64,000 bases of DNA from assembly GCF_016862555.1 (NCBI RefSeq), contig NZ_BONE01000043.1, positions 1 through 64,000 on the forward strand. The letters are read 5' to 3'. Source of the DNA: Asanoa siamensis (GTDB lineage Bacteria > Actinomycetota > Actinomycetes > Mycobacteriales > Micromonosporaceae). The notes beneath the pieces were generated by a model. It ran no database searches, had not been told where the DNA came from, and saw only the letters and a list, made by a program, of their open reading frames with translations. Numbering within the stretch: position 1 is the first letter of the stretch; each line of letters starts with the position of its first letter. Shown here in pieces: positions 1-64,000 of the stretch. Made by a program: the position numbers and the translations under genes.

Positions 1-2
1 CC

Positions 3-701
3 CTGGCGGGCCACGACGAGCCGGTGGCGCGGCGGGTGGCGAAGCTGTTCGCCCAGGCCCGCCTGACGCCGATCCCGGCGCCGCACGCGGACCCGCCGGG
101 CGCGCTGACCTACGGGGACCTGCTGGTCTCGACGTTCACCCCGCTGCGCCTGCCTTTGACCTGGCCGCGGTTCGCCACGGACCTGGACGCGGCGGCATCG
201 GGCGACGCCTCGGCCCTGCTGACGACGGCCCGCGAGATGCAGACGGCGGCCGGCTTCGAGGCGTCGACGGTTTCCACCTCGATCTCCTGCGGCGACGCCC
301 CGGCCCGGGTGCCCCTCGCGGACTGGCCGGCGCAGATCGCCCGCTTCACGGAGTCGGGCGCGCTCTGGGGCCCGGTCCTGGGCTGGTGGCTGTGGGCCCC
401 GTGCGCGGCCGACTGGCCGGCGAACGCTCCGGACCGCTACGCGGGCCCGTGGAACGCCCGGACGTCGACGCCGATCCTGCTGATGAGCGCGCACTACGAC
501 CCAGGCACCCCGTACCGCAACGCCGTGGCCGCGGAACAACGCCTCGGAAACGCGGTGCTGGTCACGCTGGAGGGCTGGGGCCACCCGAGCTACCAGATCC
601 CGAGCGCGTGCATGGACGAGCTACGCACCCGCTACCTGGTGGACTTGACGGTCCCACCCCGCGGCACGACCTGCCAGCCGGACGAACTCCCGTTCGGATA
701 G
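3..701 (+). CDS. Alpha/beta hydrolase with TAP-like C-terminal domain (5' truncated by window edge)
   Basis: This is the C-terminal part of a secreted-type alpha/beta hydrolase of the tripeptidyl-aminopeptidase (TAP-like) family; the frame is open to the window edge, so the catalytic serine lies outside. The visible part has the family's C-terminal features: the strand and turn STPILLMSAHYDPGTP carrying the expected acid residue, and the GWGHPSYQ motif carrying the catalytic histidine, then a short tail with Cys residues that are often disulfide-bonded in exported members. Family knowledge predicts release of N-terminal peptides from, or hydrolysis of, small substrates outside the cell. The substrate cannot be read from this fragment. 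The next gene is convergent and more than 500 bases away. Confidence 0.8.
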   Translation: MAGHDEPVARRVAKLFAQARLTPIPAPHADPPGALTYGDLLVSTFTPLRLPLTWPRFATDLDAAASGDASALLTTAREMQTAAGFEASTVSTSISCGDAPARVPLADWPAQIARFTESGALWGPVLGWWLWAPCAADWPANAPDRYAGPWNARTSTPILLMSAHYDPGTPYRNAVAAEQRLGNAVLVTLEGWGHPSYQIPSACMDELRTRYLVDLTVPPRGTTCQPDELPFG

Positions 702-1238
702 TCCCGGCCGCGCGGGTTGCCGAACGGGTCCTAGTCGTACCGCGGTGGTCGCCGCGGCCGTGATCCGGCGCCGCCGTCCGACGCAGCTAGCGGCCCCGGC
801 GCGGGCCAGGGCCGCGTCGCCGGTGGAGACCATCACCGGCCGGCGGAACATGGGCAGCCACGTGGAGCCGCCGCCTGCGACGGTGCCGCGCATGCGAGCG
901 GCGTAGCCCTTAGTGTCGCGGCCCGGAGATAGCCCGCAATCCCGGCCACGCGGCGCCGTTGAAGACGCCGCCGCCCCAGCCGCCGAGTTCGCAGACCTCG
1001 CCGGGCCGGGACGTTCGAACCGACCAGGCCGCCGCCGCCCCAACCGCCGAACCCCGAAACCCCGCCGGACCGCAACACCCGAACCAACCGGGCCGCCGCC
1101 GCGCCTGCGGGCGTGTGCCATGCCCGCCAGGACGGCCGAACCATCACTCTCCGACGCCGGCGCACCTGCGCGTGAGCTGTCGCTCCCCTGCCGCGGGGCG
1201 GCGCTGCGGGTTGTTCGGTCAGGGGTGGCGGTGTGGCC
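702..1238. other. Gene-poor stretch with decayed coding traces
   Basis: I find no convincing gene in these 537 bases. Open frames here are low-complexity Arg/Pro/Gly strings. On the minus strand, about 780 to 905, a short frame reads VAGGGSTWLPMFRRPV followed by DAALARAGAA. This resembles the C-terminal signature of FGGY-family sugar kinases (GGG..S..W, then GRPV, then a GAAL-like run), but it is too short and too damaged to call. Between 940 and 1110 the minus strand is glycine-rich. The stretch lies between convergent genes, so it should also hold their transcription ends, but I see no strong hairpin. Confidence 0.4.
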
Positions 1239-2951
1239 TTACTGGTACATCTCCAGGCACGGGTCGTCCGGGCCTGCGGGCAGTGGGGACGGTGGCACCT
1301 GGGTCAGTTCGACCAGGGCCCACGAGTGGGGGCCGATGCGGGTGTTCGTGCGGTCGTGTTGTTCGACGATCGTGCCCATCGCGTCGAGGGCCCGTAGGCT
1401 CTCGGCGAAGTTGTCGCGGCGGGTTGTGGCGTTGAGCATGCCCTCGACGTAGAAGACGCGTTTCGCGCCCGACAGCTTCGCGTAGAGCTCGTCCTGCTTC
1501 GACTTCGGGCTGTCCGGCTGGCACAGGCGGACGTTGTGGACGTCGGGGCCGAGGTTCAGGTACGGCTTGTACCAGGTCGTCACCGCGTTGCCGAAGTAGT
1601 AGACCAGCACCACGTCGCCCGGCTGGACGCGGTCGGAGACCTCGCGCAGCGCGTCGCGTAGTGCCTCCTTGCCCAGCGGCTGGGCGATCTCCGCGCGGGC
1701 CGTGCCCGCCGACGGGCCGGCGACCAGGCCGATGCCGACCGCGGCCGCTACCGCCGCCAGGGCCGCCGCGATCGCCGGGATGCGCTGCCAGGGGTGCGCG
1801 CGGCCGCGGCGGTAGAGGGCGACGCTCGCCCGCGCCAGACCGTCGACCGCGGCGACCACCAGGACCACCGTCGGCGCGATCAGGTAGATGGCCGGGCGGC
1901 TCACCACCGGGAAGCCGCGCACCGCGCCGCCGCCGACGGCGGCCAGGAAGACCATCAGGAGCATCGCCGCCCAGAGGCGGCTGCGTAGCCAGAGGCTGAC
2001 CAGGCCGACGACCATGAGGGCGAGCACGAGCGCGCCGTGCCGCCAGCTCATGGGGGCCTCGATGAACTTGCTCCACATGTAGGGGAACCAGTCGAGGTAT
2101 TCGCGCACGCCGGCGCCCTCGGGGGCCGTGCCGCCGCGGAAGTAGTCGGTCTGGTTCGGGTAGAACGAGAAACGGTGGCGCCACCAGACGAGGAAGACGG
2201 CGGTGAGTGCCGCCGGTGCCGACAGTGCCGCCTGGAACAGCGCGTCGGGCCAGGCCCGGCGCAGCGCGTGCAGGCCCACCAGCGCCGCCGTGACCGCGAA
2301 CATCACCAGGATCGCGCTGAACGAGACGAACACCGCCACGCCCGTCGCCGCGATCCAGGCCAGCGCGAGCCAGGGACGGGCGCGCAGGGCGGGCCACCCG
2401 GCCCACCGGATCGCGTCGTGCGCCCACGCGGCGAGCACGATCAGCGCCAGCGCGACGCCCGCCTCCCAGGCGTATTGCTTGGTCTCGCCCGCGTAGACCA
2501 GCAGCACCGGCGAGAAGGAGAGCAGCAGGGCGACCGCGACCGCGCCGAACCGACCGATCGCGCGCCGCGCGATCAGGGTGCCGAGGCAGAGCACGGTCAG
2601 CGTGCCCACGAAGGGTAGGAACCGCAGCACGCGGTCGCCGGGCCCGACGACCTCGATCATCGCCTTCTGCAGCCAGAGCCAGCCGACCGGCGCGACCTGG
2701 TCGTAGGTCAGGTGCCCCGCCAGCTGCAGGAAGGACCGGCGGAGGTTGTTGGCGATCGCCGCCTCGTCCTTCCACATGCCGAGGGCGGTCCACCAGACGC
2801 GGGTCGCGCCGACCAGGCCGACGCCGAGCGCCACCGTGAGCAGCACCCGGAACGGCCACTCGCCGAGCCGGGTGAGTCGACCGCGCGGCTGGTCGCCGGA
2901 CGCCGGAGTCGCCTGGACCGGCACCGCCTCGCGTGTCGCTGTGTCTTCCAC
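1239..2951 (-). CDS. GT-C fold membrane glycosyltransferase (GT39/ArnT-like)
   Basis: A 570-residue polytopic protein, started here at a GTG. After a short cytoplasmic head come about ten to twelve hydrophobic segments (residues 30 to 410) and a soluble, presumably extracytoplasmic, C-terminal domain of about 150 residues. The first loop carries WKDEA near residue 60, the position where GT-C enzymes such as protein O-mannosyltransferases and ArnT keep their catalytic acidic pair. Such enzymes transfer a sugar from a polyprenyl-phosphate donor to an acceptor on the outer face of the membrane. Donor and acceptor cannot be deduced. The gene stands alone, divergent from the padR gene. Similarity to GT39 is by topology and motif only. 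Confidence 0.7.
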   Translation of the reverse strand: MEDTATREAVPVQATPASGDQPRGRLTRLGEWPFRVLLTVALGVGLVGATRVWWTALGMWKDEAAIANNLRRSFLQLAGHLTYDQVAPVGWLWLQKAMIEVVGPGDRVLRFLPFVGTLTVLCLGTLIARRAIGRFGAVAVALLLSFSPVLLVYAGETKQYAWEAGVALALIVLAAWAHDAIRWAGWPALRARPWLALAWIAATGVAVFVSFSAILVMFAVTAALVGLHALRRAWPDALFQAALSAPAALTAVFLVWWRHRFSFYPNQTDYFRGGTAPEGAGVREYLDWFPYMWSKFIEAPMSWRHGALVLALMVVGLVSLWLRSRLWAAMLLMVFLAAVGGGAVRGFPVVSRPAIYLIAPTVVLVVAAVDGLARASVALYRRGRAHPWQRIPAIAAALAAVAAAVGIGLVAGPSAGTARAEIAQPLGKEALRDALREVSDRVQPGDVVLVYYFGNAVTTWYKPYLNLGPDVHNVRLCQPDSPKSKQDELYAKLSGAKRVFYVEGMLNATTRRDNFAESLRALDAMGTIVEQHDRTNTRIGPHSWALVELTQVPPSPLPAGPDDPCLEMYQ

Positions 2952-3028
2952 TCGCCCCGCTCCACTCGGTCGACGCGGCGGGAATCAGCCGCTGAAGGAC
3001 TTTAGCGTGACCGGCCAGCCGCGCAGGT

Positions 3029-3047
3029 GCCCCTGTGGACAAGGGGC
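3029..3047. promoter_or_regulatory. Inverted repeat upstream of padR
   Basis: GCCCCT and AGGGGC form 6-base arms separated by 7 bases, between the divergent glycosyltransferase and padR genes and just upstream of the better palindrome at 3062. It could be part of the promoter region or chance in GC-rich DNA. Confidence 0.25.
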
Positions 3048-3061
3048 TTGCGGACTAACTC

Positions 3062-3075
3062 TATCTAGGTAGATA
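3062..3075. promoter_or_regulatory. PadR-type operator palindrome
   Basis: TATCTA-GG-TAGATA is a perfect AT-rich palindrome in otherwise GC-rich DNA, ending 8 bases before the padR start codon. Actinobacterial PadR proteins commonly repress themselves through sites of the ATCTA..TAGAT type, so this is most likely the autoregulatory operator; its place next to the start would let bound protein block transcription or initiation. Confidence 0.7.
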
Positions 3076-3083
3076 TTAGGACC

Positions 3084-3407
3084 ATGGCACGTGTACGACG
3101 TCCCTCGCCGCAGACCGCCGCCGTGCTCACCGCCCTCGCCGAGGCGGGCGCGGAGTGGAGCCACGGCTACGACCTGTGCCGCGCCCTCGGGCTCAAGGCG
3201 GGCACGGTCTACCCGATCCTCATCCGGCTCACCGAGCGCGGCCAGGTCGAGACCACCTGGGAGACCGACCCACCCCGCGGCCGACCGGCTCGGCACCTCT
3301 ACCGCCTCAGCACCGCGGGCGCCGAACTCGCCCGTGCCCTGGCCACACCAACCCGCGCCACCGACCCCACCCCGGGCACGCCCCGCCTGGCCCCCGGAAC
3401 CACCTGA
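3084..3407 (+). CDS. PadR family transcriptional regulator
   Basis: A 107-residue winged-helix repressor consisting almost only of the PadR domain. The HTH begins TAAVLTALAEAG and is followed by GYDLCRALGLKAGTVYPIL, the recognition-helix signature of the family, then a beta-wing with RPARHLYRLSTAG. It lacks the long C-terminal dimerisation helix of PadR subfamily 1, so it is a short subfamily-2-like form with a Pro/Thr-rich tail. The palindrome at 3062 suggests autorepression. The next gene on the same strand, a membrane protein, starts 186 bases later and is the likely co-regulated partner, a common pairing in actinomycetes. The effector is unknown. Confidence 0.85.
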   Translation: MARVRRPSPQTAAVLTALAEAGAEWSHGYDLCRALGLKAGTVYPILIRLTERGQVETTWETDPPRGRPARHLYRLSTAGAELARALATPTRATDPTPGTPRLAPGTT

Positions 3408-3593
3408 CCCACGCCCAACCAGGCCGGCCAACGCCCGCCCAGACCGCCGACCGACGCACAACCAGGACGACCGACCCGCGCTGAGCGTCACCCGACCGAT
3501 GCGCACGCGCGACCGCCCGGCCGCCACGGACCCGAGGCCGGCCGACGGACCACGACCCAGACCTGAATGCCCGTCCGTCCACGGAGGCCATTG

Positions 3594-4799
3594 ATGCTCG
3601 GATTCCTCCTGCTCCTGGTCGTGCTCGTGCCGGCGCCCCTCCTCGCGCTGATCCTGCTGATCCTCCGGATACGTGAAGCCGGTGCCGCCAACCCGACAAA
3701 GCGCATCCGGGCCGCGCTGCGGGGTGGCACCGCGCGGCCCGTCTGGCCCTGGCTCCTCGCGGCCGCCCTCGTCGCCGCCGCCGGGACCGCCGGAATCGAG
3801 CAGGCCTACCTCGTCGCCGTGGCGGACAGGCCGAGCCGCGACTTCGACCTGAGCCTCCTGGCCGTGGTCTCCGGGCAGCTCGCCGTCGTCGGTTGCGCCG
3901 CGATGACGGGCCTCGTCGGCGCCTCCGTCGCCCGCGCCCGCGGCTTCGGTGCCGGCACGGTCGCCGGCCTTCTCACCCTCGTGGCCGTCGCCGCCGGCAC
4001 GTCCGCGGCCCACCTGCCGTTGAAGGCCGCCTACCTCGCCGACCCGACGACCTTCCCCCTCGTCGCGAACCTCGGCCAGGGCGACCTGCTGATGCCGTTC
4101 GACGCCTTCCGGTACGCCCTCGTCTGGGCCCTGCCCTGGCCGGTCATCGGCGCCGCGCTGGCAGCCCGGCGCCGGGTGGCGGTCCGCGACCTGCCGCAGC
4201 TCCTGCTCGACCTCGCCACCGCCGACCTCCCGGCAGGTCGGGCCGCCTGGGGTGCGGCGCTGCGGGCGGAGCTGGCGGCCATCGACCCGCCGGCCGAGCG
4301 GCGGCGGTTCGCCCGCGGTGGTGCGTGGGCCGCCCTGCGCTCCGGCGCGCCGCGCTACGTGTGGCTGCTCGCCCTGGGCGTGTCGGCCGTCGTCGCGGCC
4401 GGTACGTTCGCCGCCTCCCGGTGGGAGCTGGCCCACGACCGCGGCGGCGTACTCGACTTCTGGCTCTCCGGGCCCAGTGTCCTGCTGCTCGCGGCGGCGC
4501 TGGTCACGGCGCGGCACAGCCGGTCGCTGGGCGCCGGCATCCGCGCCGGTGTCGGATCCGGGCTGGGCGCGTTGCTGGCCGTGGTCGCGGTCGGCATTCC
4601 CGAGGCGGTGGTCTGGGCCGATCGGCGGGCGGGCTTCCTCAGCACCGGCGACGCCGTGCCGCCGAGTGTCGAGGCCGCGATTCGCGACGTCGTACGCCCG
4701 GAGTTCCTGCTCAGTGTCGTCGTCGTCTGGACCGCCGCCGTGGGGGGCGGTGCCGTCATCGGCGCGGCGCTGAGTCGCCTGCGGGCCCGCACGCTCTGA
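3594..4799 (+). CDS. Polytopic membrane protein, probable PadR partner
   Basis: A 401-residue integral membrane protein with about eight hydrophobic segments. I chose the ATG at 3594 because a GGAGG lies 7 bases upstream; an in-frame TTG at 3591 is equally reachable, and an ATG at 3567 has no ribosome site. A soluble stretch around residues 215 to 245 reads WGAALRAELAAI followed by RRRFARGGAWAAL. That resembles the W..AM.AEL..I / RRRFA pattern in membrane proteins that travel with PadR regulators, and the same pattern occurs as a prefix of some permeases. No catalytic motif is visible. Function is unknown; membrane-stress sensing or transport by association is only inference. Confidence 0.7.
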   Translation: MLGFLLLLVVLVPAPLLALILLILRIREAGAANPTKRIRAALRGGTARPVWPWLLAAALVAAAGTAGIEQAYLVAVADRPSRDFDLSLLAVVSGQLAVVGCAAMTGLVGASVARARGFGAGTVAGLLTLVAVAAGTSAAHLPLKAAYLADPTTFPLVANLGQGDLLMPFDAFRYALVWALPWPVIGAALAARRRVAVRDLPQLLLDLATADLPAGRAAWGAALRAELAAIDPPAERRRFARGGAWAALRSGAPRYVWLLALGVSAVVAAGTFAASRWELAHDRGGVLDFWLSGPSVLLLAAALVTARHSRSLGAGIRAGVGSGLGALLAVVAVGIPEAVVWADRRAGFLSTGDAVPPSVEAAIRDVVRPEFLLSVVVVWTAAVGGGAVIGAALSRLRARTL

Positions 4800-4807
4800 C
4801 GGACCGC

Positions 4808-5494
4808 TCAGGCGCCGGGGCGGACCAGCCCCGACTCGTACGCGAGGACGACCGCCTGGACGCGGTCGCGGAGGCCGAGTTTCGTCAGCACATGGCCCAC
4901 GTGGGTCTTGATCGTGGTCTCGCTGACCGAGAGCTTCCTCGCGATCTCCGCGTTGGACAGGCCGCGGGCGACCTGCACCAGCACCTCGCGCTCGCGTTCG
5001 GTCAGGGTCGCCAGGGCCGGCGGCGTGGTCTCGAGCGGGTCCGGCAGCGCGGCGAAGCGGTCCAGGAGGCGCTTCAGGATCCGCGGCGCGACGACCGCCT
5101 CGCCCGCGGCGACGGTGCGGATCGCGGTCACCAGATCGTCGGCGGGTACGTCCTTGGCCAGGAAACCGCTCGCGCCCGCGCGCAGCGCGCCCACCACGTA
5201 CTCGTCGAGATCGAAGGTGGTCAGCACCAGGACCCGGACCGGCAGCCGCGACTCGACGATCGCGCGGGTGGCGGCCACACCGTCCATTCTGGGCATCCGG
5301 ACGTCCATCAGCACCACGTCGGGCAGCAGGCGGCGGGCCAGGTCGACCGCTTCCGCGCCGTCGCCGGCCTCGCCGACCACGTCGAGGTCGGGTTGAGCGC
5401 CGAGGACCATACGGAAGCCGGTACGCAGCAGCGGCTGGTCGTCGGCGAGTAACACCCGGACCGGCCGCCCAGGTGCCCTGTCCTCCGCCGTCAT
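4808..5494 (-). CDS. NarL/FixJ-type response regulator (orphan)
   Basis: A 228-residue LuxR-family response regulator. The receiver domain (residues 11 to 130) has the acidic pair D18-D19, phospho-acceptor D64 in VVLMDVRMP, the conserved Thr of LVLTTFD, and the Lys of FLAKD. The C-terminal HTH (about 160 to 225) reads LTEREREVLVQVARGLSNAEIA. Start at the ATG at 5494 follows GGGGTGG; an ATG at 5536 preceded by GGAAAG would add 14 residues. No histidine kinase adjoins it, so its sensor is elsewhere. It is divergent from the first ABC exporter operon with about 90 to 130 bases between them, which makes that operon a plausible target. It converges on the membrane protein gene. Confidence 0.88.
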   Translation of the reverse strand: MTAEDRAPGRPVRVLLADDQPLLRTGFRMVLGAQPDLDVVGEAGDGAEAVDLARRLLPDVVLMDVRMPRMDGVAATRAIVESRLPVRVLVLTTFDLDEYVVGALRAGASGFLAKDVPADDLVTAIRTVAAGEAVVAPRILKRLLDRFAALPDPLETTPPALATLTEREREVLVQVARGLSNAEIARKLSVSETTIKTHVGHVLTKLGLRDRVQAVVLAYESGLVRPGA

Positions 5495-5624
5495 CGCCAC
5501 CCCGCTGTCTCGATCCGCCCGCGCGTACACGCTCATCTTTCCGCACCGCCACCATGGAACGCGGCCGGGCGTTTCGTGCCTAAATGATCGGTTATCGGGG
5601 AGCGCTGAGGAAAGATCGGACAGC

Positions 5625-7334
5625 GTGACCACGACTGCCGTGACCGGACCGGCCGCGCGGGCCGTCCAGGTGTGGAAGGTGTACGGGGCCGGCGAGACCG
5701 AGGTCGTCGCACTGCGCGACGTGAGCGTCGAACTGGCACGCGGGAAGTTCACCGCGATCATGGGGCCGTCCGGGTCCGGCAAGTCGACGCTGATGCACTG
5801 CCTGGCGGGGCTCGACACGGTCAGCCGGGGCGAGGTCTACGTCGGCGACACGCGGGTCACCGGCCTCGGCGACGCGGGCCTGACCCGGCTGCGGCGGGAC
5901 AAGATCGGGTTCATCTTCCAGCAGTTCAACCTGCTGCCGACGCTGACGGCCGAGGAGAACATCCTGCTGCCGCTCTCGATCGCGGGGCGCAAGCCGGACC
6001 CGGAGTGGTACCGCACCGTCATCGACACCGTCCGCCTCGGCGACCGGCTGGGCCACCGCCCGTCGCAACTCTCCGGCGGCCAGCAGCAGCGGGTGGCCTG
6101 CGCCCGCGCGCTGGTGTCGCGCCCCGAGGTGATCTTCGCCGACGAGCCGACGGGCAACCTCGACTCGCGCTCGGGCGCCGACGTGCTGACGTTCCTGCGC
6201 GACTCGGTGCAACGGCACGGCCAGACGATCGTGATGGTCACCCACGACCCGGTCGCCGCCTCGTACGCGGACCGCGTCCTGTTCCTCGCCGACGGCATGG
6301 TGGTCGACGAGATCCTGAACCCGACGGCGGACGCGGTGCTGGACCGCATGCGGACGATCGACGCGCTGGACGAGTCGCCGATCGCGCCGGGGGCGCCGGA
6401 GGTCAGCGGGCCGGCGCCCGAAAGCCGCGGCACGACCGACCCGACCGGCCGCACTCCCCACCCGGGGCCGATGCGGGGCTCCGGCGGCGGTCCGGGGTCG
6501 GAGAGTCCACATCGGAACGGGGATGGTCCGGGGGCCGGCGGAGGCTCGACGGAGCCGCGGGATCCGGGCGGACCGACTGCCCGGGCCGTCCCGGGCGCGG
6601 GTCGGAAGGACGGGGGCAGGCCGGGTACGTCGGAGGTGGTCGCGCGGACAGCGACGGCGACGCTGACGGCGGCCACGCCCGCACAGCCACAGCCGGTCGC
6701 GGCCGCTGCGACACCGCCCGGCGCGAAGGTGACGGCAGCCCAGGGTGACGCCGCGGCGCTTCCCGCCGAGCCGGACACGACCGGGCCGCAGCCGGCGCTC
6801 GCCGCGCCCGGATCGCCTCGGGACGCGGAAGCGGACGAACCAAAGGCCGAAACGGCAGAGAAGAAGGATCGCGCGAGCAACACGGGGACGGCCGGCAAGG
6901 CAGCCTCCACGCAGGAGAGAGATCGGGCGAGCACGAAGGCGGCCGGCAAGGCGACCGCGCCGGACAAGGCGCGGACGGACGAAGGAACAGCCGACTCGCG
7001 CGGTGTGGAAGGGGCCGGCTCCGACGCCGGAGAGGTGAGTCCGCGGGACGGTGAGCGCCGGGCCCAGGGTGGGCCGACGCGGCGGAAGTCGGCCGGCGCC
7101 GCCGGGCCACGGCCGGCCGCGTCCCGACCGCCGAGGGGCAAGCAGCGCAAGCGAACCGGCCCCACCGACCCGTCCCCCACCGACCAGCCCGAGCCGGGCA
7201 CGGGCGCAGCAGACCAGACCGCGACGCCGCGCAAGGCCGCCAAACGCGCCGCCGCCCGCAAGCCCACACCGCCACCAGACAAGTCCATCATGGACGACGA
7301 GCGGCCCCAGCCGCCCACAACCGGCCAGGGGTAG
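5625..7334 (+). CDS. MacB/LolD-type ABC ATPase with long disordered C-terminal tail
   Basis: The first 245 residues are a complete ATPase of the lipoprotein/macrolide-export type: Walker A GPSGSGKST at 47-55, Q-loop in FIFQQFNLLP near 97-106, signature LSGGQ at 149-153, Walker B VIFADE at 169-174, and switch His207. It should drive the FtsX-like permease encoded 3 bases downstream. About 320 further residues (250 to 569) have no recognisable fold and are rich in Ala, Pro, Gly, Thr, Lys, Arg and Glu. They contain imperfect repeats (DRASNTGTAGKAAST and DRASTKAAGKATAP) and a basic end (KAAKRAAARKP). The paralogous ATPase at 10218 ends where this tail begins. Start is a GTG. The tail's role is unknown. 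Confidence 0.88.
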   Translation: MTTTAVTGPAARAVQVWKVYGAGETEVVALRDVSVELARGKFTAIMGPSGSGKSTLMHCLAGLDTVSRGEVYVGDTRVTGLGDAGLTRLRRDKIGFIFQQFNLLPTLTAEENILLPLSIAGRKPDPEWYRTVIDTVRLGDRLGHRPSQLSGGQQQRVACARALVSRPEVIFADEPTGNLDSRSGADVLTFLRDSVQRHGQTIVMVTHDPVAASYADRVLFLADGMVVDEILNPTADAVLDRMRTIDALDESPIAPGAPEVSGPAPESRGTTDPTGRTPHPGPMRGSGGGPGSESPHRNGDGPGAGGGSTEPRDPGGPTARAVPGAGRKDGGRPGTSEVVARTATATLTAATPAQPQPVAAAATPPGAKVTAAQGDAAALPAEPDTTGPQPALAAPGSPRDAEADEPKAETAEKKDRASNTGTAGKAASTQERDRASTKAAGKATAPDKARTDEGTADSRGVEGAGSDAGEVSPRDGERRAQGGPTRRKSAGAAGPRPAASRPPRGKQRKRTGPTDPSPTDQPEPGTGAADQTATPRKAAKRAAARKPTPPPDKSIMDDERPQPPTTGQG

Positions 7335-7337
7335 GCC

Positions 7338-9890
7338 ATGTTCCGGTCCATGTTGCGCGGGCTGCTCACCCACAAGCTGCGGCTCGCCCTGTCGGCGCTG
7401 GCGGTCGTACTCGGCACGATGTTCATGTCCGGTGCCTTCGTCGCCGGCGACACGTTCGCGCAAGGGTTCACCGCGCTCTTCTCCACCGTCAACCAGAACA
7501 TCGACGTCGAGGTCACCGCCAAGGACACCACCCCCGGTGGGCAGGCGCAGCAGCTCGGTACGCCGACCGCCCTGCTCGACCAGCAGGACGTCGACGCCGT
7601 CCGCGGTGTGGACGGTGTCGGCCGGGTCGACCCCGGTGTCTACACCGCCGGCGCGCGGCTCATCGGCGACGACGGCAAGGTGGTCGGTGGCACCGGGCCG
7701 CCGCAGCAGGGCATCGCCTGGCAGGACGACGACCCTCTCATCCAGCTCCGGCAGGGGCGCCCGCCCCAGGCCGCCGACGAGATCGCCATCAACCAGGGGC
7801 TCTCCGAGGCCAGCGGGTTCGGGCTCGGACAGACCGCGGACGTCATCACGCTCGAGCCGCGTACGCCGTACAGAATCGTCGGTATCTTCGGCTTTCCCGG
7901 CGACCGGCCCTCGCTGGCCGGCGAGACGACGGTCGCGTTCACACTGCCGCAGGCGCAGAAGGTCCTGCTCGACGCGCCCGGCAAGTTCACCAGCATCGAC
8001 GTGACGGCCGCCGGTGGGGTCAGTGACGACACACTGCGCGACCGGATCGCCGCCGCCCTGCCCGACGCGGAGGTGCGGACGGGCGCGCAGGTCGCGCAGG
8101 AGCAGCAGAGCGAGACGTCCAGCTTCGTCAACATCCTGAAGACCGGCCTGGTCGTGTTCGCGCTGATCGGCATGTTCACCGGCGCCTTCCTGATCTTCAA
8201 CACGTTCTCGATGCTGGTGGCGCAGCGGACCCGGGAGCTGGCCCTGTACCGCTCCTTCGGCGCCAGCCGCGGCCAGGTCAACCGCTCCGTCCTGCTCGAG
8301 TCGCTGCTGCTCGGCCTGGCCGCCAGCATCGTCGGGCTCGGCCTCGGCATCCTGGTCGGCTTCATCCTGAACCGGGCGCTGCAGGCGTTCATCGACGCGA
8401 GCCTGCCGGTCAGCGGCGTCGTGGTCCGGGCGTACGCGGTCGTCGCCACCCTCGCCGTCGGCACCGCCTTCACGGTCGTGGCGGCGCTGATCCCCGCGCT
8501 GCGGGCCAGCCGCGTGCCGCCGATCGCCGCGATGCGCGACGCCGTGACGCCGGACAAGCCGCTCGCCCGGCTCACGGCCGCCGGCGGCGTCGTGCTGGCC
8601 GCCGGTGGGATCCTGCTCGGCCTCGGCGTGGCCGGCGTCGGCGACCTGCCGACCTGGCTGACGCTGGGGATCGGCGCGGGGCTCTGCTTCCTCGGCATGG
8701 CACTGCTCGCACCCGTCATCAGCCGCCCGCTGACGGCCGCGGCCGGCAAGGTGTTCGCCGGGTCGGTCCCGGGCCGGCTGGGCGCCCGCAACACCGGCCG
8801 CAACCCGCGCCGGACCGCCGTCACCGCCGCCGCGCTGATGATCGGCGTCGCGCTGGCCACCGGCGCCGGGGTGTTCGCCCAGTCGGCGAAGGCCGGCATC
8901 AGCAACGCGTTCGAGCGCGACGTCAACGCCCAGCTCGCCGTGACCACCAGCCTGAGCCAGGGCCCGGGCGCGAACGCCGGCTTCCCGCCGGAGCTCGAGC
9001 AGACCATGGCCGCGCTGCCGGGCGTGACGTCGGCGGTCGCCCTGCGCGCCGACACCGTGAGCCTCAACGGCAGCGACCGGTTCGTGCTGGCCGGCGACGC
9101 CCAGGCGGCCTCGACGATCTTCAACCTGCGGCCCGTGGCCGGCAACGTCCGCGAGCTGAACCCGGGCGAGGCCCTGCTCACCGAGGACACCGCGAACGCC
9201 CTGCGCGTCGGCGTCGGCAACCAGGTCACGATGCGGACCGCCCGCGGCGGGCCGGTCACCCTCGACGTGGTCGGCGTGTTCGAGCCCAACCAGGCGATCT
9301 CCAGCTCGCTGATCAGCAGCGCGGACGCGGGCGGCTTCCGGTCGCCGTTCGCCCAGCAGGGCTTCGTGCAGGTGGCCGGCGACAGCCAGGTGCCGCAGGT
9401 ACGCGCGGAGCTCGACCGGCTGTTCGCCGACAACCCCGAGGTCACCGTCAACGACCAGTCACAGCTCATCGACCAGGCCAACAGCTTCGTCGACATCCTG
9501 CTCGGCATCGTCAACACGCTGCTGGCCCTGACGATCATCGTGGCGGTGCTGGGCGTGGTGAACACGCTGCTGCTCTCGGTCTTCGAGCGCACCCGGGAGC
9601 TCGGCCTGATCCGCGCGGTCGGGATGAGCCGCGGCCAGATCGGCCGGATGATCACCGTCGAGTCGATCCTGATCTCGGTCTTCGGCGCGATCCTCGGCAT
9701 CTTCATCGGCGTCGGCCTGGGCATCGCGATCGTGGTCGCGCTCGGCGACGAGTTCCTGTCGCTGACGGTGCCGTGGGGCTACCTGTTGATCACCCTCGCC
9801 CTCGCGATCGTGGCGGGCGCCATAGCCGCGGTCCTCCCCGCCATCCGCGCGGCCAGGCTCAACGTCCTTCAAGCCATCGCGTACGAGTAA
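7338..9890 (+). CDS. FtsX/MacB-type ABC transporter permease (module 1)
   Basis: An 850-residue permease with the duplicated FtsX architecture: an N-terminal membrane helix (LALSALAVVLGTMFMSGAFV), an extracytoplasmic domain to about residue 265, three helices near 270 to 395 holding the FtsX signature NTFSMLVAQRTRELALYRSFGASR, two central helices, a second extracytoplasmic domain, and a final three-helix unit with NTLLLSVFERTRELGLIRAVGMSR. With the preceding ATPase it forms a mechanotransmission-type exporter that handles lipids, lipoproteins, peptides or drugs at the outer membrane face rather than classical transport. The ATG is 3 bases after the ATPase stop, with an AGGGGT across the junction, so the two are translationally coupled. 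Substrate unknown. Confidence 0.9.
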   Translation: MFRSMLRGLLTHKLRLALSALAVVLGTMFMSGAFVAGDTFAQGFTALFSTVNQNIDVEVTAKDTTPGGQAQQLGTPTALLDQQDVDAVRGVDGVGRVDPGVYTAGARLIGDDGKVVGGTGPPQQGIAWQDDDPLIQLRQGRPPQAADEIAINQGLSEASGFGLGQTADVITLEPRTPYRIVGIFGFPGDRPSLAGETTVAFTLPQAQKVLLDAPGKFTSIDVTAAGGVSDDTLRDRIAAALPDAEVRTGAQVAQEQQSETSSFVNILKTGLVVFALIGMFTGAFLIFNTFSMLVAQRTRELALYRSFGASRGQVNRSVLLESLLLGLAASIVGLGLGILVGFILNRALQAFIDASLPVSGVVVRAYAVVATLAVGTAFTVVAALIPALRASRVPPIAAMRDAVTPDKPLARLTAAGGVVLAAGGILLGLGVAGVGDLPTWLTLGIGAGLCFLGMALLAPVISRPLTAAAGKVFAGSVPGRLGARNTGRNPRRTAVTAAALMIGVALATGAGVFAQSAKAGISNAFERDVNAQLAVTTSLSQGPGANAGFPPELEQTMAALPGVTSAVALRADTVSLNGSDRFVLAGDAQAASTIFNLRPVAGNVRELNPGEALLTEDTANALRVGVGNQVTMRTARGGPVTLDVVGVFEPNQAISSSLISSADAGGFRSPFAQQGFVQVAGDSQVPQVRAELDRLFADNPEVTVNDQSQLIDQANSFVDILLGIVNTLLALTIIVAVLGVVNTLLLSVFERTRELGLIRAVGMSRGQIGRMITVESILISVFGAILGIFIGVGLGIAIVVALGDEFLSLTVPWGYLLITLALAIVAGAIAAVLPAIRAARLNVLQAIAYE

Positions 9891-9896
9891 GGACAG

Positions 9897-10057
9897 AGGC
9901 CCGGGTCCGGTCTGGGGCCGGGCTGCGGCGGGCCCAGGCGCCGCCTGGACGCACGGCGTATTCGCGCAGATACGCTCCGGTATCTACGCGAATCCGCCGG
10001 ACGCCCAGCCGACACCTGGACTCCGCCTCGCCTCGACCCCAGACCGGACCCGGGCCT
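9897..10057. repeat. Long imperfect inverted repeat (cruciform)
   Basis: The outer arms 9897-9917 and 10037-10057 are perfect 21-base reverse complements (left arm begins AGGCCCGGGTCC). The inner arms 9955-9973 and 9980-9998 match at 17 of 19 positions around a 6-base loop. The sequence between outer and inner arms is partly complementary, so the whole 161 bases can fold on itself. It begins 7 bases after the stop of the first permease. It could be a large terminator, an mRNA-stabilising structure, or the remains of a palindromic mobile repeat. Confidence 0.75.
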
Positions 10058-10075
10058 CAGGGACAAACCCTGAGG
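10055..10075. terminator. Hairpin, possible terminator after ABC module 1
   Basis: CCTCAGGG and CCCTGAGG pair perfectly around the loop ACAAA, overlapping the right edge of the cruciform. There is no T-run after it, which is usual for actinobacterial hairpin terminators. It may end transcription of module 1 before module 2. Confidence 0.45.
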
Positions 10076-10217
10076 TCAGGTACGGGACACCCGCACCGGA
10101 AAATCCGCCTGCCCTCCCCCGCGGGGCGGACGAGAAGGTTGCCGGCGTCGCGCAGCATGGAGTACGCCGGCCGGACCGCCCTGGTCCGGCCGGACCATGA
10201 CACGAGGGGGACCCAAG

Positions 10218-10973
10218 GTGACGGCCAGCGATCCGGTGGCGGCCCGCGCGGACGACGTGTGGAAGGTCTACGGCAGCGGCGAGGCGGAGGTGATCGCGCT
10301 CCGGGGGGTGAGCGTCACCTTCCAGCGAGGCGTGTTCACGGCGATCATGGGGCCGTCCGGCTCCGGCAAGTCGACGCTCATGCACTGCCTGGCCGGGCTC
10401 GACTCGGTGACCAGGGGTGAGGTGCGGATCGGCGAGACCACGGTGACCGGGCTCGGCGACGCCGGCCTGACCAGGCTGCGGCGCGACAAGGTCGGCTTCA
10501 TCTTCCAGCAGTTCAACCTGCTGCCGACGCTGTCGGCCAAGGAGAACATCCTGCTGCCCCTGGCGATCGCGGGGCGGAAGCCGGACGACGCCTGGTTCGA
10601 CACGGTGATCCGGACGGTCGGTCTCCAGGACCGGCTCGAGCACCGCCCGGCCCAGCTCTCCGGCGGCCAGCAGCAGCGCGTCGCCTGCGCCCGCGCCCTG
10701 GTCGCCCGGCCGGAGGTCATCTTCGCCGACGAGCCGACCGGCAACCTCGACTCCCGCTCGGGCGCCGACGTGCTGGGCTTCCTGCGGGACTCGGTCCGCC
10801 AGCACGGGCAGACCATCGTGATGGTCACCCACGACCCGGTGGCCGCCTCGTACGCGGACCGGGTCATCTTCCTGGCCGACGGCGCCGTGGTCGACGAGTT
10901 GCACGACCCGTCGCCCGACATGGTGCTCGACCGCATGAAGAAGCTGGACGCGCCGGCCGAGGTGGAGCGCTGA
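10218..10973 (+). CDS. MacB/LolD-type ABC ATPase (module 2)
   Basis: A 251-residue ATPase closely similar to the head of the ATPase at 5625, with Walker A GPSGSGKST, Q-loop FIFQQFNLLP, LSGGQ signature and Walker B VIFADEPTGN, but with no C-terminal tail. I start it at the GTG preceded by GAGGGGGAC; an in-frame ATG 21 bases upstream would put the ribosome site inside the gene. Its TGA shares one base with the ATG of the permease (TGATG), so the two are translationally coupled subunits of one exporter. Because the two heads are so alike, the modules are probably an old tandem duplication. Substrate unknown. Confidence 0.92.
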   Translation: MTASDPVAARADDVWKVYGSGEAEVIALRGVSVTFQRGVFTAIMGPSGSGKSTLMHCLAGLDSVTRGEVRIGETTVTGLGDAGLTRLRRDKVGFIFQQFNLLPTLSAKENILLPLAIAGRKPDDAWFDTVIRTVGLQDRLEHRPAQLSGGQQQRVACARALVARPEVIFADEPTGNLDSRSGADVLGFLRDSVRQHGQTIVMVTHDPVAASYADRVIFLADGAVVDELHDPSPDMVLDRMKKLDAPAEVER

Positions 10974-13513
10974 TGCTGCGCGCCACCCTCAAGAGCCTGC
11001 TGGCCCGCAAGGTCCGGCTGCTGTTGTCCGGCCTCGCGGTCGTACTCGGCGTCATGTTCGTCGCGGGCTCGTTCGTGCTCACCGACACCCTGTCCCGCTC
11101 CTTCGACTCGATCTTCTCCGACGCGTACTCCCAGACCGATGTGACCGTGGCCGGCAAGCCCAAGGTCGAGGTCTCGGAGCTCGACGGCGAGTCCGTCCCG
11201 GCCCCGGTCCCGGCGTCCGCGGTCGACACCGTGGCGGCGCTGCCCGGCGTGGCGCAGGCGCGCGGCATGGTGGCCGCCGACGGCGCGACCCTGATCGGCA
11301 GCAACGGCAAGGCCGTCGGCTCGTTCGGGCCGCCGCAGCTCGGCGAGAACTGGCTGGGCGAGAACGCGCTGACCCAGCTCCGGGAAGGTCGCGGCCCGAC
11401 CGCGGACGACGAGATCGTCATCAACAAGGGCCTCGCCGAGGCCGGCAAGGTCGCGGTCGGCGACCGGGTCGGCGTGCTCACGCTCGACGCCAAGCAGCGG
11501 ACGTTCACGATCGTCGGCACGTTCGGTTACAGCGGCGACCGCGACAGCCTGGGCGGCGTCAACGAGATCGCGTTCACCGACCCGGTGGCCCAGCAGCTCA
11601 TGCTCGGTCGGACCGGCCTGTTCACCAGCATCGACGTCAAGGGCACCGACGGCACCGACCCCGCGACGCTCAAGGAACGCGTCGCGGCCGCGCTGGGTGC
11701 CGACTACAACGTGCGTACGGGCGAGGAAGCCGCGGCCGACGACGCGCAGGGCCTCAAGGACGGCCTGGGCTTCTTCAACAACATCCTGCTCGGCTTCGCG
11801 GGCATCGCCCTGTTCGTCGGCATCTTCCTGATCATCAACACGTTCTCGATCGTGGTCGCGCAGCGCACCCGGGAGCTCGCCCTGCTGCGGGCCGTCGGTG
11901 CCAGCCGCCGGCAGGTGATCGGCTCCGTGCTCACCGAGGCCGTGGTCATCGGTGTCGTGGCCTCGGTGATCGGCACCGCCGCCGGCATCGGCGTCGGCGC
12001 GCTGCTCGCCAACCTGGCCGCCCGGTTCGCCGACGGCCTCAGCCTCGCCGGCATCGGCGTGCCCCCTGTCGCGCTCATCGCGTCGTTCGCGGTCGGCCTG
12101 ATCGTCACGATCGTCGCCGCGGTCACGCCGGCCCTGCGCGCGTCCCGGATCCCGCCGATCGCGGCCATGCAGGACGTGGCGACCCCGGACCGGCCGCTCA
12201 CCAAGATCACCACGCTCGGCGCGATCGTCAGCGCGGCGGCGGGCGCGCTGCTCGGCATCGGCCTGTACGCGGACGGCGGCCTCATGCTCGTCGCCGGCGG
12301 CGTGCTGCTCGCGTTCGTCGGCGTCGCGCTGCTGACCCCGGTGCTCAGCCGGCCGGTGGTCGGGCTGCTGGGCCGGCTGTTCTCCTGGTCGGTGCCGGGC
12401 AAGCTGGGCCGGCTCAACTCGGGCCGCAACCCGCGCCGCACGGCGATCACCGCGGCCGCGCTGATGGTCGGCATCGCGCTGGTCACCGGCGTCGGCGTGA
12501 TCGCCTCGTCGGCCAAGACCAGCATCGCGGGCTCGATCGACTCGATGGACGCCCAGCTGATCATCCAGGGCACCCAGACCGGCCCGCGGCCGCCGACGTT
12601 CGACCCGACGGTGGTCGAACGGGCCAAGGCGGTGCCCGGCGTACGCGACGCGGTCGGTGTGGCCAGCGACCTCGCCAAGGTCGACGGCGAGCAGCAGTTC
12701 GTCACGTCGGTGACCGACGCGGCGGTGATCCCGGCCATCTACGGCAGCACCGCCGTGGCCGGCGACATCACGCGGCAGGGCCCCGACCAGGCGATCGTCA
12801 ACGCGGAGACGGCCACGGAGCGCGGGTGGGCAGTCGGCTCGGTGCTGACGGTGCAGCTCACCCGGGGCGAGGAGCACCGCTACACGGTCAGCGGCATCGC
12901 GCCCACCGACAAGTCGATCGGCGAGATCATGCTGCCGGCGGCGGCGATGGCCGACTTCGCGCAGCCGACGCTGTCACTGGGCTTCGTCCGGCTCGACGAG
13001 GGCACGCCGGTCGCGTCGGTGCAGCCCCAGGTGGAGGCGCTGGTCGCCGACAACCCGCTGGTGTCGGTGATCGACCAGGCGACGTTCACGCAGCAGCAGT
13101 CCGACATGCTCGACCAGGTGCTGGTGATGATCCAGATCCTGCTGGCGCTGGCGATCCTGATCGCGGTGCTGGGCATCGTCAACACCCTGGCCCTGTCGGT
13201 CATGGAGCGCACCCGCGAGCTGGGCCTGCTGCGCGCCATCGGCCTGGGCCGCGCCGCGACGATGCGGATGATCACGGTCGAGGCGGTGGTCATCTCGGTC
13301 TTCGGCGCGCTGCTCGGCGTCGTGGTCGGCGGCGGGCTGGGCGCGGCGGTGGTGCGGGCGCTGCGCGACCAGGGCTTCACCGACCTGACCCTGCCCTGGT
13401 CGACGATCGGGATCTACCTGGCGGTGGCGGCGCTGGTCGGCTGCGTGGCGGCGATCCTGCCGTCGATCCGGGCGGCCCGGCTCAACGTGCTCGGCGCGAT
13501 CGCGCACGAGTGA
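10973..13513 (+). CDS. FtsX/MacB-type ABC transporter permease (module 2)
   Basis: An 846-residue permease with the same duplicated FtsX layout as the module 1 permease: N-terminal helix, extracytoplasmic domain, FtsX unit with NTFSIVVAQRTRELALLRAVGASR, central helices, a second extracytoplasmic domain, and a final FtsX unit with NTLALSVMERTRELGLLRAIGLGR. The extracytoplasmic domains differ most between the paralogues, suggesting different clients. The start overlaps the ATPase stop by one base. The gene ends 28 bases from the convergent HAD phosphatase, with a strong hairpin between them. Known relatives export or extract lipids, lipoproteins or peptides; the client is not visible here. Confidence 0.92.
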   Translation: MLRATLKSLLARKVRLLLSGLAVVLGVMFVAGSFVLTDTLSRSFDSIFSDAYSQTDVTVAGKPKVEVSELDGESVPAPVPASAVDTVAALPGVAQARGMVAADGATLIGSNGKAVGSFGPPQLGENWLGENALTQLREGRGPTADDEIVINKGLAEAGKVAVGDRVGVLTLDAKQRTFTIVGTFGYSGDRDSLGGVNEIAFTDPVAQQLMLGRTGLFTSIDVKGTDGTDPATLKERVAAALGADYNVRTGEEAAADDAQGLKDGLGFFNNILLGFAGIALFVGIFLIINTFSIVVAQRTRELALLRAVGASRRQVIGSVLTEAVVIGVVASVIGTAAGIGVGALLANLAARFADGLSLAGIGVPPVALIASFAVGLIVTIVAAVTPALRASRIPPIAAMQDVATPDRPLTKITTLGAIVSAAAGALLGIGLYADGGLMLVAGGVLLAFVGVALLTPVLSRPVVGLLGRLFSWSVPGKLGRLNSGRNPRRTAITAAALMVGIALVTGVGVIASSAKTSIAGSIDSMDAQLIIQGTQTGPRPPTFDPTVVERAKAVPGVRDAVGVASDLAKVDGEQQFVTSVTDAAVIPAIYGSTAVAGDITRQGPDQAIVNAETATERGWAVGSVLTVQLTRGEEHRYTVSGIAPTDKSIGEIMLPAAAMADFAQPTLSLGFVRLDEGTPVASVQPQVEALVADNPLVSVIDQATFTQQQSDMLDQVLVMIQILLALAILIAVLGIVNTLALSVMERTRELGLLRAIGLGRAATMRMITVEAVVISVFGALLGVVVGGGLGAAVVRALRDQGFTDLTLPWSTIGIYLAVAALVGCVAAILPSIRAARLNVLGAIAHE

Positions 13514-13524
13514 TCGGGGGTGGT

Positions 13525-13560
13525 CGCGGTGCCCGTTCCCGTCAGGGGGCGGGCACCGCG
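13525..13560. terminator. Bidirectional terminator hairpin
   Basis: CGCGGTGCCCG at 13525-13535 pairs perfectly with CGGGCACCGCG at 13550-13560 around a 14-base loop, between the convergent permease and HAD genes and reaching into the last codons of the latter. It suits factor-independent termination in both directions. Confidence 0.6.
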
Positions 13561-14234
13561 CCGTCGCTCAGGGCCGCGAGCAGCGGCAGGTCCACGGTGG
13601 TCAGGCTGTCCAGCACGTGTACGCCGCGGCGCGGGGTGACCGCCGCGTCGTGTGGAACGGCGATCACCGCCGCTCCCGCCGCCAGGGCGCTCGTGACGCC
13701 CGTCGGTGAGTCCTCGATCGCCACGCAGCGCTCGATCGGCACGTCGAGCAGGCGGGCGGCCATCAGGTAGGGCTCGGGGTCGGGCTTGCCGGCGGTCACC
13801 TCGTCGCCGCAGACCACGGCCGCGAACCACTGCCGCCCGATCACCTCGATCGCGATGTCGACCAGTGCGCGACCGGTGTTGGTCACCAGCGCCGCCGGGA
13901 TGCCCGCGTCGTGGACCGTCGCCAGCAGCTCGCGGGCACCCGGCCGCCAGCGCAGCTCCGTCAGGAACAGCTCGGCCATCCGGCTGACCAGCCAGGCCGC
14001 GGAGACGTCCTTGTCGCGCCAGGGCTGGTCGATGTCCGCGTGCAGGATCGCCATGGACGAGTCCATGTCGCCGCCGACCATCGCCAGCCGGGCCGGGTCG
14101 GAGAGCTCCCCGCCGTACTCGCGGGCCAGCTCGCGGAGCCCGATGTCCCAGACCTGCTCGCTGTCGAGCAGCGTGCCGTCCATGTCGAACAGCACCGCCG
14201 CGGGGCGGCGGGAGTCCTCGTCGAAGTCCGTCAT
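13542..14234 (-). CDS. HAD-superfamily phosphatase (phosphoglycolate/beta-PGM-like)
   Basis: A 230-residue HAD subfamily IA hydrolase. Motif I is VLFDMDGTLLDSEQVW (nucleophile Asp of DMDGT), motif II is ALVTNTG, motif III includes GKPDPEPY, and motif IV is VAIEDSPTGV; the helical cap lies between motifs I and II. Such enzymes dephosphorylate small sugar phosphates, phosphoglycolate or nucleotides, or act as beta-phosphoglucomutases, in the cytoplasm. The substrate is not predictable. I prefer the ATG at 14234, which starts just before the conserved core; an in-frame ATG at 14273 adds 13 residues and has a slightly better purine run. It is divergent from the lipoprotein gene and shares its regulatory spacer. 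Confidence 0.85.
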   Translation of the reverse strand: MTDFDEDSRRPAAVLFDMDGTLLDSEQVWDIGLRELAREYGGELSDPARLAMVGGDMDSSMAILHADIDQPWRDKDVSAAWLVSRMAELFLTELRWRPGARELLATVHDAGIPAALVTNTGRALVDIAIEVIGRQWFAAVVCGDEVTAGKPDPEPYLMAARLLDVPIERCVAIEDSPTGVTSALAAGAAVIAVPHDAAVTPRRGVHVLDSLTTVDLPLLAALSDGAVPAP

Positions 14235-14347
14235 CAGGACGAGTATCGCCCGGACGGGCGCCCGCTCCGGCATCCCCGCGCGGGCCGGTGGCGCAGGTCA
14301 CGCGCCCGGCCTGGCCATTCGCCCGCCGTTCACCGCCGCGTTCGCTG

Positions 14348-14366
14348 TTGTCCGCGACGCGGACAA
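14348..14366. promoter_or_regulatory. Perfect palindromic operator candidate
   Basis: TTGTCCGC and GCGGACAA are perfect 8-base arms around the 3-base centre GAC, in the spacer between the divergent HAD and zinc-peptidase genes, about 77 bases before the latter. Size and symmetry suit a TetR-type dimer. No regulator gene adjoins it, so the binding protein must lie elsewhere. Confidence 0.5.
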
Positions 14367-14442
14367 TGGTGACGGTGGTGCCGCCGTTAAGGATTGACGT
14401 TGGTCGGGTATTCCCAGGCCAGTGCGAGGAGAGGGGACGTCG

Positions 14443-15165
14443 ATGACCAGACCCGTTCTGGTGCGGGTGCTCGCCGTGCTGGTCGCCGGGGCGGTCGCGG
14501 CCGCCTGCGGTTTCGGCACCGGCGACGCCGGCGCCCCCGCGCCGCCGGCCGCCACGGGCGACGCCGGCGACCCGAGCGGTGACAACGACGGCACGATGAC
14601 GGCCGAGGAGTTCGAGGCCGACATCCAGGACGCGACCGAGTCGGCCGAGAGCTACTGGACCTCGGTCTTCCAGCAGTCCGGCGAGCGGTTCCGGGCCGTC
14701 CGCCGCATCGAGAGCTACACCCGCGACGGCGAGATCGAGTGCGGTGGCGAGCCGGTGCCCCGCAACAACGCGGTCTACTGCCCGGCCGGCGACTTCATCG
14801 CGTACGACGTGAACTTCGCGGTCTCCGCCTTCCGCCAGGTCGGCGACGCGTTCCTCTACTACCTGCTGGGCCACGAGTACGCGCACGCGATCCAGGCGCG
14901 GCTGGGCATCGAGCACCGGCTGACGATCGACCACGAGCTGCAGGCCGACTGCATGGCGGGCGCCTACCTCGGCGACTCGGTCCGGGGCAAGGCACTGTCC
15001 ATCGCGGACGGTGACCTCGACGAGTTCCAGCAGGGATTGCTGGCGGTCGGCGACGACCCGAGCGTGCCGTGGTTCGCGCCGGGTGCGCACGGCACCGCCG
15101 AGCAGCGCACGGAGTCGTTCTTCCTCGGCTACGAGCGGTCGCTCTCGGCCTGCGGCCTCAACTGA
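14443..15165 (+). CDS. Neutral zinc metallopeptidase lipoprotein (YpfJ-like)
   Basis: A 240-residue exported lipoprotein. The N terminus is a type II signal peptide whose lipobox is AAAC, followed by an Ala/Pro/Gly linker. The catalytic part has HEYAH at 144-148 and, about 20 residues later, HELQADCMAGAYLG, supplying the third zinc ligand. That is the pattern of the putative neutral zinc metallopeptidase family (PF04228). It should act tethered to the outer face of the membrane. Start at the ATG at 14443 follows GAGAGGGGA. Substrate unknown. Its last 8 bases overlap the 3' end of the convergent VOC gene. Confidence 0.85.
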   Translation: MTRPVLVRVLAVLVAGAVAAACGFGTGDAGAPAPPAATGDAGDPSGDNDGTMTAEEFEADIQDATESAESYWTSVFQQSGERFRAVRRIESYTRDGEIECGGEPVPRNNAVYCPAGDFIAYDVNFAVSAFRQVGDAFLYYLLGHEYAHAIQARLGIEHRLTIDHELQADCMAGAYLGDSVRGKALSIADGDLDEFQQGLLAVGDDPSVPWFAPGAHGTAEQRTESFFLGYERSLSACGLN

Positions 15166-15550
15166 CGAGCTCGGCCTCGAAGCCGTCGGCGTCCTCGAGG
15201 TAGGCCGTGTAGGTGTCCGGGCCGCCGGCGTGCGGGTGGCGGTCCGGGAAGAGCAGGGCCCACCCGTGCCGCGGCGCCTCGTCGACGAGGGCGTCGACCT
15301 CCGCGCGGGTGGCGACGTGGAAGGCCAGGTGGTTGAGGCCGGGGCGGAGGCGGTCGTGGGTGGTCGCGGACAGTGCGGGCGACTGCTCGACGACGACGTA
15401 GGTCGCGCCCAGGCGCCAGCTGATGCCTCGGGGCCAGCGCTGGAACTCCGCGTAGCCCAGTGCTGGCAGCAGCCAGCCCCAGCTGGTGGTCGCGCGGGCG
15501 AGGTCGGGCACCCACAGCTCGACGTGGTGCAGCGTGCCGGTGGTGGTCAT
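15158..15550 (-). CDS. VOC family (glyoxalase-like) protein
   Basis: A 130-residue single-domain member of the vicinal-oxygen-chelate fold with two beta-alpha-beta modules: HHVELWVPDLARATTSWGWLL at the start, LNHLAFHVATRAEVDALVDE in the middle and TYTAYLEDADGFEAELVS at the end. Metal-binding positions (His near the start, His in LNHLAFHV, Glu near the end) are kept, so it could be a metal-dependent lyase, dioxygenase or resistance protein; family membership alone does not tell which. Start at the ATG after GAGGATGG. It lies 23 bases after the membrane protein gene on the same strand, so the two are probably co-transcribed. Confidence 0.8.
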   Translation of the reverse strand: MTTTGTLHHVELWVPDLARATTSWGWLLPALGYAEFQRWPRGISWRLGATYVVVEQSPALSATTHDRLRPGLNHLAFHVATRAEVDALVDEAPRHGWALLFPDRHPHAGGPDTYTAYLEDADGFEAELVS

Positions 15551-15573
15551 CGGACCATCCTCACGGCTGTGGC

Positions 15574-16341
15574 TCACGGGCGGTGCTCGGGCGGGGCCGC
15601 CTCGGGCGCGGCCGGTGCGGGCGGTCGTGGGTAGTGCGCGGCCGGGTCAGGGCAGACGAAGTAGGGCATCCCACCCGTCGCGTAGGCGGGTGGCGGCGGC
15701 ACGGAAGCCACCAGCGCGTAGCCCGGCGTGGGGCGCCGCGGCACGAAGTAGCGGCTCGCCGGCGGCAGGGCGACCAGCAGCACGATCGCGACCACCAGCG
15801 CCACCTCGAGCAGCCCGCCCAGCGAGAGCCCGCCGAAGAACAGCTCGTCGGACCCGCTCGACCGGGCCCACAACGTGTCCAGGAACCCGGATTCCTCCCA
15901 CGGCACCACCTCTGGCGGCAGATCCTCGGGCAGCGGCCCGAAGTCAGGCGCGGGCGCCAGCAGGAACGGCACGATCGCGACGGCGCCGAAGCCGGGCAGG
16001 CAGAGGAACAGCAGGTGTACGCCGCCCGCGACGAAGACCAGGATCCGCGCCACGTTGCTGCCCCGCAGCAGCGGCACCGCCGTGGCGGCGAGCAGCACGG
16101 CGGCGATCAGCATGACGCCACCCATCAGCACCGAGCCGACCACGTTGCCGGTCCGTTCCCCACTCACGTCGGCGGGGTCGGTGTCGGGAAACCGCGCGGC
16201 GACCTCGTTGATCAGCCCGTCGTAGTAGACGGCGTGCGCCACCACCACGCCGATCAGCCCGAGCAGCAGCACGACGGCACCGACCTGCACCCAGAACGCG
16301 GCGGTCACGGTCGTGGGACGCGGCGGCGCATCGGCGATCAT
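15574..16341 (-). CDS. Integral membrane protein of unknown function
   Basis: A 255-residue protein with four hydrophobic segments (about residues 20-45, 70-95, 100-130 and 178-200). A soluble Pro/Glu/Asp-rich stretch lies between the third and fourth, and a Pro/Ala-rich tail with VPPPPAYATGGMPYFVCPDP is probably cytoplasmic. I do not recognise a family. A GTG two codons upstream (16347) is an alternative start. It precedes the VOC gene, likely in one transcript. Confidence 0.7.
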   Translation of the reverse strand: MIADAPPRPTTVTAAFWVQVGAVVLLLGLIGVVVAHAVYYDGLINEVAARFPDTDPADVSGERTGNVVGSVLMGGVMLIAAVLLAATAVPLLRGSNVARILVFVAGGVHLLFLCLPGFGAVAIVPFLLAPAPDFGPLPEDLPPEVVPWEESGFLDTLWARSSGSDELFFGGLSLGGLLEVALVVAIVLLVALPPASRYFVPRRPTPGYALVASVPPPPAYATGGMPYFVCPDPAAHYPRPPAPAAPEAAPPEHRP

Positions 16342-16402
16342 GGTCACGGTTCGCCAACCTACGGCCTGTCGCGAGGCCGCGATTCCTCCGAACGGACGGG
16401 AC

Positions 16403-16921
16403 CTAACCGTCCTTCAAGGACGCGAGGGCGTCGGCCAGGATGCGGTCGCTGAGCGGCGTGCCGGCGGTCGCGCGGGCGAGGAGCAGTGCGCCGACCGCCG
16501 TGCTCACCGCCGCCGTACCGCCGAGCTTGTCGGCGAAATAGTCGACCCCCGCGGCGTACGTGGCGGCGAGGTCGGGATCGGCGCCGGGCATGTCGCGCGC
16601 GAAGCCGGCGACCGGGCAGCCGTCGCCCGGTGAGTCGCGATGGTCCGGCGAGAGGTAGTGGTCCAGGAAGCTCTCCGGCCCGTGCTCGGCGATCCAGGCC
16701 AGCCGCTCGGCGATCTCACCCAACCCCTGCGTCACGGCCTCGGCCACCAGGGCGTCCTTCGACGCGAACTGGTTGTAGAACCCACCGTGCGTCAGCCCAG
16801 CCCCGGCCATCACGTCGGCCACACCCACCCGGGCGATGCCGCGCTCGCGGAGAAGCCGGGTGGCCGTGTCCACGACCCGCTGCCGGTTCTCCCGCGCCTG
16901 TGCCTGCGACACCTTGCTCAT
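16403..16921 (-). CDS. TetR family transcriptional regulator
   Basis: A 172-residue repressor. The HTH (about residues 10 to 55) reads RENRQRVVDTATRLLRERG, then VADVMAGAGLTHGGFYNQFASKDALVAEA, the TetR signature. The C-terminal ligand domain has the AcrR-like pattern GCPVAGFARDMP and matches regulators often grouped with TetR_C_13/16 types. Start is the ATG at 16921; upstream in-frame ATGs would run into the divergent promoter. It faces away from the amidase and SnoaL-like genes, with about 106 bases between starts, so it most likely controls itself and that pair. Ligand unknown. Confidence 0.85.
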   Translation of the reverse strand: MSKVSQAQARENRQRVVDTATRLLRERGIARVGVADVMAGAGLTHGGFYNQFASKDALVAEAVTQGLGEIAERLAWIAEHGPESFLDHYLSPDHRDSPGDGCPVAGFARDMPGADPDLAATYAAGVDYFADKLGGTAAVSTAVGALLLARATAGTPLSDRILADALASLKDG

Positions 16922-17027
16922 GGCCCCAGCATAAATGATGGATCTCATGTAAAAGCCCACGAGCTTCAAATGATCGACGTAATGTAAGCGATATACGGAT
17001 CTTGAGACCCCGAGAGAGGAGCCCGTC

Positions 17028-18434
17028 ATGAGCACCGAGATCACCTACGCCGACGCGACCGAGATCGCCGAGATGATCCGCAGCAGGCGGGTCTCCTCCG
17101 TCGAGGTCGTGCGGGCGCATCTCGACCGCATCGCGGCCGTCGACCCCAGGATCAACGCGGTCGTCACGCTCGCCGACGGCGCGCTGGACGCCGCCCGGCG
17201 GGCCGACACGGAGATCGCCGCGGGCGCCGAGGTGGGGCCGCTGCACGGCGTGCCGTTCACGGCCAAGGACTCGTTCGACACCGCCGGCGTGGCGACCCAG
17301 CGCGGCTCGCCGATCTTCGCGGGACGGGTGCCGGACACCGACGCCACCGCCGTGGCGCGGCTGAAGGAGGCGGGCGCGATCCTGCTGGCGAAGACCAACC
17401 TGCCGGAGTTCTCGTACTGGATCGAGTCCGACAACCTCCTGACGGGCCGGACCAACAACCCGTGGGACCTCGACCGCTCCCCGGGCGGATCCAGCGGCGG
17501 CGAGTCGGCGGCGATCGCGGCCGGCATGTCGCCGCTCGGACTTGGCAGCGACCTGTCGATCTCGCTGCGCGGCCCGGCGGCCGACACCGGCGTCGTGGCG
17601 CTCAAGGCGACGCACGGGCGGGTGCCGATGACGGGTGTCTGGCCGCGGAAGCCCAGGCGGGACTGGCACGCGGGTCCGATGGCCCGATCCATCCGCGACC
17701 TCGACCTCGCGTACACCATCCTGGCGGGTCCGGACGGCGCCGACGGCTTCTCCGACGTTCCGCGCGGCTACGACACGGGGCTGGGCCGGGCGCCCGAGCG
17801 GCCCGTGCGGGTCGGCTGGCTGGTCGACTCCGGGCTCGGGCCCGTCGACCCGGAGGTCGCGGCGACGGTACGGGCGGCGGCCGACGCCCTGCGGGCGGCG
17901 GGAGTCCCGGTCGACGAGGTCGACATCCCGGCTCTGCGGCGGGACGACCCGCTGGACCTGTGGACGCGGCAGCACGTCATGGAGATGAAGCCGGCCGTCC
18001 AGGCGGTCACCGCGGGTCACGAGGACCAGATGTTCGCGTACTCGCAGACCCTGCTGGCCTCCCCCGACACGCCCGTCGCGGACTACGTCGCGGCCGAGCA
18101 GGGCGTCGAGCGGCTCCGGGACGGCTTCGCCGACTACTTCCAGCGGTACGACCTGCTGCTGATGCCGGTGACGACGTTCCCCGCGCACGCGCACGGGCTC
18201 TCGAAGATCACCGTCGACGGCCAGACGGTGGACGCGTTCCACGTGAGCGCGACGACCGTCCCGTTCAACCTGACCGGCCTCCCGGCCCTGTCCATGCGGT
18301 TCGGCACGACCGGCGACGGAATGCCGATCGGCGTGCAACTGGTCGCCGACCGGCACGCGGAGTCGACGATCCTGCGCGTCGCCGCGCTGCTGGAGACGCG
18401 CAGCCCGGTCCGCGACCCGCACCCGACCCTGTGA
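17028..18434 (+). CDS. Amidase signature family enzyme
   Basis: A 468-residue amidase. It has Lys80 in GVPFTAKDSF, the GGSSGGES loop at 153-160 holding the cis-serine, and a nucleophile region GSDLSISLRGPA with Ser179 in the nucleophile position, so the Ser-cisSer-Lys triad is complete. The usual GG before the nucleophile (GGSIR) is replaced by Ser-Ile, which may change substrate range or activity. Family members hydrolyse amides such as indoleacetamide, nicotinamide, aryl amides or carbamates in the cytoplasm. Divergent from the tetR gene and followed 10 bases later by a SnoaL-like gene, suggesting an inducible catabolic or detoxifying pair. Confidence 0.85.
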   Translation: MSTEITYADATEIAEMIRSRRVSSVEVVRAHLDRIAAVDPRINAVVTLADGALDAARRADTEIAAGAEVGPLHGVPFTAKDSFDTAGVATQRGSPIFAGRVPDTDATAVARLKEAGAILLAKTNLPEFSYWIESDNLLTGRTNNPWDLDRSPGGSSGGESAAIAAGMSPLGLGSDLSISLRGPAADTGVVALKATHGRVPMTGVWPRKPRRDWHAGPMARSIRDLDLAYTILAGPDGADGFSDVPRGYDTGLGRAPERPVRVGWLVDSGLGPVDPEVAATVRAAADALRAAGVPVDEVDIPALRRDDPLDLWTRQHVMEMKPAVQAVTAGHEDQMFAYSQTLLASPDTPVADYVAAEQGVERLRDGFADYFQRYDLLLMPVTTFPAHAHGLSKITVDGQTVDAFHVSATTVPFNLTGLPALSMRFGTTGDGMPIGVQLVADRHAESTILRVAALLETRSPVRDPHPTL

Positions 18435-18444
18435 GGGAACCATC

Positions 18445-18867
18445 ATGTCCACAGTCGACACCAACACGCGCGACGCCTACGGCAAGGACGAGATGGCGTA
18501 CGCCGTCACGCGGTTGTTCCGGGAACGCGACCAGCATCCGATTCTGCCGATGCTCAGTGACGACGTCACCATGACGCTCCCCGCCACCCTTCCGTACGGT
18601 GGCGTCTACAAAGGACGGGCGGCCTTCGACGAGTTCTTCGCGAAGCCGCCGGGCGGCAGCGCGGTCTGGAGGTCGTTCGACGTGGTCGTCGACGACGTCA
18701 TCGCCGCCGACGACCACGTCATCGCCCGGCTCACGAACACGGCCGTGCCCAAGGCGACCGGCGAGGCGGTGGTCTTCCAGAACCTCTGGTTCTTCGGGGT
18801 GGCCGACGGCCGCATCGTCAGTGCCCAGCTGTACGCGGACACCGCGGTCATCGTCACGACGAGGTGA
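18445..18867 (+). CDS. SnoaL-like / NTF2-fold protein
   Basis: A 140-residue protein of the NTF2-like cone fold: an N-terminal helix (YAVTRLFRERD), VTMTLPATLPYGGVYKGRAAFDEFF, and curved strands ending in NLWFFGVADGRIVSAQLYADTAVIV. This pattern matches SnoaL-like polyketide cyclase and ketosteroid-isomerase relatives, which bind small hydrophobic ligands and may be enzymes or binding proteins. It starts 10 bases after the amidase stop with AGGGAACC between them, so it is the second gene of that operon and may act on the same compound. It converges on the DJ-1 family gene. Confidence 0.78.
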   Translation: MSTVDTNTRDAYGKDEMAYAVTRLFRERDQHPILPMLSDDVTMTLPATLPYGGVYKGRAAFDEFFAKPPGGSAVWRSFDVVVDDVIAADDHVIARLTNTAVPKATGEAVVFQNLWFFGVADGRIVSAQLYADTAVIVTTR

Positions 18868-18885
18868 CCTCGCGCGGGCTCGTGC

Positions 18886-19572
18886 TCAGCCCACCCGCGC
18901 GGGCAGTGCCGCGAGGAGGGCCTGCCCGACGGCCTCGCCCGAGGCCGGGTTCTGGCCGGTGATGAGGTTGCCGTCGACGACCACGTACGAGCCGAAGGCC
19001 GGCCCGGCCTCGTGCACCGCGCCGGCCGCGCGCAGCCGGGACTCCAGCAGCCAGGGCGCGTTGGCCGCGAGGCCGACCTGCTCCTCTTCGGCGTCGGTGA
19101 ACGAGGTCATCCGCCGGCCGCGGAACAGCCAGTCGCCGTCGGCGTCGCCGGCCGGGAGAAAGGCGGCGATCCCGTGGCAGAGCGCGGCGACGGTCCTGCT
19201 CCGGTCGGGCAGCATCGCCTCCAGCACGCGGGCGATGTCGGGGTGCACGGCGAGATCCTGCATCGGGCCATGGCCGCCGGGGATCAGGACGGCGTCGTAG
19301 TCGGCCGGGTCGACGTCCTCCAGCCGCACCGGCGACTCCAGCACCGGCCGAAGGTCCTCCAGGTAGGCCTTCTGGGCCTCGTCGGTCAGGCTGACCTCGT
19401 CGGCGACCGGGATGCGGCCGCCCGGGGTGGCGATCGTGAGCCGCACGCCGGCCTCGGTGAGCACGCGGTGCGGCGCGATGAGCTCCTCGGCCCAGAACCC
19501 GGTCGGGCGCTGGCGGCCGTCCTGCTGGGTCCAGAACCGGGCACCGGACAGAACGATGAGAACGTGTGACAT
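18886..19572 (-). CDS. DJ-1/PfpI family protein (type 1 glutamine amidotransferase-like, Hsp31 type)
   Basis: A 228-residue member of the class I GATase-like fold. Cys132 sits in the nucleophile elbow AALCHGIAAF, followed by His133; Glu30 in the early helix and the loop LIPGGHGPMQDL complete the usual Hsp31/YhbO-like pocket. Relatives are glyoxalase III-type enzymes, protein or nucleotide deglycases, or chaperones, so a role against reactive carbonyls is likely but unproven. The start is supported by AGGAGAAG upstream. It is divergent from the CGNR regulator with two inverted repeats between them, so it is the obvious candidate target of that regulator. Confidence 0.82.
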   Translation of the reverse strand: MSHVLIVLSGARFWTQQDGRQRPTGFWAEELIAPHRVLTEAGVRLTIATPGGRIPVADEVSLTDEAQKAYLEDLRPVLESPVRLEDVDPADYDAVLIPGGHGPMQDLAVHPDIARVLEAMLPDRSRTVAALCHGIAAFLPAGDADGDWLFRGRRMTSFTDAEEEQVGLAANAPWLLESRLRAAGAVHEAGPAFGSYVVVDGNLITGQNPASGEAVGQALLAALPARVG

Positions 19573-19608
19573 GGGGAGCTTCTCCTAGGTCGTGGGCACG
19601 TTGCAACC

Positions 19609-19627
19609 TTAGGGAGTTAGCCCCTAA
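19609..19627. promoter_or_regulatory. Inverted repeat TTAGGG..CCCTAA between DJ-1 and CGNR genes
   Basis: TTAGGG and CCCTAA face each other across 7 bases; overlapping it, GTTAG-CCC-CTAAC (19616-19628) is also symmetrical. It lies about 37 bases upstream of the DJ-1 gene start and is a likely operator or promoter element for it. Confidence 0.45.
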
Positions 19628-19656
19628 CGCCGTGATGCTCTTTGGGCATGACGCTG

Positions 19657-19679
19657 ATGACCGTACGAGCTACGGTCAT
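19657..19679. promoter_or_regulatory. Operator palindrome abutting the CGNR gene start
   Basis: ATGACCGTA and TACGGTCAT are perfect 9-base arms around CGAGC, ending 3 bases before the ATG at 19683. A site of this quality at the start codon is best explained as an autoregulatory operator. It leaves no room for an ordinary ribosome site, so translation may be leaderless. Confidence 0.6.
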
Positions 19680-19682
19680 TGC

Positions 19683-20177
19683 ATGGAGGATTGCCCACCC
19701 GCCGTCTGCGACGCGAGCGACCTGGTGCTCTCGTTGGTGAACTCCGGGTCGCTCGAGGAGTGGCTCGGCGCGTCCGCCGCGTCGGACGTCACCGCCACGG
19801 CCGAGCTGCGGGCCAGCCTGTCGGTGCTGCTGCGCGCACACTCGGGCTGCGCGCTGGACCCCGGCGAGGTCGAGGCCGCCGAGGCCCACCTGCGCCAGGT
19901 GGCGACGCGCTATCCGCTGGTCGCCGTCGTCGGTGCCGACGGGGTCGCCCTCGTGCCCGCACAGGACGGCGCGTTCGGGCAGTTCGCCCGGGTGCTCGGC
20001 GCGGTCACCGACCTCGCGTACCGGGGCGCCTGGATGCGGGTCAAGGTGTGCAAGAACGAGACCTGCCATCGCGGCTTCTTCGACAAGACCCGCAACACGT
20101 CGGCCCTCTACTGCAGCCCGGCGTGCTCGTCCCAGGCGTCGATGCGCGCCTACCGCAACCGGCGGAAGGCGGCCTGA
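19683..20177 (+). CDS. CGNR zinc-finger (ABATE-type) transcriptional regulator
   Basis: A 164-residue protein. The N-terminal part (DLVLSLVNSGSLEEW... to about residue 110) matches the stress-induced ABATE ligand-type domain. The C-terminal part is the CGNR zinc finger, reading VKVCKNETCHRGFFDKTRN and then ALYCSPACSSQASMRAYRNRRK, with four Cys to hold zinc. Members are thought to bind DNA and respond to stress or small molecules. I chose the ATG where homologues usually begin; earlier in-frame ATGs would read through the palindrome. It is divergent from the DJ-1 gene and followed after one base by a truncated lysR reading frame. Confidence 0.8.
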   Translation: MEDCPPAVCDASDLVLSLVNSGSLEEWLGASAASDVTATAELRASLSVLLRAHSGCALDPGEVEAAEAHLRQVATRYPLVAVVGADGVALVPAQDGAFGQFARVLGAVTDLAYRGAWMRVKVCKNETCHRGFFDKTRNTSALYCSPACSSQASMRAYRNRRKAA

Positions 20178-20178
20178 C

Positions 20179-20481
20179 GTGGAGCTGCGGCACCTGCACA
20201 CGTTCGTCGCGGTGGCCGAGGAGCGCAGCTTCTCGCGCGCGGCCACCCGGCTGCGCACCGCCCAGTCGGCGGTGTCCCGCACGGTCCAGGCGCTCGAACG
20301 CGAGCTGGGAGGCGCGCTGTTCGAGCGCAGCAGGCACCACGTGGAGCTGACGAAGACGGGTCGGGCGACCCTCGACACGGCCCGCGCGACGTTGGCGGCC
20401 GCCGAGGCGGTCCGCGACGCGGCCCGCCGGACGTGCCCGCTACCGGCCGACGAGTGTCTCGTAGAGACCAGCGATGCGTAG
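20179..20481 (+). pseudogene. Truncated LysR regulator: DNA-binding domain only
   Basis: A GTG one base after the CGNR stop opens a 100-residue frame. Residues 1 to about 65 are a well-kept LysR HTH (MELRHLHTFVAVAEERSFS, then AQSAVSRTVQALERELGG.LFER), followed by the start of the linker helix. Homology stops near residue 85, exactly where the 3' end of the convergent STAS gene begins, and the last 14 codons read antisense through that gene. The effector domain of about 200 residues is absent. It looks like a regulator cut by a rearrangement whose other end was the STAS gene; an active short DNA-binding protein remains possible. Confidence 0.7.
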
Positions 20482-20757
20482 CTGCTTCTCGACGAAGGGC
20501 GCTACGTCCCGCACGACGAACCGCACCTGCTGCTCCCGCGCCGCGTTCAGCCCGGCGACGAGCGCCCCCAGGCCGGTCGAGTCGACAAAGGTCACGAACT
20601 TCATGTTGACCACCACCGCGGGCGGCGGGTCATTCCGAATGGTCTGCTCCAACACGTCCCGCAACGCATCGTTGACCGCGACGTCGAGCTCACCCCGCAG
20701 ATCCAGGACGACCGTGCCGTCGTCGAGGAGACGCCGGCCCACCACCGCACTCGCCAC
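20440..20757 (-). CDS. STAS-domain anti-sigma factor antagonist
   Basis: A 105-residue single STAS domain of the SpoIIAA/RsbV type. The phosphorylation site is Ser60 in VTFVDSTGLGALVAG, preceded by the strand VVLDLRGELDVAVNDALR. In this family the unphosphorylated form binds a serine-kinase anti-sigma factor and so frees a stress sigma factor; the kinase phosphorylates the serine to reverse this. No kinase or phosphatase gene adjoins, as is common for the many orphan antagonists of actinomycetes. Its last 42 bases overlap the truncated lysR frame on the other strand. Confidence 0.87.
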   Translation of the reverse strand: MASAVVGRRLLDDGTVVLDLRGELDVAVNDALRDVLEQTIRNDPPPAVVVNMKFVTFVDSTGLGALVAGLNAAREQQVRFVVRDVAPFVEKQLRIAGLYETLVGR

Positions 20758-20781
20758 TGCCCCTCCCCTGGCCTTTGCCGT

Positions 20782-20806
20782 GTAGCAAGGACAGCACCTT
20801 TGCTAC
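20782..20806. terminator. Hairpin between the STAS gene and the upstream secreted-protein gene
   Basis: GTAGCAA at 20782-20788 pairs with TTGCTAC at 20800-20806 and the stem extends by two GC pairs past a one-base bulge. It follows the stop of the minus-strand gene ending at 20833 and precedes the STAS gene, so it can end the former or act as an operator for the latter. Confidence 0.4.
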
Positions 20807-20832
20807 CCCGACGACCAGAACTCAAACGGCTC

Positions 20833-22132
20833 CTAGCCCTTGACGTCGACCGTGTCGCAGCCGTAGAAGCGCGTGGGGCCCGGGCCGAAGGCCCCGAACA
20901 CACACGCGGTCGTGTCGCTCGGCACGAGGGCATCCCGGGGCGGGCCGAGATGGAGCATCGCGTCCGGGTCGCGATCGCGCGTCCGCTCGTCACGCTCCAG
21001 CGCGTCCTCCTGGTGGATCCTGTTGTGGATCTCCGGCACACCACCGCCACGCGACAGCACGGCGGGTGACCCGAACCGGATCGAGGCGACGACGATCGTG
21101 GTCGCGTCGAACGCCAGCGGGTTGCCGTACTCGCCGGCGCGGGTGCTGAGCACCGCGACAGGGACGTTGGCGCTGTTCAGGTTGATCGGGTTCTTCGCGC
21201 TGCCCGGATGCACGTTGACGGTCACGGGCACCGCACAGTCGAGGGTGAGCCGGGCGGTCCGCCGGTTGTTGTCGGCGTTCGGGTCGCCGACGTACGCCCG
21301 CCGCGGGTTCACGGTCGTGGTGAAGTCCAGGGTGCGGAGTCCCGGTGCGGCACACGTCACGGTGTAGCTCTTCTCCAGCCGCGCGGGCGTGCCGACCGTG
21401 AGGTTGGCCGGGGTCGTCTCGGCGGTGCCGGGCGCGACCGTGATGCCGGATCCGGCGAGCACCGTGCGTTCGACCGTGGCCTCGGTCGGCCCGTCGGGCC
21501 CGGCGTTGGAGACCGTGCTGGCCACGGTGACCGTCACGGGCTTGCCGAGCACGCCGAACAGCGGCGCGGTCGCCTCGACGGCGTCGACCGACAGGTCGCT
21601 CTCACGGCAGTCGGGGTCGTCGGGGTTCGCGACACAGTACGCGCGGACAGCCTGCGTCGTGTCGACCGTGGCGACGGTCACGTCGGCCGGGGTGGCCAAC
21701 CCTGATCTGCTCGACCCGGCTGTCGTACGGCACGAGCACCTGACCGCGGCCCGCCTGGCTCACGAAGCCCGCGCCCTCCGCACGCGCGAGAGCGGGATTC
21801 GGGATGGTGGCCGACCGCAGCACCGCGCCGTCGCCGATGCTGGACACGGTCAGGTCCGGCCGCAGGAAACCCGTTCCGGGCGTGGCGACGTGCGCCACCA
21901 CGACGCCGGCGGCCGTGCCGGACTCGGCGGACCGGAAGTCGATCTCGGCGACGAAGCTGCGGGCGTCGTCGACGTACTCAGGTCGGGGAACCGGCTCCGT
22001 GAGCGGGCTCCGCACATCGGGCACCGCCTGCGCGGTCGCGTGGATCGCGCCGACCGCCACTGCGATCACGCCGATCACGAGCAGCGGCACGCGGGCCCGC
22101 CGTAGCCGGCGCGGGGAGATCAGGTTCGGCAT
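20833..22132 (-). pseudogene. Exported Ig-like protein, frameshifted companion of the M64-like protease
   Basis: Two overlapping frames together make one protein of about 430 residues. Frame one starts at 22132 after GAGGGAT, has a membrane/signal segment (VPLLVIGVIAVAVGAIHATAQA) and runs in good coding sense to VEQIR near 21704. Coding sense then continues one base away as LATPADVTVATVDTTQAVRAYC and on to the end. Dropping one G from the GGG at 21701-21703 joins them. The second half has an Ig/CARDB-like domain (VTVTVASTVSNAGPDGPTEA) and a C-terminal module with NPINLNSANVPVAVLST and EDALERDERT, a type seen in many secreted actinobacterial proteins. It lies 11 bases behind the protease, probably one transcript. 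Real mutation or sequence error is open. Confidence 0.65.
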
Positions 22133-22143
22133 CGTCGGATCCC

Positions 22144-23823
22144 TCAGCATTCTCCCCGGTCGCATTCGCCGAACACGAAGGTCATGCGACGCCGGTCGGC
22201 GCGCCGGGCGAAGGCGTTGTCGTTCATCAGGTCGTTGGTCGCCGGGTCGGAGACCCAGAAGTCGTCGTCGGTGTCGGGGTCGAAGACCGAGTCCATGCCA
22301 CGGCAGTCGACGGCGTTGCCGCCCAGACCACCGACGTCGGCGAGGCACGCGTCGCGGGACCGGTAGACGTTCGGCACCAGCGGCATCTGGAAGTAGCCGC
22401 CGTCGCAGCAGTACTCGTCGGCCAACTCGAAGGCGGCGTGGCCGATCTCGTGGATGAACACCCCGGTCTCACCGAACTCCGCGCTCAGCAGCCCGCCGAA
22501 CGCGCATTCCCGCAAGGTGTTCGCGTTGCCCGGCGCTGGGGTCGCGGGATGCAGGATCGCGCGGGCGTGGCCGAACCCGTACTCGACGCCGACGTTGTCG
22601 GGTGGTTGGTGCTGGCAGGTGTCGTCGACGCCGTCGCCGTTGCGCAGGTCCCGGAACCCGCCCGTGGCGGCGGTGTCGAGGGCTATCCAGACGTTGACGG
22701 CACGCTGGTTGTCGAGCACGAGTTGCTCGCGCATCATCTCGGCGACCGCGGCATGGGCGTGGGTCAGGAAGTTCGGATCCCGCGGTCCGGTGTAGACCGG
22801 GAAGGTCAGGAGGGCGGTGTTCGACGGATTGTCCGGCTCGGCCCGGACGTTGGTCGTCGCCGCGAACAGGATGACGTCGAGGGCCCGCTCCCGCTCCGCC
22901 GACTGCAGCACCGGGACGGCCCGTCCCTCCGGCGGGCCGCCGACCTGGACCGTGTGCCAGCCGGAACTGACCGGCTCGAGGCGATCGATCGCCAGGCAGT
23001 TGTAGGAGAAGGTCGAGCCCGCCGGCCCGGCCGTCCGGGTGGCGGACAGCGTCGTCCGCCGGCCGGAACCGCCGATCTTGTCCCGGTTGATGCCGCCGTC
23101 GGTCGAGAAGAAGATGTCCAACTGGTCGGCGATCAGCGGCGGCAACCCGGTGCCGTCGGGTTGGTCGCCGAACGCCTCCGCGGTGATGGTGACCGTCTGG
23201 CCGGGCTGCGGCCACAGCGGCGAGTGCAGGCACCTGACATGCCGCCCGGGCGCCTGCGGCGGCTCGTTGACCTCGACCATGAGGACCATGTCGGCGACGT
23301 CGCCGTCGTTCGCGTTGCCCTCGGTCGTGACCTCGACGCCGCAGGGCCCGCTGACGTCGCCGGAGAAGTAACAGGACGAATCCTCGGGGTGCAGGTCGAT
23401 GCTGAAGTTGACCGCCCGATCGGCGTCGTTGTTGGTGAGATCGATCTGGTTGTCGATGAAATTCGTGCCGTTGTCCTCGTCGAATATCTCTATCTTCACA
23501 TCGGTGGTGGCGTTGCTGTGGTCGACGGTTCCCGTCGCCTGCCAGTTCGGCTCGATAACCGACCTGTTCGTGATCTCGCCGAAGTCGGTCGAGGCGCCCG
23601 CGACGGTCGTCCGTCCGTAGAAGTCGGCCTCGGACGTCAGGTCGATGGGCCCGCCAGCACAGCATTCCGCCACCCTGACGATCGTCACCGTGACGCTCAA
23701 CGGCAGTGCCTGAGCAGGCGTGGCCCAGGCCACCAGACACGTCGCCGCGACCGCGAGGGCCATGAACGCCGCCCGCACCGGCTTATGGACGAACCGTAGA
23801 GTGCCCGGTTCCGCCACGCTCAT
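22144..23823 (-). CDS. Secreted M64-like zinc metalloprotease
   Basis: A 559-residue exported protein. The signal peptide has Arg/Lys/His-containing n-region, a hydrophobic core and a cut after ATPAQA. A beta-rich N-terminal domain (about 40 to 170) contains acidic Asn/Asp-rich strands. The catalytic part has HEIGH at 458-462 followed by AAFELADEY, the HExxH...DEY arrangement of M64 (IgA peptidase-like) metalloendopeptidases. Many Cys, including ADEYCCDGGYF, suggest disulfides. The start at 23823 follows GAGGTGG. Base composition is less GC-extreme in parts (around 23440-23520) than in neighbouring genes, which may indicate transfer. The target protein is unknown; family assignment rests on the zinc motif. 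Confidence 0.72.
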   Translation of the reverse strand: MSVAEPGTLRFVHKPVRAAFMALAVAATCLVAWATPAQALPLSVTVTIVRVAECCAGGPIDLTSEADFYGRTTVAGASTDFGEITNRSVIEPNWQATGTVDHSNATTDVKIEIFDEDNGTNFIDNQIDLTNNDADRAVNFSIDLHPEDSSCYFSGDVSGPCGVEVTTEGNANDGDVADMVLMVEVNEPPQAPGRHVRCLHSPLWPQPGQTVTITAEAFGDQPDGTGLPPLIADQLDIFFSTDGGINRDKIGGSGRRTTLSATRTAGPAGSTFSYNCLAIDRLEPVSSGWHTVQVGGPPEGRAVPVLQSAERERALDVILFAATTNVRAEPDNPSNTALLTFPVYTGPRDPNFLTHAHAAVAEMMREQLVLDNQRAVNVWIALDTAATGGFRDLRNGDGVDDTCQHQPPDNVGVEYGFGHARAILHPATPAPGNANTLRECAFGGLLSAEFGETGVFIHEIGHAAFELADEYCCDGGYFQMPLVPNVYRSRDACLADVGGLGGNAVDCRGMDSVFDPDTDDDFWVSDPATNDLMNDNAFARRADRRRMTFVFGECDRGEC

Positions 23824-24114
23824 CCGCGTCCACCTCAGCTGCCCTATGTGGATCGTTCGATTGCCGGAAAGGCGATCGGTACGATGCTTGTCGGGCCGCG
23901 ACTGCGGCGTCAACGAAAGACACCCGGACGTGCCAGGTCAGATCATGGACTGACGAAACGAAACGCATTCGCCCTTACCGTCCACCACCGCCGGCATTCT
24001 TGACCGGTTTCCATGACCAGCGGGAGCCAAACCGCCTTGCCGCCGAGCAGACCCCGGATTGTGCCGGCCTCGAAGGTTGCGTGACGCCGCATTCCAACGT
24101 GTACTGACGATGGG
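23824..24114. other. Spacer with the protease promoter
   Basis: No gene is seen. The right part trails the MFS gene; the left part must hold the promoter of the M64-like protease operon. A TTGACG on the minus strand near 23910 could be a -35 element, but no good -10 follows at the usual distance. Confidence 0.4.
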
Positions 24115-25326
24115 TCAGGCGGTCGGGTCCGGGCGGAAGCGGACGATCGCCACCGCGGCCAGGGCCGTCAGGCCGAGCAGGGCGAAGCCCGTCAGCGCGC
24201 TGCGCGTGCCGGCCACCTGGCTCGCCGCGCCGAGGCCGATCACCGGCAGGGCCAACCCCGAATAGCTCGTGACGAACAGCGTCGCCAGTGTGCCGGCCCG
24301 GCGGTCCGGCGGGCTGAGCTGCACCACCGTCGTCAGGCAGGCGCGGAAGAGCAACCCGGCCGCCGCCCCGGTGACCGCACCCCCCGCCACGAAGGCACCG
24401 AGTGACGCGGCCCAGACCCCCAGCACGACCAGGCCCAGACCGACCGGCATCGCCGCGACGACGACCGCCAGCGCCGGGCGGGGTGGCAGCCGCCGCAGAC
24501 CTACCTGCGCCGTTGCGGCCGCGCCCAACCCCACGAACGCCACCAGCCCGGCCAGCGCGTGTGACCGGTAACCGAGCGTGCCCGCCAGGAACGAGGGGCT
24601 CAGCGCGCTGAACAGGCCGAACATCGCGAACGCGACCAGACCCCCGAGGCAGGACGCGAGGAACAGGTCGCGGCGCTGGCCCGCCAGGGCCAGTGGGCGG
24701 GCCGCGGGGCGTGGACCCGGCGAGGCCGTCTCCGGCACCGCGGCGAGCAGCACCGCCGCGGCGGCCAGGACGATGCCGATCACGACGTACGGCAGGCGCA
24801 ACGGCGCCGGTGCCCACTCCGCCAGCGCGCCCGAGAGGAGCGGGCCCGCCGCGATGCCGCCGAGGTTGGCCGCGGTGGCGACCACCTCCGCCTGGCGCGG
24901 GTCGCCGTCCGGGGCGGCGCGGCGGCGCAACTCGATCAGGCACGCCGTCGCCGGGCCCGAGAGCAGGCCGACCGACAACCCCGAGAGCACCCGTGCGGTC
25001 AGCAGGCCCGGCAGGTCCGGCCACGCGAGGAAGACGGCGCAGGCCAGAAGCTGCACGGCCAGCGCCGCGCCGAGGACCGGCCGCCGCCTCAGCCGGTCGG
25101 CGTGGGCGCCCGCGACGAGCAGGCCGCCGACCACGCCGAGGACGTACACGGCGAAGACGACGCCGATCATGGTCGTACCGAAATGGTCTCGGTCCTGGTA
25201 GAGCACGTAGAGCGGGGTCGGGACCGAGCCGCCCGTGGTGGTCGCGGCGTAGGCGAGGGCGACGAGCGCGAAGCCGGCGCGATGGGTGGTGCGGGGCATG
25301 ATCACGAGTGTGGTCAGCCGTACCAT
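24115..25326 (-). CDS. MFS transporter, drug-exporter type
   Basis: A 403-residue major-facilitator protein with twelve predicted helices. The loop between helices 2 and 3 carries GAHADRLRRRPVL, the family's motif A, and helix 5 has LSGPATACLIELRRR. The pattern is that of 12-helix proton-coupled exporters for drugs or small metabolites. The start is uncertain: a GTG/ATG at 25326 or the ATG at 25299 (MPRTTHRAG) both fit, the second beginning right before helix 1. It is divergent from a LysR gene with a palindromic box between, which suggests substrate-induced expression under that regulator. Confidence 0.85.
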   Translation of the reverse strand: MVRLTTLVIMPRTTHRAGFALVALAYAATTTGGSVPTPLYVLYQDRDHFGTTMIGVVFAVYVLGVVGGLLVAGAHADRLRRRPVLGAALAVQLLACAVFLAWPDLPGLLTARVLSGLSVGLLSGPATACLIELRRRAAPDGDPRQAEVVATAANLGGIAAGPLLSGALAEWAPAPLRLPYVVIGIVLAAAAVLLAAVPETASPGPRPAARPLALAGQRRDLFLASCLGGLVAFAMFGLFSALSPSFLAGTLGYRSHALAGLVAFVGLGAAATAQVGLRRLPPRPALAVVVAAMPVGLGLVVLGVWAASLGAFVAGGAVTGAAAGLLFRACLTTVVQLSPPDRRAGTLATLFVTSYSGLALPVIGLGAASQVAGTRSALTGFALLGLTALAAVAIVRFRPDPTA

Positions 25327-25354
25327 CGGGATCCAACATCAAATGCCGATCAAG

Positions 25355-25373
25355 TTATCGGATCTTGCGATAA
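25355..25373. promoter_or_regulatory. LysR-type box between MFS and lysR genes
   Basis: TTATCG and CGATAA are perfect 6-base arms around GATCTTG, giving a T-N11-A symmetry typical of LysR binding sites. It ends 9 bases before the lysR start and about 29 bases before the MFS start, so one bound tetramer could act on both. Confidence 0.55.
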
Positions 25374-25382
25374 TCAGGACCC

Positions 25383-26300
25383 ATGGACGTCCGCAAGCTC
25401 GAGATCTTCACCGCCGTCGCCGCGGAACGCAGCTTCACCCGCGCCGCCGAGCGGCTGCGTACCGCCCAGTCCGGGGTCTCGACCGCCATCCGCGCGCTCG
25501 AGCGCGACCTCGGTGTCACCCTGCTCGACCGCACCACGCAGCGGGTCGAGCTGACCGAGGCCGGCCGGGCGCTGCTGCCCGAGGCGGAGCGGATCCTCGC
25601 GGCGGTCGCCGACGCCCGCGCCACGGTCAGCCAGGTCGGCCAGGGGCTGCGCGGCCGGCTCCGGCTCGGCATCCTCTACGGCATCACCCCGCCCCGCGTA
25701 CGCCTCGCGTTGGCGACGTTCCAGGCGGAGCTGCCCGGTGTCGAGATGTGGCTGACCGTGCCCGGGCCGCGCGGCTCGCTGGACCACCTCGACCATCTCC
25801 GCGAGGGCGCCCTCGACCTGGCCGTGATGATCGCGCTCGGCCCGCTGCCCGGCATCGACCAGCACCTGCTGGCCTCCGAGGAGGTGGTGCTCGCCTGCGC
25901 GCCCGACCACCCGCTGGCCGATCGCGGCGAGGTCGACCCGGCCGAGGTCGCCGACGACATGTTCATCGAGTTCCCGCCCGGCTGGGGCGTCCGGATGGCC
26001 GCCGACCAGGTGTTCGGGGCCGCGGGCATCGCGCGCCGGAGCACGATCCAGATCTACGACCTGTCGACCATTCTCGACCTCGTACGCCTGCGGCTCGGGG
26101 TGGCGTTCGTCCCGCGATCGGTCGCCGCCCAGGTCGACGACCTGCGGTCGCTGCGGATCCGTGGCGACCGGCCGACGTACCAGGTCGTCATCGCCCGCGT
26201 CCGGGACCGGCCGCTCGGGCCGATCCCGCGGCGCTTCCTGGAAGTCGTCAGTGCCAGGGACGGAGTTTCTCGGGGTTCCGCACCGCCCACAGGTGGGTGA
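25383..26300 (+). CDS. LysR family transcriptional regulator (divergent from MFS gene)
   Basis: A 305-residue full-length LysR protein: HTH at residues 1 to 60 (KLEIFTAVAAERSFTRAAERL, then AQSGVSTAIRALERDLGVTLLDR), a linker helix, and the two-lobed effector domain from about 90 (LRLGILYGITPPRVRLALATF) to 290. The effector is unknown. By family habit it represses itself and activates the divergent MFS gene through the box at 25355. Its last 53 bases overlap the 3' end of the convergent ECF41 sigma gene, and those final codons (VSARDGVSRGSAPPTGG) look like read-through beyond the conserved domain. Confidence 0.88.
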   Translation: MDVRKLEIFTAVAAERSFTRAAERLRTAQSGVSTAIRALERDLGVTLLDRTTQRVELTEAGRALLPEAERILAAVADARATVSQVGQGLRGRLRLGILYGITPPRVRLALATFQAELPGVEMWLTVPGPRGSLDHLDHLREGALDLAVMIALGPLPGIDQHLLASEEVVLACAPDHPLADRGEVDPAEVADDMFIEFPPGWGVRMAADQVFGAAGIARRSTIQIYDLSTILDLVRLRLGVAFVPRSVAAQVDDLRSLRIRGDRPTYQVVIARVRDRPLGPIPRRFLEVVSARDGVSRGSAPPTGG

Positions 26301-27123
26301 TGCGGTCCCCGACGACCTCGAACGCGATCACCGCGCCCAGGACGCCGTCGCGCTGCACGACGATGCCGGGCTGGCCGTTGACCGTCCGCTCGACCAGCGT
26401 CAGGTCGCCGGCGAGGTTGGCGAGGTTGACGAAGTAGGTCGCGATCTCCTCGGCGCCCACGATCGGGTGCGGCGCGGCGGCGACCAGGCCGCCACCGTCG
26501 GCGACCGCGGTCGTGTCCGGGTCGAGCAGCCCGACGAGGGCCTTGATGTCGCGAGCCTCCCAGGCGCGCTTGAAATCGCGTACGACCGCGGCGCGCCGGG
26601 CGGCGTCGGGGCTGGTGGGCGGCTGGGCGTCGCGGACGCGCCGACGGGCCGAGGAGGCGAGCTGCCGGCTGGCCGCGGCCGACCGGCCCACGATGCGGGC
26701 CACCTCGTCGAAGGGATAGCCGAACACGTCGTGCAGCACGAACGCGACCCGCTCGGCCGGCGTCATCGAGTCGAGCACGACGAGGAAGGCCATGCTCACC
26801 GACTCGTCGAGGGTGATCCGGTCGGCGGGGTCGACGGTGCCGTTCGCGTACTCGGGCAGCGGCTCGGGGATCCACTCGCCGACGTAGCGCTCGCGCCGGG
26901 CCCGCGCCGACTTGAGCTGGTCGAGGCAGATCCGGCTGGCCACCGTGGTCAGCCAGGCGCCCGGGGTGTCGATCGCCTCCTGTTGCGGGCGGGACATGGC
27001 GTACCAGCGGGCGTAGGTCTCCTGCACCACGTCCTCGGCGTCGGCCAGCGAACCGAGCATGCGGTACGCGAGGTTGATGAGTTGCCGCCGCTCGCTCATG
27101 ATCTCGTCGCTCAGCTCGGCCAT
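26248..27123 (-). CDS. ECF41-group RNA polymerase sigma factor (SigJ-like)
   Basis: A 291-residue ECF sigma factor with a built-in regulatory C terminus. Region 2 (about 10 to 75) and region 4 (about 110 to 165, FDEVARIVGRSAAASRQLASSARRR) are followed by an NTF2/SnoaL-like domain. Three group hallmarks are present: W84-IPEPL in the linker, DGGG at 209-212 in the extension, and NPEKL at 283-287 near the end. In ECF41 proteins the extension both contacts and restrains the core sigma, so no separate anti-sigma factor is needed. Usually a carboxymuconolactone-decarboxylase-like or other redox partner adjoins; here the divergent neighbour is a SnoaL-like gene. The shared palindrome suggests autoregulation. 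Confidence 0.9.
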   Translation of the reverse strand: MAELSDEIMSERRQLINLAYRMLGSLADAEDVVQETYARWYAMSRPQQEAIDTPGAWLTTVASRICLDQLKSARARRERYVGEWIPEPLPEYANGTVDPADRITLDESVSMAFLVVLDSMTPAERVAFVLHDVFGYPFDEVARIVGRSAAASRQLASSARRRVRDAQPPTSPDAARRAAVVRDFKRAWEARDIKALVGLLDPDTTAVADGGGLVAAAPHPIVGAEEIATYFVNLANLAGDLTLVERTVNGQPGIVVQRDGVLGAVIAFEVVGDRITHLWAVRNPEKLRPWH

Positions 27124-27166
27124 CGGTGTGCTCCCTCCGTCTCCCTGTCCGACGAGGCACCGCCAC

Positions 27167-27187
27167 GGAATGTGAGCCTCACATTCC
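27167..27187. promoter_or_regulatory. Palindrome carrying both -35 elements of divergent ECF41-type promoters
   Basis: GGAATGTGA and TCACATTCC are perfect 9-base arms around GCC. Each arm supplies TCACA in outward direction. On the minus strand TCACA is followed after 16 bases by CGTC (toward the sigma gene); on the plus strand TCACA is followed after 15 bases by CGTC at 27199-27202 (toward the SnoaL-like gene). Published ECF41 promoters have TGTCACA, about 16 bases, then CGTC, so both directions fit imperfectly but in step. Confidence 0.6.
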
Positions 27188-27211
27188 CGCGCCCCGGTCG
27201 TCGTACCGGGT

Positions 27212-27676
27212 ATGACCGATTTTCAGAGAATCGCCGACCGGGTCGAGATCGACGCGTTGCGCGCCGAGTACACGGACGCGGGCCTGATGCGCGACTACGA
27301 CCGCTTCGCCGGCCTGTTCACGCCGGACGCGGTGCTGCGGATCCCGGACGCGGACGTGACGCTCACCGGCCGCGACGAGATCCGCGCGGGGATCGAGCGG
27401 CTGCAAGGCTTTTGGGAGTTCTTCCTGCAACACACGCATGCGGGCGCGCTGACCGTGTCGGGTGACTCGGCTGCGGGGCGGGCGCACATGCACGAGTTGG
27501 GGCGGCTGCGCGACGGGACCTCCCACGTCAACTACGCGATCTATCACGACACCTATCGTCGTACGGGCGACGGGTGGCGCTTCGCGTCGCGGACGTACGA
27601 GGTCCGGTATCACGACGCGACGCCGCTGACGGGGACGCCCGGTCGGGCGTATCTGGCCTCCCGGGTGACCGCCTGA
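27212..27676 (+). CDS. SnoaL-like / NTF2-fold protein, likely ECF41 target
   Basis: A 154-residue NTF2-like protein: RVEIDALRAEYTDAGLMRDYDRFAGLFTPDAVLRI is the typical opening helix pair, and WRFASRTYEVRYHDATPL the closing strand of SnoaL_4-type relatives. These proteins are isomerases, dehydratases or ligand binders. It is divergent from the ECF41 sigma gene, whose own C-terminal domain has the same fold, and its start lies just 10 bases after a CGTC -10-like element, so its message would be nearly leaderless. A role as the sigma factor's partner in place of the usual one is inference from position. Confidence 0.78.
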   Translation: MTDFQRIADRVEIDALRAEYTDAGLMRDYDRFAGLFTPDAVLRIPDADVTLTGRDEIRAGIERLQGFWEFFLQHTHAGALTVSGDSAAGRAHMHELGRLRDGTSHVNYAIYHDTYRRTGDGWRFASRTYEVRYHDATPLTGTPGRAYLASRVTA

Positions 27677-27715
27677 GCGGCTATGGTGGTGCCGCCTCGT
27701 GTTGGGGGGTGCCGG

Positions 27716-28135
27716 TTGCGCCGACGGTCCTGGGTCGTGGTGGCGCTCGTGGTGCTGTCGTGCGCGGCCTGCGGCTCGACGGCGCCGACGGTGCTGGTCC
27801 ACGACGTCCGCGGCCGCGGTGACGACGCCTTGATCACGGGGTCGGTCGGGTACCTCGCCGACGCGGACTGCTTCGTGATCGAGTCAGCGGGCGTGCGCCA
27901 CGTGGCGGTGTGGCCACCGGACACAGAGGCCTGGGTCACCGGTACGGAGGTGGCCGGCGTCCGGGTCCCGGACCGTGAGCCCATCGCGATCGGCAGCCAG
28001 CTGACGGCCGGCGGCGGGTACACGAACCCGACGGCCAGCGGTGATCTGGATCTGCCCGAGGTGCCGGCGGAGTGCTTCGGTGGCGGGGGCGAGTTCGCGC
28101 TGATCCACGTGATCACCGCGGTGACGCCGGGCTGA
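27716..28135 (+). CDS. Small lipoprotein of unknown function
   Basis: About 139 residues starting at a TTG preceded by GGGGGGTG; an ATG at 27683 in the same frame lacks a ribosome site. LRRRSWVVVALVVLSCAAC is a lipoprotein signal peptide with lipobox SCAAC and the modified Cys right after. The mature part of about 120 residues is beta-rich (VLVHDVRGRGDDALITGSVGYL) with two Cys that could pair. I recognise no family. It follows the SnoaL-like gene by 39 bases and may be in the same transcript. Confidence 0.65.
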   Translation: MRRRSWVVVALVVLSCAACGSTAPTVLVHDVRGRGDDALITGSVGYLADADCFVIESAGVRHVAVWPPDTEAWVTGTEVAGVRVPDREPIAIGSQLTAGGGYTNPTASGDLDLPEVPAECFGGGGEFALIHVITAVTPG

Positions 28136-28176
28136 GGGGTTGTCGCCGGCTGCCGGGTCCATATTGGATAAGCGTC

Positions 28177-28578
28177 ATGCGGTCGCGTCGCGCGTTGTGG
28201 TTGCTGTTGTCGGGTCTCGTGGCCGGCTTGGTGGTGGCGGGCCTGCTGCTGGACTGGGACCTACGAGCGTGGAACGCGCCGTGGTGGATCCTGCTGCTGC
28301 TCGGCGGGCTGTTCCTGTCGGCGAACGTCGTCTTCACCCCGTCACGCGACAGCGCCCCCAGCCGCGTGCGATCCCGGCGCCCGGGCCGCTCGTCGCTACG
28401 CCTGCGCATGCCGCCCACCTCCCGCCTACGCCGGCCGTCGAACCGGCAGAGCTTCACGGCTCCGGAAGCCGAACCGGCAGAGTCATCCCTGAGCCGCTTC
28501 CTCTGGTCGCTGTTCTGGCTGGCCCTCGGCGCACTCCTCTCGGTCCCCATCGGCATCTTCGTCAACTCGATCAGCTGA
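28177..28578 (+). CDS. Small membrane protein with Arg-rich central loop
   Basis: A 133-residue protein with two N-terminal helices (LWLLLSGLVAGLVVAGLLL and WWILLLLGGLFLSANVVF), a very basic Arg/Pro/Ser loop (about 57 to 95), and a C-terminal helix (FLWSLFWLALGALLSVPIGIFV). No family recognised. It follows the lipoprotein gene by 41 bases. The basic loop, presumably cytoplasmic, could contact nucleic acid or phospholipid, but nothing shows that. Confidence 0.6.
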   Translation: MRSRRALWLLLSGLVAGLVVAGLLLDWDLRAWNAPWWILLLLGGLFLSANVVFTPSRDSAPSRVRSRRPGRSSLRLRMPPTSRLRRPSNRQSFTAPEAEPAESSLSRFLWSLFWLALGALLSVPIGIFVNSIS

Positions 28579-28987
28579 TGCCATCGTGCGTGGCCGGCGG
28601 CCGTCGAGCCGGTGACGGCCTGTACCAAGGTGCATGCAGCGATGGCCGGGCCTAATGCCTGACGCCGACTGGCGAGCGAAGCGGCAGCGAGACCGGTTGT
28701 CCGGCCACCCCGACCGACGATGAGCGGGCCTCCGCCGCTATTGGCGTCAAAGTAGTTGGCCTTTCGGGTGGTGGATGATGAGCGCATCCGTTGCCTGTTC
28801 CGAAACCAGTCGGAATTACTCCGAGAGCGTTACGCCGATCCGGCTCGCGTCGAGGGGGCGAAGAGGCGGCGGGCTCGCGAGGGAGGTCACCTGCGCCGGC
28901 GGCCCTACGACCAGGGCGCCGAGATTCGACGAACCGACGACCTGGTTCACCCCCATCACGCCAGCAGGCGGACGGCTTCCGGTGTGT
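28579..28987. other. Gene-free spacer containing a metH fragment
   Basis: No intact gene. The middle (about 28740-28860) is a decayed copy of the metH 3' end, described separately. The rest, on both sides, shows no coding sense, no RNA gene and no strong hairpin. Confidence 0.55.
28740..28862 (-). pseudogene. Degenerate duplicate of the metH 3' end
   Basis: Read on the minus strand this encodes LDASRIGVTLSE, a stop, then FRLVSEQATDALIIHHPK and a frameshift. The intact metH end at 29745 reads LDASRIGVTLSEEYQLVPEQATDALIVHHPEANYFNAK. DNA similarity covers about 120 bases up to the stop codon region. It is a dead copy of only the last 40 codons of metH, separated from the live gene by one VOC gene, with many third-position and some other changes, so the duplication is old. 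Confidence 0.8.
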
Positions 28988-29701
28988 TTATCGGATGAGG
29001 CAGAACGGGTGGCCGGCCGGGTCGGCGAAGACCCGGTAGCGGTCGCCGGCGGCGGGCAGCCGGCGGGCGCCCAGTTCCAGTGCGCGGGCCTGGCCCGCGT
29101 CGAGGTCGTCGACCAGGAGGTCGAGGTGGGCCTGCTGCGGGTGAGCCGGATCCGGCCAGCGGGGCGCGTGGTAGCCACTGATCTGCTGGAACATCAGGTT
29201 TCGCGCACCGCCGGTGACGAGTGCGCCCTCGGGACCGTCGTAGCTGACCTCCATGCCGGTGAGATCGGCATAGAAGTGGGCCAGGGCTGATGCGTCCGGG
29301 GCGTCGATGGTCACCGCGAAAAGCCTCATCACCGGGCCGGTGTCCCTTGCCTGGCAGAGATCGAACGGATGACCGGCCGGGTCGGCCAGGGTGATCCACG
29401 TGGGGCCGTCGGCTAGCCGGACGGCGCCGAGGGCGACCGCCCGCTCGGCCTGCTCCCGTAAATCGTCGGTCCGCAGGTCCAGGTGGAACTGCTGCGGATG
29501 CTGCTGCCCGGGCCAGCGCGGCGGGACATGGTCGGGTGCGCGTTGGAACTCGACCTCCTGGCCGTCCGGTGCCCGGACACCGAACCGGTCAGGGTCCTGA
29601 CGGACGACGTCCCATCCGGTCAGCTCCGCGTAGAACGAGCCGACCTCGTCGATGTCCGCCGCGTCGAAGATTGCCAGGTCCAGACGAGCTGTCACCGTCA
29701 T
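28988..29701 (-). CDS. Two-domain VOC family (glyoxalase-like) protein
   Basis: A 237-residue protein made of two tandem VOC domains (about 5-115 and 120-237). Each begins with a strand of the type LAIFDAADIDEVGSFYAELTGW / VTIDAPDASALAHFYADLTGM, has FHLDLRTDDLREQAERAVALGA / AHLDLLVDDLDAGQARALELGA, and ends with DPAGHPFDLC / DPAGHPFCLI. This repeated layout is that of actinobacterial glyoxalase/bleomycin-resistance-like proteins of unknown substrate. Start at the ATG after AGGATGTGG. It sits between metH and a decayed copy of metH's 3' end, so it is bracketed by a duplication and probably arrived with it. Confidence 0.85.
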   Translation of the reverse strand: MTVTARLDLAIFDAADIDEVGSFYAELTGWDVVRQDPDRFGVRAPDGQEVEFQRAPDHVPPRWPGQQHPQQFHLDLRTDDLREQAERAVALGAVRLADGPTWITLADPAGHPFDLCQARDTGPVMRLFAVTIDAPDASALAHFYADLTGMEVSYDGPEGALVTGGARNLMFQQISGYHAPRWPDPAHPQQAHLDLLVDDLDAGQARALELGARRLPAAGDRYRVFADPAGHPFCLIR

Positions 29702-29744
29702 GGCCACATCCTGCCTCACCCCACCGACACGAACCCGCCGCCTC

Positions 29745-32700
29745 CTACTTGGCGTTGAAGTAGTTGGCTTCCGGGTGGTGGACGATGAGGGCGTCCGTCG
29801 CCTGCTCCGGGACCAGTTGGTACTCCTCCGACAGTGTCACGCCGATGCGGGAGGCGTCCAGGAGCGCTACGACCTTGGCGCGGTCTTCCAGGTCCGGGCA
29901 CGCCGGGTAGCCGAAGGCGTAGCGGCAGCCCCGGTAGTCCGTGCGGAGCAGGCCCGCCAGGTTGGGTGGGTCCTGCGCGGCGACCGTCTCACCGGACGGG
30001 AGGACCAACTCTTCGCGGACGCGCTGGTGCCAGTACTCGGCCAAGGCCTCCGTGAGCTGGACCGACAGGCCGTGGACCTCCAGGTAGTCCCGGTACTCGT
30101 TGCGGGCGAAGAGTTTCGCCGTGTATTCGCTGATGGGCTGACCTACCGTGACCAACTGCAGGGCCAGGACGTCGTGGGACGACGAGAAGAAATCGGCCAG
30201 GCACAGGCGGCGTTCCTGACGTTGGCGCGGGAACGTGAAGCGGGTCAGCTCCGATCCGCCGTCCGCCGACAGGACAACCAGGTCGTTGCCGGACGACCGC
30301 GCGGGGAAGTAGCCGTAGGCTACCGAGGCCTCCAGGACGTGGTCGGCGGCCAGGCGGTCGAGCCAGTAACGCAGGCGCGGCCGGCCCTCCGTCTCCACCA
30401 GTTCCTCGTACGACGGCCCGGAGCCACGCGCGCCGCGCAATCCCCACTGGCCCAGGAACAACGCCCGCTCGTCCAGCAGCGCCGCGTAGGAAGCCAGCGG
30501 CACACCCTTGACAACCCGGGTGCCGAAGAACGGTGGTGTCGGGACGTCCACGTCCGTGGCCACGTCGGAGCGGACCGAGTCGTCCTCCAGCGACGGCAGG
30601 TTCTCGCGGACGACGGCACGCTGCTTCTCGCGCCGCGCCCGGCGGGCCGCCAAGGCCGCCTCCCGCCCAGGGTCCACCACCGGTGCGCCACCTCGGCGGG
30701 CCGTCATCACCCGGTCCATCAAGGACAGGCCCTCGAACGCGTCGCGGGCGTAGTGCACCTCGCCACCCGTGTACAGCGCCCGCAGGTCGTCCTCCACATA
30801 GGACCGCGTCAGGGCCGCGCCGCCCAGGAGCACCGGCCAGCGGGTCGCGACGCCGCGGGAGAGCATCTCCTGCAGGTTCTCCTTCATCACCACCGTGCTC
30901 TTCACGAGCAGCCCGGACATGCCGATCGCATCCGCGTCGTGGGACTCCGCGGCCTCCAGGATCGACGCGATAGGCTGCTTGATACCGATGTTGACGACCT
31001 CGTACCCGTTGTTGGACAGGATGATGTCGACCAGGTTCTTGCCGATGTCGTGCACGTCGCCCTTGACGGTGGCCAGGACGATCCTGCCCTTGCCCTGGTC
31101 GTCGTCGGACCTCTCGATGTGCGGCTCCAGGAACGCGACCGCGGACTTCATCACCTCGGCCGACTGCAGCACGAACGGCAGCTGCATCTGGCCCGAGCCG
31201 AACAGCTCCCCGACGACCTTCATCCCGTCGAGCAGCGTCTCGTTGATGATCTCCAAGGCCGATCGCGATGACAGAGCCTCGGACAGGTCGGCCTCCAGCC
31301 CGTTGCGCTCCCCGTCGATGATCCGGCGCTTCAACCGCTCGTCCAGCGGCAACGCGAGCAGTTCCGCCGCCCGCGTCTCGCGCGCCGACGCCACGTCCAC
31401 GCCCTCGAACAGCGAGATGAACTCCTGCACGGGGTCATAACCGTCGCGCCGCCGGTCGTAGACCAGATCGAGGGCCACCTCCCGCTGCCGCTCCGGGATC
31501 TGCGACATCGGCAGGATCTTGCTCGCGTGCACGATCGCGCTGGTCAGGCCGGCGGAGACGCACTCGTGCAGGAACACCGAGTTGAGCACCTGCCGCGCCG
31601 CCGGGTTGAGGCCGAACGAGATGTTCGAGATGCCCAGCGTGAAGTTCACGCCGGGATAGAGCGCGGCGATCTCCCGGATCGCCGAGATCGTCTCGATCCC
31701 GTCCCGCCGTGTCTCCTCCTGCCCGGTCGCGATGGGGAACGTCAGCGCGTCGATCAGGATGTCCGACCGCCGCAGCCCCCACCGCCCGGTCAGGTCGTCG
31801 ATCAGGCGGCGAGCGACCCGCACTTTCCAGGAAGCCGTGCGGGCCTGACCCTCCTCGTCGATCAGCAGCGCCACCACCGCCGCGCCGTGCTCGCGGACCA
31901 CCGGCATGACCCGCGCGTAGCGCGACGACGGCCCGTCCCCGTCCTCGAAGTTGACGGAGTTGACGACACACCGCCCGCCGAGCATCTCCAGCCCGGCCTC
32001 GACCACGGCGGGCTCGGTCGAGTCCAGCATGATCGGCAGGGTCGACGCGGTGGCGAACCGCCCCGCGAGCTCCTTCATGTCGACGGCACCGTCCCGGCCG
32101 ACGTAGTCGACGCAGAGGTCGAGCAGGTGCGAGCCGTCCCGCGCCTGCGACCGCGCCAGCTCGACGCAGGCCTGCCAGTCCCCCGCGATCATCGCCTCGC
32201 GGAACGCCTTGGACCCGTTGGCGTTGGTCCGCTCGCCGACCATCAGCACGCCGGCGTCCTGCACGAACGGCACGTGGTGATAGATCGAGGACACCCCGGG
32301 CTCGTCGACGGCCTCCCGAGCGACCCGCGCCGGCCCGACGCCGAGAGCACCGACCACCGCCGAGATGTGCTCCGGCGTCGTGCCACAACACCCACCGACC
32401 AGGGCGGCCCCATAGGAGGTGACGAAATCCGACAGCGCCGACGCGAGCTCGGCAGGGGTCAGCGGATAGTGCGCGCCGTCCGCGGTGAGCTGCGGCAACC
32501 CGGCATTCGGCATCACCGACAGGGGTACGCGCGAATGCCGCGCCAGATAACGCAGGTGCTCGCTCATCTCCGCCGGCCCGGTCGCGCAGTTGAGCCCGAT
32601 CAGGTCGACCCCGAGCGGCTCGATCGCGGTCAGCGCCGCCCCGATCTCGCTGCCGAGCAGCATCGTCCCGGTGGTCTCGACCGTCACGTGCGCGATCACC

Positions 32701-33254
32701 GGCACCTCGCGCCCCGCCTCGCCCATCGCCCGGCGCGCGCCGTTGACCGCCGACTTGAGCTGCAGCAGGTCCTGGCAGGTCTCGACGATCAACGCGTCGG
32801 CGCCGCCGACGATCAGACCCAGGGCATTCTCCTGGTACGCGTCGCGCAGCGTCCGGTAGTCGGTGTGCCCCAACGTCGGCAGCTTGGTGCCCGGCCCCAT
32901 CGACCCGAGCACGAACCGCGGCCGGTCAGCCGTGGAGAACCGATCCGCCGAGGCCCGGGCGATCCGGGCGCCGGCCTCCGCCAGCTCGCGGATCCGCGCC
33001 TGCAGGCCGTACTCGCCGAGGTTTCCGAGGTTGGCCCCGAAGGTGTTGGTCTCGACGCAGTCGGCACCCGCGGTGAAATAGGCGTCGTGCACCCCGCCGA
33101 CCACCTCGGGCCGGGTCACGTTGAGCACCTCGTTGCAGCCCTCGTGGCCCTCGAAGTCGTCGAGGCTCAGGTCGGCCGCCTGCAGCATGGTGCCCATCGC
33201 CCCGTCGGAGATCAGAACCCGGGCAGCGAGCGCTTCCAAGAACGAGTTCGACAC
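29745..33254 (-). CDS. metH: Cobalamin-dependent methionine synthase
   Basis: A 1169-residue MetH with all modules. The homocysteine domain (1 to ~320) has zinc ligands Cys223 in LNCATGP and Cys289-Cys290 in VGGCCGTTPEH. The pterin-binding domain is about 335 to 600 (VGERTNANGSKAFREAM). The cap and B12 domain, about 640 to 890, has GDVHDIG with cobalt ligand His735. The C-terminal activation domain ends near 1165 (YRGCRYAFGYPACPD). It transfers a methyl group from methyltetrahydrofolate to homocysteine in the cytoplasm. A GTG start is assumed. No cobalamin riboswitch is evident just upstream. Length is close to the E. coli enzyme (1227). Confidence 0.98.
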   Translation of the reverse strand: MSNSFLEALAARVLISDGAMGTMLQAADLSLDDFEGHEGCNEVLNVTRPEVVGGVHDAYFTAGADCVETNTFGANLGNLGEYGLQARIRELAEAGARIARASADRFSTADRPRFVLGSMGPGTKLPTLGHTDYRTLRDAYQENALGLIVGGADALIVETCQDLLQLKSAVNGARRAMGEAGREVPVIAHVTVETTGTMLLGSEIGAALTAIEPLGVDLIGLNCATGPAEMSEHLRYLARHSRVPLSVMPNAGLPQLTADGAHYPLTPAELASALSDFVTSYGAALVGGCCGTTPEHISAVVGALGVGPARVAREAVDEPGVSSIYHHVPFVQDAGVLMVGERTNANGSKAFREAMIAGDWQACVELARSQARDGSHLLDLCVDYVGRDGAVDMKELAGRFATASTLPIMLDSTEPAVVEAGLEMLGGRCVVNSVNFEDGDGPSSRYARVMPVVREHGAAVVALLIDEEGQARTASWKVRVARRLIDDLTGRWGLRRSDILIDALTFPIATGQEETRRDGIETISAIREIAALYPGVNFTLGISNISFGLNPAARQVLNSVFLHECVSAGLTSAIVHASKILPMSQIPERQREVALDLVYDRRRDGYDPVQEFISLFEGVDVASARETRAAELLALPLDERLKRRIIDGERNGLEADLSEALSSRSALEIINETLLDGMKVVGELFGSGQMQLPFVLQSAEVMKSAVAFLEPHIERSDDDQGKGRIVLATVKGDVHDIGKNLVDIILSNNGYEVVNIGIKQPIASILEAAESHDADAIGMSGLLVKSTVVMKENLQEMLSRGVATRWPVLLGGAALTRSYVEDDLRALYTGGEVHYARDAFEGLSLMDRVMTARRGGAPVVDPGREAALAARRARREKQRAVVRENLPSLEDDSVRSDVATDVDVPTPPFFGTRVVKGVPLASYAALLDERALFLGQWGLRGARGSGPSYEELVETEGRPRLRYWLDRLAADHVLEASVAYGYFPARSSGNDLVVLSADGGSELTRFTFPRQRQERRLCLADFFSSSHDVLALQLVTVGQPISEYTAKLFARNEYRDYLEVHGLSVQLTEALAEYWHQRVREELVLPSGETVAAQDPPNLAGLLRTDYRGCRYAFGYPACPDLEDRAKVVALLDASRIGVTLSEEYQLVPEQATDALIVHHPEANYFNAK

Positions 33255-33451
33255 CCTCTCAGGTTACGGCGTCGTCCGATTCGCGAAGGAAGCGATGATC
33301 CAACCCGGTACGCGGCTGTGACCGACGTCGCCTCGGGGCACCGACCCGCGCCGCGCCGTCGAGCCCTCGCTGGCGCTGCCACGTAGGCTGGCAAGGTGAA
33401 CGTGTGGACCAGCATGGCGACCCAGGCGACACGGTGGACGGAGGCGGCGGC

Positions 33452-34321
33452 ATGACCGAGTTCGACGGGCTGCCCGAGCTTCGCTCCCCCGTCGCGATCG
33501 CGGCGTTCGAGGGGTGGAACGACGCCGCCGACGCCTCGACGGCCGCGGTGGAACACCTCGAGCAGGTGTGGGGCGCCCGGGAGATCGCGGCGCTCGACCC
33601 CGAGGACTTCTACGACTTCCAGGTGAGCCGCCCGACCATCACCATGGCCGACGGCGAGACCCGGCGCATCGAGTGGCCGACCACCCGGTTCATGGTGGCG
33701 AGCCCCGAGGGCACCGAGCGCGACGTCGTCCTGATCCGCGGCATCGAGCCGAGCATGCGCTGGCGGACCTTCTGCGAGCAGGTGCTCGAGCTGTGCCACA
33801 GCCTCGAGATCAACCGGGTGGTGCTGCTGGGCGCGCTGCTGGCCGACGTGCCGTACACCCGGCCCCTGCCGATCAGCGGCAGCGCCTCCGACAAGGACGC
33901 GGCCGACCGCTACCAGCTCACCCCGACGCGGTACGACGGCCCGACGGGCATCGTCGGCGTGCTGCACGACGCCTGCCAGCGCGCCGAGGTCGACGCGCTG
34001 TCGTTCTGGGTGCACGTGCCGCACTACGCCAACAACCCGCCGTGCCCGAAGGCCACGCTCGCGCTGCTGCACCGCGTCGAGGAGGTCCTCGACCTGCCGG
34101 TGCCGATGGCCGACCTCGCCGAGGAGTCGGCCGAGTGGGAGCAGCGGGTGCGCGCGGCTGCCGAGCAGGACGCGGAGCTGGGCGAATATGTCCGCGAGCT
34201 CGAGGAGCGGGCCGGCGACGCGGGCATCCAGTCGGTGAGCGGCGACGAGATCGCGCAGGAGTTCGAGAAATACCTGCGGCGCCGCGGCGGCTCGGCGGGG
34301 CCGACGGCCGGCTCCTGGTAG
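33452..34321 (+). CDS. PAC2 family protein (proteasome-assembly-chaperone fold)
   Basis: A 289-residue PAC2 (DUF75) protein: PVAIAAFEGWNDAADASTAAVEHL at the start, VVLIRGIEPSMRWRTFCEQVLEL and the strand VVLLGALLADVPYTRPLPISGSA are the family's core. A helical C-terminal third is rich in Glu/Asp. The fold is shared with eukaryotic 20S-proteasome assembly chaperones; the bacterial role is not settled. In actinomycetes it usually lies near mshC and the SCO1664-like gene, both of which are in this window 7 to 9 kb away. Start at the ATG preceded by GGAGG. It is divergent from metH, with about 197 bases between starts. Confidence 0.9.
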   Translation: MTEFDGLPELRSPVAIAAFEGWNDAADASTAAVEHLEQVWGAREIAALDPEDFYDFQVSRPTITMADGETRRIEWPTTRFMVASPEGTERDVVLIRGIEPSMRWRTFCEQVLELCHSLEINRVVLLGALLADVPYTRPLPISGSASDKDAADRYQLTPTRYDGPTGIVGVLHDACQRAEVDALSFWVHVPHYANNPPCPKATLALLHRVEEVLDLPVPMADLAEESAEWEQRVRAAAEQDAELGEYVRELEERAGDAGIQSVSGDEIAQEFEKYLRRRGGSAGPTAGSW

Positions 34322-34394
34322 CGCGCGTGTCGCAGGGCGCGGCCGCCGTACGCGTGATGCATCCTAGGATCATCGCCACGCGGGAGGTCGCGCC

Positions 34395-35189
34395 ATGCAG
34401 AGCAACCCGGGAGCGGCGGAGGCGCCGCACCGCCAGATAGCCGAGCAGATCAAGGCCCAGATCCGCCGGGGTGACTGGGCGGCGGGCGAACGGCTGCCGT
34501 CGATCCCCGCGCTGGCCGAGACGTTCGGCGTGGCCAAGCAGACGCTGCAACGCAGCATCGACCAGTTGCGGGTCGAGGGTGTGTTGATCACCAAGCCTGG
34601 CTCGGGTACGTACGTCCGCGGCACCAAACGCCGCCTCAACCGGCTGTCCCGGGGTCGCTACGGCGGGCACCGCGGCTACCACGCCGACCTGGCGGCCCGG
34701 TACCGCCAGCACCTGACCGAGGTCGGCCGCGCACCGGCGCCACCGGAGGTCGCGGACGCGTTCGGCGTCGCCGACCACACTCCCCTGCTGGTCCGCCGCC
34801 ACCTGGTCCGCACCGACGACGTCCCGGTCGAGATCGGCGCGGCGTGGTTCCGGGTGGAGGACGCGGCGGGCACGAGCTTGGAACGCTTCGAGGGCTTCGG
34901 GCGGCCGCTCTACCAGGAGGCGGAGGAGGCGATCGGCCGCCGCTACGCGACCGCGACCGACGTGATCACGGCCCGCCAGCCGGACCGCGACGAGGCGGAG
35001 ATCCTCCAGATCCGCGGCGACACGCCGGTGCTGCACCTGCTGCATGTCGCCTTCGACGAGCGGCACCGGGCGATCGAGGTGAGCCAGGCGACGTGGCCGG
35101 GGCCGATGACGACGCTGACGGAGAACTACAAGATCCCGGGGCCGGCGGAGGACCTGCCCGACGACGAGCCTGGGTTCGCGTTGGGCTAG
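34395..35189 (+). CDS. GntR family regulator (HutC/UTRA type)
   Basis: A 264-residue regulator. The winged HTH (residues 10 to 80) reads HRQIAEQIKAQIRRGDWAAGERLPS, then FGVAKQTLQRSIDQLRVEGVLITKPGSGTYV. The C-terminal UTRA ligand domain (about 100 to 245) includes LLVRRHLVRTDDVPVEIGAAWF and ITARQPDRDEAEILQI. UTRA regulators typically sense sugar phosphates, amino-acid-derived or N-acetylglucosamine-type molecules. No metabolic gene adjoins in the same direction, so the regulon is unknown. It is followed by a low-complexity spacer and the convergent cupin gene. Confidence 0.88.
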   Translation: MQSNPGAAEAPHRQIAEQIKAQIRRGDWAAGERLPSIPALAETFGVAKQTLQRSIDQLRVEGVLITKPGSGTYVRGTKRRLNRLSRGRYGGHRGYHADLAARYRQHLTEVGRAPAPPEVADAFGVADHTPLLVRRHLVRTDDVPVEIGAAWFRVEDAAGTSLERFEGFGRPLYQEAEEAIGRRYATATDVITARQPDRDEAEILQIRGDTPVLHLLHVAFDERHRAIEVSQATWPGPMTTLTENYKIPGPAEDLPDDEPGFALG

Positions 35190-35249
35190 CTCGCCGGGGC
35201 CCGCAACGTCGGTGCCTGACTCGCGGCTGGGCGGTACGTGGGGTGAAGG

Positions 35250-35410
35250 CATAGGCCCGCACGCTCGGGCACGGCCCGCACGCCTCGGCACCGCCGGCAC
35301 GCTCGCCGTAGGCTGCGCGCGCGCCGTAGGCCGGGCGCGCGCCGCGCGCTCGGCACGGCCCGAACCCCCGGGCACGGCCCGCACGCGTCGACACGGTCCC
35401 GCACGCCGGA
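35250..35410. repeat. Degenerate short tandem repeats
   Basis: A 160-base stretch between the convergent gntR and cupin genes consists of imperfect copies of a GC-rich unit of about 14 to 17 bases around GGCACGGCCCGCACGC, with variants such as GGCACCGCCGGCACGC and GACACGGTCCCGCACGC and a middle block of CGCGCGCGCCG. It has no coding sense. It may act as a terminator-like structured region or simply be slippage-prone filler. Confidence 0.55.
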
Positions 35411-35417
35411 CGGCCGG

Positions 35418-35789
35418 CTAGGCGGTCCAGGGTGGGGTGACGCGCTTGCCCGCGGCGGTGGCCGTGCTGCCGGCGGCGCTCGTGACGATGGCGGTCAGGC
35501 CGTTCGCGGCGTCCGCGGTGACCTGGCGTTCGACGTCCGGCGCGAGCACCAGCGTGTCCCCCGGGCCGATCCGGACCACGTCGTCGCCGAGGCGTACCGA
35601 CGCGCCGCCGGACAGGACCGTCCAGATCTGTTCCATGTCGATCGCGTGGGTCGGGCCCGCGCTGCCCGGACCCATCTCGACCTTCCAGAGCGGGCGCGTC
35701 GCGCCGCCGAGGGTGGGTGAGGCCAGGGTGGTCGTCACACCGGCGGGGGTCTCGAAGCGCCGGGTCTGGTCCTGCCCGATGACAGTCAT
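35418..35789 (-). CDS. Cupin-domain protein
   Basis: A 123-residue single cupin barrel. WKVEMGPGSAGPTHAIDMEQIWTVLSG and VRIGPGDTLVLAPDVERQV correspond to cupin motifs 1 and 2; His48 and Glu53 could bind metal, although the usual HxH is reduced to one His in motif 1. Such proteins are small oxygenases, isomerases or binding proteins. The start follows AAGGG. It is divergent from a marR gene, with direct repeats between the two starts, so it is the probable MarR-controlled gene. Confidence 0.8.
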   Translation of the reverse strand: MTVIGQDQTRRFETPAGVTTTLASPTLGGATRPLWKVEMGPGSAGPTHAIDMEQIWTVLSGGASVRLGDDVVRIGPGDTLVLAPDVERQVTADAANGLTAIVTSAAGSTATAAGKRVTPPWTA

Positions 35790-35816
35790 GGCGATGCCCT
35801 TCTAGGATGGTCAACG

Positions 35817-35845
35817 TGGTTGTCCAAAACGTAAACCTGGTTGTC
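35817..35845. promoter_or_regulatory. Direct repeats upstream of marR
   Basis: TGGTTGTC occurs at 35817-35824 and 35838-35845, 21 bases (two helix turns) apart, with GTCAAC-type partners at 35810 and 35853 that partly make each repeat symmetrical. They fill the 61-base spacer between the cupin and marR starts and are the likely MarR operators, acting on both genes. Confidence 0.5.
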
Positions 35846-35850
35846 TAATC

Positions 35851-36312
35851 GTGTCAACCGAGGCGGGGTTCCTGCTGCCGTTGCGGCTGTTCGTCGGCTT
35901 CCGGCAGCTCATCGACGCCGTGCACGCCGAGCTGGCCCGGGAGGGGCATCCGGACCTGCGGCCGCTGCACGGGTTCGTCTTCCAGGCCATCGGCCGCGAC
36001 GGCACCACGGCGGTTGAGCTCGGGCGGCGGCTGGGCGTCTCGAAGCAGGCCGCCGGCAAGACCATCGACGGCCTGGAGCGGCTCGGCTACCTCGAGCGGG
36101 CCAGCGACCCGGCCGACGCCCGGCGCAAGCTGGTGCGGCTCACCGACCGCGGCCACGCGGTGCTGACCCGCTCAGCACAGATCTTCGACGAGCTGCGCGC
36201 GGAGTGGGCGACCCGGATCGGCCCGGAGCGGCTGCGCGCCCTGGAGGCCGACCTCGTCACGGTGACGGGCGCGGAGGCGTTCCGCCTCGACGTGCCCGGC
36301 TGGTTCGGCTGA
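35851..36312 (+). CDS. MarR family transcriptional regulator
   Basis: A 153-residue winged-helix regulator: dimerisation helices at both ends, HTH GTTAVELGRRLGVSKQAAGKTIDGLERLGYLER (about 52 to 85) and the wing DPADARRKLVRLTDRG. MarR proteins bind phenolic or oxidising signals and usually repress themselves and a divergent gene, here the cupin gene. It starts at a GTG. It ends 59 bases from the convergent aldo/keto reductase, with a strong bidirectional hairpin between. Confidence 0.88.
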   Translation: MSTEAGFLLPLRLFVGFRQLIDAVHAELAREGHPDLRPLHGFVFQAIGRDGTTAVELGRRLGVSKQAAGKTIDGLERLGYLERASDPADARRKLVRLTDRGHAVLTRSAQIFDELRAEWATRIGPERLRALEADLVTVTGAEAFRLDVPGWFG

Positions 36313-36321
36313 CCAGCCGAA
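36304..36321. terminator. Small hairpin at the marR 3' end
   Basis: TTCGGCT and AGCCGAA pair perfectly around GACC, spanning the marR stop codon. It precedes the much stronger hairpin at 36328 and may add to termination. Confidence 0.35.
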
Positions 36322-36327
36322 GTTGGC

Positions 36328-36369
36328 AACGGTCCGTTGTTATGCGGAAAGCGTTAACAACGGACCGTT
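36328..36369. terminator. Strong bidirectional terminator
   Basis: AACGGTCCGTTGTTA at 36328-36342 pairs perfectly with its reverse complement at 36355-36369 across a 12-base loop, exactly between the convergent marR and aldo/keto reductase genes. A 15-pair stem in this position is a convincing factor-independent terminator for both strands. Confidence 0.85.
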
Positions 36370-36371
36370 CC

Positions 36372-37343
36372 TTACGCGTCGCGTTCCGGGTAGCCGATCT
36401 GGATCGCGGACACGTCGTCCAGGGCCGTGGCTATCTCGGCCGGCAGCGTCACGTTCTCGACCTTGAGTGCGCCCAGCAACTGCCCGACCGTGCGCGCGCC
36501 CAGGACCGGCGCCACCACGCCCGGTTGGTCGCGGACCCAGGCCAGCGCCACCTCCAGCGGCGAGACGCCCAGGCCCCCGGCGGCCGTCGCGACCGCTTCG
36601 ACGATGGATGAAGAGCGCGAATCCAGATAAGTCGCGACAAATGGGCCGAAGTGGGGGGAGGCCGCGCGGGAGTCCGCCGGGCGGCCGTGGCGGTACTTGC
36701 CCGTCAGGACGCCCCGGCCCAGCGGCGACCAGGCCAGCACGCCCAGGCCCAGCGCCGCGCAGGCCGGCAGGACCTCGCGCTCGATCCCCCGCTCCAGCAG
36801 CGAATATTCCACCTGCGCGGCCACCACCGGCGTACGGCCCGGCACCGCCTTCTGCCACGCCGCCGCCCGCGCCGTCTGCCAACCCGAGAAGTTGGAGACC
36901 CCGGCATAGCGGACCCGGCCGCTGGCAACGGCATAGTCCAGCGCCGCGAGCGTCTCCTCCAGCGGCGTCGTCTCGTCGAACCCGTGCACCTGCCAGAGAT
37001 CGACATGGTCGGTGCCGAGCCGCCGCAGCGACGCGTCCAGCGAGCTCAGCAGATGCCCCCGCGACGCGTCGCGCCGCCTGCCGTGGCCCGAGCGCAGGCC
37101 CGCCTTCGTGGCGATGAGCAGGTCGTCCCGCGGGATCAGAGTGTCCAGCAGCGAGCCGATCACGGCTTCTGCCTCGCCGTCGCCGTACACGTCGGCGGTG
37201 TCGACGAGATTGCCACCCGCGTCGACGAAGCCCTTGAGCTGGGCTGCCGCGTCGTCGGTGTCGGTGTCGGCACCCCACGTCATGGTGCCGAGCGCGAGCC
37301 GGGAGACCGCGAGCCCGCTACGGCCTAGCGGTCGCTGCTGCAT
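36372..37343 (-). CDS. Aldo/keto reductase
   Basis: A 323-residue (alpha/beta)8 oxidoreductase. The catalytic tetrad is visible as D48 and Y53 (NLVDTADVYGDGEAE), K80 (LIATKAGL) and H120 (DLWQVHGFD). The C-terminal NADPH-binding segment includes PVLGARTVGQLLGALKVENV. It resembles the YdhF/Tas-like actinobacterial group that reduces aldehydes and ketones in the cytoplasm. Substrate unknown. The start follows AAGGTG. It ends at the terminator shared with marR. Confidence 0.9.
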   Translation of the reverse strand: MQQRPLGRSGLAVSRLALGTMTWGADTDTDDAAAQLKGFVDAGGNLVDTADVYGDGEAEAVIGSLLDTLIPRDDLLIATKAGLRSGHGRRRDASRGHLLSSLDASLRRLGTDHVDLWQVHGFDETTPLEETLAALDYAVASGRVRYAGVSNFSGWQTARAAAWQKAVPGRTPVVAAQVEYSLLERGIEREVLPACAALGLGVLAWSPLGRGVLTGKYRHGRPADSRAASPHFGPFVATYLDSRSSSIVEAVATAAGGLGVSPLEVALAWVRDQPGVVAPVLGARTVGQLLGALKVENVTLPAEIATALDDVSAIQIGYPERDA

Positions 37344-37390
37344 GGGTGCACCTTATGCCGACGCGGCCTGCGCCGATAGCCGGCCGGTCG

Positions 37391-37403
37391 GTGCATCATG
37401 CAC
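37391..37403. promoter_or_regulatory. Short palindrome GTGCAT-C-ATGCAC
   Basis: Perfect 6-base arms around one base lie in the spacer between the divergent aldo/keto reductase and LLM oxidoreductase genes, about 50 bases before the former. Possible operator; the binding protein is unknown. Confidence 0.35.
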
Positions 37404-37516
37404 GCCGGCCATGACGCGGCGACACGCGGACCATCACAATCCCCTCCCCGCGTGTTGGGGCAGCCGTCCACGAACGGGCGACGGGCATTTCGTACTCTGG
37501 TCCCGCGTCGCGGGCG

Positions 37517-37547
37517 GCCGCCGACGAACGGCGCCGCCGTCGGCGGC
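37517..37547. promoter_or_regulatory. Leader hairpin before the LLM oxidoreductase gene
   Basis: GCCGCCGACG and CGTCGGCGGC pair perfectly around an 11-base loop, ending a few bases before the GGGAGGGG ribosome site of the gene at 37564. If transcribed, it would stand right next to the ribosome site and could influence initiation. Confidence 0.35.
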
Positions 37548-37563
37548 AGTGGGGAGGGGCACG

Positions 37564-38616
37564 GTGAAACTCGGACTCAACCTCGGATACCAGACGGCGT
37601 GGAGCTCGCCCGCGACCGACCTGGCGATGGCCCAGGAGGCGGAGCGGCTCGGCTTCACGGTCGTGTGGGCGGCGGAGGCCTACGGCTCCGACTCGCCGTC
37701 GACCCTGGCCTGGCTCGCCGGCCAGACCTCGACCATCGACCTGGGCGCGGCGGTCATGCAGATCCCGGCCCGCACCCCGGCCGCCACGGCGATGACCGCG
37801 ACCACGATCGACAACCTGAGCGGCGGCCGGTTCCGGCTCGGCCTCGGCGTCAGCGGCCCGCAGGTCTCCGAGGGCTGGCACGGCGTGCGGTTCGGCAAGC
37901 CGCTCGCCCGTACCCGCGAATATGTCGACATCGTCAAGCTCGCCGTCGGCCGCAAACCGGTGGAATACACCGGCGACCACTACACGCTCCCCCTGCCAGA
38001 CGGCCCCGGCAAGACGCTGCGCCTGGGCTTCCACCCGCCGCGCGAGCACATCCCGATCTACCTCGCCGCCGTCGGGCCGAAGAACCTCGAGCTCGCCGGC
38101 GAGATCGCCGACGGCTGGCTGGCGGTCTTCTACTCCCCCGAGTTCGCCGGCGAACAGCACGCGAGCATCGCAGCGGGCAAGGAAAAGGCCGCTCGAGCCG
38201 GCGAGGGCTTCGACGTCGTCCCCAGCGTCCCCGTCGTGGTCGGCGACGACGTGGCCATGGCCGCCGAGCTCGTCCGCTGGTACGCCGCCCTCTACATCGG
38301 CGGCATGGGCAGCCGGAAGCAGAACTTCTACAACGACCTCGCGGTCCGGATGGGCTACGGCGACGCCGCGAAGACGGTGCAGGACCTCTACCTCGACAAG
38401 CGCCAGCGGGACGCGGCGGCCGCCGTACCCCTGGAGTTCATCGACCGCACCTCGCTGCTCGGCAGCATGGAGCGGATCGCCGACCGGATGCAGGCGTACG
38501 CCGAATCGGGCGTTACCACACTGTCGATCAGCCCGTACGTGGCCGACGTGGAATCGGGCGTGCGGACGTTGCGTACGGTGGCCGAGGCGTTGGACAAGTC
38601 GGGGGTCGGGGAATGA
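37564..38616 (+). CDS. LLM-class F420-dependent oxidoreductase
   Basis: A 350-residue TIM-barrel protein of the luciferase-like monooxygenase superfamily, closest by pattern to F420-dependent enzymes: [13 protein letters not shown] at the first strand, [37 protein letters not shown], and [17 protein letters not shown]420-using members reduce or oxidise cofactors and secondary metabolites. The GTG at 37564 is chosen because it follows GGGAGGGG and starts directly with the first strand. Its TGA overlaps the ATG of uppP (ATGA), so the two are translationally coupled, an association I cannot explain metabolically. Confidence 0.88.
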
Positions 38617-39446
38617 CGTGGACCCAGGCGATCGTGCTCGGGATCGTGCAGGGGCTCACGGAGTTCCTGCCGATCAGCTCGTCCGGGCACATGCGGATCA
38701 CCTCGGCCCTGTTCTTCGGTCAGGACGCGGGCGCCTCGTTCACCGCGGTCACGCAGCTCGGCACCGAGGCCGCCGTGCTGCTCTACTTCGCCAAGGACAT
38801 CTGGCGAATATCCAAGACCTGGGTCATCGGCATCTGGGACAAGTCGGCGCGCAAGGAGTTCGACTACAAGATGGCGTGGTACGTCATCGTCGGCTCCATC
38901 CCGATCGGCATCATCGGCTTCGCGTTCAAGGACCAGATCCGCACCGCCGCCCGTAACCTCTGGCTGGTCTCGATCGTCCTGATCGTCTTCTCGTTCGTGC
39001 TCGCCTTCGCGGAATACCTGAGCCGCCAGACCCGCGCCCTCGAGCGCTTCCGGATGCCCGACGCGGTCACGATGGGCCTGGCCCAGGCGTTGGCACTGGT
39101 CCCCGGCGTCTCCCGCTCGGGCGGCACCGTGAGCGCCGGCCTCTTCCTCGGCCTGACCAGAGAGGCGGCCCTGCGCTTCTCGTTCCTGCTGGCGATCCCC
39201 GCGGTGGTCATGTCGGGCCTGTTCAGCCTGCCGGACGTCTTCGACAAGAGCGGCGGCGGCCTGGTGCCCTCGGGTGCCCAGATGATCGTCGCGACGATCA
39301 TCGCCTTCGGCCTCGGGTACGCGTCGATCGCGTGGCTGCTGCGGTACGTGTCCGCGCACACGTTCTATCCGTTCGTGCTCTACCGGGTCGCGGTCGGCTC
39401 CATCGTCCTCGCTCTCCTGATCAACGGCACGATCTCGGCCACGTAG
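38613..39446 (+). CDS. uppP: Undecaprenyl-diphosphate phosphatase
   Basis: A 277-residue membrane enzyme (BacA type). It has the two family signatures: [14 protein letters not shown] at residues 13-26, with the catalytic Glu and Ser/His cluster, and [12 protein letters not shown] near 165 with the second Arg/Ser site. About eight hydrophobic segments surround them. It removes one phosphate from undecaprenyl diphosphate so the lipid can carry peptidoglycan and other wall precursors again; overproduction gives bacitracin tolerance in other bacteria. It overlaps the oxidoreductase stop by 4 bases, and the histidine phosphatase starts 10 bases after it. Confidence 0.95.
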
Positions 39447-39456
39447 AGTCGTCCGC

Positions 39457-40158
39457 GTGGCGACCCTTCTCCTGCTGCGACACGGCCGCACGACCGCCAA
39501 CGCCGACGGTGGGCTGGCCGGGCGGCAGCCCGTCGAGCTCGACGAGACCGGCCGGGCCCAGGCGGTCGCGGTCGGCCAACGGCTGCGCGGCCTGCCGCTG
39601 GCCGCGGTGGTCAGCAGCCCGCTGATCCGCTGCCGGCAGACGCTGGACCTCGCCCTGCCGGACGCGCTGCCCAGCGTCGAGGACGGGCTGATCGAGTGCG
39701 GCTACGGCGAGTGGGAGGGCCAGCCGCTCAAGAAGCTGGCCAAGGATCCGCTGTGGCCGGTCGTCCAGCTCCACCCGTCCGCGGTGGCGTTCCCGGGCGG
39801 CGAGACGATGGCGGGGATGTCGGCCCGGGCCGTCGGCGCGGTCCGGCAGTGGGACGCCAAGGTCACGGCCGAGCACGGCGCCGAGGCGCTCTGGCTGGCC
39901 TGCACCCACGGCGACATCATCAAGGCGATCGTGGCCGACGCGCTGGGCCTGCACCTCGACCAGTTCCAGCGCATCGTCGCGGATCCGGCCTCGGTGACCG
40001 TGATCCGTTACACACCCACCCGCCCGTTCCTGCTGCGCCTCAACGACATCGGTGGTGACCTCGCCGGCCTGGTGCCGCCGAAACGGCGGCGGCGACCTCG
40101 CAAAACGGCCGCTACCTCGTCGGACGCCGTCGTCGGCGGCGGCGCCGGGCCGAGCTGA
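39457..40158 (+). CDS. Histidine phosphatase (phosphoglycerate mutase-like, MSMEG_4193 type)
   Basis: A 233-residue member of the branch-1 histidine phosphatases. LLLRHGRTTANADGGLAGR gives the phospho-accepting His in RHG near residue 8, SSPLIRCRQTLDLAL the second Arg region, GYGEWEGQPLKKL the acidic proton donor region, and CTHGDIIKAI the second His. This subtype lies near mshC, DUF3090 and SCO1664-like genes in many actinomycetes. Substrate unknown. A basic tail (PPKRRRRPRKT) follows the domain. It starts 10 bases after uppP and is likely in the same transcript. Confidence 0.9.
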   Translation: MATLLLLRHGRTTANADGGLAGRQPVELDETGRAQAVAVGQRLRGLPLAAVVSSPLIRCRQTLDLALPDALPSVEDGLIECGYGEWEGQPLKKLAKDPLWPVVQLHPSAVAFPGGETMAGMSARAVGAVRQWDAKVTAEHGAEALWLACTHGDIIKAIVADALGLHLDQFQRIVADPASVTVIRYTPTRPFLLRLNDIGGDLAGLVPPKRRRRPRKTAATSSDAVVGGGAGPS

Positions 40159-40248
40159 GATTCGCTCTGCGCGAACGTCGCTGATCCGCTCCCCACATTC
40201 GAGGCAGTGCGCTACGCGGGCTCACACGTGGGCGGATAGGGTCTTCTT

Positions 40249-40839
40249 ATGACCCACCAGGTGCACGCGTTCGAGCCGCCGGAGCGGTTCGTGGCTGGAA
40301 CCGTGGGACCACCCGGCGAACGCAGCTTCTTCCTGCAGGCGCGGGGCGGTGGCCGCGTGGTCAGCGTCGCGCTCGAGAAGGTCCAGGTCTCCCTCCTGGC
40401 CGAGAAGCTCGAGGAGCTGCTCACCGAGGCCGCCCGCCGGTTCGGCGTCGACCTCGAGCTGCCGCCCGCCGAGCCGGTGGTCGAGTCCGACAACGAGCCG
40501 CTGGAGAGCCCGGTCGACGAGGAGTTCCGTGTCGGCACGCTGGGCCTCGCGTTCGACGTCGACAGCGCCACCGTGGTGATCGAGGCGATCGCCGCGGGCG
40601 AGGGCGAGCTCGACGTCGAGGACGCCGAGGCCGAGGCGGTCGAGGACGACGACGATGACGACGAGCCCGACGACGATCTCGACCGGCTCCGGGTGCGGCT
40701 GACGCCGCAGGCGACCCGCGAGTTCATCAGCCGGGCGCGGCGCGTCGTCGCCGCCGGCCGGCCGCCCTGCCCGCTCTGTGGCCAGCCGCTCGACCCGCGC
40801 GGCCACCTCTGCCCGCGCCACAATGGCTATCACCGGTGA
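40249..40839 (+). CDS. DUF3090 family protein
   Basis: A 196-residue protein of the actinobacterial DUF3090 family. HQVHAFEPPERFVAGTVGPPGERSFFLQA is the family's opening. A highly acidic stretch (VEDDDDDDEPDDDLD, about 128 to 145) joins the beta-rich body to the end, which carries a probable zinc ribbon: CPLCGQPLDP and HLCPRHNGYHR, with three Cys and His residues near 173 to 195. The function is not established; constant neighbourhood with the SCO1664-like gene and mshC suggests a shared process. The next gene starts 17 bases before its stop. Confidence 0.92.
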   Translation: MTHQVHAFEPPERFVAGTVGPPGERSFFLQARGGGRVVSVALEKVQVSLLAEKLEELLTEAARRFGVDLELPPAEPVVESDNEPLESPVDEEFRVGTLGLAFDVDSATVVIEAIAAGEGELDVEDAEAEAVEDDDDDDEPDDDLDRLRVRLTPQATREFISRARRVVAAGRPPCPLCGQPLDPRGHLCPRHNGYHR

Positions 40840-41665
40840 CGGCGCCACGCCGGTGGACGCGCCCTCCCGGCTTCCCGAGCCAGACGCGCTGACGCTGCTG
40901 CGCTCGGGCGAGATCGAGCTCGAGGGCCGGCTGGTCGACGCGTCCAACACCACCCTGCGGGCGTTCGTCTCGCTCGACGGTGTCACCGCGCGCTGCGTCT
41001 ACAAGCCGATCAGCGGCGAGCGGCCGCTCTGGGACTTTCCCGACGGCACCCTGGCCGGCCGCGAGGTCAGCGCCTACCTCGTGTCGGCGGCGACCGGGTG
41101 GGACCTGGTGCCGCCGACCCTGCTGCGCGACGAGGGGCCGCTCGGGCCCGGCATGTGCCAGCTCTGGATCGACGAGCCCGAGGGGGCGCAGCCGCTGGTC
41201 GGCTTCGTGCCCGCCCGGCAGCTCCCGGCCGGCTGGAAGCGGATCGCGTCGGCCCAGGACGAGGACGGCAACCCCTACTCGCTGGCCCACGCCGACGACC
41301 CGCGCCTGGCCCGCTTGGCGGTGCTCGACGTGGTGATCAACAACGCCGACCGCAAGGGCGGCCACGTGCTGGTCGGCCCCGACGACCGGGTCTACGGCGT
41401 CGACCACGGCGTCACGTTCAACGTCGAGCCCAAGCTGCGTACGGTCTTGTGGGGCTGGACGGGCGCGGGCCTGCCCGACGAGGCCGTCGACGTGCTCGGC
41501 CGCCTGACCCGCGATCTGAAGGGCGCCCTGGGCGATGCCCTGCGCACGCACCTGACCGGCCACGAGGTGGGCCGGCTCCGCGGCCGCGTCCGCCGCCTGC
41601 TGGAGAACGCCAGCTTCCCGGAGCCGGGCACCGACTGGCCGTCGGTGCCCTGGCCCCCGATGTAG
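40823..41665 (+). CDS. SCO1664-like protein with PI3/4-kinase-like fold
   Basis: A 280-residue actinobacterial protein. LEGRLVDASNTTLRAFVSLDGVTARCVYKPISGERPLWDF resembles the nucleotide-binding lobe with its Lys, and VINNADRKGGHVLVGPDDRVYGVDHGVTF resembles a kinase catalytic loop (NADRKGGHVL) and metal-binding DHG of the PI3/4-kinase and HipA-like superfamily. The substrate is unknown and catalysis is not shown here. It overlaps the DUF3090 gene by 17 bases, so the two are translationally coupled. It converges on mshC with 7 bases between stops. Confidence 0.9.
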   Translation: MAITGDGATPVDAPSRLPEPDALTLLRSGEIELEGRLVDASNTTLRAFVSLDGVTARCVYKPISGERPLWDFPDGTLAGREVSAYLVSAATGWDLVPPTLLRDEGPLGPGMCQLWIDEPEGAQPLVGFVPARQLPAGWKRIASAQDEDGNPYSLAHADDPRLARLAVLDVVINNADRKGGHVLVGPDDRVYGVDHGVTFNVEPKLRTVLWGWTGAGLPDEAVDVLGRLTRDLKGALGDALRTHLTGHEVGRLRGRVRRLLENASFPEPGTDWPSVPWPPM

Positions 41666-41672
41666 CGTCCGG

Positions 41673-42932
41673 TCAGATCGCCGTCGGCTGCAGCGTGATG
41701 CCCAGCAGGGCGTCGACCGTCTTCGCCATCAGCAGCGGTGCGTCCGGGTCGTCGCCGGCGCCCGCCAGGGTGGCGTCCGCCCACGCGTCGACCAGGGCCA
41801 GGGCACCCGGGGTGTCGAGGTCGTCGGCGATGCGGCTGCGTACCCCCGCCAGCAGGTCGGCACCCGACGGCCCGGCGGTGGCCGCGGCGGCCGCCCGCCA
41901 GCGGCCCAGCCGCTCCTCGGCGGTCTTGAGCGTGTCGTCGGTCCAGGTGCGGTCGCCACGGTAGTGGTCGGCGATCAGGCCCAGCCGCAGCGCCATCGGG
42001 TCGACGTGGTCGGCCCGCAGGCGGGAGACGAAGACGAGGTTGCCCAGCGACTTCGACATCTTCTCGCCGTCGAGGCCGATCATGCCGGCGTGGACGTAGT
42101 GCGACCCGAACGGCGCCTGCCCGGTGAGCACCTCGGCGTGCGCGGCGGAACACTCGTGGTGCGGGAAGATCAGGTCGTTGCCGCCGCCCTGCACGTCGAT
42201 CGTGTCGCCGAGCAGGCCGAGCGCGATGACCGCGCACTCGATGTGCCAGCCGGGGCGGCCCGGGCCGAGCGGCCCGCCGGGCCAGGCCGGCTCGCCGTCG
42301 CGGGCGCCGCGCCAGAGCAGGGGGTCGAGCGGGTCACGCTTGCCCTCGCGGTCGGGGTCGCCGCCCCGCTCGGCCGCCAGCACGAGCATCTCGTCGCGGC
42401 TCAGGTTGGACTCGTAGCCGAACCGGGGCGCCGCCGCGATGTCGAAGTAGACGTCGCCGGTGCCGTCGTCGAGGGTGTACGCGGCGCCCGCGTTGACGAG
42501 CTCGACGACCCGGTCGACGATGACCGGGATCGACTCGACCGCGCCCACGTAGTGCGCCGGCGGGATCAGCCGCAGCGCCTCCATGTCCTCGCGGAACAGC
42601 GCGGTCTCCCGCATGGCGAGGACGACCCAGTCCTCACCGTCGCGCTGCGCCCGTTCCAGCAGCGGGTCGTCGATGTCGGTGACGTTCTGGACGTAGCGCA
42701 CCGGGTAGCCGGCGTCGAGCCAGGCCCGCTGCACCAGGTCGAACGTGATCATCGTGGCCGCGTGGCCGAGGTGGGTGGCGTCGTACGGGGTGATCCCGCA
42801 GACGTACATCGTCGCCCCGGTCTCCCGGTCCGGGCTCGTCGGATGTGCGCTGCGCCGCGCCGAGTCGAACAACACGAGAGGCTGACCGGTGCCCGGCAGC
42901 CGCGGCACGTCGTGCCCGGTCCAAGACTGCAT
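41673..42932 (-). CDS. mshC: Mycothiol ligase: cysteine--GlcN-Ins ligase
   Basis: A 419-residue homologue of cysteinyl-tRNA synthetase lacking the tRNA anticodon part, as usual for MshC. The HIGH-like motif is in YDATHLGHA (50-58), KMSKS is at 291-295, and zinc ligands are Cys45, Cys233 and His258 (GITPYD, WHIEC, PHHE). It joins cysteine to glucosaminyl-inositol with ATP, the third dedicated step of mycothiol synthesis in the cytoplasm. Mycothiol is the main thiol of actinomycetes. It is the last gene before the RHS island, and faces the convergent SCO1664-like gene. Confidence 0.97.
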
Positions 42933-43286
42933 TCCGCCAGCCTATCCAGCGCTTCCCGAACGATCACGGCGGCCGGGCCACCATGATCACGCCGGAGCGG
43001 CACGGTGACGGGCGTGACGGATGTGGCGTAGCACAGCCCGCGCCGACCGGTTGACCCGTGCGGGCGGACCGAGAATTTCGCCCGTGGTGCGCGGCCTCGC
43101 GTGGGCTCGGTTATGAGATCAAATGCCGCGATTGTAGTGATCATCTTCGCTACCGCACGTGACCTCGACGGCCCATTCGCCCTGTTCAGGATGAGTTCAC
43201 GAACGCACAGTGATCGTTGACCAACGCATCGACGGATCTCTACGGTTGCGCTATCGCAATCGTCCATGGACTGAGGAGGTCCGGCG
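42933..43286. other. Spacer upstream of the RHS gene
   Basis: No gene is seen in 354 bases. The part from about 43060 to 43280 is clearly less GC-rich than the surroundings (ATGAGATCAAATG, AGTGATCATCTTC), as expected for a promoter region or imported DNA. It separates the divergent mshC and RHS genes. Confidence 0.5.
43217..43246 (+). promoter_or_regulatory. Possible housekeeping promoter of the RHS gene
   Basis: TTGACC at 43217-43222 is followed after 18 bases by TACGGT at 43241-43246, a fair match to a principal-sigma promoter, about 40 bases before the start codon. A GAGGAGGT ribosome site follows at about 43274. Confidence 0.4.
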
Positions 43287-46200
43287 ATGAATCATGCCCA
43301 TTTTCGGCGACGCTGGAACAGACGGATCGCCACGGCGGCCGCGCTGATCCTGGTCACCGCGGTCCTGCCGGTCCCGGCCGCCGCCGGTGCACCGCCCACC
43401 GGCGCCGCACCGGTTGCCGCCACGGCGCCGGACTGCTCCCCCACACAGCCGGACGCCGGCCGGGCACTGGCCGTGGCCGCCGCCTGCGGCAAGCCGGTCG
43501 AGGACGTGGCAGCGCGGACCGAGACCCAGGAGGTCTTCGCACAGCCGGGCGGCGGCTGGACGGCGAAGCTCTACGCCGGCCCACTGCGCATGCGCGACGC
43601 GGGCGGCCGGCTCGTGCCGATTGATCTCTCCATGCGAGCGGAGGCGGATGGATCGATCGCCGCTGCGGCGCACCCGGCGAACCTGCGGGTGTCCGGCGCG
43701 GCCGGAGCCGGCGAGCACGAGCTGTTCAGCCTCGACGTGGGCCCCGGGCGGGCCGGCCTGTCCTGGCGGGGCGCCCTGCCGCGACCGGTCCTGGCCGGGA
43801 ACCGGGTCACCTATCCCGAGGTGCGTCCCGGCGTCGACCTCGTGGTCGAGGCGAGCCGGACGGGAGCGCGGCAGTTCCTCGTCGTCAAGCGCCCGGCGGC
43901 GGCGAAGGAGGTGGCCGCGCTCACCTTCCCCGTGCGTACCACCGGCGTGCGGGTGCGGCCGGACCACGACGGCGGCCTGGTCTTCACCGACGACGACCGG
44001 GTCGTCGGGGTCTCGGCGAAGCCGGAGATGTGGGACTCGTCCGCCCACCCGCTCACCGGCCAGCCACTGCGCCAGGTGCGGATCCCGACGAGTCACGCCG
44101 CGAAGGGGACGGCGGCGGTCGAGGTGCGTCTGGCGCCCGCCCGCTCCTTCTTCGACGACCCCGCCACGACGTACCCGGTGATCGTCGATCCGCACATCAC
44201 CCAGATCCGCGGCTCCTTCGACACGTACGTGCGGTCCGACTTCACCACCGACCGCAGCGCCGAGCCCGAGCTCCAGCTCGGTCGCTACCCCGACGGTCCG
44301 CCGGTGGCGCGCTCGTTCGTGCACTGGAACGTCGCGGCCCTGCGCGGCAAGCGGATCAACTCGGCGGCCGTCAACTTCTTCAACTACCACTCGGCCTCGT
44401 GCGCCCCGAAGGCGTGGGAGATCTGGTCGACCGGACCGGCCAGCACCGCCACCCGCTGGACGTCGCAGCCGAGCTGGAACCAGCGGGAGGGCACGTCGAC
44501 CACGACCCGCGGCTACAACTCGACGTGCGTGCAGGGCTGGGCGTCGGTCAACGCCACGACCTTCTTCGCCCGGGCCGCGGCGATCAACCAGGCGACCGCG
44601 TACATGGGGATCCGGGCCACGGACGAGACGGACATCCTCGCCTGGAAGCGGTTCCGCTCGGGTGACGCGGTCGCGGCCGGCGAGGTGCCGTTTGCGGAGG
44701 TCAACTACGGCGCGCCGCCGAGCGCGCTCAACCCGAGCACGCTGCAGCCGGGCGACGCCGCCGAGACGGAGACGCGTACGCCGCTGATGCGGGCCGTGTT
44801 CAGCGACCCGGACGGCGACACCGGACGGGTGGACTACGAGATCTACGACCGCACCGGTGCCACGCTGCTCGCGTCCGGCGCGGGCGGCACGGTGGCCAGC
44901 GGGGCCGAGTCCACCTGGACGGTGCCCGGGGGCGAGCTCGTCGCCAACACCGTCTACAAGTGGCGGGCCCGGGGCAACGACGGCACGGACCTCGGCCCGT
45001 GGTCGGCGTGGCGCTACCTGGCGACGTCGGACGGCTCGCCGACGGGTGAGCAGGGCCGGTTCTCGTTCCAGGAGCTGAAGCTGACCGACCGGCTCGAGCT
45101 GAAGGTCAACGTCGCCAACGGCAACCTCCTGGTCAAGGGCGTCGACCTGCGGATCCGCGGCACCGGCACGGACCTGACCGTCGACCGCTACTACAACTCC
45201 CGCTCCACCGCGGTCTCGGTGCTGGGCACGGGCTGGACACCGGGCACCGGGCAGGGCATCAGGCTGACGTACTCCAAGGCCGACCACGCCACGGCCGACG
45301 TCACCTACCACGCGCCGAGCGGGTTCACAGCGAAGTTCGTCAACTCCGCCGCGAACGCGTGGCGGACTCCGCCGAGCATCGACGCGAAGCTCACCCGCGA
45401 CACGGGCACCGGCGAGCTGCGGCTGAAGTTCGACAAGAGCGAGGGCAGCTTCTTCTTCGCGGACAGCACCGGACGTCTGCTCCGGATGGTCGACAGGAAC
45501 AACAACAAGATCACTTACGGGTACGACGGCTCCGGCAACGTCACGACGATCACCGACACCCAGGGCCGAATCAGCACCCTGGCGTACGCGTCGGGCCGGC
45601 TCACGTCGATCACCGACCCGACGTCCCGCCGCGTGAGCTACACCTACAACGGTGCCCAGAACCTCGAGACGGTCACGGACGCGGGCGGCGGCGTGACCCG
45701 GTTCGACTACGACGGCGACCGGCTCACCCGGATCACGACACCCGAGGGCCGGGTCACGAACCTCGGCTACGAACCGGACTCGTCGCGGATGCTCGACTTC
45801 TACGAGCAGACGAACCCCGGGGGCACACCGGACAGCGCCCGCTACACCTTCACGTACCACGCGGGCCGGACGGAGGTGACCGACCCGAACGGCGTGGCCA
45901 CCTCGACCACGACGGACGGGATCACCACGCACACGTACGAGACCCGGGACCGGGTGACCAAGGTCAAGGACGCCCTGGGGCACGAACAGTCGAAGAAGTA
46001 CAACGCCAACGACAACGTCGAGACCTTCACCGACGCGCTGACCAACAACGCGACGTTCGGTTTCGACCCGAACACCAACAACCTGACGTCGGTCGGGCTG
46101 GCCACCGGCGCCACGTCGACGCTGGACTACAACAACACCGCACATCCGCACGCGGTCAGCGGCGCGAAGGATCCGCAGGGCAACGCCATGAGCTACTCGT

Positions 46201-48035
46201 ACGACGTGGCGGGCAACAAGACGGCCGAGGAGAGCAGCCAGTACCCCGGCCAGAAGCTCTTCGAGGCCGAGTACAACACCAACGGCACGGTGAAGTGGCA
46301 GGACGACGGCAAAGACGTCCGTACCAGCTACGCGTACGACACGAAGGGCAACCTGACCAAGGTCGACAACCCGGCACCGCTCGGTGACGTGGTCGTCGTG
46401 CCGGACGCGCTGTCGCGGCTGAGCGAGCAGACCGACGGCAAGGGTCAGAAGACCCGCTACACGTACGACCACCTCGACCGCGTCGACACCGTGACCTTCC
46501 AGGGCGGCGTCGTGGTCGACTACACCTACGACAAGGACGGCAACCTCACCCGGCTGTCCGACCCGACCGGCGTCACGGTGTTCAGCTACGACAGGTTCGG
46601 CCGGCCGACCGGGAAGCAGGCGCCGGGAGCCGTGGCGGTCACCTACGACTACGACCGCAACGGCAACGTGACCACCTACACCGACGCCGGCGGCGCGGTC
46701 ACCTACGGCTACAACGCGGTGAACCTGGTGACCTCGGTGCGCGAACCCGGCGCGTCGCAACCGGTCACGTTCACCTACGACGAGAACAACCGGCGCCGTT
46801 TCATGTACCTGCCGACCTCGCCGCGGGTGACCGTGGAGATGAAATACGACCGGTCCGGCCGGCAGACCTCGATCGTGGCGACGAACGACGCGACCGGGAC
46901 GAAGCTGTCGTCGTTCTCGTACGACTACACCAAGGGCGGCGCCGACACCGGCCTGCGGCACGCGATGACCGACCTGGCCGGCACGACCACGTACAGCTAC
47001 GACAAGCTCAACCGGCTCACCGGGGCGTCCGGGCCGGGGCTGACCCGTGCGTACGCCTACGACGCCAACAACAACCGCACCTCCAAGACGGAGAACGGCA
47101 CCGCCACGTCGTACGGCTACAACGACGCCCACCAGCTCACCAGCGCCGGCTCGGCGACGTACACCTACGACGCCAACGGCAACACCACCGGCTCGTCCAC
47201 CGGGTGGCAGTTCACCTACAACAGCGTCAACAACCAGACGACGGAGATCACCGCGCCTGGCCGCGCCACGCACGCGCCGATCAGTTACGCGGGCCCGGAA
47301 CAGACCGAACGGCGGCGCTCCGGCAGCGTCACCTACGTCACCAGCGCGCTCGGGGTCGCCTCGGCCACGTCGACGCTGCCCGGACCGCCCGGGTCGGGGG
47401 CGGCGCCCAACGACACCGAGCCCGCCCGCGGGACCACCCAGTACTTCACCCGCGACCCCGGCGGCAACCTGATCGGCCTCCGGACCCAGGGCTCCCGCTA
47501 CTACTACCTGGTCGACGGGCTCGGCTCGGTGGTGGGCCTGGTCGACGGGACCGCGACGAAGGTCAACTCGTACAGCTACGACCCGTACGGCAACCAGCTG
47601 TCGGCCAGCCAGCAGGTGCCCAACCCGTGGCGGTACGCCGCCGGGATGCTCGACGGGCCGACCGGACTCACCAAGTTCGGCGCCCGCTACTACGACCCGG
47701 CGCTGGGCCGGTTCAGCCAGCGCGACCCGAGCGGACAGGACCTGCCGTACGGGTACGCCGGCTGCAACCCGGTCAACAACACCGATCCGACGGGGTTGAG
47801 CTGGCAGTGCGCGTTGGCCGAGTACTCGACCTTCGCCCTGGCCGGCGCGATCTTCGGGGCGCTGGGCTTCGGTGTCGGCGGGCCGGCAGGTGCGACGATC
47901 GGCTTCATCGTGGGCACCTCGGTGTTCGGCGGTTTCGTCGAGGAGGCCTGCGCGGCCGAAGAGGACGGCAAGGACATCAACTGGGCCGACGTCGGCTGGA
48001 ACATCCTCAAGGAGTTGGGTATGGGTGCGTTCTAG
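43287..48035 (+). CDS. Secreted RHS/YD-repeat protein
   Basis: A 1582-residue exported protein. A signal peptide (RRWNRRIATAAALILVTAVLP, cut near residue 33) is followed by a region to about 290, a DNRLRE-like domain (about 295 to 470, with SFVHWNVAALRGKRI), a fibronectin-like segment (480 to 590), a DUF6531-type opening (LKVNVANGNLLVKGVDL), many YD repeats (Y.YD..GN) from 730 to 1330, and the RHS core (LVDGLGSVVGLVDG to FGARYYDPALGRFSQRDP, about 1405 to 1490). The RHS shell usually encloses a variable C-terminal toxin; here the last 80 residues are a Gly/Ala/Phe-rich hydrophobic stretch followed by an acidic end. GAGGAGGT precedes the start. Confidence 0.92.
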   Translation: MNHAHFRRRWNRRIATAAALILVTAVLPVPAAAGAPPTGAAPVAATAPDCSPTQPDAGRALAVAAACGKPVEDVAARTETQEVFAQPGGGWTAKLYAGPLRMRDAGGRLVPIDLSMRAEADGSIAAAAHPANLRVSGAAGAGEHELFSLDVGPGRAGLSWRGALPRPVLAGNRVTYPEVRPGVDLVVEASRTGARQFLVVKRPAAAKEVAALTFPVRTTGVRVRPDHDGGLVFTDDDRVVGVSAKPEMWDSSAHPLTGQPLRQVRIPTSHAAKGTAAVEVRLAPARSFFDDPATTYPVIVDPHITQIRGSFDTYVRSDFTTDRSAEPELQLGRYPDGPPVARSFVHWNVAALRGKRINSAAVNFFNYHSASCAPKAWEIWSTGPASTATRWTSQPSWNQREGTSTTTRGYNSTCVQGWASVNATTFFARAAAINQATAYMGIRATDETDILAWKRFRSGDAVAAGEVPFAEVNYGAPPSALNPSTLQPGDAAETETRTPLMRAVFSDPDGDTGRVDYEIYDRTGATLLASGAGGTVASGAESTWTVPGGELVANTVYKWRARGNDGTDLGPWSAWRYLATSDGSPTGEQGRFSFQELKLTDRLELKVNVANGNLLVKGVDLRIRGTGTDLTVDRYYNSRSTAVSVLGTGWTPGTGQGIRLTYSKADHATADVTYHAPSGFTAKFVNSAANAWRTPPSIDAKLTRDTGTGELRLKFDKSEGSFFFADSTGRLLRMVDRNNNKITYGYDGSGNVTTITDTQGRISTLAYASGRLTSITDPTSRRVSYTYNGAQNLETVTDAGGGVTRFDYDGDRLTRITTPEGRVTNLGYEPDSSRMLDFYEQTNPGGTPDSARYTFTYHAGRTEVTDPNGVATSTTTDGITTHTYETRDRVTKVKDALGHEQSKKYNANDNVETFTDALTNNATFGFDPNTNNLTSVGLATGATSTLDYNNTAHPHAVSGAKDPQGNAMSYSYDVAGNKTAEESSQYPGQKLFEAEYNTNGTVKWQDDGKDVRTSYAYDTKGNLTKVDNPAPLGDVVVVPDALSRLSEQTDGKGQKTRYTYDHLDRVDTVTFQGGVVVDYTYDKDGNLTRLSDPTGVTVFSYDRFGRPTGKQAPGAVAVTYDYDRNGNVTTYTDAGGAVTYGYNAVNLVTSVREPGASQPVTFTYDENNRRRFMYLPTSPRVTVEMKYDRSGRQTSIVATNDATGTKLSSFSYDYTKGGADTGLRHAMTDLAGTTTYSYDKLNRLTGASGPGLTRAYAYDANNNRTSKTENGTATSYGYNDAHQLTSAGSATYTYDANGNTTGSSTGWQFTYNSVNNQTTEITAPGRATHAPISYAGPEQTERRRSGSVTYVTSALGVASATSTLPGPPGSGAAPNDTEPARGTTQYFTRDPGGNLIGLRTQGSRYYYLVDGLGSVVGLVDGTATKVNSYSYDPYGNQLSASQQVPNPWRYAAGMLDGPTGLTKFGARYYDPALGRFSQRDPSGQDLPYGYAGCNPVNNTDPTGLSWQCALAEYSTFALAGAIFGALGFGVGGPAGATIGFIVGTSVFGGFVEEACAAEEDGKDINWADVGWNILKELGMGAF

Positions 48036-48060
48036 GACGCCCGGGCAGATGGGACGGACG

Positions 48061-48372
48061 ATGGCGACTCTCACACTTCGGCGGCCCGACGACGCGGGCG
48101 GCATCGCACGGCGGATGGCGTTCCTGGTCGACGGGCGCGTCGTGGCCCGCCTGCGCCGGGGCGACAGCCAACGGGTCGAGGTGACCGCCGGCCGGCACCG
48201 GCTGCGGGTCCGCACCGACTGGCAGCGCAGCCGGGAGGTCGAGGTCGACCTGGGGCCGGACGAGGAGGTGACCGTCGAGGGTGCGGTGCCGGCCGGCGCC
48301 GCGACGCTCACGAACACGTTCCTGCGGCCCGGCGCCGCCCTCGAGCTCTCGGTGATCAACGGGAACGGCTGA
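48061..48372 (+). CDS. Small beta-rich protein downstream of the RHS gene
   Basis: A 103-residue protein with no signal peptide: ARRMAFLVDGRVVARLRRGDSQRVEVTAGRHRLRVRTDWQRSREVEVDLG has the strand pattern of PEGA-like surface domains (hydrophobic strand, VDG, R..RVEV.AG.H.L). The end (TLTNTFLRPGAALELSVI) is hydrophobic. An ATG at 48049 is an alternative start. It begins 25 bases after the RHS stop and a terminator follows it, so it is the second and last gene of that unit. In RHS loci that place often belongs to an immunity protein; nothing in the sequence proves that here. Confidence 0.65.
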   Translation: MATLTLRRPDDAGGIARRMAFLVDGRVVARLRRGDSQRVEVTAGRHRLRVRTDWQRSREVEVDLGPDEEVTVEGAVPAGAATLTNTFLRPGAALELSVINGNG

Positions 48373-48381
48373 ACGAACCGG

Positions 48382-48414
48382 GGCGACCGGTGGCCCGTCG
48401 AGCCACCGGTCGCC
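48382..48414 (+). terminator. Strong terminator after the RHS unit
   Basis: GGCGACCGGTGGC at 48382-48394 pairs perfectly with its reverse complement at 48402-48414 around a 7-base loop, 9 bases after the stop of the small gene. It closes the RHS transcription unit. Confidence 0.75.
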
Positions 48415-48518
48415 TCCGTTGGTGCCCGAGTGAGCCCTGTGACACCTCGGGCTCGCCGGGCCGGCCGGTTGGGGGAAGCACTGGTGCCCGCACACCGGGA
48501 GTGGGCAGGATAGGTGCC

Positions 48519-48710
48519 ATGGACTACGAATACGCGCCTCTGCGGTTGCCGCCGAATGTCGATCGGACGACCGCCGAGGCGCAGCTCGCGATCCAGGCGG
48601 AGTTCTCCGGATGGGAGTTGGCCCGGGTGCGGCTGTTCCGGGACGGCACGCGGCAGGTCATGCTGCGGCGCCGGCTCGTCAACAGGCCGCAGCCGGGCCT
48701 CAGCATCTAG
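48519..48710 (+). CDS. DUF5703 family protein
   Basis: A 63-residue protein matching the small actinobacterial DUF5703 family: MDYEYAPLRLPPNVDRTTAEAQLAIQAEFSGWELARVRLFRDGTRQVMLRRR. It has no membrane segment. Its function is unknown. In other actinomycetes it lies near the M20 peptidase gene and the mshC block, as here. AGGATAGG precedes the ATG. Confidence 0.85.
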   Translation: MDYEYAPLRLPPNVDRTTAEAQLAIQAEFSGWELARVRLFRDGTRQVMLRRRLVNRPQPGLSI

Positions 48711-48767
48711 GCTCCACCGCGGAGCGCCGGACGGCCGACGGGGCCGCCCGGCGATCTACCGCGAGAA

Positions 48768-49460
48768 TCAGCGCGGGCCGTCCTCGTCGTCCGCGCCGTC
48801 GTCGTCCACCACCGAGCCGTCGAGGTCGCCCGGCAGGAACGGGTGCTCGTCGAGGCGGCCGACCAGCCGGTCGGTGCCGCCGGGCGTGAACGGGCCCGAG
48901 CTGTCGTGCTCCTCGAAGCTCTCCAGGTCGAGCGCCTCGGGCACCTCGCTGACCATCACCACACCGTCCAGCGGCTCCAGCTCCGGCACGTCGAGCGCGC
49001 TCAGCGATCCGTCACCGGCCTGGAGCAGCTCCAGCACCGCCTCGCCCACCGTCTCGACCGCGCCGCCCGTCTCCTCGTCGGGGCCGGCCTCGCTGCGGAC
49101 CTCCTCCGCGCGGCGGACCAGGGCCACCACGCTCGGCACCCGGTAGTCGCGGCGCTGCCGCACCGAGATCACGTGCGGGTGCGCGTCGCGGCCGTCGTCG
49201 CCCTCGACCACGACGCCGCCGAGCTGGCCCTCGACCTCGTCGGGGTCGATCGACTCGACGTCCCAGGGCGTCACCTCGCCGAACGCCTCGAGCAGCAGCT
49301 CGTCGTAGTGGTAGGACGTGTTGTTGAGCGTCACGTACGCCTGCCACACGTCGTCGTCGTCGACCCGGCCGTCGGCGGCCTTCACCGCGGTCAGGTGGGC
49401 GCGGGCGGCGGCGATGACCTCCTCGAGCGCGCTGTCCAGGGCAGAGTGGTCGTCGGTCAT
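48768..49460 (-). CDS. Acidic actinobacterial protein of unknown function
   Basis: A 230-residue, strongly acidic cytoplasmic protein. The N-terminal half is helical and structured (HSALDSALEEVIAAARAHLTAVKAADG, then DDDVWQAYVTLNNTSYHYDELLLEAFGEVTPWDVE), and the middle has VISVRQRRDYRVPSVVALVRRAEE. The C-terminal end is Asp/Gly-rich and probably disordered. I recognise it only as the type of protein that follows M20 peptidase genes in actinomycetes. It begins 43 bases after the M20 gene on the same strand and converges on the DUF5703 gene. Confidence 0.72.
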   Translation of the reverse strand: MTDDHSALDSALEEVIAAARAHLTAVKAADGRVDDDDVWQAYVTLNNTSYHYDELLLEAFGEVTPWDVESIDPDEVEGQLGGVVVEGDDGRDAHPHVISVRQRRDYRVPSVVALVRRAEEVRSEAGPDEETGGAVETVGEAVLELLQAGDGSLSALDVPELEPLDGVVMVSEVPEALDLESFEEHDSSGPFTPGGTDRLVGRLDEHPFLPGDLDGSVVDDDGADDEDGPR

Positions 49461-49503
49461 GGTGAAACCATCCCTCGGGGAGAAAGAACAGAAACGGCGG
49501 CGA

Positions 49504-50820
49504 TCAGCAGGTACGCAGGAAGCGGTCGAGCACCCGTGCGCCGAAGCGCAGGCCGTCGACCGGCACCCGCTCGTCGATGCCGTGGAACAGGTTGGCGAAG
49601 TTGAGGTCCGGCGGGAGCCGCAGCGGCGCGAAGCCGAAGCACCGGATGCCGAGCCGCTGCCACGCCTTGGCGTCGGTGCCGCCGGAGAGCATGTACGGCA
49701 CGGCCCGGGCGCCCGGGTCCTCCGCCCGCAGCGCCGCCGACATCGCGTCGACCAGCGGACCGTCGAACGTGGTCTCGACGGCCGGCTGCCGCTGGATGTG
49801 CGCGATGTCGACGTCGGGGCCGAGCAGCTCGCGGATCTCGGACAGGAACGTCTCGGCCTGGCCCGGCAGCGTCCGGCAGTCCAGCGTGGCCGAGGCCCGG
49901 CTGGGCACCACGTTCTCCTTGTAGCCCGCGTCGAGCCGGGTCGGGTTGGCCGTGTTGCGCACGGTCGCGCCGACGAAACCGGCGATCGGGCCGAGCTTCG
50001 CGATCGTCGTCTCGGGGTCGGCCGGGTCGAAGTCGATGCCGAGCAGCCCGGAGATCTCCGCCAGCAGCGCCTGCGCGGTGTCGGTGAGCACGACCGGGAA
50101 GCGGTGCCGGCCGACCCGGGCGACCGCCTCGGCCAGCGCGGTGATCGCGTTGTCGTCGTGGATCATCGAGCCGTGCCCGGGCCGCCCGTGCGCGGTCACC
50201 CGCAGCCAGTGGATGCCCTTCTCGGCGGTCTCGATCAGGTAGAGCCGCAGGTCCTCGGAGACCGTGAAGGAGAAGCCGCCGACCTCGCCGATCGCCTCGG
50301 TGCAGCCCTCGAGCAGGTCGGCGTGGTTGTCGACCAGGAAGTGCGCGCCGTAGTCGCCGCCCGCCTCCTCGTCGGCGGTGAACGCCAGCACGATGTCACG
50401 GGGCGGGCGGACGCCGGTGCGCTGCCAGTCGCGGATGACCGCGAGCGCCATCGCGTCGAAGTCCTTCATGTCGACCGCGCCGCGGCCCCACAGGTAGCCG
50501 TCGCGGATCTCGCCCCCGAACGGGTCGACCGACCACTCCCCCGGGTCGGCCGGCACGACGTCGAGATGGCCGTGCACGAGCAGCGCGCCGCGCGCGGGGT
50601 CGGTGCCGGGGATGCGGGCGACGAGGCTGGTCCGGCCGGGCGCGGACTCGCGCAGCTCGGCGTCGACACCCACCTCGGCCAGCTTCTCCGCGACGTATTC
50701 GGCGGCCACCCGCTCACCGGTCGAGGTGGCGGTGTCGCCGGTGTTGGTGGTGTCGATCCGGATCAGGTCACGGCACAGGTCGACGACCTCGTCGGCACCG
50801 GAGAGCGCGGGGCTGGTCAT
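49504..50820 (-). CDS. M20/M25/M40 family zinc metallohydrolase
   Basis: A 438-residue two-metal peptidase. Metal-binding motifs are visible in order: LLVHGHLDVVPADP (His and Asp), WGRGAVDMKDFDAM (bridging Asp), FTADEEAGGDYG (catalytic and metal Glu), and a C-terminal LSGGTDAKAW region; the dimerisation lid lies between (about 190 to 310). Members are dipeptidases, carboxypeptidases or acylases. Substrate unknown. It is first of a two-gene minus-strand unit with the acidic protein. Together with DUF5703 this belongs to the conserved block that holds mshC in related bacteria. Confidence 0.9.
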   Translation of the reverse strand: MTSPALSGADEVVDLCRDLIRIDTTNTGDTATSTGERVAAEYVAEKLAEVGVDAELRESAPGRTSLVARIPGTDPARGALLVHGHLDVVPADPGEWSVDPFGGEIRDGYLWGRGAVDMKDFDAMALAVIRDWQRTGVRPPRDIVLAFTADEEAGGDYGAHFLVDNHADLLEGCTEAIGEVGGFSFTVSEDLRLYLIETAEKGIHWLRVTAHGRPGHGSMIHDDNAITALAEAVARVGRHRFPVVLTDTAQALLAEISGLLGIDFDPADPETTIAKLGPIAGFVGATVRNTANPTRLDAGYKENVVPSRASATLDCRTLPGQAETFLSEIRELLGPDVDIAHIQRQPAVETTFDGPLVDAMSAALRAEDPGARAVPYMLSGGTDAKAWQRLGIRCFGFAPLRLPPDLNFANLFHGIDERVPVDGLRFGARVLDRFLRTC

Positions 50821-50883
50821 GCGCTCTTTCTTACCAGTCGCCCGGGTCGCCGGCCCGACCGGGCGCGCGTGGGCACCGCCACG

Positions 50884-52149
50884 CTATCCGCCGGCCGCCC
50901 TGGCGGCGTACAACGCCCGCTCAGCGTCGTTCCTGGTCAGTGCCGCCGCCGCGGCGAAGGCGGAACGGGCCTCGTCGGCCCGGCCGAGGCGGGCCAGCAG
51001 GTCGCCGCGGACCGCCGGCAACTGTGGATAGTCGCGCAGCGACCGCTCCCCCGCCACCGCGTCGACCAGGGCCAGGCCACGGGCCGGATCACCGGCCATC
51101 CCGTACGCGACCGCCTGGTTGACCCGCAGCACCGGCGACGGTCGCAGGTGGAACAGCACCTCGTAGAGGGCGGCGACCCGCTCCCAGTCGGTCTCCTCGT
51201 GCGCGCGCGCCCGGGCGTGACAGGCGGCGATCTCCGCCTGGACCGTGTAGGTGCCGCCGCCCAGCGAGCCCGCCCGCTCCAGGGCGGCCAGCCCGCGCCG
51301 GATCAGCAACCGGTCCCAGCGCCGGCGGTCCTGGTCGGGCAGCAGCACGGGGCGGCCCGCGTCGTCGTGCCTGGCCGGCAGCCGGGACGCCTGCAGCTCC
51401 ATCAGCGCGGCCAGCCCGTGCACCTCGGGCTCGCGCGGCAGCAGCCCCTGCAGCAGCCGGCCCAGCCGCAGCGCCTCGTCGGCGAGCTCCGGCCGGACCC
51501 AGGCCGGACCGCCCGTCGCGGCGTACCCCTCGTTGAAGATCAGGTAGACGGTGGCGAGCACCGACGCGACCCGTGGCCCGAGCTCCGCGGCGGGCGGCAG
51601 GCCGAACTCGACGCCGCCCAGCGCCTTCTTGGCCCGGGTGATCCGGGCGGCCATGGTCGGCTCGGGCACCAGGAACGCGCGGGCGATCTCCGCGGTCGTC
51701 AGGCCGCCGAGCAGGCGCAGGGTCAGCGCCACCCGCGACTCGGCCGGCAGCACCGGGTGGCAGACCGTGAAGATCAGCCGGAGCAGGTCGTCACCGATCC
51801 GGCCCTCGTCGAGCACCGCGCCGTACCCGCCGTCGTCGGACTCGCTGACCGTGCCGGCGACGAGCCGCAGCTTCGCGGCGTAGTTCTGCCGGCGGCGGAT
51901 CTGGTCGATCGCCCGGTGCCGCGCGGTGGCCAGGAGCCACGGGCCGGGATCATCGGGTACGCCGTCGCGCGGCCACTGCTCCAGCGCCACCACCAGGGCG
52001 TCCTGGGCGATCTCCTCCGCGAGCGACACGTCGCCGGTGAGCCGGGCGACCACCGCGACGACCCGGGCGGCCTCGATCCGCCACACCGCCTCGACCGTGC
52101 GGCGCACCGTGGCAGGATCGGCGGCCCCCATCGCCACCGATCCTGCCAC
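50884..52149 (-). CDS. ECF42-group RNA polymerase sigma factor with TPR-like C terminus
   Basis: A 421-residue ECF sigma factor, far longer than usual because of a C-terminal extension. Regions 2 and 4 occupy about 15 to 190 (SLAEEIAQDALVVALEQWP; LTTAEIARAFLVPEPTMAARITRAKK). They are followed by ATVYLIFNEGYAAT, the group's marker, and helical TPR-like repeats up to the end. ECF42 factors are controlled through this extension and always sit beside a DGPF/YCII-domain protein, as here. The GTG start overlaps the region right after the DGPF stop with GAGG between, so the trio is an operon. Confidence 0.92.
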   Translation of the reverse strand: MAGSVAMGAADPATVRRTVEAVWRIEAARVVAVVARLTGDVSLAEEIAQDALVVALEQWPRDGVPDDPGPWLLATARHRAIDQIRRRQNYAAKLRLVAGTVSESDDGGYGAVLDEGRIGDDLLRLIFTVCHPVLPAESRVALTLRLLGGLTTAEIARAFLVPEPTMAARITRAKKALGGVEFGLPPAAELGPRVASVLATVYLIFNEGYAATGGPAWVRPELADEALRLGRLLQGLLPREPEVHGLAALMELQASRLPARHDDAGRPVLLPDQDRRRWDRLLIRRGLAALERAGSLGGGTYTVQAEIAACHARARAHEETDWERVAALYEVLFHLRPSPVLRVNQAVAYGMAGDPARGLALVDAVAGERSLRDYPQLPAVRGDLLARLGRADEARSAFAAAAALTRNDAERALYAARAAGG

Positions 52150-52158
52150 GACCCTCGA

Positions 52159-52521
52159 TCAGGCGAAGTCCTCCGGCCCCATCACCTTGAGCACCTGGGA
52201 CTCGCCCTCCCAGCCGGGCCAGAGGTCGCGGTGGGCGCGCATGAAGCGGGAGGTCCACTCGACGGCCTCGGCCTTGTCCCGCACGTCGTACACGGCGTAG
52301 CTGATGACCTCCTTGGCCTCGGCGAACGGCCCGTCGGTGACGGTCAGCTCCCCGCCGGCCACCCCGACCCGGGCGGCGAACGCGCTCGGCGATAGCCCGG
52401 CCTGGTCGACCAGGGCGCCGGCGTTGGTGGCGTCCGCGCCGAGCTTCATGATCGCCTCCATCAGCCCGGGCGGCGGCGGTGTGTCGGGGCGGGTGGCGGT
52501 GAGCAGCGCGATGTATCGCAT
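52159..52521 (-). CDS. DGPF/YCII-domain protein, ECF42 partner
   Basis: A 120-residue protein of the YCII-related ferredoxin-like fold: MRYIALLTATRP at the start, GELTVTDGPFAEAKEVISYAVYDV with the DGPF signature, and a C-terminal strand ending SQVLKVMGPEDF. ECF42 sigma factors in other bacteria transcribe and depend for sense on such genes; the biochemical role is not known. GAAGGAGA lies before the start, 13 bases after the DUF998 stop, and the sigma gene starts 9 bases after its stop. Confidence 0.9.
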   Translation of the reverse strand: MRYIALLTATRPDTPPPPGLMEAIMKLGADATNAGALVDQAGLSPSAFAARVGVAGGELTVTDGPFAEAKEVISYAVYDVRDKAEAVEWTSRFMRAHRDLWPGWEGESQVLKVMGPEDFA

Positions 52522-52534
52522 CGGTTTCTCCTTC

Positions 52535-53158
52535 TCAGATCGAGCGGTAGAGGCGGACAGAGACGGCGGCGAGCCAGGCCGAGACGAGCAGGACGCCGCC
52601 GGTGAACGCGAGGATCCCCCAGGCGGCGCCGCCGCTCGCGTTCATGGCCAGGAACGAGGCGACGAACAGCACCCCGGTGGCCCGGGAGAGCAGCGGGAAG
52701 CCGGAGTGCCGGGCGAGCAGGAAGCAGGCGACGGTGAGCCCGACGAAGCCGACGCCGGCCGCGCCGAGGTGCACGAGGCCGTGCCAGCTCACCGTCTCGC
52801 CGTCGGCCCCGGGCGGGAAGCCCCGGCCCGGGTCGGCGCGGAACAGCCCGGCCACGACCATCCCCACACCGTAGACAGCGAGCGGGACGCCACCCCGGCC
52901 GACGGCCCGTCCGACGCCGACGGCCGCCGCGACGACCATCAGCCCGGAGACGATCAGGTTGGTGGTCTGGATCCAGCCGAGATCGCCGTTCTGCAGCATG
53001 CTCCAGGCGTGCCGGGTCGGGTCGTACCCGTCCCGGGTGAACGCCTGCGCGAGCGAGACGGTGACGTACAGCGGGCCGGCGATCACGCCGTACCCGAGGA
53101 GGCTCTTCGTCACCCGATCGGCGAGCGCCGGGGTCGTGCAGGCGGTGGTGCTGGTCAT
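52535..53158 (-). CDS. DUF998 family membrane protein
   Basis: A 207-residue protein with six hydrophobic segments of the DUF998 type: GYGVIAGPLYVTVSLAQAFTRDGYDPTRHAWSML is the family's first helix and loop, and FRADPGRGFPPGADGETVSWHGLVHLGAAGV its central signature. Function unknown. The ATG at 53158 follows AAGGAGA; upstream in-frame codons would overlap the divergent LysR promoter. It is first in the DUF998-DGPF-ECF42 unit, suggesting that the membrane protein is made under, or acts on, the sigma system. Confidence 0.87.
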   Translation of the reverse strand: MTSTTACTTPALADRVTKSLLGYGVIAGPLYVTVSLAQAFTRDGYDPTRHAWSMLQNGDLGWIQTTNLIVSGLMVVAAAVGVGRAVGRGGVPLAVYGVGMVVAGLFRADPGRGFPPGADGETVSWHGLVHLGAAGVGFVGLTVACFLLARHSGFPLLSRATGVLFVASFLAMNASGGAAWGILAFTGGVLLVSAWLAAVSVRLYRSI

Positions 53159-53300
53159 GTCGGTCTCCTTCGATCCCGTTCGGGGTCTGTCACCCGTAGC
53201 TCGAACGGGGTAGGCCGGATTCGACACATGGCCCCAGATTTTCTGAAAGAGAAACATCAAGGTCTTCCGATGAATCGCCCCGGAGTCCTACCGTCACGCT

Positions 53301-54284
53301 ATGAACCTGGAGCTGCGGCACCTGAGGGTGGTCACCGCGATCGCGGAGACCGGCAGCGTGACCAAGGCCGCCTCCATGCTCGGGCTCGCCCAGCCGGCCC
53401 TGACGGCCCAGCTCCAGCGCATCGAGCGGGCCCTCGGCGGCCCGCTGTTCGAGCGTGACCGGCGCGGCGCGCGGCCGACCGCGCTCGGCGAGCTCGTGCT
53501 CGACCGGGCCCGGGTGCTGCTGCCCGCGATGAAGGGGCTCCAGGACGAGGCCGCCCGGCTGGCCGGCGGCGACGCCGCGCTGAGCCGGCTGCGGCTCGGC
53601 GGGGTCAACAGCCCGCTGCTCGGCCGGCTGGTGCTGCGGCTCAACGCCGACCAGCCGACGTCCCAGATCTCCACCTACGCGAGCTGGTCCGTCGACGAGC
53701 TCGCCCGGATGGTGCTCGCGGGCCGGCTCGACTACGCGCTCTGCGGTGTCTGCGGCGACGCGGTGCCCAGCGCCGAGCTGGGGCTGGCGTGGCGGGTGGT
53801 GGCGATCGACCCGGTCTGGCTGCTGATGCCCGAGGACCACCCGCAGGCCGGCCGGGCCGAGGTCGAGTTGGGCGACTTCGCCGAGGACCGCTGGGTGGCC
53901 GCGCCCGGCGACGGCTGCTTCGCCGACTGCTTCGCGGCCGCCTGCGCCCGGTCGGGCTTCACGCCGCGCAAGGTCTACGAGACCGACCTCAAGGGCAGCA
54001 TCGACCTGGTCGAGGCCGGCGAGGCGATCGCCCTGTGCCAGGCGACCTTCCGGCCGGTGCCGGGGCTGGTCTCCCGGCCGATCAAGGGGGCGCCGCTGCG
54101 CTGGCGGCTGCTGCTCGGCTGGCACGCGGAGGCGCCGGGGGCCGGGTTCGCCGACCTGATGGTCAAGCACGCGGCCAACGCCTATGCGGACATCCTCGAC
54201 CGCAACGACGCCTACCGCACCTGGCTGACCACCCACCCGGGCTTCGGCGCACAGGTCAACGGGGCGTTCGAGCCCGCGATATGA
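53301..54284 (+). CDS. LysR family transcriptional regulator (divergent from the ECF42 operon)
   Basis: A 327-residue LysR protein: HTH at 1 to 62 (ELRHLRVVTAIAETGSVTKAASML, then AQPALTAQLQRIERALGGPLFER) and an effector domain from about 92 to 300. It resembles the actinobacterial LysR group that includes regulators of protease and morphogenesis genes. It is divergent from the ECF42 operon with 142 bases between starts, and is followed 78 bases later by a secreted protease gene on the same strand, so either may be its target. Ligand unknown. Confidence 0.88.
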   Translation: MNLELRHLRVVTAIAETGSVTKAASMLGLAQPALTAQLQRIERALGGPLFERDRRGARPTALGELVLDRARVLLPAMKGLQDEAARLAGGDAALSRLRLGGVNSPLLGRLVLRLNADQPTSQISTYASWSVDELARMVLAGRLDYALCGVCGDAVPSAELGLAWRVVAIDPVWLLMPEDHPQAGRAEVELGDFAEDRWVAAPGDGCFADCFAAACARSGFTPRKVYETDLKGSIDLVEAGEAIALCQATFRPVPGLVSRPIKGAPLRWRLLLGWHAEAPGAGFADLMVKHAANAYADILDRNDAYRTWLTTHPGFGAQVNGAFEPAI

Positions 54285-54362
54285 GCCAGGTGGGATATAC
54301 CACCATCGATTGTCCGCGCTTACGTTGACGGTGCTTTCCTCCTCACCCCCAAGGAGTGCACC

Positions 54363-55847
54363 GTGAACCGTCTTCTCGCCGGCCTCGCGGCAGCGACCCT
54401 GCTGCCGGCCGGCATCACCGTCGCCCTGGCCCCACCGGCCATGGCCGCACCGGCACCCGCACCCGCCCCTGTCTCCGGCGCGGCCGCCTCGCCCGAGATG
54501 CTCGCCGCGATGCAGCGCGACCTCGGCCTGACCGCCGACCAGGCCAAGGTCCGGATCGCGAAGGACGACGCCGCCAGCCGCACCGAGCTTCGCCTGCGCA
54601 AGACGCTGGGCTCCGCGTTCGGCGGCGCGTACATCGGGCGTGACGGCACGTTCGTGGTCACCGTGACGTCCGCCGCGCGGGCCGCCGAGGTGACCTCGGC
54701 CGGCGCCACCGCGAAGGTGGTCGCGCGCAGCGCCGCGACGCTGGACGCGGTCAAGTCCAGGCTGGACGCGGCCGCCGCCGCCGCTCCCGCCGCCGCCGTG
54801 CCCGGCTGGTACGTGGACGTCGCCGCCAACCGGGTGGTGGTGCTCGCCAAGGGCGGCACCGCGGCCGCGTCGCGGTTCGTCCGGGCGAGCGGCGTCGACG
54901 CGGCCGCCGTCGCCGTCGTCGCCAGCACCGAGGCGCCGCGCCTGCTCTACGACGTGCGCGGCGGCGACGCCTACTACATGGGCGGCGGCCGCTGCTCGGT
55001 CGGCCTGTCCGTGAACGGCGGCTTCGTCACCGCCGGCCACTGCGGCACCCGCGGCACCGCGACGCAGGGTTACAACCAGGTCAGCCAGGGCAGCTTCCAG
55101 GGTTCGTCGTTCCCGGGCAACGACTACGCGTGGGTGTCGGTGAACAGCAACTGGACGCCGCAGCCGTGGGTCAACAACTACAGCGGCGGCAACGTGACCG
55201 TCGCGGGCTCGACCGAGGCCGCGGTGGGCGCGGCGATCTGCCGCTCCGGTTCGACGACGGGCTGGCACTGCGGCACGATCGGCGCCAAGAACCAGACCGT
55301 CAACTACCCGCAGGGTACGGTCAGCGGCCTGACCCGCACCAACGTCTGCGCCGAGCCCGGCGACTCGGGCGGCGGCTGGCTCAGCGGCCAGCAGGGTCAG
55401 GGCGTGACGTCCGGCGGTTCCGGCAACTGCTCCAGCGGCGGCACGACCTACTACCAGCCGGTCAACGAGATCCTCTCCGCGTACGGGCTGACGCTGCGCA
55501 CGTCGGGCGGCGGCGGCGAGCCGAACCCGCCGACGGGCTGCTCCGGCTACGAGTTCACGGTGAGCGGCTCGCTCTCCTCGGGCGGCAGCGCCTACCAGCC
55601 GAACGGCAGCTACTACTACTCGTCGCTGTCCGGCACCCACCGCGCCTGCCTCGACGCCCCGGCCGGCACCGACTACGACCTGTACCTCCAGAAGTACAGC
55701 GGCTCCACCTGGGTCAACGTGGCCCAGGCGACCTCACCCAACGCGGACGAGACCGTGTCCTACAACGGGACCGCGGGCTACTACCGCTACCGCGTGCACG
55801 CCTACAGCGGCTCCGGCAGCTACTCGCTCGGCTACTCGAACCCGTAG
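54363..55847 (+). CDS. Secreted streptogrisin-like serine protease with C-terminal binding domain
   Basis: A 494-residue pre-pro-protease. A signal peptide (cut near AMAAP, residue 29) is followed by an Ala-rich pro-domain to about 196, then a chymotrypsin-fold catalytic domain (197 to 380) of the S1 alpha-lytic/streptogrisin type with triad His226 (TAGHC), Asp254 (GNDYAWV) and Ser335 (GDSGGG). A Gly/Pro linker leads to a C-terminal domain of about 105 residues (YEFTVSGSLSSGGSAYQP to SYSLGYSNP), of the pre-peptidase C-terminal type. Six or more Cys suit disulfides. It starts at a GTG after AAGGAGTG. The pro-domain should chaperone folding and be cut off outside the cell. Confidence 0.92.
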   Translation: MNRLLAGLAAATLLPAGITVALAPPAMAAPAPAPAPVSGAAASPEMLAAMQRDLGLTADQAKVRIAKDDAASRTELRLRKTLGSAFGGAYIGRDGTFVVTVTSAARAAEVTSAGATAKVVARSAATLDAVKSRLDAAAAAAPAAAVPGWYVDVAANRVVVLAKGGTAAASRFVRASGVDAAAVAVVASTEAPRLLYDVRGGDAYYMGGGRCSVGLSVNGGFVTAGHCGTRGTATQGYNQVSQGSFQGSSFPGNDYAWVSVNSNWTPQPWVNNYSGGNVTVAGSTEAAVGAAICRSGSTTGWHCGTIGAKNQTVNYPQGTVSGLTRTNVCAEPGDSGGGWLSGQQGQGVTSGGSGNCSSGGTTYYQPVNEILSAYGLTLRTSGGGGEPNPPTGCSGYEFTVSGSLSSGGSAYQPNGSYYYSSLSGTHRACLDAPAGTDYDLYLQKYSGSTWVNVAQATSPNADETVSYNGTAGYYRYRVHAYSGSGSYSLGYSNP

Positions 55848-55851
55848 CACG

Positions 55852-55888
55852 CCGCCGCGCACCCGCCCGCCGTGGTCACCGGCCGCGG
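55852..55888. terminator. Possible hairpin between protease and hydrolase genes
   Basis: CCGCCGCG just after the protease stop can pair with CGCGGCGG in the last codons of the convergent hydrolase gene. GC-rich context makes chance pairing likely, but the convergent position supports a shared terminator. Confidence 0.3.
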
Positions 55889-57228
55889 CGGGCCGGGTCG
55901 TTCTCGGCCAGGATCCCGGTCATGGCCGCCACGAACCGGTCGGGCTGCTCGAACATCGGCCGGTGGCCGGCGCCGTCGAGGACGAGCAGCCGCTTGACCG
56001 GCGCCTCCAGGCGGTCGTACCACTGCGCGAACGGCTTCGCGAGGGCCGGCTTCTCGTCGGCGCCCTGGACGAAGTAGGCCGGGATCGCCAAGCGGGGGAC
56101 GTCCGTGCGCAGGTCGACCTGCTGCAGGTCGGGGTACTGCGCCTGCCAGGTGTCCAGCATCGACGTGACCGTGTGGAGCTTGTCCAGCAGGGTGTACTCC
56201 GGGCCGTCGAGCGCGCCGACCTCGCCGCCGCTGTTGGTGACGATCGGCTCGTACGGGTAGAAGTCGTCGTACGGGGGCGGGTCGCCGCCGGCCCCGAGGT
56301 CGGCGTGGAACGCGCGGTCGGACTCGGGCAGGTCGACCGCCTGGCCGGTGCCGATGTAGGCCGCGTAGAGGTCGGGGTGGCGGGCCGCGGTCAGGGCGCC
56401 GAGGAGCGAGCCGCCCGAGTGGGCCAGCAGGTAGACCCGGTCCTGGCCGAACCGGTCCCGGAGATAGTGGGTGACCGCGACCGTGTCGGCGATCCCGCTC
56501 TCCAGACCGATCGGCGGGTCCGCGTCCAGCGCCGGATACGACGTGCCGCCGCCGCGGCGGTCCAGCGTCGCCACCACGAAGTGCTGCTCCAGCCCGGCGA
56601 GGTGGCGGCGCATCGAGCCCTTCTCCATCCCGCCCGGCGCGCCGGGCACGAACAGCAGGACCGGCGCCGCGCGGTCGTGGCCGCGGATCATCAGGCCCAG
56701 GTCGTAGCCGCCGACGTCGACCGTCGTCAGTTCGGCGACCGCGTTCGGGCCCGGGATCGCCGCGGTGCGCGCGGGGATCGCGGCCAGCACCGTCACCGCC
56801 GCCACGGCGGCCGCCAGCGTCGCCACGCCGACCCGGCGGAGGTAGCGCGGGATCGGCCGGCCCGCCAGGCGGTCGCGGGTCAGGGCCGCGCCGTACGCCG
56901 CCCCGACGATCATCGGGAGCACGGTGAACAGGCCGTGCACGCCGCGGCCGGTGACCAGCGCGGTCACGCCGAGGAGGGACAGGTGCGGGGCGTCGACGGA
57001 CGGGCCGGCGACGGGCGCGCGGGCCACCTCCACCGCGGCGACGAAGACGGCCGGGGCGACCAGCATCGCCCAACGCGACCGGCCGGCCCAGCCCGCGAGG
57101 ACGCCGACGGCGGCGCTCAGCGCGACCGACCACAGTGCCTCGCCGCCCGTCAGCGGGCCGCGCGGGGTCCAGAGGCCGGCCGCGACTCCCCACCCGAGCG
57201 GCACCAGCGCGAGTTTGATGGTCTGCAT
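55876..57228 (-). CDS. Membrane-anchored alpha/beta hydrolase
   Basis: A 450-residue protein in two parts. The N-terminal 165 residues hold about five hydrophobic segments. The C-terminal 280 residues are an alpha/beta hydrolase: oxyanion region FVPGAPGGMEKG, nucleophile Ser in YLLAHSGGSLLG, acid in YFVQGADEKPA and catalytic His in DGAGHRPMFEQP. With the membrane part ahead, the enzyme domain probably faces outside; proline iminopeptidase and lipase-like substrates are possible. Start at the ATG at 57228, where homology to membrane helices begins; the ribosome site is weak. It is divergent from the histidine kinase gene (133 bases), so it is the likely target of that two-component system. Confidence 0.82.
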   Translation of the reverse strand: MQTIKLALVPLGWGVAAGLWTPRGPLTGGEALWSVALSAAVGVLAGWAGRSRWAMLVAPAVFVAAVEVARAPVAGPSVDAPHLSLLGVTALVTGRGVHGLFTVLPMIVGAAYGAALTRDRLAGRPIPRYLRRVGVATLAAAVAAVTVLAAIPARTAAIPGPNAVAELTTVDVGGYDLGLMIRGHDRAAPVLLFVPGAPGGMEKGSMRRHLAGLEQHFVVATLDRRGGGTSYPALDADPPIGLESGIADTVAVTHYLRDRFGQDRVYLLAHSGGSLLGALTAARHPDLYAAYIGTGQAVDLPESDRAFHADLGAGGDPPPYDDFYPYEPIVTNSGGEVGALDGPEYTLLDKLHTVTSMLDTWQAQYPDLQQVDLRTDVPRLAIPAYFVQGADEKPALAKPFAQWYDRLEAPVKRLLVLDGAGHRPMFEQPDRFVAAMTGILAENDPARRGR

Positions 57229-57290
57229 GGCAGTGAGCCTGCGGCCGGCGCCGGTGGGGACACATCGGGCGGAGGTCGTGGCGCCCGCCG

Positions 57291-57302
57291 CTACTTTGGT
57301 AG
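57291..57302. promoter_or_regulatory. Short inverted repeat CTAC-TTTG-GTAG
   Basis: CTAC and GTAG face each other across TTTG in the spacer between the divergent hydrolase and histidine kinase genes, standing out as an AT-rich island. It may be part of a promoter or a NarL-type regulator site. Confidence 0.35.
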
Positions 57303-57361
57303 TGCCCCGCCCTGACTTCCGGCCCTGCCGCCCGCTCCCCCACCGCCGTAGGCTCGGGCGC

Positions 57362-58540
57362 ATGTCCGGTGTGGTCTTCGCGCTGCTCGTGCCCGAGCCG
57401 CCGGACAGCCCCGGCGCCGCGGCGCGGGACCGCCTCGCCGACCTCGTCGGGATCGGCGTGGCGCTGGCGTACGGCGGCCTGATGCTGTCGATCGGGGATG
57501 CGACCAGGCCCGGCGCCGCGGTGCCGTGGCCCGTCGACGCGGCCGTCGGCCTGGCCTGCTGCCTCGCCCTGCTCGTGCGCCGGCACCGGCCGGTCGCGGT
57601 CGCCGCCGCCCTGCTGCCCGTGACCGCCGTGTCGGTCGCCGCCACCGGCGCGGCGATCGTCGCCCTGTTCACGGTCGCGGTCCGCCGCCGGGCGCGGGTG
57701 GCGCTCCTGCTGGGCGCCGGCTACGTCGCGGCCGGCCCGGTCTACTTCCTGCTGCACGACCGGCCCGAGTTCCCCGTCTGGGTGGACCTCGTCGCGCGCG
57801 CCGGGCCGGCGCTGGCGGCGATCGGCTGGGGCCTGTTCGTCGGCGCGCACCGTCGCCTGACGGGATCGCTGCGGGAGCGGGCCGCCCGGCTCGAGGCCGA
57901 GCAGCACCTGCGGGTCGACCAGGCCCGGCTCACGGAGCGGGCCCGGATCGCCCGCGAGATGCACGACGTGCTCGCCCACCGGATGTCGCTGGTCAGCCTG
58001 CACGCCGGGGCGTTGGAGGTGCGCACCGACGCGCGGCCCGAGGAGATCTCGATCGCCGCCGCCGCGATCCGGGGCAGCGTCCACGACGCGCTGCAGGAGT
58101 TGCGTACGGTCATCGGGGTGCTGCGGGAGGGCGCCGCGGGCCGACCCGAGCCGCCGCAGCCGGGCCTGGCCGACCTGCCGGCCCTGGTCGACGACGCGCG
58201 GGCGACCGGCGTGACCGTCACCTACACGTGCGAGGTCCCGTCGCCGGGGCCGTCGGTCGTGCTGGGCCGCACCGCGTACCGCGTCGTCCAGGAGGGTCTG
58301 ACCAACGCCCGCAAGCACTCGCCGGGCGCGGTCGTGCGGGTGCGGGTCGACGGTCGCGCGGGTGCGGACCTGCGCGTCCTCGTCACGAACCCGGTGTCGG
58401 GCGGCGGCCCCGTGGTGCCCGGCGCCGGCGTGGGCCTGGTCGGCATCGGCGAGCGGGTCGCACTGGTCGGCGGCCGGGTCGCGCACGGCCCGTCGGCGGA
58501 CGGCTTCCGGCTCGAGGCCTGGCTGCCGTGGCCGGCGTGA
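57362..58540 (+). CDS. Sensor histidine kinase (HisKA_3 / NarL-partner type)
   Basis: A 392-residue membrane kinase. Five or six hydrophobic segments fill residues 20 to 165, with almost no extracytoplasmic loops, so it likely senses within the membrane. The HisKA_3 dimerisation helix follows, with phospho-acceptor His201 in IAREMHDVLAHRMSLV, and then the ATP-binding domain: N box ...QEGLTNARKHSPG, G box AGVGLVGIGERV. It phosphorylates the response regulator whose GTG overlaps its stop (GTGA). The signal could relate to membrane state, as for DesK- and LiaS-like kinases; that is inference. Confidence 0.92.
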   Translation: MSGVVFALLVPEPPDSPGAAARDRLADLVGIGVALAYGGLMLSIGDATRPGAAVPWPVDAAVGLACCLALLVRRHRPVAVAAALLPVTAVSVAATGAAIVALFTVAVRRRARVALLLGAGYVAAGPVYFLLHDRPEFPVWVDLVARAGPALAAIGWGLFVGAHRRLTGSLRERAARLEAEQHLRVDQARLTERARIAREMHDVLAHRMSLVSLHAGALEVRTDARPEEISIAAAAIRGSVHDALQELRTVIGVLREGAAGRPEPPQPGLADLPALVDDARATGVTVTYTCEVPSPGPSVVLGRTAYRVVQEGLTNARKHSPGAVVRVRVDGRAGADLRVLVTNPVSGGGPVVPGAGVGLVGIGERVALVGGRVAHGPSADGFRLEAWLPWPA

Positions 58541-59199
58541 CGGGCCGCCCGATCCGGCTCGCGATCGTCGACGACGACCCGCTCGTCCGCACCGGGCTGC
58601 GGATCCTGATGGGCGGCTCCCCCGACATCGACCTCGTCGGCGAGGCCGCGGACGGCACCGAGGTCGACGCGCTGGCCGACGCCCACTGGCCCGACGTGGT
58701 GCTGATGGACATCCGAATGCCCACAGTGGATGGCCTGGTGGCGACCCAGCGGCTGCGCGCGCGCCCGTCGCCGCCGCACGTGATCGTGCTGACCACGTTC
58801 AACGCCGACGAGCACGTGCTGGACGCGCTGCGCGCCGGCGCGAGCGGCTTCCTGCTCAAGGACACGCCGCCGCTGGAGATCATCGCGGCGGTCCGCACGG
58901 TGGCCGCGGGATCGGCGACGCTGTCGCCGGCGGTGATCCGCCAGCTCATCGACCACGTCGCCGACCCGGCCGCGGGCCCGCGCCGGCTGGGCGCCCGCGA
59001 CCGGCTGTCACGGCTGACCGAACGTGAACGCGAGGTCGCGCTGGCCCTGGGTCGCGGCTGGTCCAACGCGGAGATCGCCACCGCGCTGCGGATGAGCGTC
59101 CCCACGGTGAAGGGCCACGTCTCCCGCCTGCTCACCAAGCTCGACCTCAACAACCGCGTCCAGGTCGCGCTGCTGGTGCACGACGCGGAACTGCTCTAG
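58537..59199 (+). CDS. NarL/FixJ-type response regulator
   Basis: A 220-residue regulator with a receiver domain (acidic pair D12-D13, phospho-acceptor D58 in VVLMDIRMP, Lys in FLLKD) and a LuxR-type HTH (LTEREREVALALGRGWSNAEIA to LLTKLDLNNRVQVALL). I take the GTG at 58537, which overlaps the kinase stop as GTGA; another GTG 9 bases earlier is possible. It is coupled to the kinase and should bind near 57240-57360 to control the divergent hydrolase and its own operon. Its last 4 bases overlap the convergent gene. Confidence 0.92.
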   Translation: MTGRPIRLAIVDDDPLVRTGLRILMGGSPDIDLVGEAADGTEVDALADAHWPDVVLMDIRMPTVDGLVATQRLRARPSPPHVIVLTTFNADEHVLDALRAGASGFLLKDTPPLEIIAAVRTVAAGSATLSPAVIRQLIDHVADPAAGPRRLGARDRLSRLTEREREVALALGRGWSNAEIATALRMSVPTVKGHVSRLLTKLDLNNRVQVALLVHDAELL

Positions 59200-59930
59200 C
59201 CCTGCGCGAACGCGATGTCCCGCAGGTCGATCGAGACGATCACGGTGCCCTTGTCGGGGTTGCCCTGCCCGTCGGTCAGGTAGATGAGCCGCCGGGTGGG
59301 CACCACGATGCCGTCGACGACCTCGTGGTCGAAGCCGTAGTGCGCGGCGACCGGCGCGTCGGGCCCCAGCACCTCGCTGACGTAGTCGTGCCGCCGCACG
59401 TACCCCTGGTCGTCGACGTAGTAGGTCTGCCTCCGGCTGTGGGTGGCGACGTCGTCGGGGAACGTCACCTCCAGCGGCCGCCACACCTCGCCGTCCTCGT
59501 GGTGCGGCGCTCCCTCGCGGACCTGGAAACCGGGCCGGGCCAGCAGGAACGGCTCGGTGAGGTAGTTCCACATCGCGTACCCGTTGAAGTAGGCGAGATG
59601 GAGGCGGTCCCACGGGGTCGTGACGTCGTGGCCCGCGAAGGCGCGCCGCGGGTGCGCGCGCACCTCGACCGTCGCGCCGGTCGCCGCGGCCTCGATCGCG
59701 ACGCGCTCGGGGGTGACCACGCTGCGCAGGCCCGGCTCGCCGAAGGGCGCGGTCGAGGCGACCTGGCGGTGGAGGTCGGCGGTCGTGACCACGTCGTCGA
59801 GGACGCCGGGCTGGCCCTTGAGCTGCCACAGGGCGCCGCCACCGGACACCCGGGCGCGGACGCTGGTGAACGCTTTCCACCGGTCCAGGCCACCGTGTGC
59901 CGCGATGACCTGTTCGAGCAGCGGGTTCAT
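59196..59930 (-). CDS. Uncharacterised protein divergent from an HxlR regulator
   Basis: A 244-residue soluble protein. It starts MNPLLEQVIAAHGGLDRWKAFTSVRARVSGGGALWQLKG and has repeated strands such as VEVRAHPRRAFAG, RPLEVTFPDDVATHSRRQTYYVDDQGYVRRHDYVSEVLG and HEVVDGIVVPTRRLIYL. It reads like a one-domain lipocalin/LolA-like beta-barrel that binds or carries a lipophilic molecule, a guess from strand pattern. I do not know the family name. Start after TAGGAGTGAG. It is divergent from the hxlR gene with an inverted repeat between, so it is probably controlled by it. Confidence 0.7.
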   Translation of the reverse strand: MNPLLEQVIAAHGGLDRWKAFTSVRARVSGGGALWQLKGQPGVLDDVVTTADLHRQVASTAPFGEPGLRSVVTPERVAIEAAATGATVEVRAHPRRAFAGHDVTTPWDRLHLAYFNGYAMWNYLTEPFLLARPGFQVREGAPHHEDGEVWRPLEVTFPDDVATHSRRQTYYVDDQGYVRRHDYVSEVLGPDAPVAAHYGFDHEVVDGIVVPTRRLIYLTDGQGNPDKGTVIVSIDLRDIAFAQG

Positions 59931-59946
59931 GATCTCACTCCTAACG

Positions 59947-59964
59947 TAGGACCAGTCGATCCTA
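59947..59964. promoter_or_regulatory. Inverted repeat TAGGA..TCCTA between hxlR and its divergent neighbour
   Basis: TAGGA and TCCTA are separated by 8 bases in the 57-base spacer between the two start codons. Its central position suits an HxlR operator acting on both genes. Confidence 0.4.
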
Positions 59965-59987
59965 GATTGGGACTGCGGCGAGCTACC

Positions 59988-60635
59988 ATGAGTGCTGTGA
60001 CACAGCGGAGCTACGCGGACGGCTGCGGGGCCGCCCGCGCCATGGACGTGGTCGGCGAGCGGTGGGCCCTGCTGGTCGTCCGCGAGCTGGTCTTCGGCCC
60101 GAAGCGCTTCCGGGACCTGCGCGCGGGCCTCGGCGCGATCAGCCAGAACGTGCTCAGCCAACGCCTGCGGGAGTTGGAGGCGAGCGGCGTGGTCCGCCGG
60201 GAGAGGCTGGGCCCACCGACGGGCACGGAGGCGTACGCGCTGACGGAACGCGGCCGGCAACTCGAGCCGACCCTGATCGCCCTGTCCCGCTGGGGCGCGG
60301 GCCTCCCCGGTGAGCACGGCCCCGAGATGAGCACGGACGCGTTCATGCTCCTGCTCAAGGCGCTGCACCTGCCTTCGCCCGACGCGCTGCGCGTGCACCT
60401 CGTCGTCGGCGCCGACTCGTTCGACGTCGACGTGCGCCCGACGGGGGTCACGGTCACCCGGGGCGCATCGGGACCGGTCGCGGCCACGGCCCGCGCCGAC
60501 GTCCCGACCCTCTGGCGCCTGATCTTCACCGACCTGACGGTGGCGTCGGCGACCGCACGCGGCTCCCTCGACGCCACCGGTGACCTCGCGGCACTGGAGC
60601 GGTTCTTCACGCTGTTCGGGGCGCCGCCGGCCTGA
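59988..60635 (+). CDS. HxlR family regulator with SCP2-like C-terminal domain
   Basis: A 215-residue protein. The N-terminal 110 residues are an HxlR (DUF24) winged HTH: DGCGAARAMDVVGERWALLVVRELVFGPKRFRDLRAGLGAISQNVLSQRLRELEASGVVRR. The C-terminal 90 residues (LRVHLVVGADSFDVDVRPTGVTVTRGASGPVAATARADVPTLWRLIFTDLT) match a sterol-carrier-protein-2-like fold, which would let the regulator bind a hydrophobic ligand. Such fusions are common in actinomycetes. It should control the divergent gene through the repeat at 59947. The C-terminal domain agrees with a lipophilic signal, which may also be the neighbour's ligand. Confidence 0.87.
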   Translation: MSAVTQRSYADGCGAARAMDVVGERWALLVVRELVFGPKRFRDLRAGLGAISQNVLSQRLRELEASGVVRRERLGPPTGTEAYALTERGRQLEPTLIALSRWGAGLPGEHGPEMSTDAFMLLLKALHLPSPDALRVHLVVGADSFDVDVRPTGVTVTRGASGPVAATARADVPTLWRLIFTDLTVASATARGSLDATGDLAALERFFTLFGAPPA

Positions 60636-60741
60636 TCGGCCTTCCAGGGATATTCACCCGCCGCCATCGGTTGTGCGGCCGTTCGTCGGCTGCCGGCAAC
60701 CCCGTGGGCGAAGGCTCTGATTCCACCCTGGAGGGAGCGGT

Positions 60742-62224
60742 ATGGAAACGTCAACCGTCGGCAGCTTCTCCTCACCGCGGTGTCGGCCGGTGCGGCGTCC
60801 GTCGTGCTCGACCCCGTCAGCTTCGCCGCCGCCGCGACGAGAGAGCCGCAGACCCGGACCCTGACCGGGACGATCGCGTACGGCGCGCCCGACTGGGTTT
60901 ACCTGCCCCTCGACATCCCGGGCGGCGTCAACAGGCTCAGCGTCACCTACAGCTACGACCGACCCACCCCGCCGCCCGGGTACGAAGGCAACGCGCTCGA
61001 CATCGGCGTCTTCGACGAGGGCGGCGTCACACTCGGCGCCACGGCCGGGTTCCGGGGCTGGTCCGGCGGCTTCCGCGACAGCATCACGATCAGCGCCTCC
61101 GATGCCACCCCGGCTACCTGCCCGGCCCGGTCCGGCGCGGCCGGTGGCACCTGATCCTCGGGCCGTACCGCGTCGTCCCGCAGGGTCTGAAGTGGACCGT
61201 CACCGTGACCCTGGAGTTCGGCGCCGACGGGCCGGCCTTCGTGCCCCGGCCCGCGCCGCACAGCGCCGCCGGGCGCGGCAAGGCCTGTTACCGCGGCGAC
61301 ATGCACCTGCACAGCGTGCACTCCGACGGCCGCCGTGAGCCCGCCGAGGTCGCCGCCGGTGCGCGGGCCGCCGGCCTGGACTTCATCGTCTCCACGGAGC
61401 ACAACACCCGCAGCGCGGCTGGCGTCTGGGGCGCGTACGCCGGCCCGGATCTGTTGATCATCGACGGCGAGGAGATCACCACCCGCAACGGCCACTACAC
61501 GGCCCTCGGCCTGCCGGCCGGCACCTGGATCGACTGGCGCTACCGGGCCGCGGACGGCGCCCTCGACCGGTTCGTGCGCGACATTCACAAGGCGGGCGCG
61601 CTCGCGGTCGCCGCGCACCCGCTGGCACCGTGCGTCGGCTGCGGGTGGAAGTTCGGCTACGCGGGGCTCGACGCCGTCGAGGTGTGGAACGGCCCGTGGA
61701 CGCTCGACGACGAGGCCGTGCTGGCCAACTGGGACAACCTGCTCGTCAGCGGCGGGCGGTTCGTCCCGGCCGTCGGCAACAGCGACGCGCACAGCGAACC
61801 GCAGGTGATCGGGCTGCCCCACACGGTCGTACGCGCCGACGGTCTCGACCGCACGTCGATCCTCGCCGGCGTCCGCGCGGGGCGCACCTGGATCGCGGAG
61901 TCCGCGGCCGTCGACCTGACCTTCACGGCCACGAGCGCCCGGGGCCGGTCGGCCGGCATCGGCGAGCGGCTCGACGCCGACGACGACGCCTCCGTGACCG
62001 TGGCGCTCACCGTCACGGGCGCGCCCGGCTGCGTCGCCCGCATCGTCACCGACCAGGGCCAGCGCCTGCTCACCCCCGTGCCGGCGGGCGGCGAGATCTC
62101 GTGGGTGACGACGCCGAACAACTCCCGGTACGTGCGCGCCGAGGTGCGCCGCCCGACGCCCACCGCCACGACCGCCGACACGATGGTCGCCCTCACGAAC
62201 CCGATCTTCCTCGGTCGCGCCTGA
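60742..62224 (+). pseudogene. Tat-exported CehA/McbA-type PHP metallohydrolase, split by two single-base indels
   Basis: Three frames together give one protein of about 493 residues. ATG at 60742 follows GGAGGGAG and reads M-E; one more A in the A-run at 60746-60748 leads into NVNRRQLLLTAVSAGAAS, a Tat signal. That frame runs through TYSYDRPTPPPGYEGNALDIGVFDEGGV to SDATP, where one more C in the C-run at 61109-61112 leads into GYLPGPV...WHLILGPYRV and the catalytic part. The PHP domain has GDMHLHSVHSDGR, STEHNT, AVAAHPLAP and GNSDAHSE, so all metal ligands are kept. CehA/McbA enzymes are phosphoesterases or carbamate hydrolases. Whether the indels are real or errors is open; the coding part is otherwise intact. 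Confidence 0.72.
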
Positions 62225-62250
62225 CCACCCCTCACCCTGGAGGAACACCC

Positions 62251-63843
62251 TTGTCCGACCTCACTGTCAGCCGCCGCCAGGTGCTGGCGACCGCCGCGGT
62301 CGCCGCCGGCGCGGCCCTCGTCGCGGAGACACCCGCGTCCGCGCACGGTTCGCACGACACCGCCGAGCCGTTCCCGCTGGGCGTCGCCAGCGGCGACCCG
62401 ACCGCGTTCAGCGTCATCCTCTGGACCCGGCTCGCCCGGAACTTGTACTCCCCCGACGGCCTGTCCCGTCGCCCGGTCGAGGTCGAGTGGGAGGTCACTA
62501 CCGACGAGCGGTTCCGCCGCGTGGTGCGGCGCGGCCGCGTGCTGGCCCGCCCCGAGCTCGCGCACTCGGTGCACGTCGACGCCGTTGGGCTCGAGCCGGG
62601 CCGCGAGTACTTCTACCGCTTCAAGGCGCTGCGCGAGATCAGCCCGGTCGGCCGGACGAAAACGGCGCCGGCGCCGTGGGCCGACGCGCGCTCGCTGCGC
62701 TTCGCGATCGCGAACTGCCAGGACTTCCAGAACGGCTACTGGCCCGCGTACGACGCCCTCGCCGACGAGGACCTCGACCTCGTCGTGCACCTCGGCGACT
62801 ACATCTACGAGTACGACCCGTCGAGCCGCTTCCCCGACCGCCGGCACGTGGCGCCGCAGACCGTCGGCCTCGACCAGCTCAGCACGCTGTCGGACTACCG
62901 CAACCGGCACGCGCAGTACAAGACCGACCCGGCCCTGCGCGCCGCGCACGCCGCGTTCCCGTGGGTGGTCACCTGGGACGACCACGAGACGGAGAACAAC
63001 TACGCTTCTCTGGTCGACGAGCTGGACACCGGCGCCGCCCACCAGACGGCGGCGCAGTTCGCCAAGCAGCGTGCGGCGGCCTATCGGGCCTACTACGAGC
63101 ACATGCCGATCCGGGCGAACCTTCGGCCGGGCAGCCCCGACCTGCGGATCTTCCGGCGCTTCGACTACGGCCGGCTGCTGCGCCTGCACGTGCTCGACAC
63201 CCGGCAGTACCGCAGCGACCAGCCGGGCGCGGGCGACTTCGGCCCGATCGAGGCCGGCCTGGGCAACACCGACGGCACGCTGACCGGCCGCGACCAGGAG
63301 CGCTGGCTGGCCGCCGGCCTGCTCGGCTCGCCGGCCCGGTGGAACGTCGTCGCCCAGCAGGTGATGATGAGCCGCACGCTGTTCCCGAATCCGGCGCTGG
63401 TGCCGCCGACGATGGCCAACCTGGACCAGTGGGACGGGTACGCGCCGCAGCGCGACCGCCTCATGGGCCTGTTCGCCGACCACCGGGTGGCCAACCCGGT
63501 CGTGCTCGCCGGCGACATCCACTCGACCTGGTTCAGCGAGCTCCACCGCGACTTCGACCGCCTCGACCAGGCGCCGGTCGCGGTCGAGTTCGTCTCGACC
63601 TCGATCAGCTCCGACTTCCCGGCGGCCTTCGACGCCCCGGTCAAGGCCGCGAACCCGTTGTTCAACCCCCACGTCAAGTACTTCGACGGACTGAAGCGCG
63701 GCTACCTGCGCTGCGCGGTGGACCGCCACACCTGGCGCACCGACGTCCGCACCGTCGACTCCATCGAGACCCGGACGTCGCCGATCCGCACCCAGGCCTC
63801 GTACGCCGTCTCCGCCGGCACCTCCCGCATCCTGCCCGCCTGA
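62251..63843 (+). CDS. PhoD-type alkaline phosphatase, Tat-exported
   Basis: A 530-residue metallophosphoesterase. The signal VSRRQVLATAAVAAGAAL is a Tat leader. After a beta-sandwich domain (FPLGVASGDPTAFSVILWTRL, about 40 to 135) comes the catalytic domain: LVVHLGDYIYEY, FPWVVTWDDHETENNY, VLDTRQYRS and VVLAGDIHSTWFSEL carry the metal ligands of the calcium/iron-dependent PhoD family. It hydrolyses phosphomono- and diesters outside the cell. A TTG start is used because GGAGG lies 8 bases upstream. It follows the PHP gene by 26 bases, probably the same transcript; a single ATTCACC at 60655 is not enough to call a PHO box. A hairpin follows. Confidence 0.92.
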   Translation: MSDLTVSRRQVLATAAVAAGAALVAETPASAHGSHDTAEPFPLGVASGDPTAFSVILWTRLARNLYSPDGLSRRPVEVEWEVTTDERFRRVVRRGRVLARPELAHSVHVDAVGLEPGREYFYRFKALREISPVGRTKTAPAPWADARSLRFAIANCQDFQNGYWPAYDALADEDLDLVVHLGDYIYEYDPSSRFPDRRHVAPQTVGLDQLSTLSDYRNRHAQYKTDPALRAAHAAFPWVVTWDDHETENNYASLVDELDTGAAHQTAAQFAKQRAAAYRAYYEHMPIRANLRPGSPDLRIFRRFDYGRLLRLHVLDTRQYRSDQPGAGDFGPIEAGLGNTDGTLTGRDQERWLAAGLLGSPARWNVVAQQVMMSRTLFPNPALVPPTMANLDQWDGYAPQRDRLMGLFADHRVANPVVLAGDIHSTWFSELHRDFDRLDQAPVAVEFVSTSISSDFPAAFDAPVKAANPLFNPHVKYFDGLKRGYLRCAVDRHTWRTDVRTVDSIETRTSPIRTQASYAVSAGTSRILPA

Positions 63844-63852
63844 CCTGACTCC

Positions 63853-63896
63853 AGCTCCCGCCGCGATCCCCCGTCGTCGCCAACGCGGCGGGAGCT
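63853..63896 (+). terminator. Terminator after the PhoD gene
   Basis: AGCTCCCGCCGCG at 63853-63865 pairs perfectly with its reverse complement at 63884-63896 across an 18-base loop, 10 bases after the stop. It should end the phosphoesterase transcript. The remaining 104 bases to the window edge show no gene. Confidence 0.7.
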
Positions 63897-64000
63897 GACC
63901 TCATGGATACGCGCCCGGCCGTCCAGGATGGAACACCCAGGCCCGAACTCCGAACATCCCTTGGCGTACGGGCTGGTCAGCGCATTGTTCAGGGCCCAGG

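Follow-up and report, generated by a model that had tools for sequence, protein, structure and literature searches.

A putative bidirectional promoter module with a palindromic -35 region between an ECF41-type sigma factor gene and a SnoaL-like gene in Asanoa siamensis

Within a window of 64,000 nucleotides (the whole stretch of Asanoa siamensis DNA that was analyzed), the interval between an ECF41 (SigJ-type) sigma factor gene and a divergent SnoaL-like gene is inferred to be a bidirectional output module of the sigma factor, which would serve both autoregulation and the expression of the SnoaL-like gene (probability about 0.85, including the predicted dependence on the sigma factor). Two putative outward promoters meet here in a palindrome (Table 1). 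The palindrome and short motifs alone are near chance level, so the case rests on comparison, and conservation among relatives provides what we regard as the decisive support for the predicted promoters; that conservation partly reflects shared descent. For the widespread ECF41 group of sigma factors, few of the signals are known. In many actinobacteria the module allows likely direct ECF41 targets to be predicted from sequence, namely the sigma factor gene itself and its exchangeable neighbor, joined in Asanoa by an FAD oxidoreductase gene at an unlinked site.

Table 1. Features of the putative promoter module, its flanking genes and a candidate unlinked target promoter
Feature	Position	Strand	Remarks
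Palindrome, GGAATGTGAG-C-CTCACATTCC	27167..27187	strandless	21 bp; exact, 10-bp arms, 1-bp center
Predicted -35 of sigma factor gene promoter, GCTCACA	27171..27177	-	Window sequence; consensus of relatives CCTSACATTC
Predicted -10 of sigma factor gene promoter, CGTC	27151..27154	-	Spacer 16
Predicted -35 of SnoaL-like gene promoter, CCTCACA	27177..27183	+	Window sequence
Predicted -10 of SnoaL-like gene promoter, CGTC	27199..27202	+	Spacer 15
ECF41 (SigJ-type) sigma factor, 291 aa	26248..27123	-	WIPEP linker; C-terminal SnoaL_2-like extension
SnoaL-like target gene, 154 aa (SnoaL_4)	27212..27676	+	PF13577, E 7.9e-19
Putative ECF41-type promoter before FAD oxidoreductase (locus L150)	contig C50:8920-8949	-	Second genome match of the strict single promoter

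The interval between the sigma factor and SnoaL-like genes

The sigma factor matches the NCBIfam SigJ model NF007214 (320 bits; cut-off 271), the solved SigJ 5xe7 (E 2.7e-48), and the Pfam families r2 and r4_2; the match to SnoaL_2 (E 1.4e-4) is below the Pfam cut-off. The WIPEP linker is present in all six aligned sigma proteins, and differs by one conservative change from the WLPEP motif of ECF41 (Wecke et al., 2012; PMC3426412). The scanned neighbors of the sigma factor gene encode SnoaL_4, LysR, and MFS proteins and one protein without a Pfam match; there is no anti-sigma gene among these four. The absence of the usual ECF41 partner (COE), reported in the first-pass annotation of this DNA, holds for these scanned genes; the COE partner is not obligatory, as approximately 30% of ECF41 are without it (Wecke et al., 2012).

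The outward TCACA cores that had been noted on both strands are present (27179-27183 on the forward and 27175-27171 on the reverse strand), each followed by CGTC at the spacing first reported, 16 bases toward the sigma factor gene and 15 toward the SnoaL-like gene, whereas the proposed 9+3+9 layout of the palindrome gives way to that in Table 1. The agreement claimed with the ECF41 form TGTCACA-n16-CGTC extends to TCACA, CGTC, and the n15/n16 spacers, but not to the first two letters of the -35, which are CC and GC instead of TG. Similarly, the proposal that one palindrome serves as a shared -35 stands insofar as comparison bears out two divergent ECF41-type promoters with the arms as -35s, but these do not form one element: the two seven-base -35s have only base 27177 in common, and many relatives have the same elements approximately 11 bp further apart. 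Comparison supports the assignment of each arm as the predicted -35 of its own outward promoter. The two CGTC -10s are separate, with 44 bp between them, and point away from each other. The SnoaL ATG (27212) closely follows its CGTC (by ~9–10 bases), so the SnoaL mRNA is probably leaderless. An RNA hairpin was rejected as a reading of the palindrome, which would not be transcribed because it lies upstream of both predicted starts.

The palindrome is a single copy in the 8.78-Mb genome (search at up to three mismatches). It was rejected as evidence by itself, as perfect arms of at least 10 with a loop of at most 3 occur at two places in the window and at 0–2 places in each of ten shuffled versions; for TCACA-n16-CGTC there are two matches in the window versus 0.77 expected. 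The strict single promoter (CCTSACA-n15/16-YGTCGKA) has two matches genome-wide (none in the reversed control), while CTSACA-n15/16-CGTCGKAC matches both window promoters and one unrelated, unexplained place on contig C67 (control, one match); the latter pattern also matches at the sigma locus in five of six Asanoa genomes. For six SigJ paralogues encoded in this genome (L033–L038), the sense strand of the 250 bp upstream of the aligned start showed no such promoter; one of them (L038) has a lone TGTGAC there.

Promoter pairs in relatives

The comparison used 88 upstream regions of ECF41/SigJ relatives with at least 55% identity to the sigma factor (duplicates L001, L002, L003, L005, and L006 were left out). 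A strict outward pair is present in 56 of the 88, versus a mean of 0.16 and a maximum of 2 in dinucleotide shuffles (100 rounds), and in 41/69 of the regions sampled class-wide. All but three of the strict pairs (53/56) have -35/-10 spacers of 16/16; the exceptions have a spacer of 15, on the target side in the window and L075 (the other 54 target-side spacers being 16) and on the sigma side in L024. Extra spacer peaks at 13 and 11 among all single matches resemble, by eye, overlaps of repeated GTC. Logos of the 53 pairs give GCCT(C/G)ACATTC and TCGTCG(T/G)AC for the target-side promoter and a closely similar form for the sigma-side one, with CCT(C/G)ACATTC as the -35 of the relatives.

The distance between the two -35s, taken between the outermost T's of their cores, ranges from 3 to 65 among the 56 loci (3–5 in 16, 7 in three, 12–18 in 33, and longer in four). 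This distance is lengthened by repeat expansions or by repeated -35-like units in L097, L081, and L084 and at the motif matches of G606 and G670. A separate central element was considered for the gap-15 class and found no clear support: the central 11 bp have 0.91 bits versus 0.98 and 0.74 in the promoter-spacer stretches, and their self-complementarity is 1.07 of 5 versus 1.77 in shuffles. The modes at 4 and 15 are no more than suggestive of helical phasing of the two -35s, as inheritance is inseparable from constraint; distances of 7, 9, 18, 22, and 29 do not fit such phasing.

Where the strict pair is absent (32 regions), one-letter promoter variants were seen by eye in five (L082, L093, L094, L099, and L103), and no sigma-side promoter was visible by eye in ten Streptomyces-like relatives (L137–L142 and L144–L147). 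In the latter clade (57–64% identity) the target-side -10 is present, and the -35 is changed to CCTTACCTTTC.

A motif-only search (CGACR-n16-TGTSA-n3..33-TSACA-n16-YGTCG), which used no protein information, gave matches at 27 places, spread over 25 of 394 genomes; 26 of these places adjoin an ECF41/SigJ gene, and 24 adjoin independently found sigma relatives (coordinates judged by eye), whereas the place in G413 is chance-like. The other two of the 26, L175 and L176, adjoin SigJ-family genes (51 and 49% identity) whose divergent gene encodes an NAD(P)H-binding protein, as is classical for COE partners (that of L175 also matches the Epimerase family), and L175 has the fused palindrome. The window was missed by this exact-16 pair pattern because of its target spacer of 15. 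Family f19 has matches in 141/341 genomes, with no reversed-control match among the entries listed. In 91 sequences compiled from the listed f19 matches and the motif-only matches (leaving out G549 and G413 as, by eye, chance-like matches in coding DNA, a second identical G612 copy, and repeats), the -35 distance is 13–16 in 75 and 3–4 in eight.

Divergent genes and targets away from the sigma gene

A quickly built tree for 88 sigma proteins has 32 of its 85 inner branches open; on it, fused versus not fused requires at least nine changes over 56 labeled rows, which suggests that the fused form recurs. All six Asanoa genomes examined encode the sigma ortholog and have the fused pair, at distance 3 or 4. 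The divergent gene is SnoaL in five of them and a LUD-domain gene (PF02589, E 1.1e-14) in G072, which has neither a SnoaL ortholog nor a CTSACA-n15/16-CGTCGKAC match, its sigma gene having the fused pair with TTGTCG -10s. A DoxX_2 gene precedes SnoaL in four loci (L009, L065, L071, and L075), and L004 has a remnant of the same kind, by eye the apparent tail of a DoxX-like gene.

Mechanically picked first divergent ORFs were compiled for 79 loci (eight of the 88 have no called first ORF, and L099 was left out because the chosen frame looked wrong), and comprise SnoaL_4 (18), LUD (11), DUF6069 (9), DoxX_2 (8), CMD (8), and Flavodoxin_2 (6), among others; SnoaL is over-represented because it was itself the query for part of the sample. 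COE-type genes were also found as the divergent gene in relatives. The divergent gene therefore differs while the promoters persist, which indicates that the predicted promoter module is kept and its cargo gene is exchangeable. The first-pass annotation had proposed a coupling between the sigma factor and a target of the same fold as its C-terminal domain, and had suggested a survey of ECF41 loci for SnoaL-like partners. Of the 63 class-wide loci with a called ORF, just six have a SnoaL relative as their first divergent gene, and although both window proteins match SnoaL families, the best BLAST hit between them has E 1.4; a special SnoaL–SnoaL link is not supported by these comparisons.

The promoter was also found before genes distant from close sigma relatives. 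For SnoaL relatives without a sigma relative of at least 55% identity in the fetched locus (some of which have a more distant one), it is present within 200 bp upstream in 8/20 (shuffle control mean 0.13, maximum 1); for those with a sigma relative it is present in 14/26, and another gene intervenes in several of the rest. Duplicates (L001, L002, L003, L005, L006, and L011) and L070, which has no upstream sequence, were left out of these counts.

The oxidoreductase encoded on contig C50 has FAD_binding_4 and BBE domains, and shares 31–37% identity with the divergent gene products of L133, L126, and L148, the first two of which have the strict pair and the third of which does not. The promoter precedes five of the six Asanoa orthologs of this gene (spacer 16 in four, 17 in one); the motif was not found at the sixth, L160. 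The unlinked oxidoreductase gene is likely a second target of the sigma factor, unlike the single target transcript proposed for ECF41 (Wecke et al., 2012). In G072 (L161), a further outward TCACA-n16-CGTC lies approximately 130 bp upstream of the oxidoreductase gene and points away from it; there is no sigma start there in the fetched locus, the only match being one of 47% to a distant relative further off.

Proposed mechanism and alternative readings

The sigma factor with RNA polymerase would recognize two outward CCT(C/G)ACATTC-n16-TCGTCG(T/G)AC promoters whose -35s meet in the 21-bp palindrome. One promoter would drive the sigma factor gene, as positive autoregulation, and the other would transcribe the SnoaL-like gene, whose mRNA is probably leaderless. 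The geometry of the fused form suggests that two polymerases would not be bound at once, such that each initiation would go either to autoregulation or to output. Counted against this scheme are the target-side spacer of 15 in the window and the G at the first consensus C of the sigma-side -35, either of which could weaken the window's promoters. The 32 of 88 regions that lack a strict pair, the ten relatives with no visible sigma-side promoter, and the oxidoreductase ortholog L160 also count against it.

ECF41 sigma factors are described as being controlled through their C-terminal extension. The ECF41 promoter (TGTCACA -35, 16 ± 1 spacer, CGTC -10) often occurs before both genes of divergent sigma/COE loci (Wecke et al., 2012). 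The Asanoa module is similar to these systems in the C-terminal extension, W(L/I)PEP linker, 16 ± 1 spacer, and CGTC before the sigma and partner genes, but differs from those described there in having CCT(C/G)ACA as the -35, in the meeting of the -35s in a palindrome, and in the partner, which is SnoaL here and LUD, DoxX, DUF6069, CMD, flavodoxin-like, or other proteins in relatives. In Escherichia coli, symmetrical DNA has been proposed to drive divergent transcription from bidirectional promoters that share a -10, with starts within or either side of it, and competition between polymerases is seen there only at elevated activity (Warman et al., 2026; PMC12825309). The module shares with these the symmetrical DNA, divergent transcription, and possible polymerase competition; unlike the shared -10 type, it is the -35s that meet, and the -10s are separate. 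Divergent ECF41 promoters are already known, whereas the fused palindrome may, provisionally, be new: the main text of Wecke et al. (2012) mentions no palindrome or inverted repeat, and no palindromic ECF41 -35 was found among the literature titles and abstract openings listed.

The palindrome is perfect and lies between divergent genes, where operators of dimeric regulators are usually found, and a LysR-type gene is nearby; on this reading a repressor or activator would control both genes and the promoter-like pieces would be incidental. We consider this quite improbable. The spacing of the arms varies among relatives while each keeps its 16 bases to its own -10, and this combination of variable -35/-35 distance and near-fixed -35/-10 spacers argues against a fixed operator, which was rejected; moreover, conservation in the central 11 bp of the gap-15 class does not clearly exceed that of the promoter spacers, self-complementarity there is below that of shuffles, and the promoter faces SnoaL relatives that have no close sigma gene. 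Somewhat less unlikely, but still unlikely, is that the window has a working sigma-dependent promoter on one side only, with a weak or relic arm on the other. The target spacer of 15 and the imperfect sigma-side -35 are consistent with this, as is the existence of a clade without a visible sigma-side promoter; against it, the full form occurs on both sides in 53 pairs, and the target-side spacer is 16 in the other Asanoa loci. Least probable of all, and in our judgment very improbable, is that the SnoaL product acts as a feedback partner or decoy for the SnoaL-like domain of the sigma factor: the shared SnoaL family matches favor it, but the two proteins have no significant sequence similarity, and the divergent gene more often belongs to another family, including the LUD gene in one Asanoa genome.

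Beyond the bidirectional output module itself, the fused promoter might act as a one-at-a-time divider, in which two holoenzymes could not share the palindrome, DNA geometry alone would fix how initiations are split between feedback and output, the bias would depend on base 27177 and the 15/16 spacers, and a form that arose repeatedly would allow many small genes to be plugged in. We put this forward tentatively, as doubtful. Natural variants of the -35/-35 distance (3, 4, 7, 15, and 26) make back-to-back competition and the division between feedback and output directly testable.

With regard to the flanking genes, the convergent LysR gene (25383-26300, forward strand) and the sigma factor gene have 53 bp in common at their 3' ends (26248-26300). 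A lipoprotein-like gene without a Pfam match (27683-28135) begins 6 bp after SnoaL, and its relatives (55–60% identity) follow SnoaL in the Asanoa loci L063 and L004.
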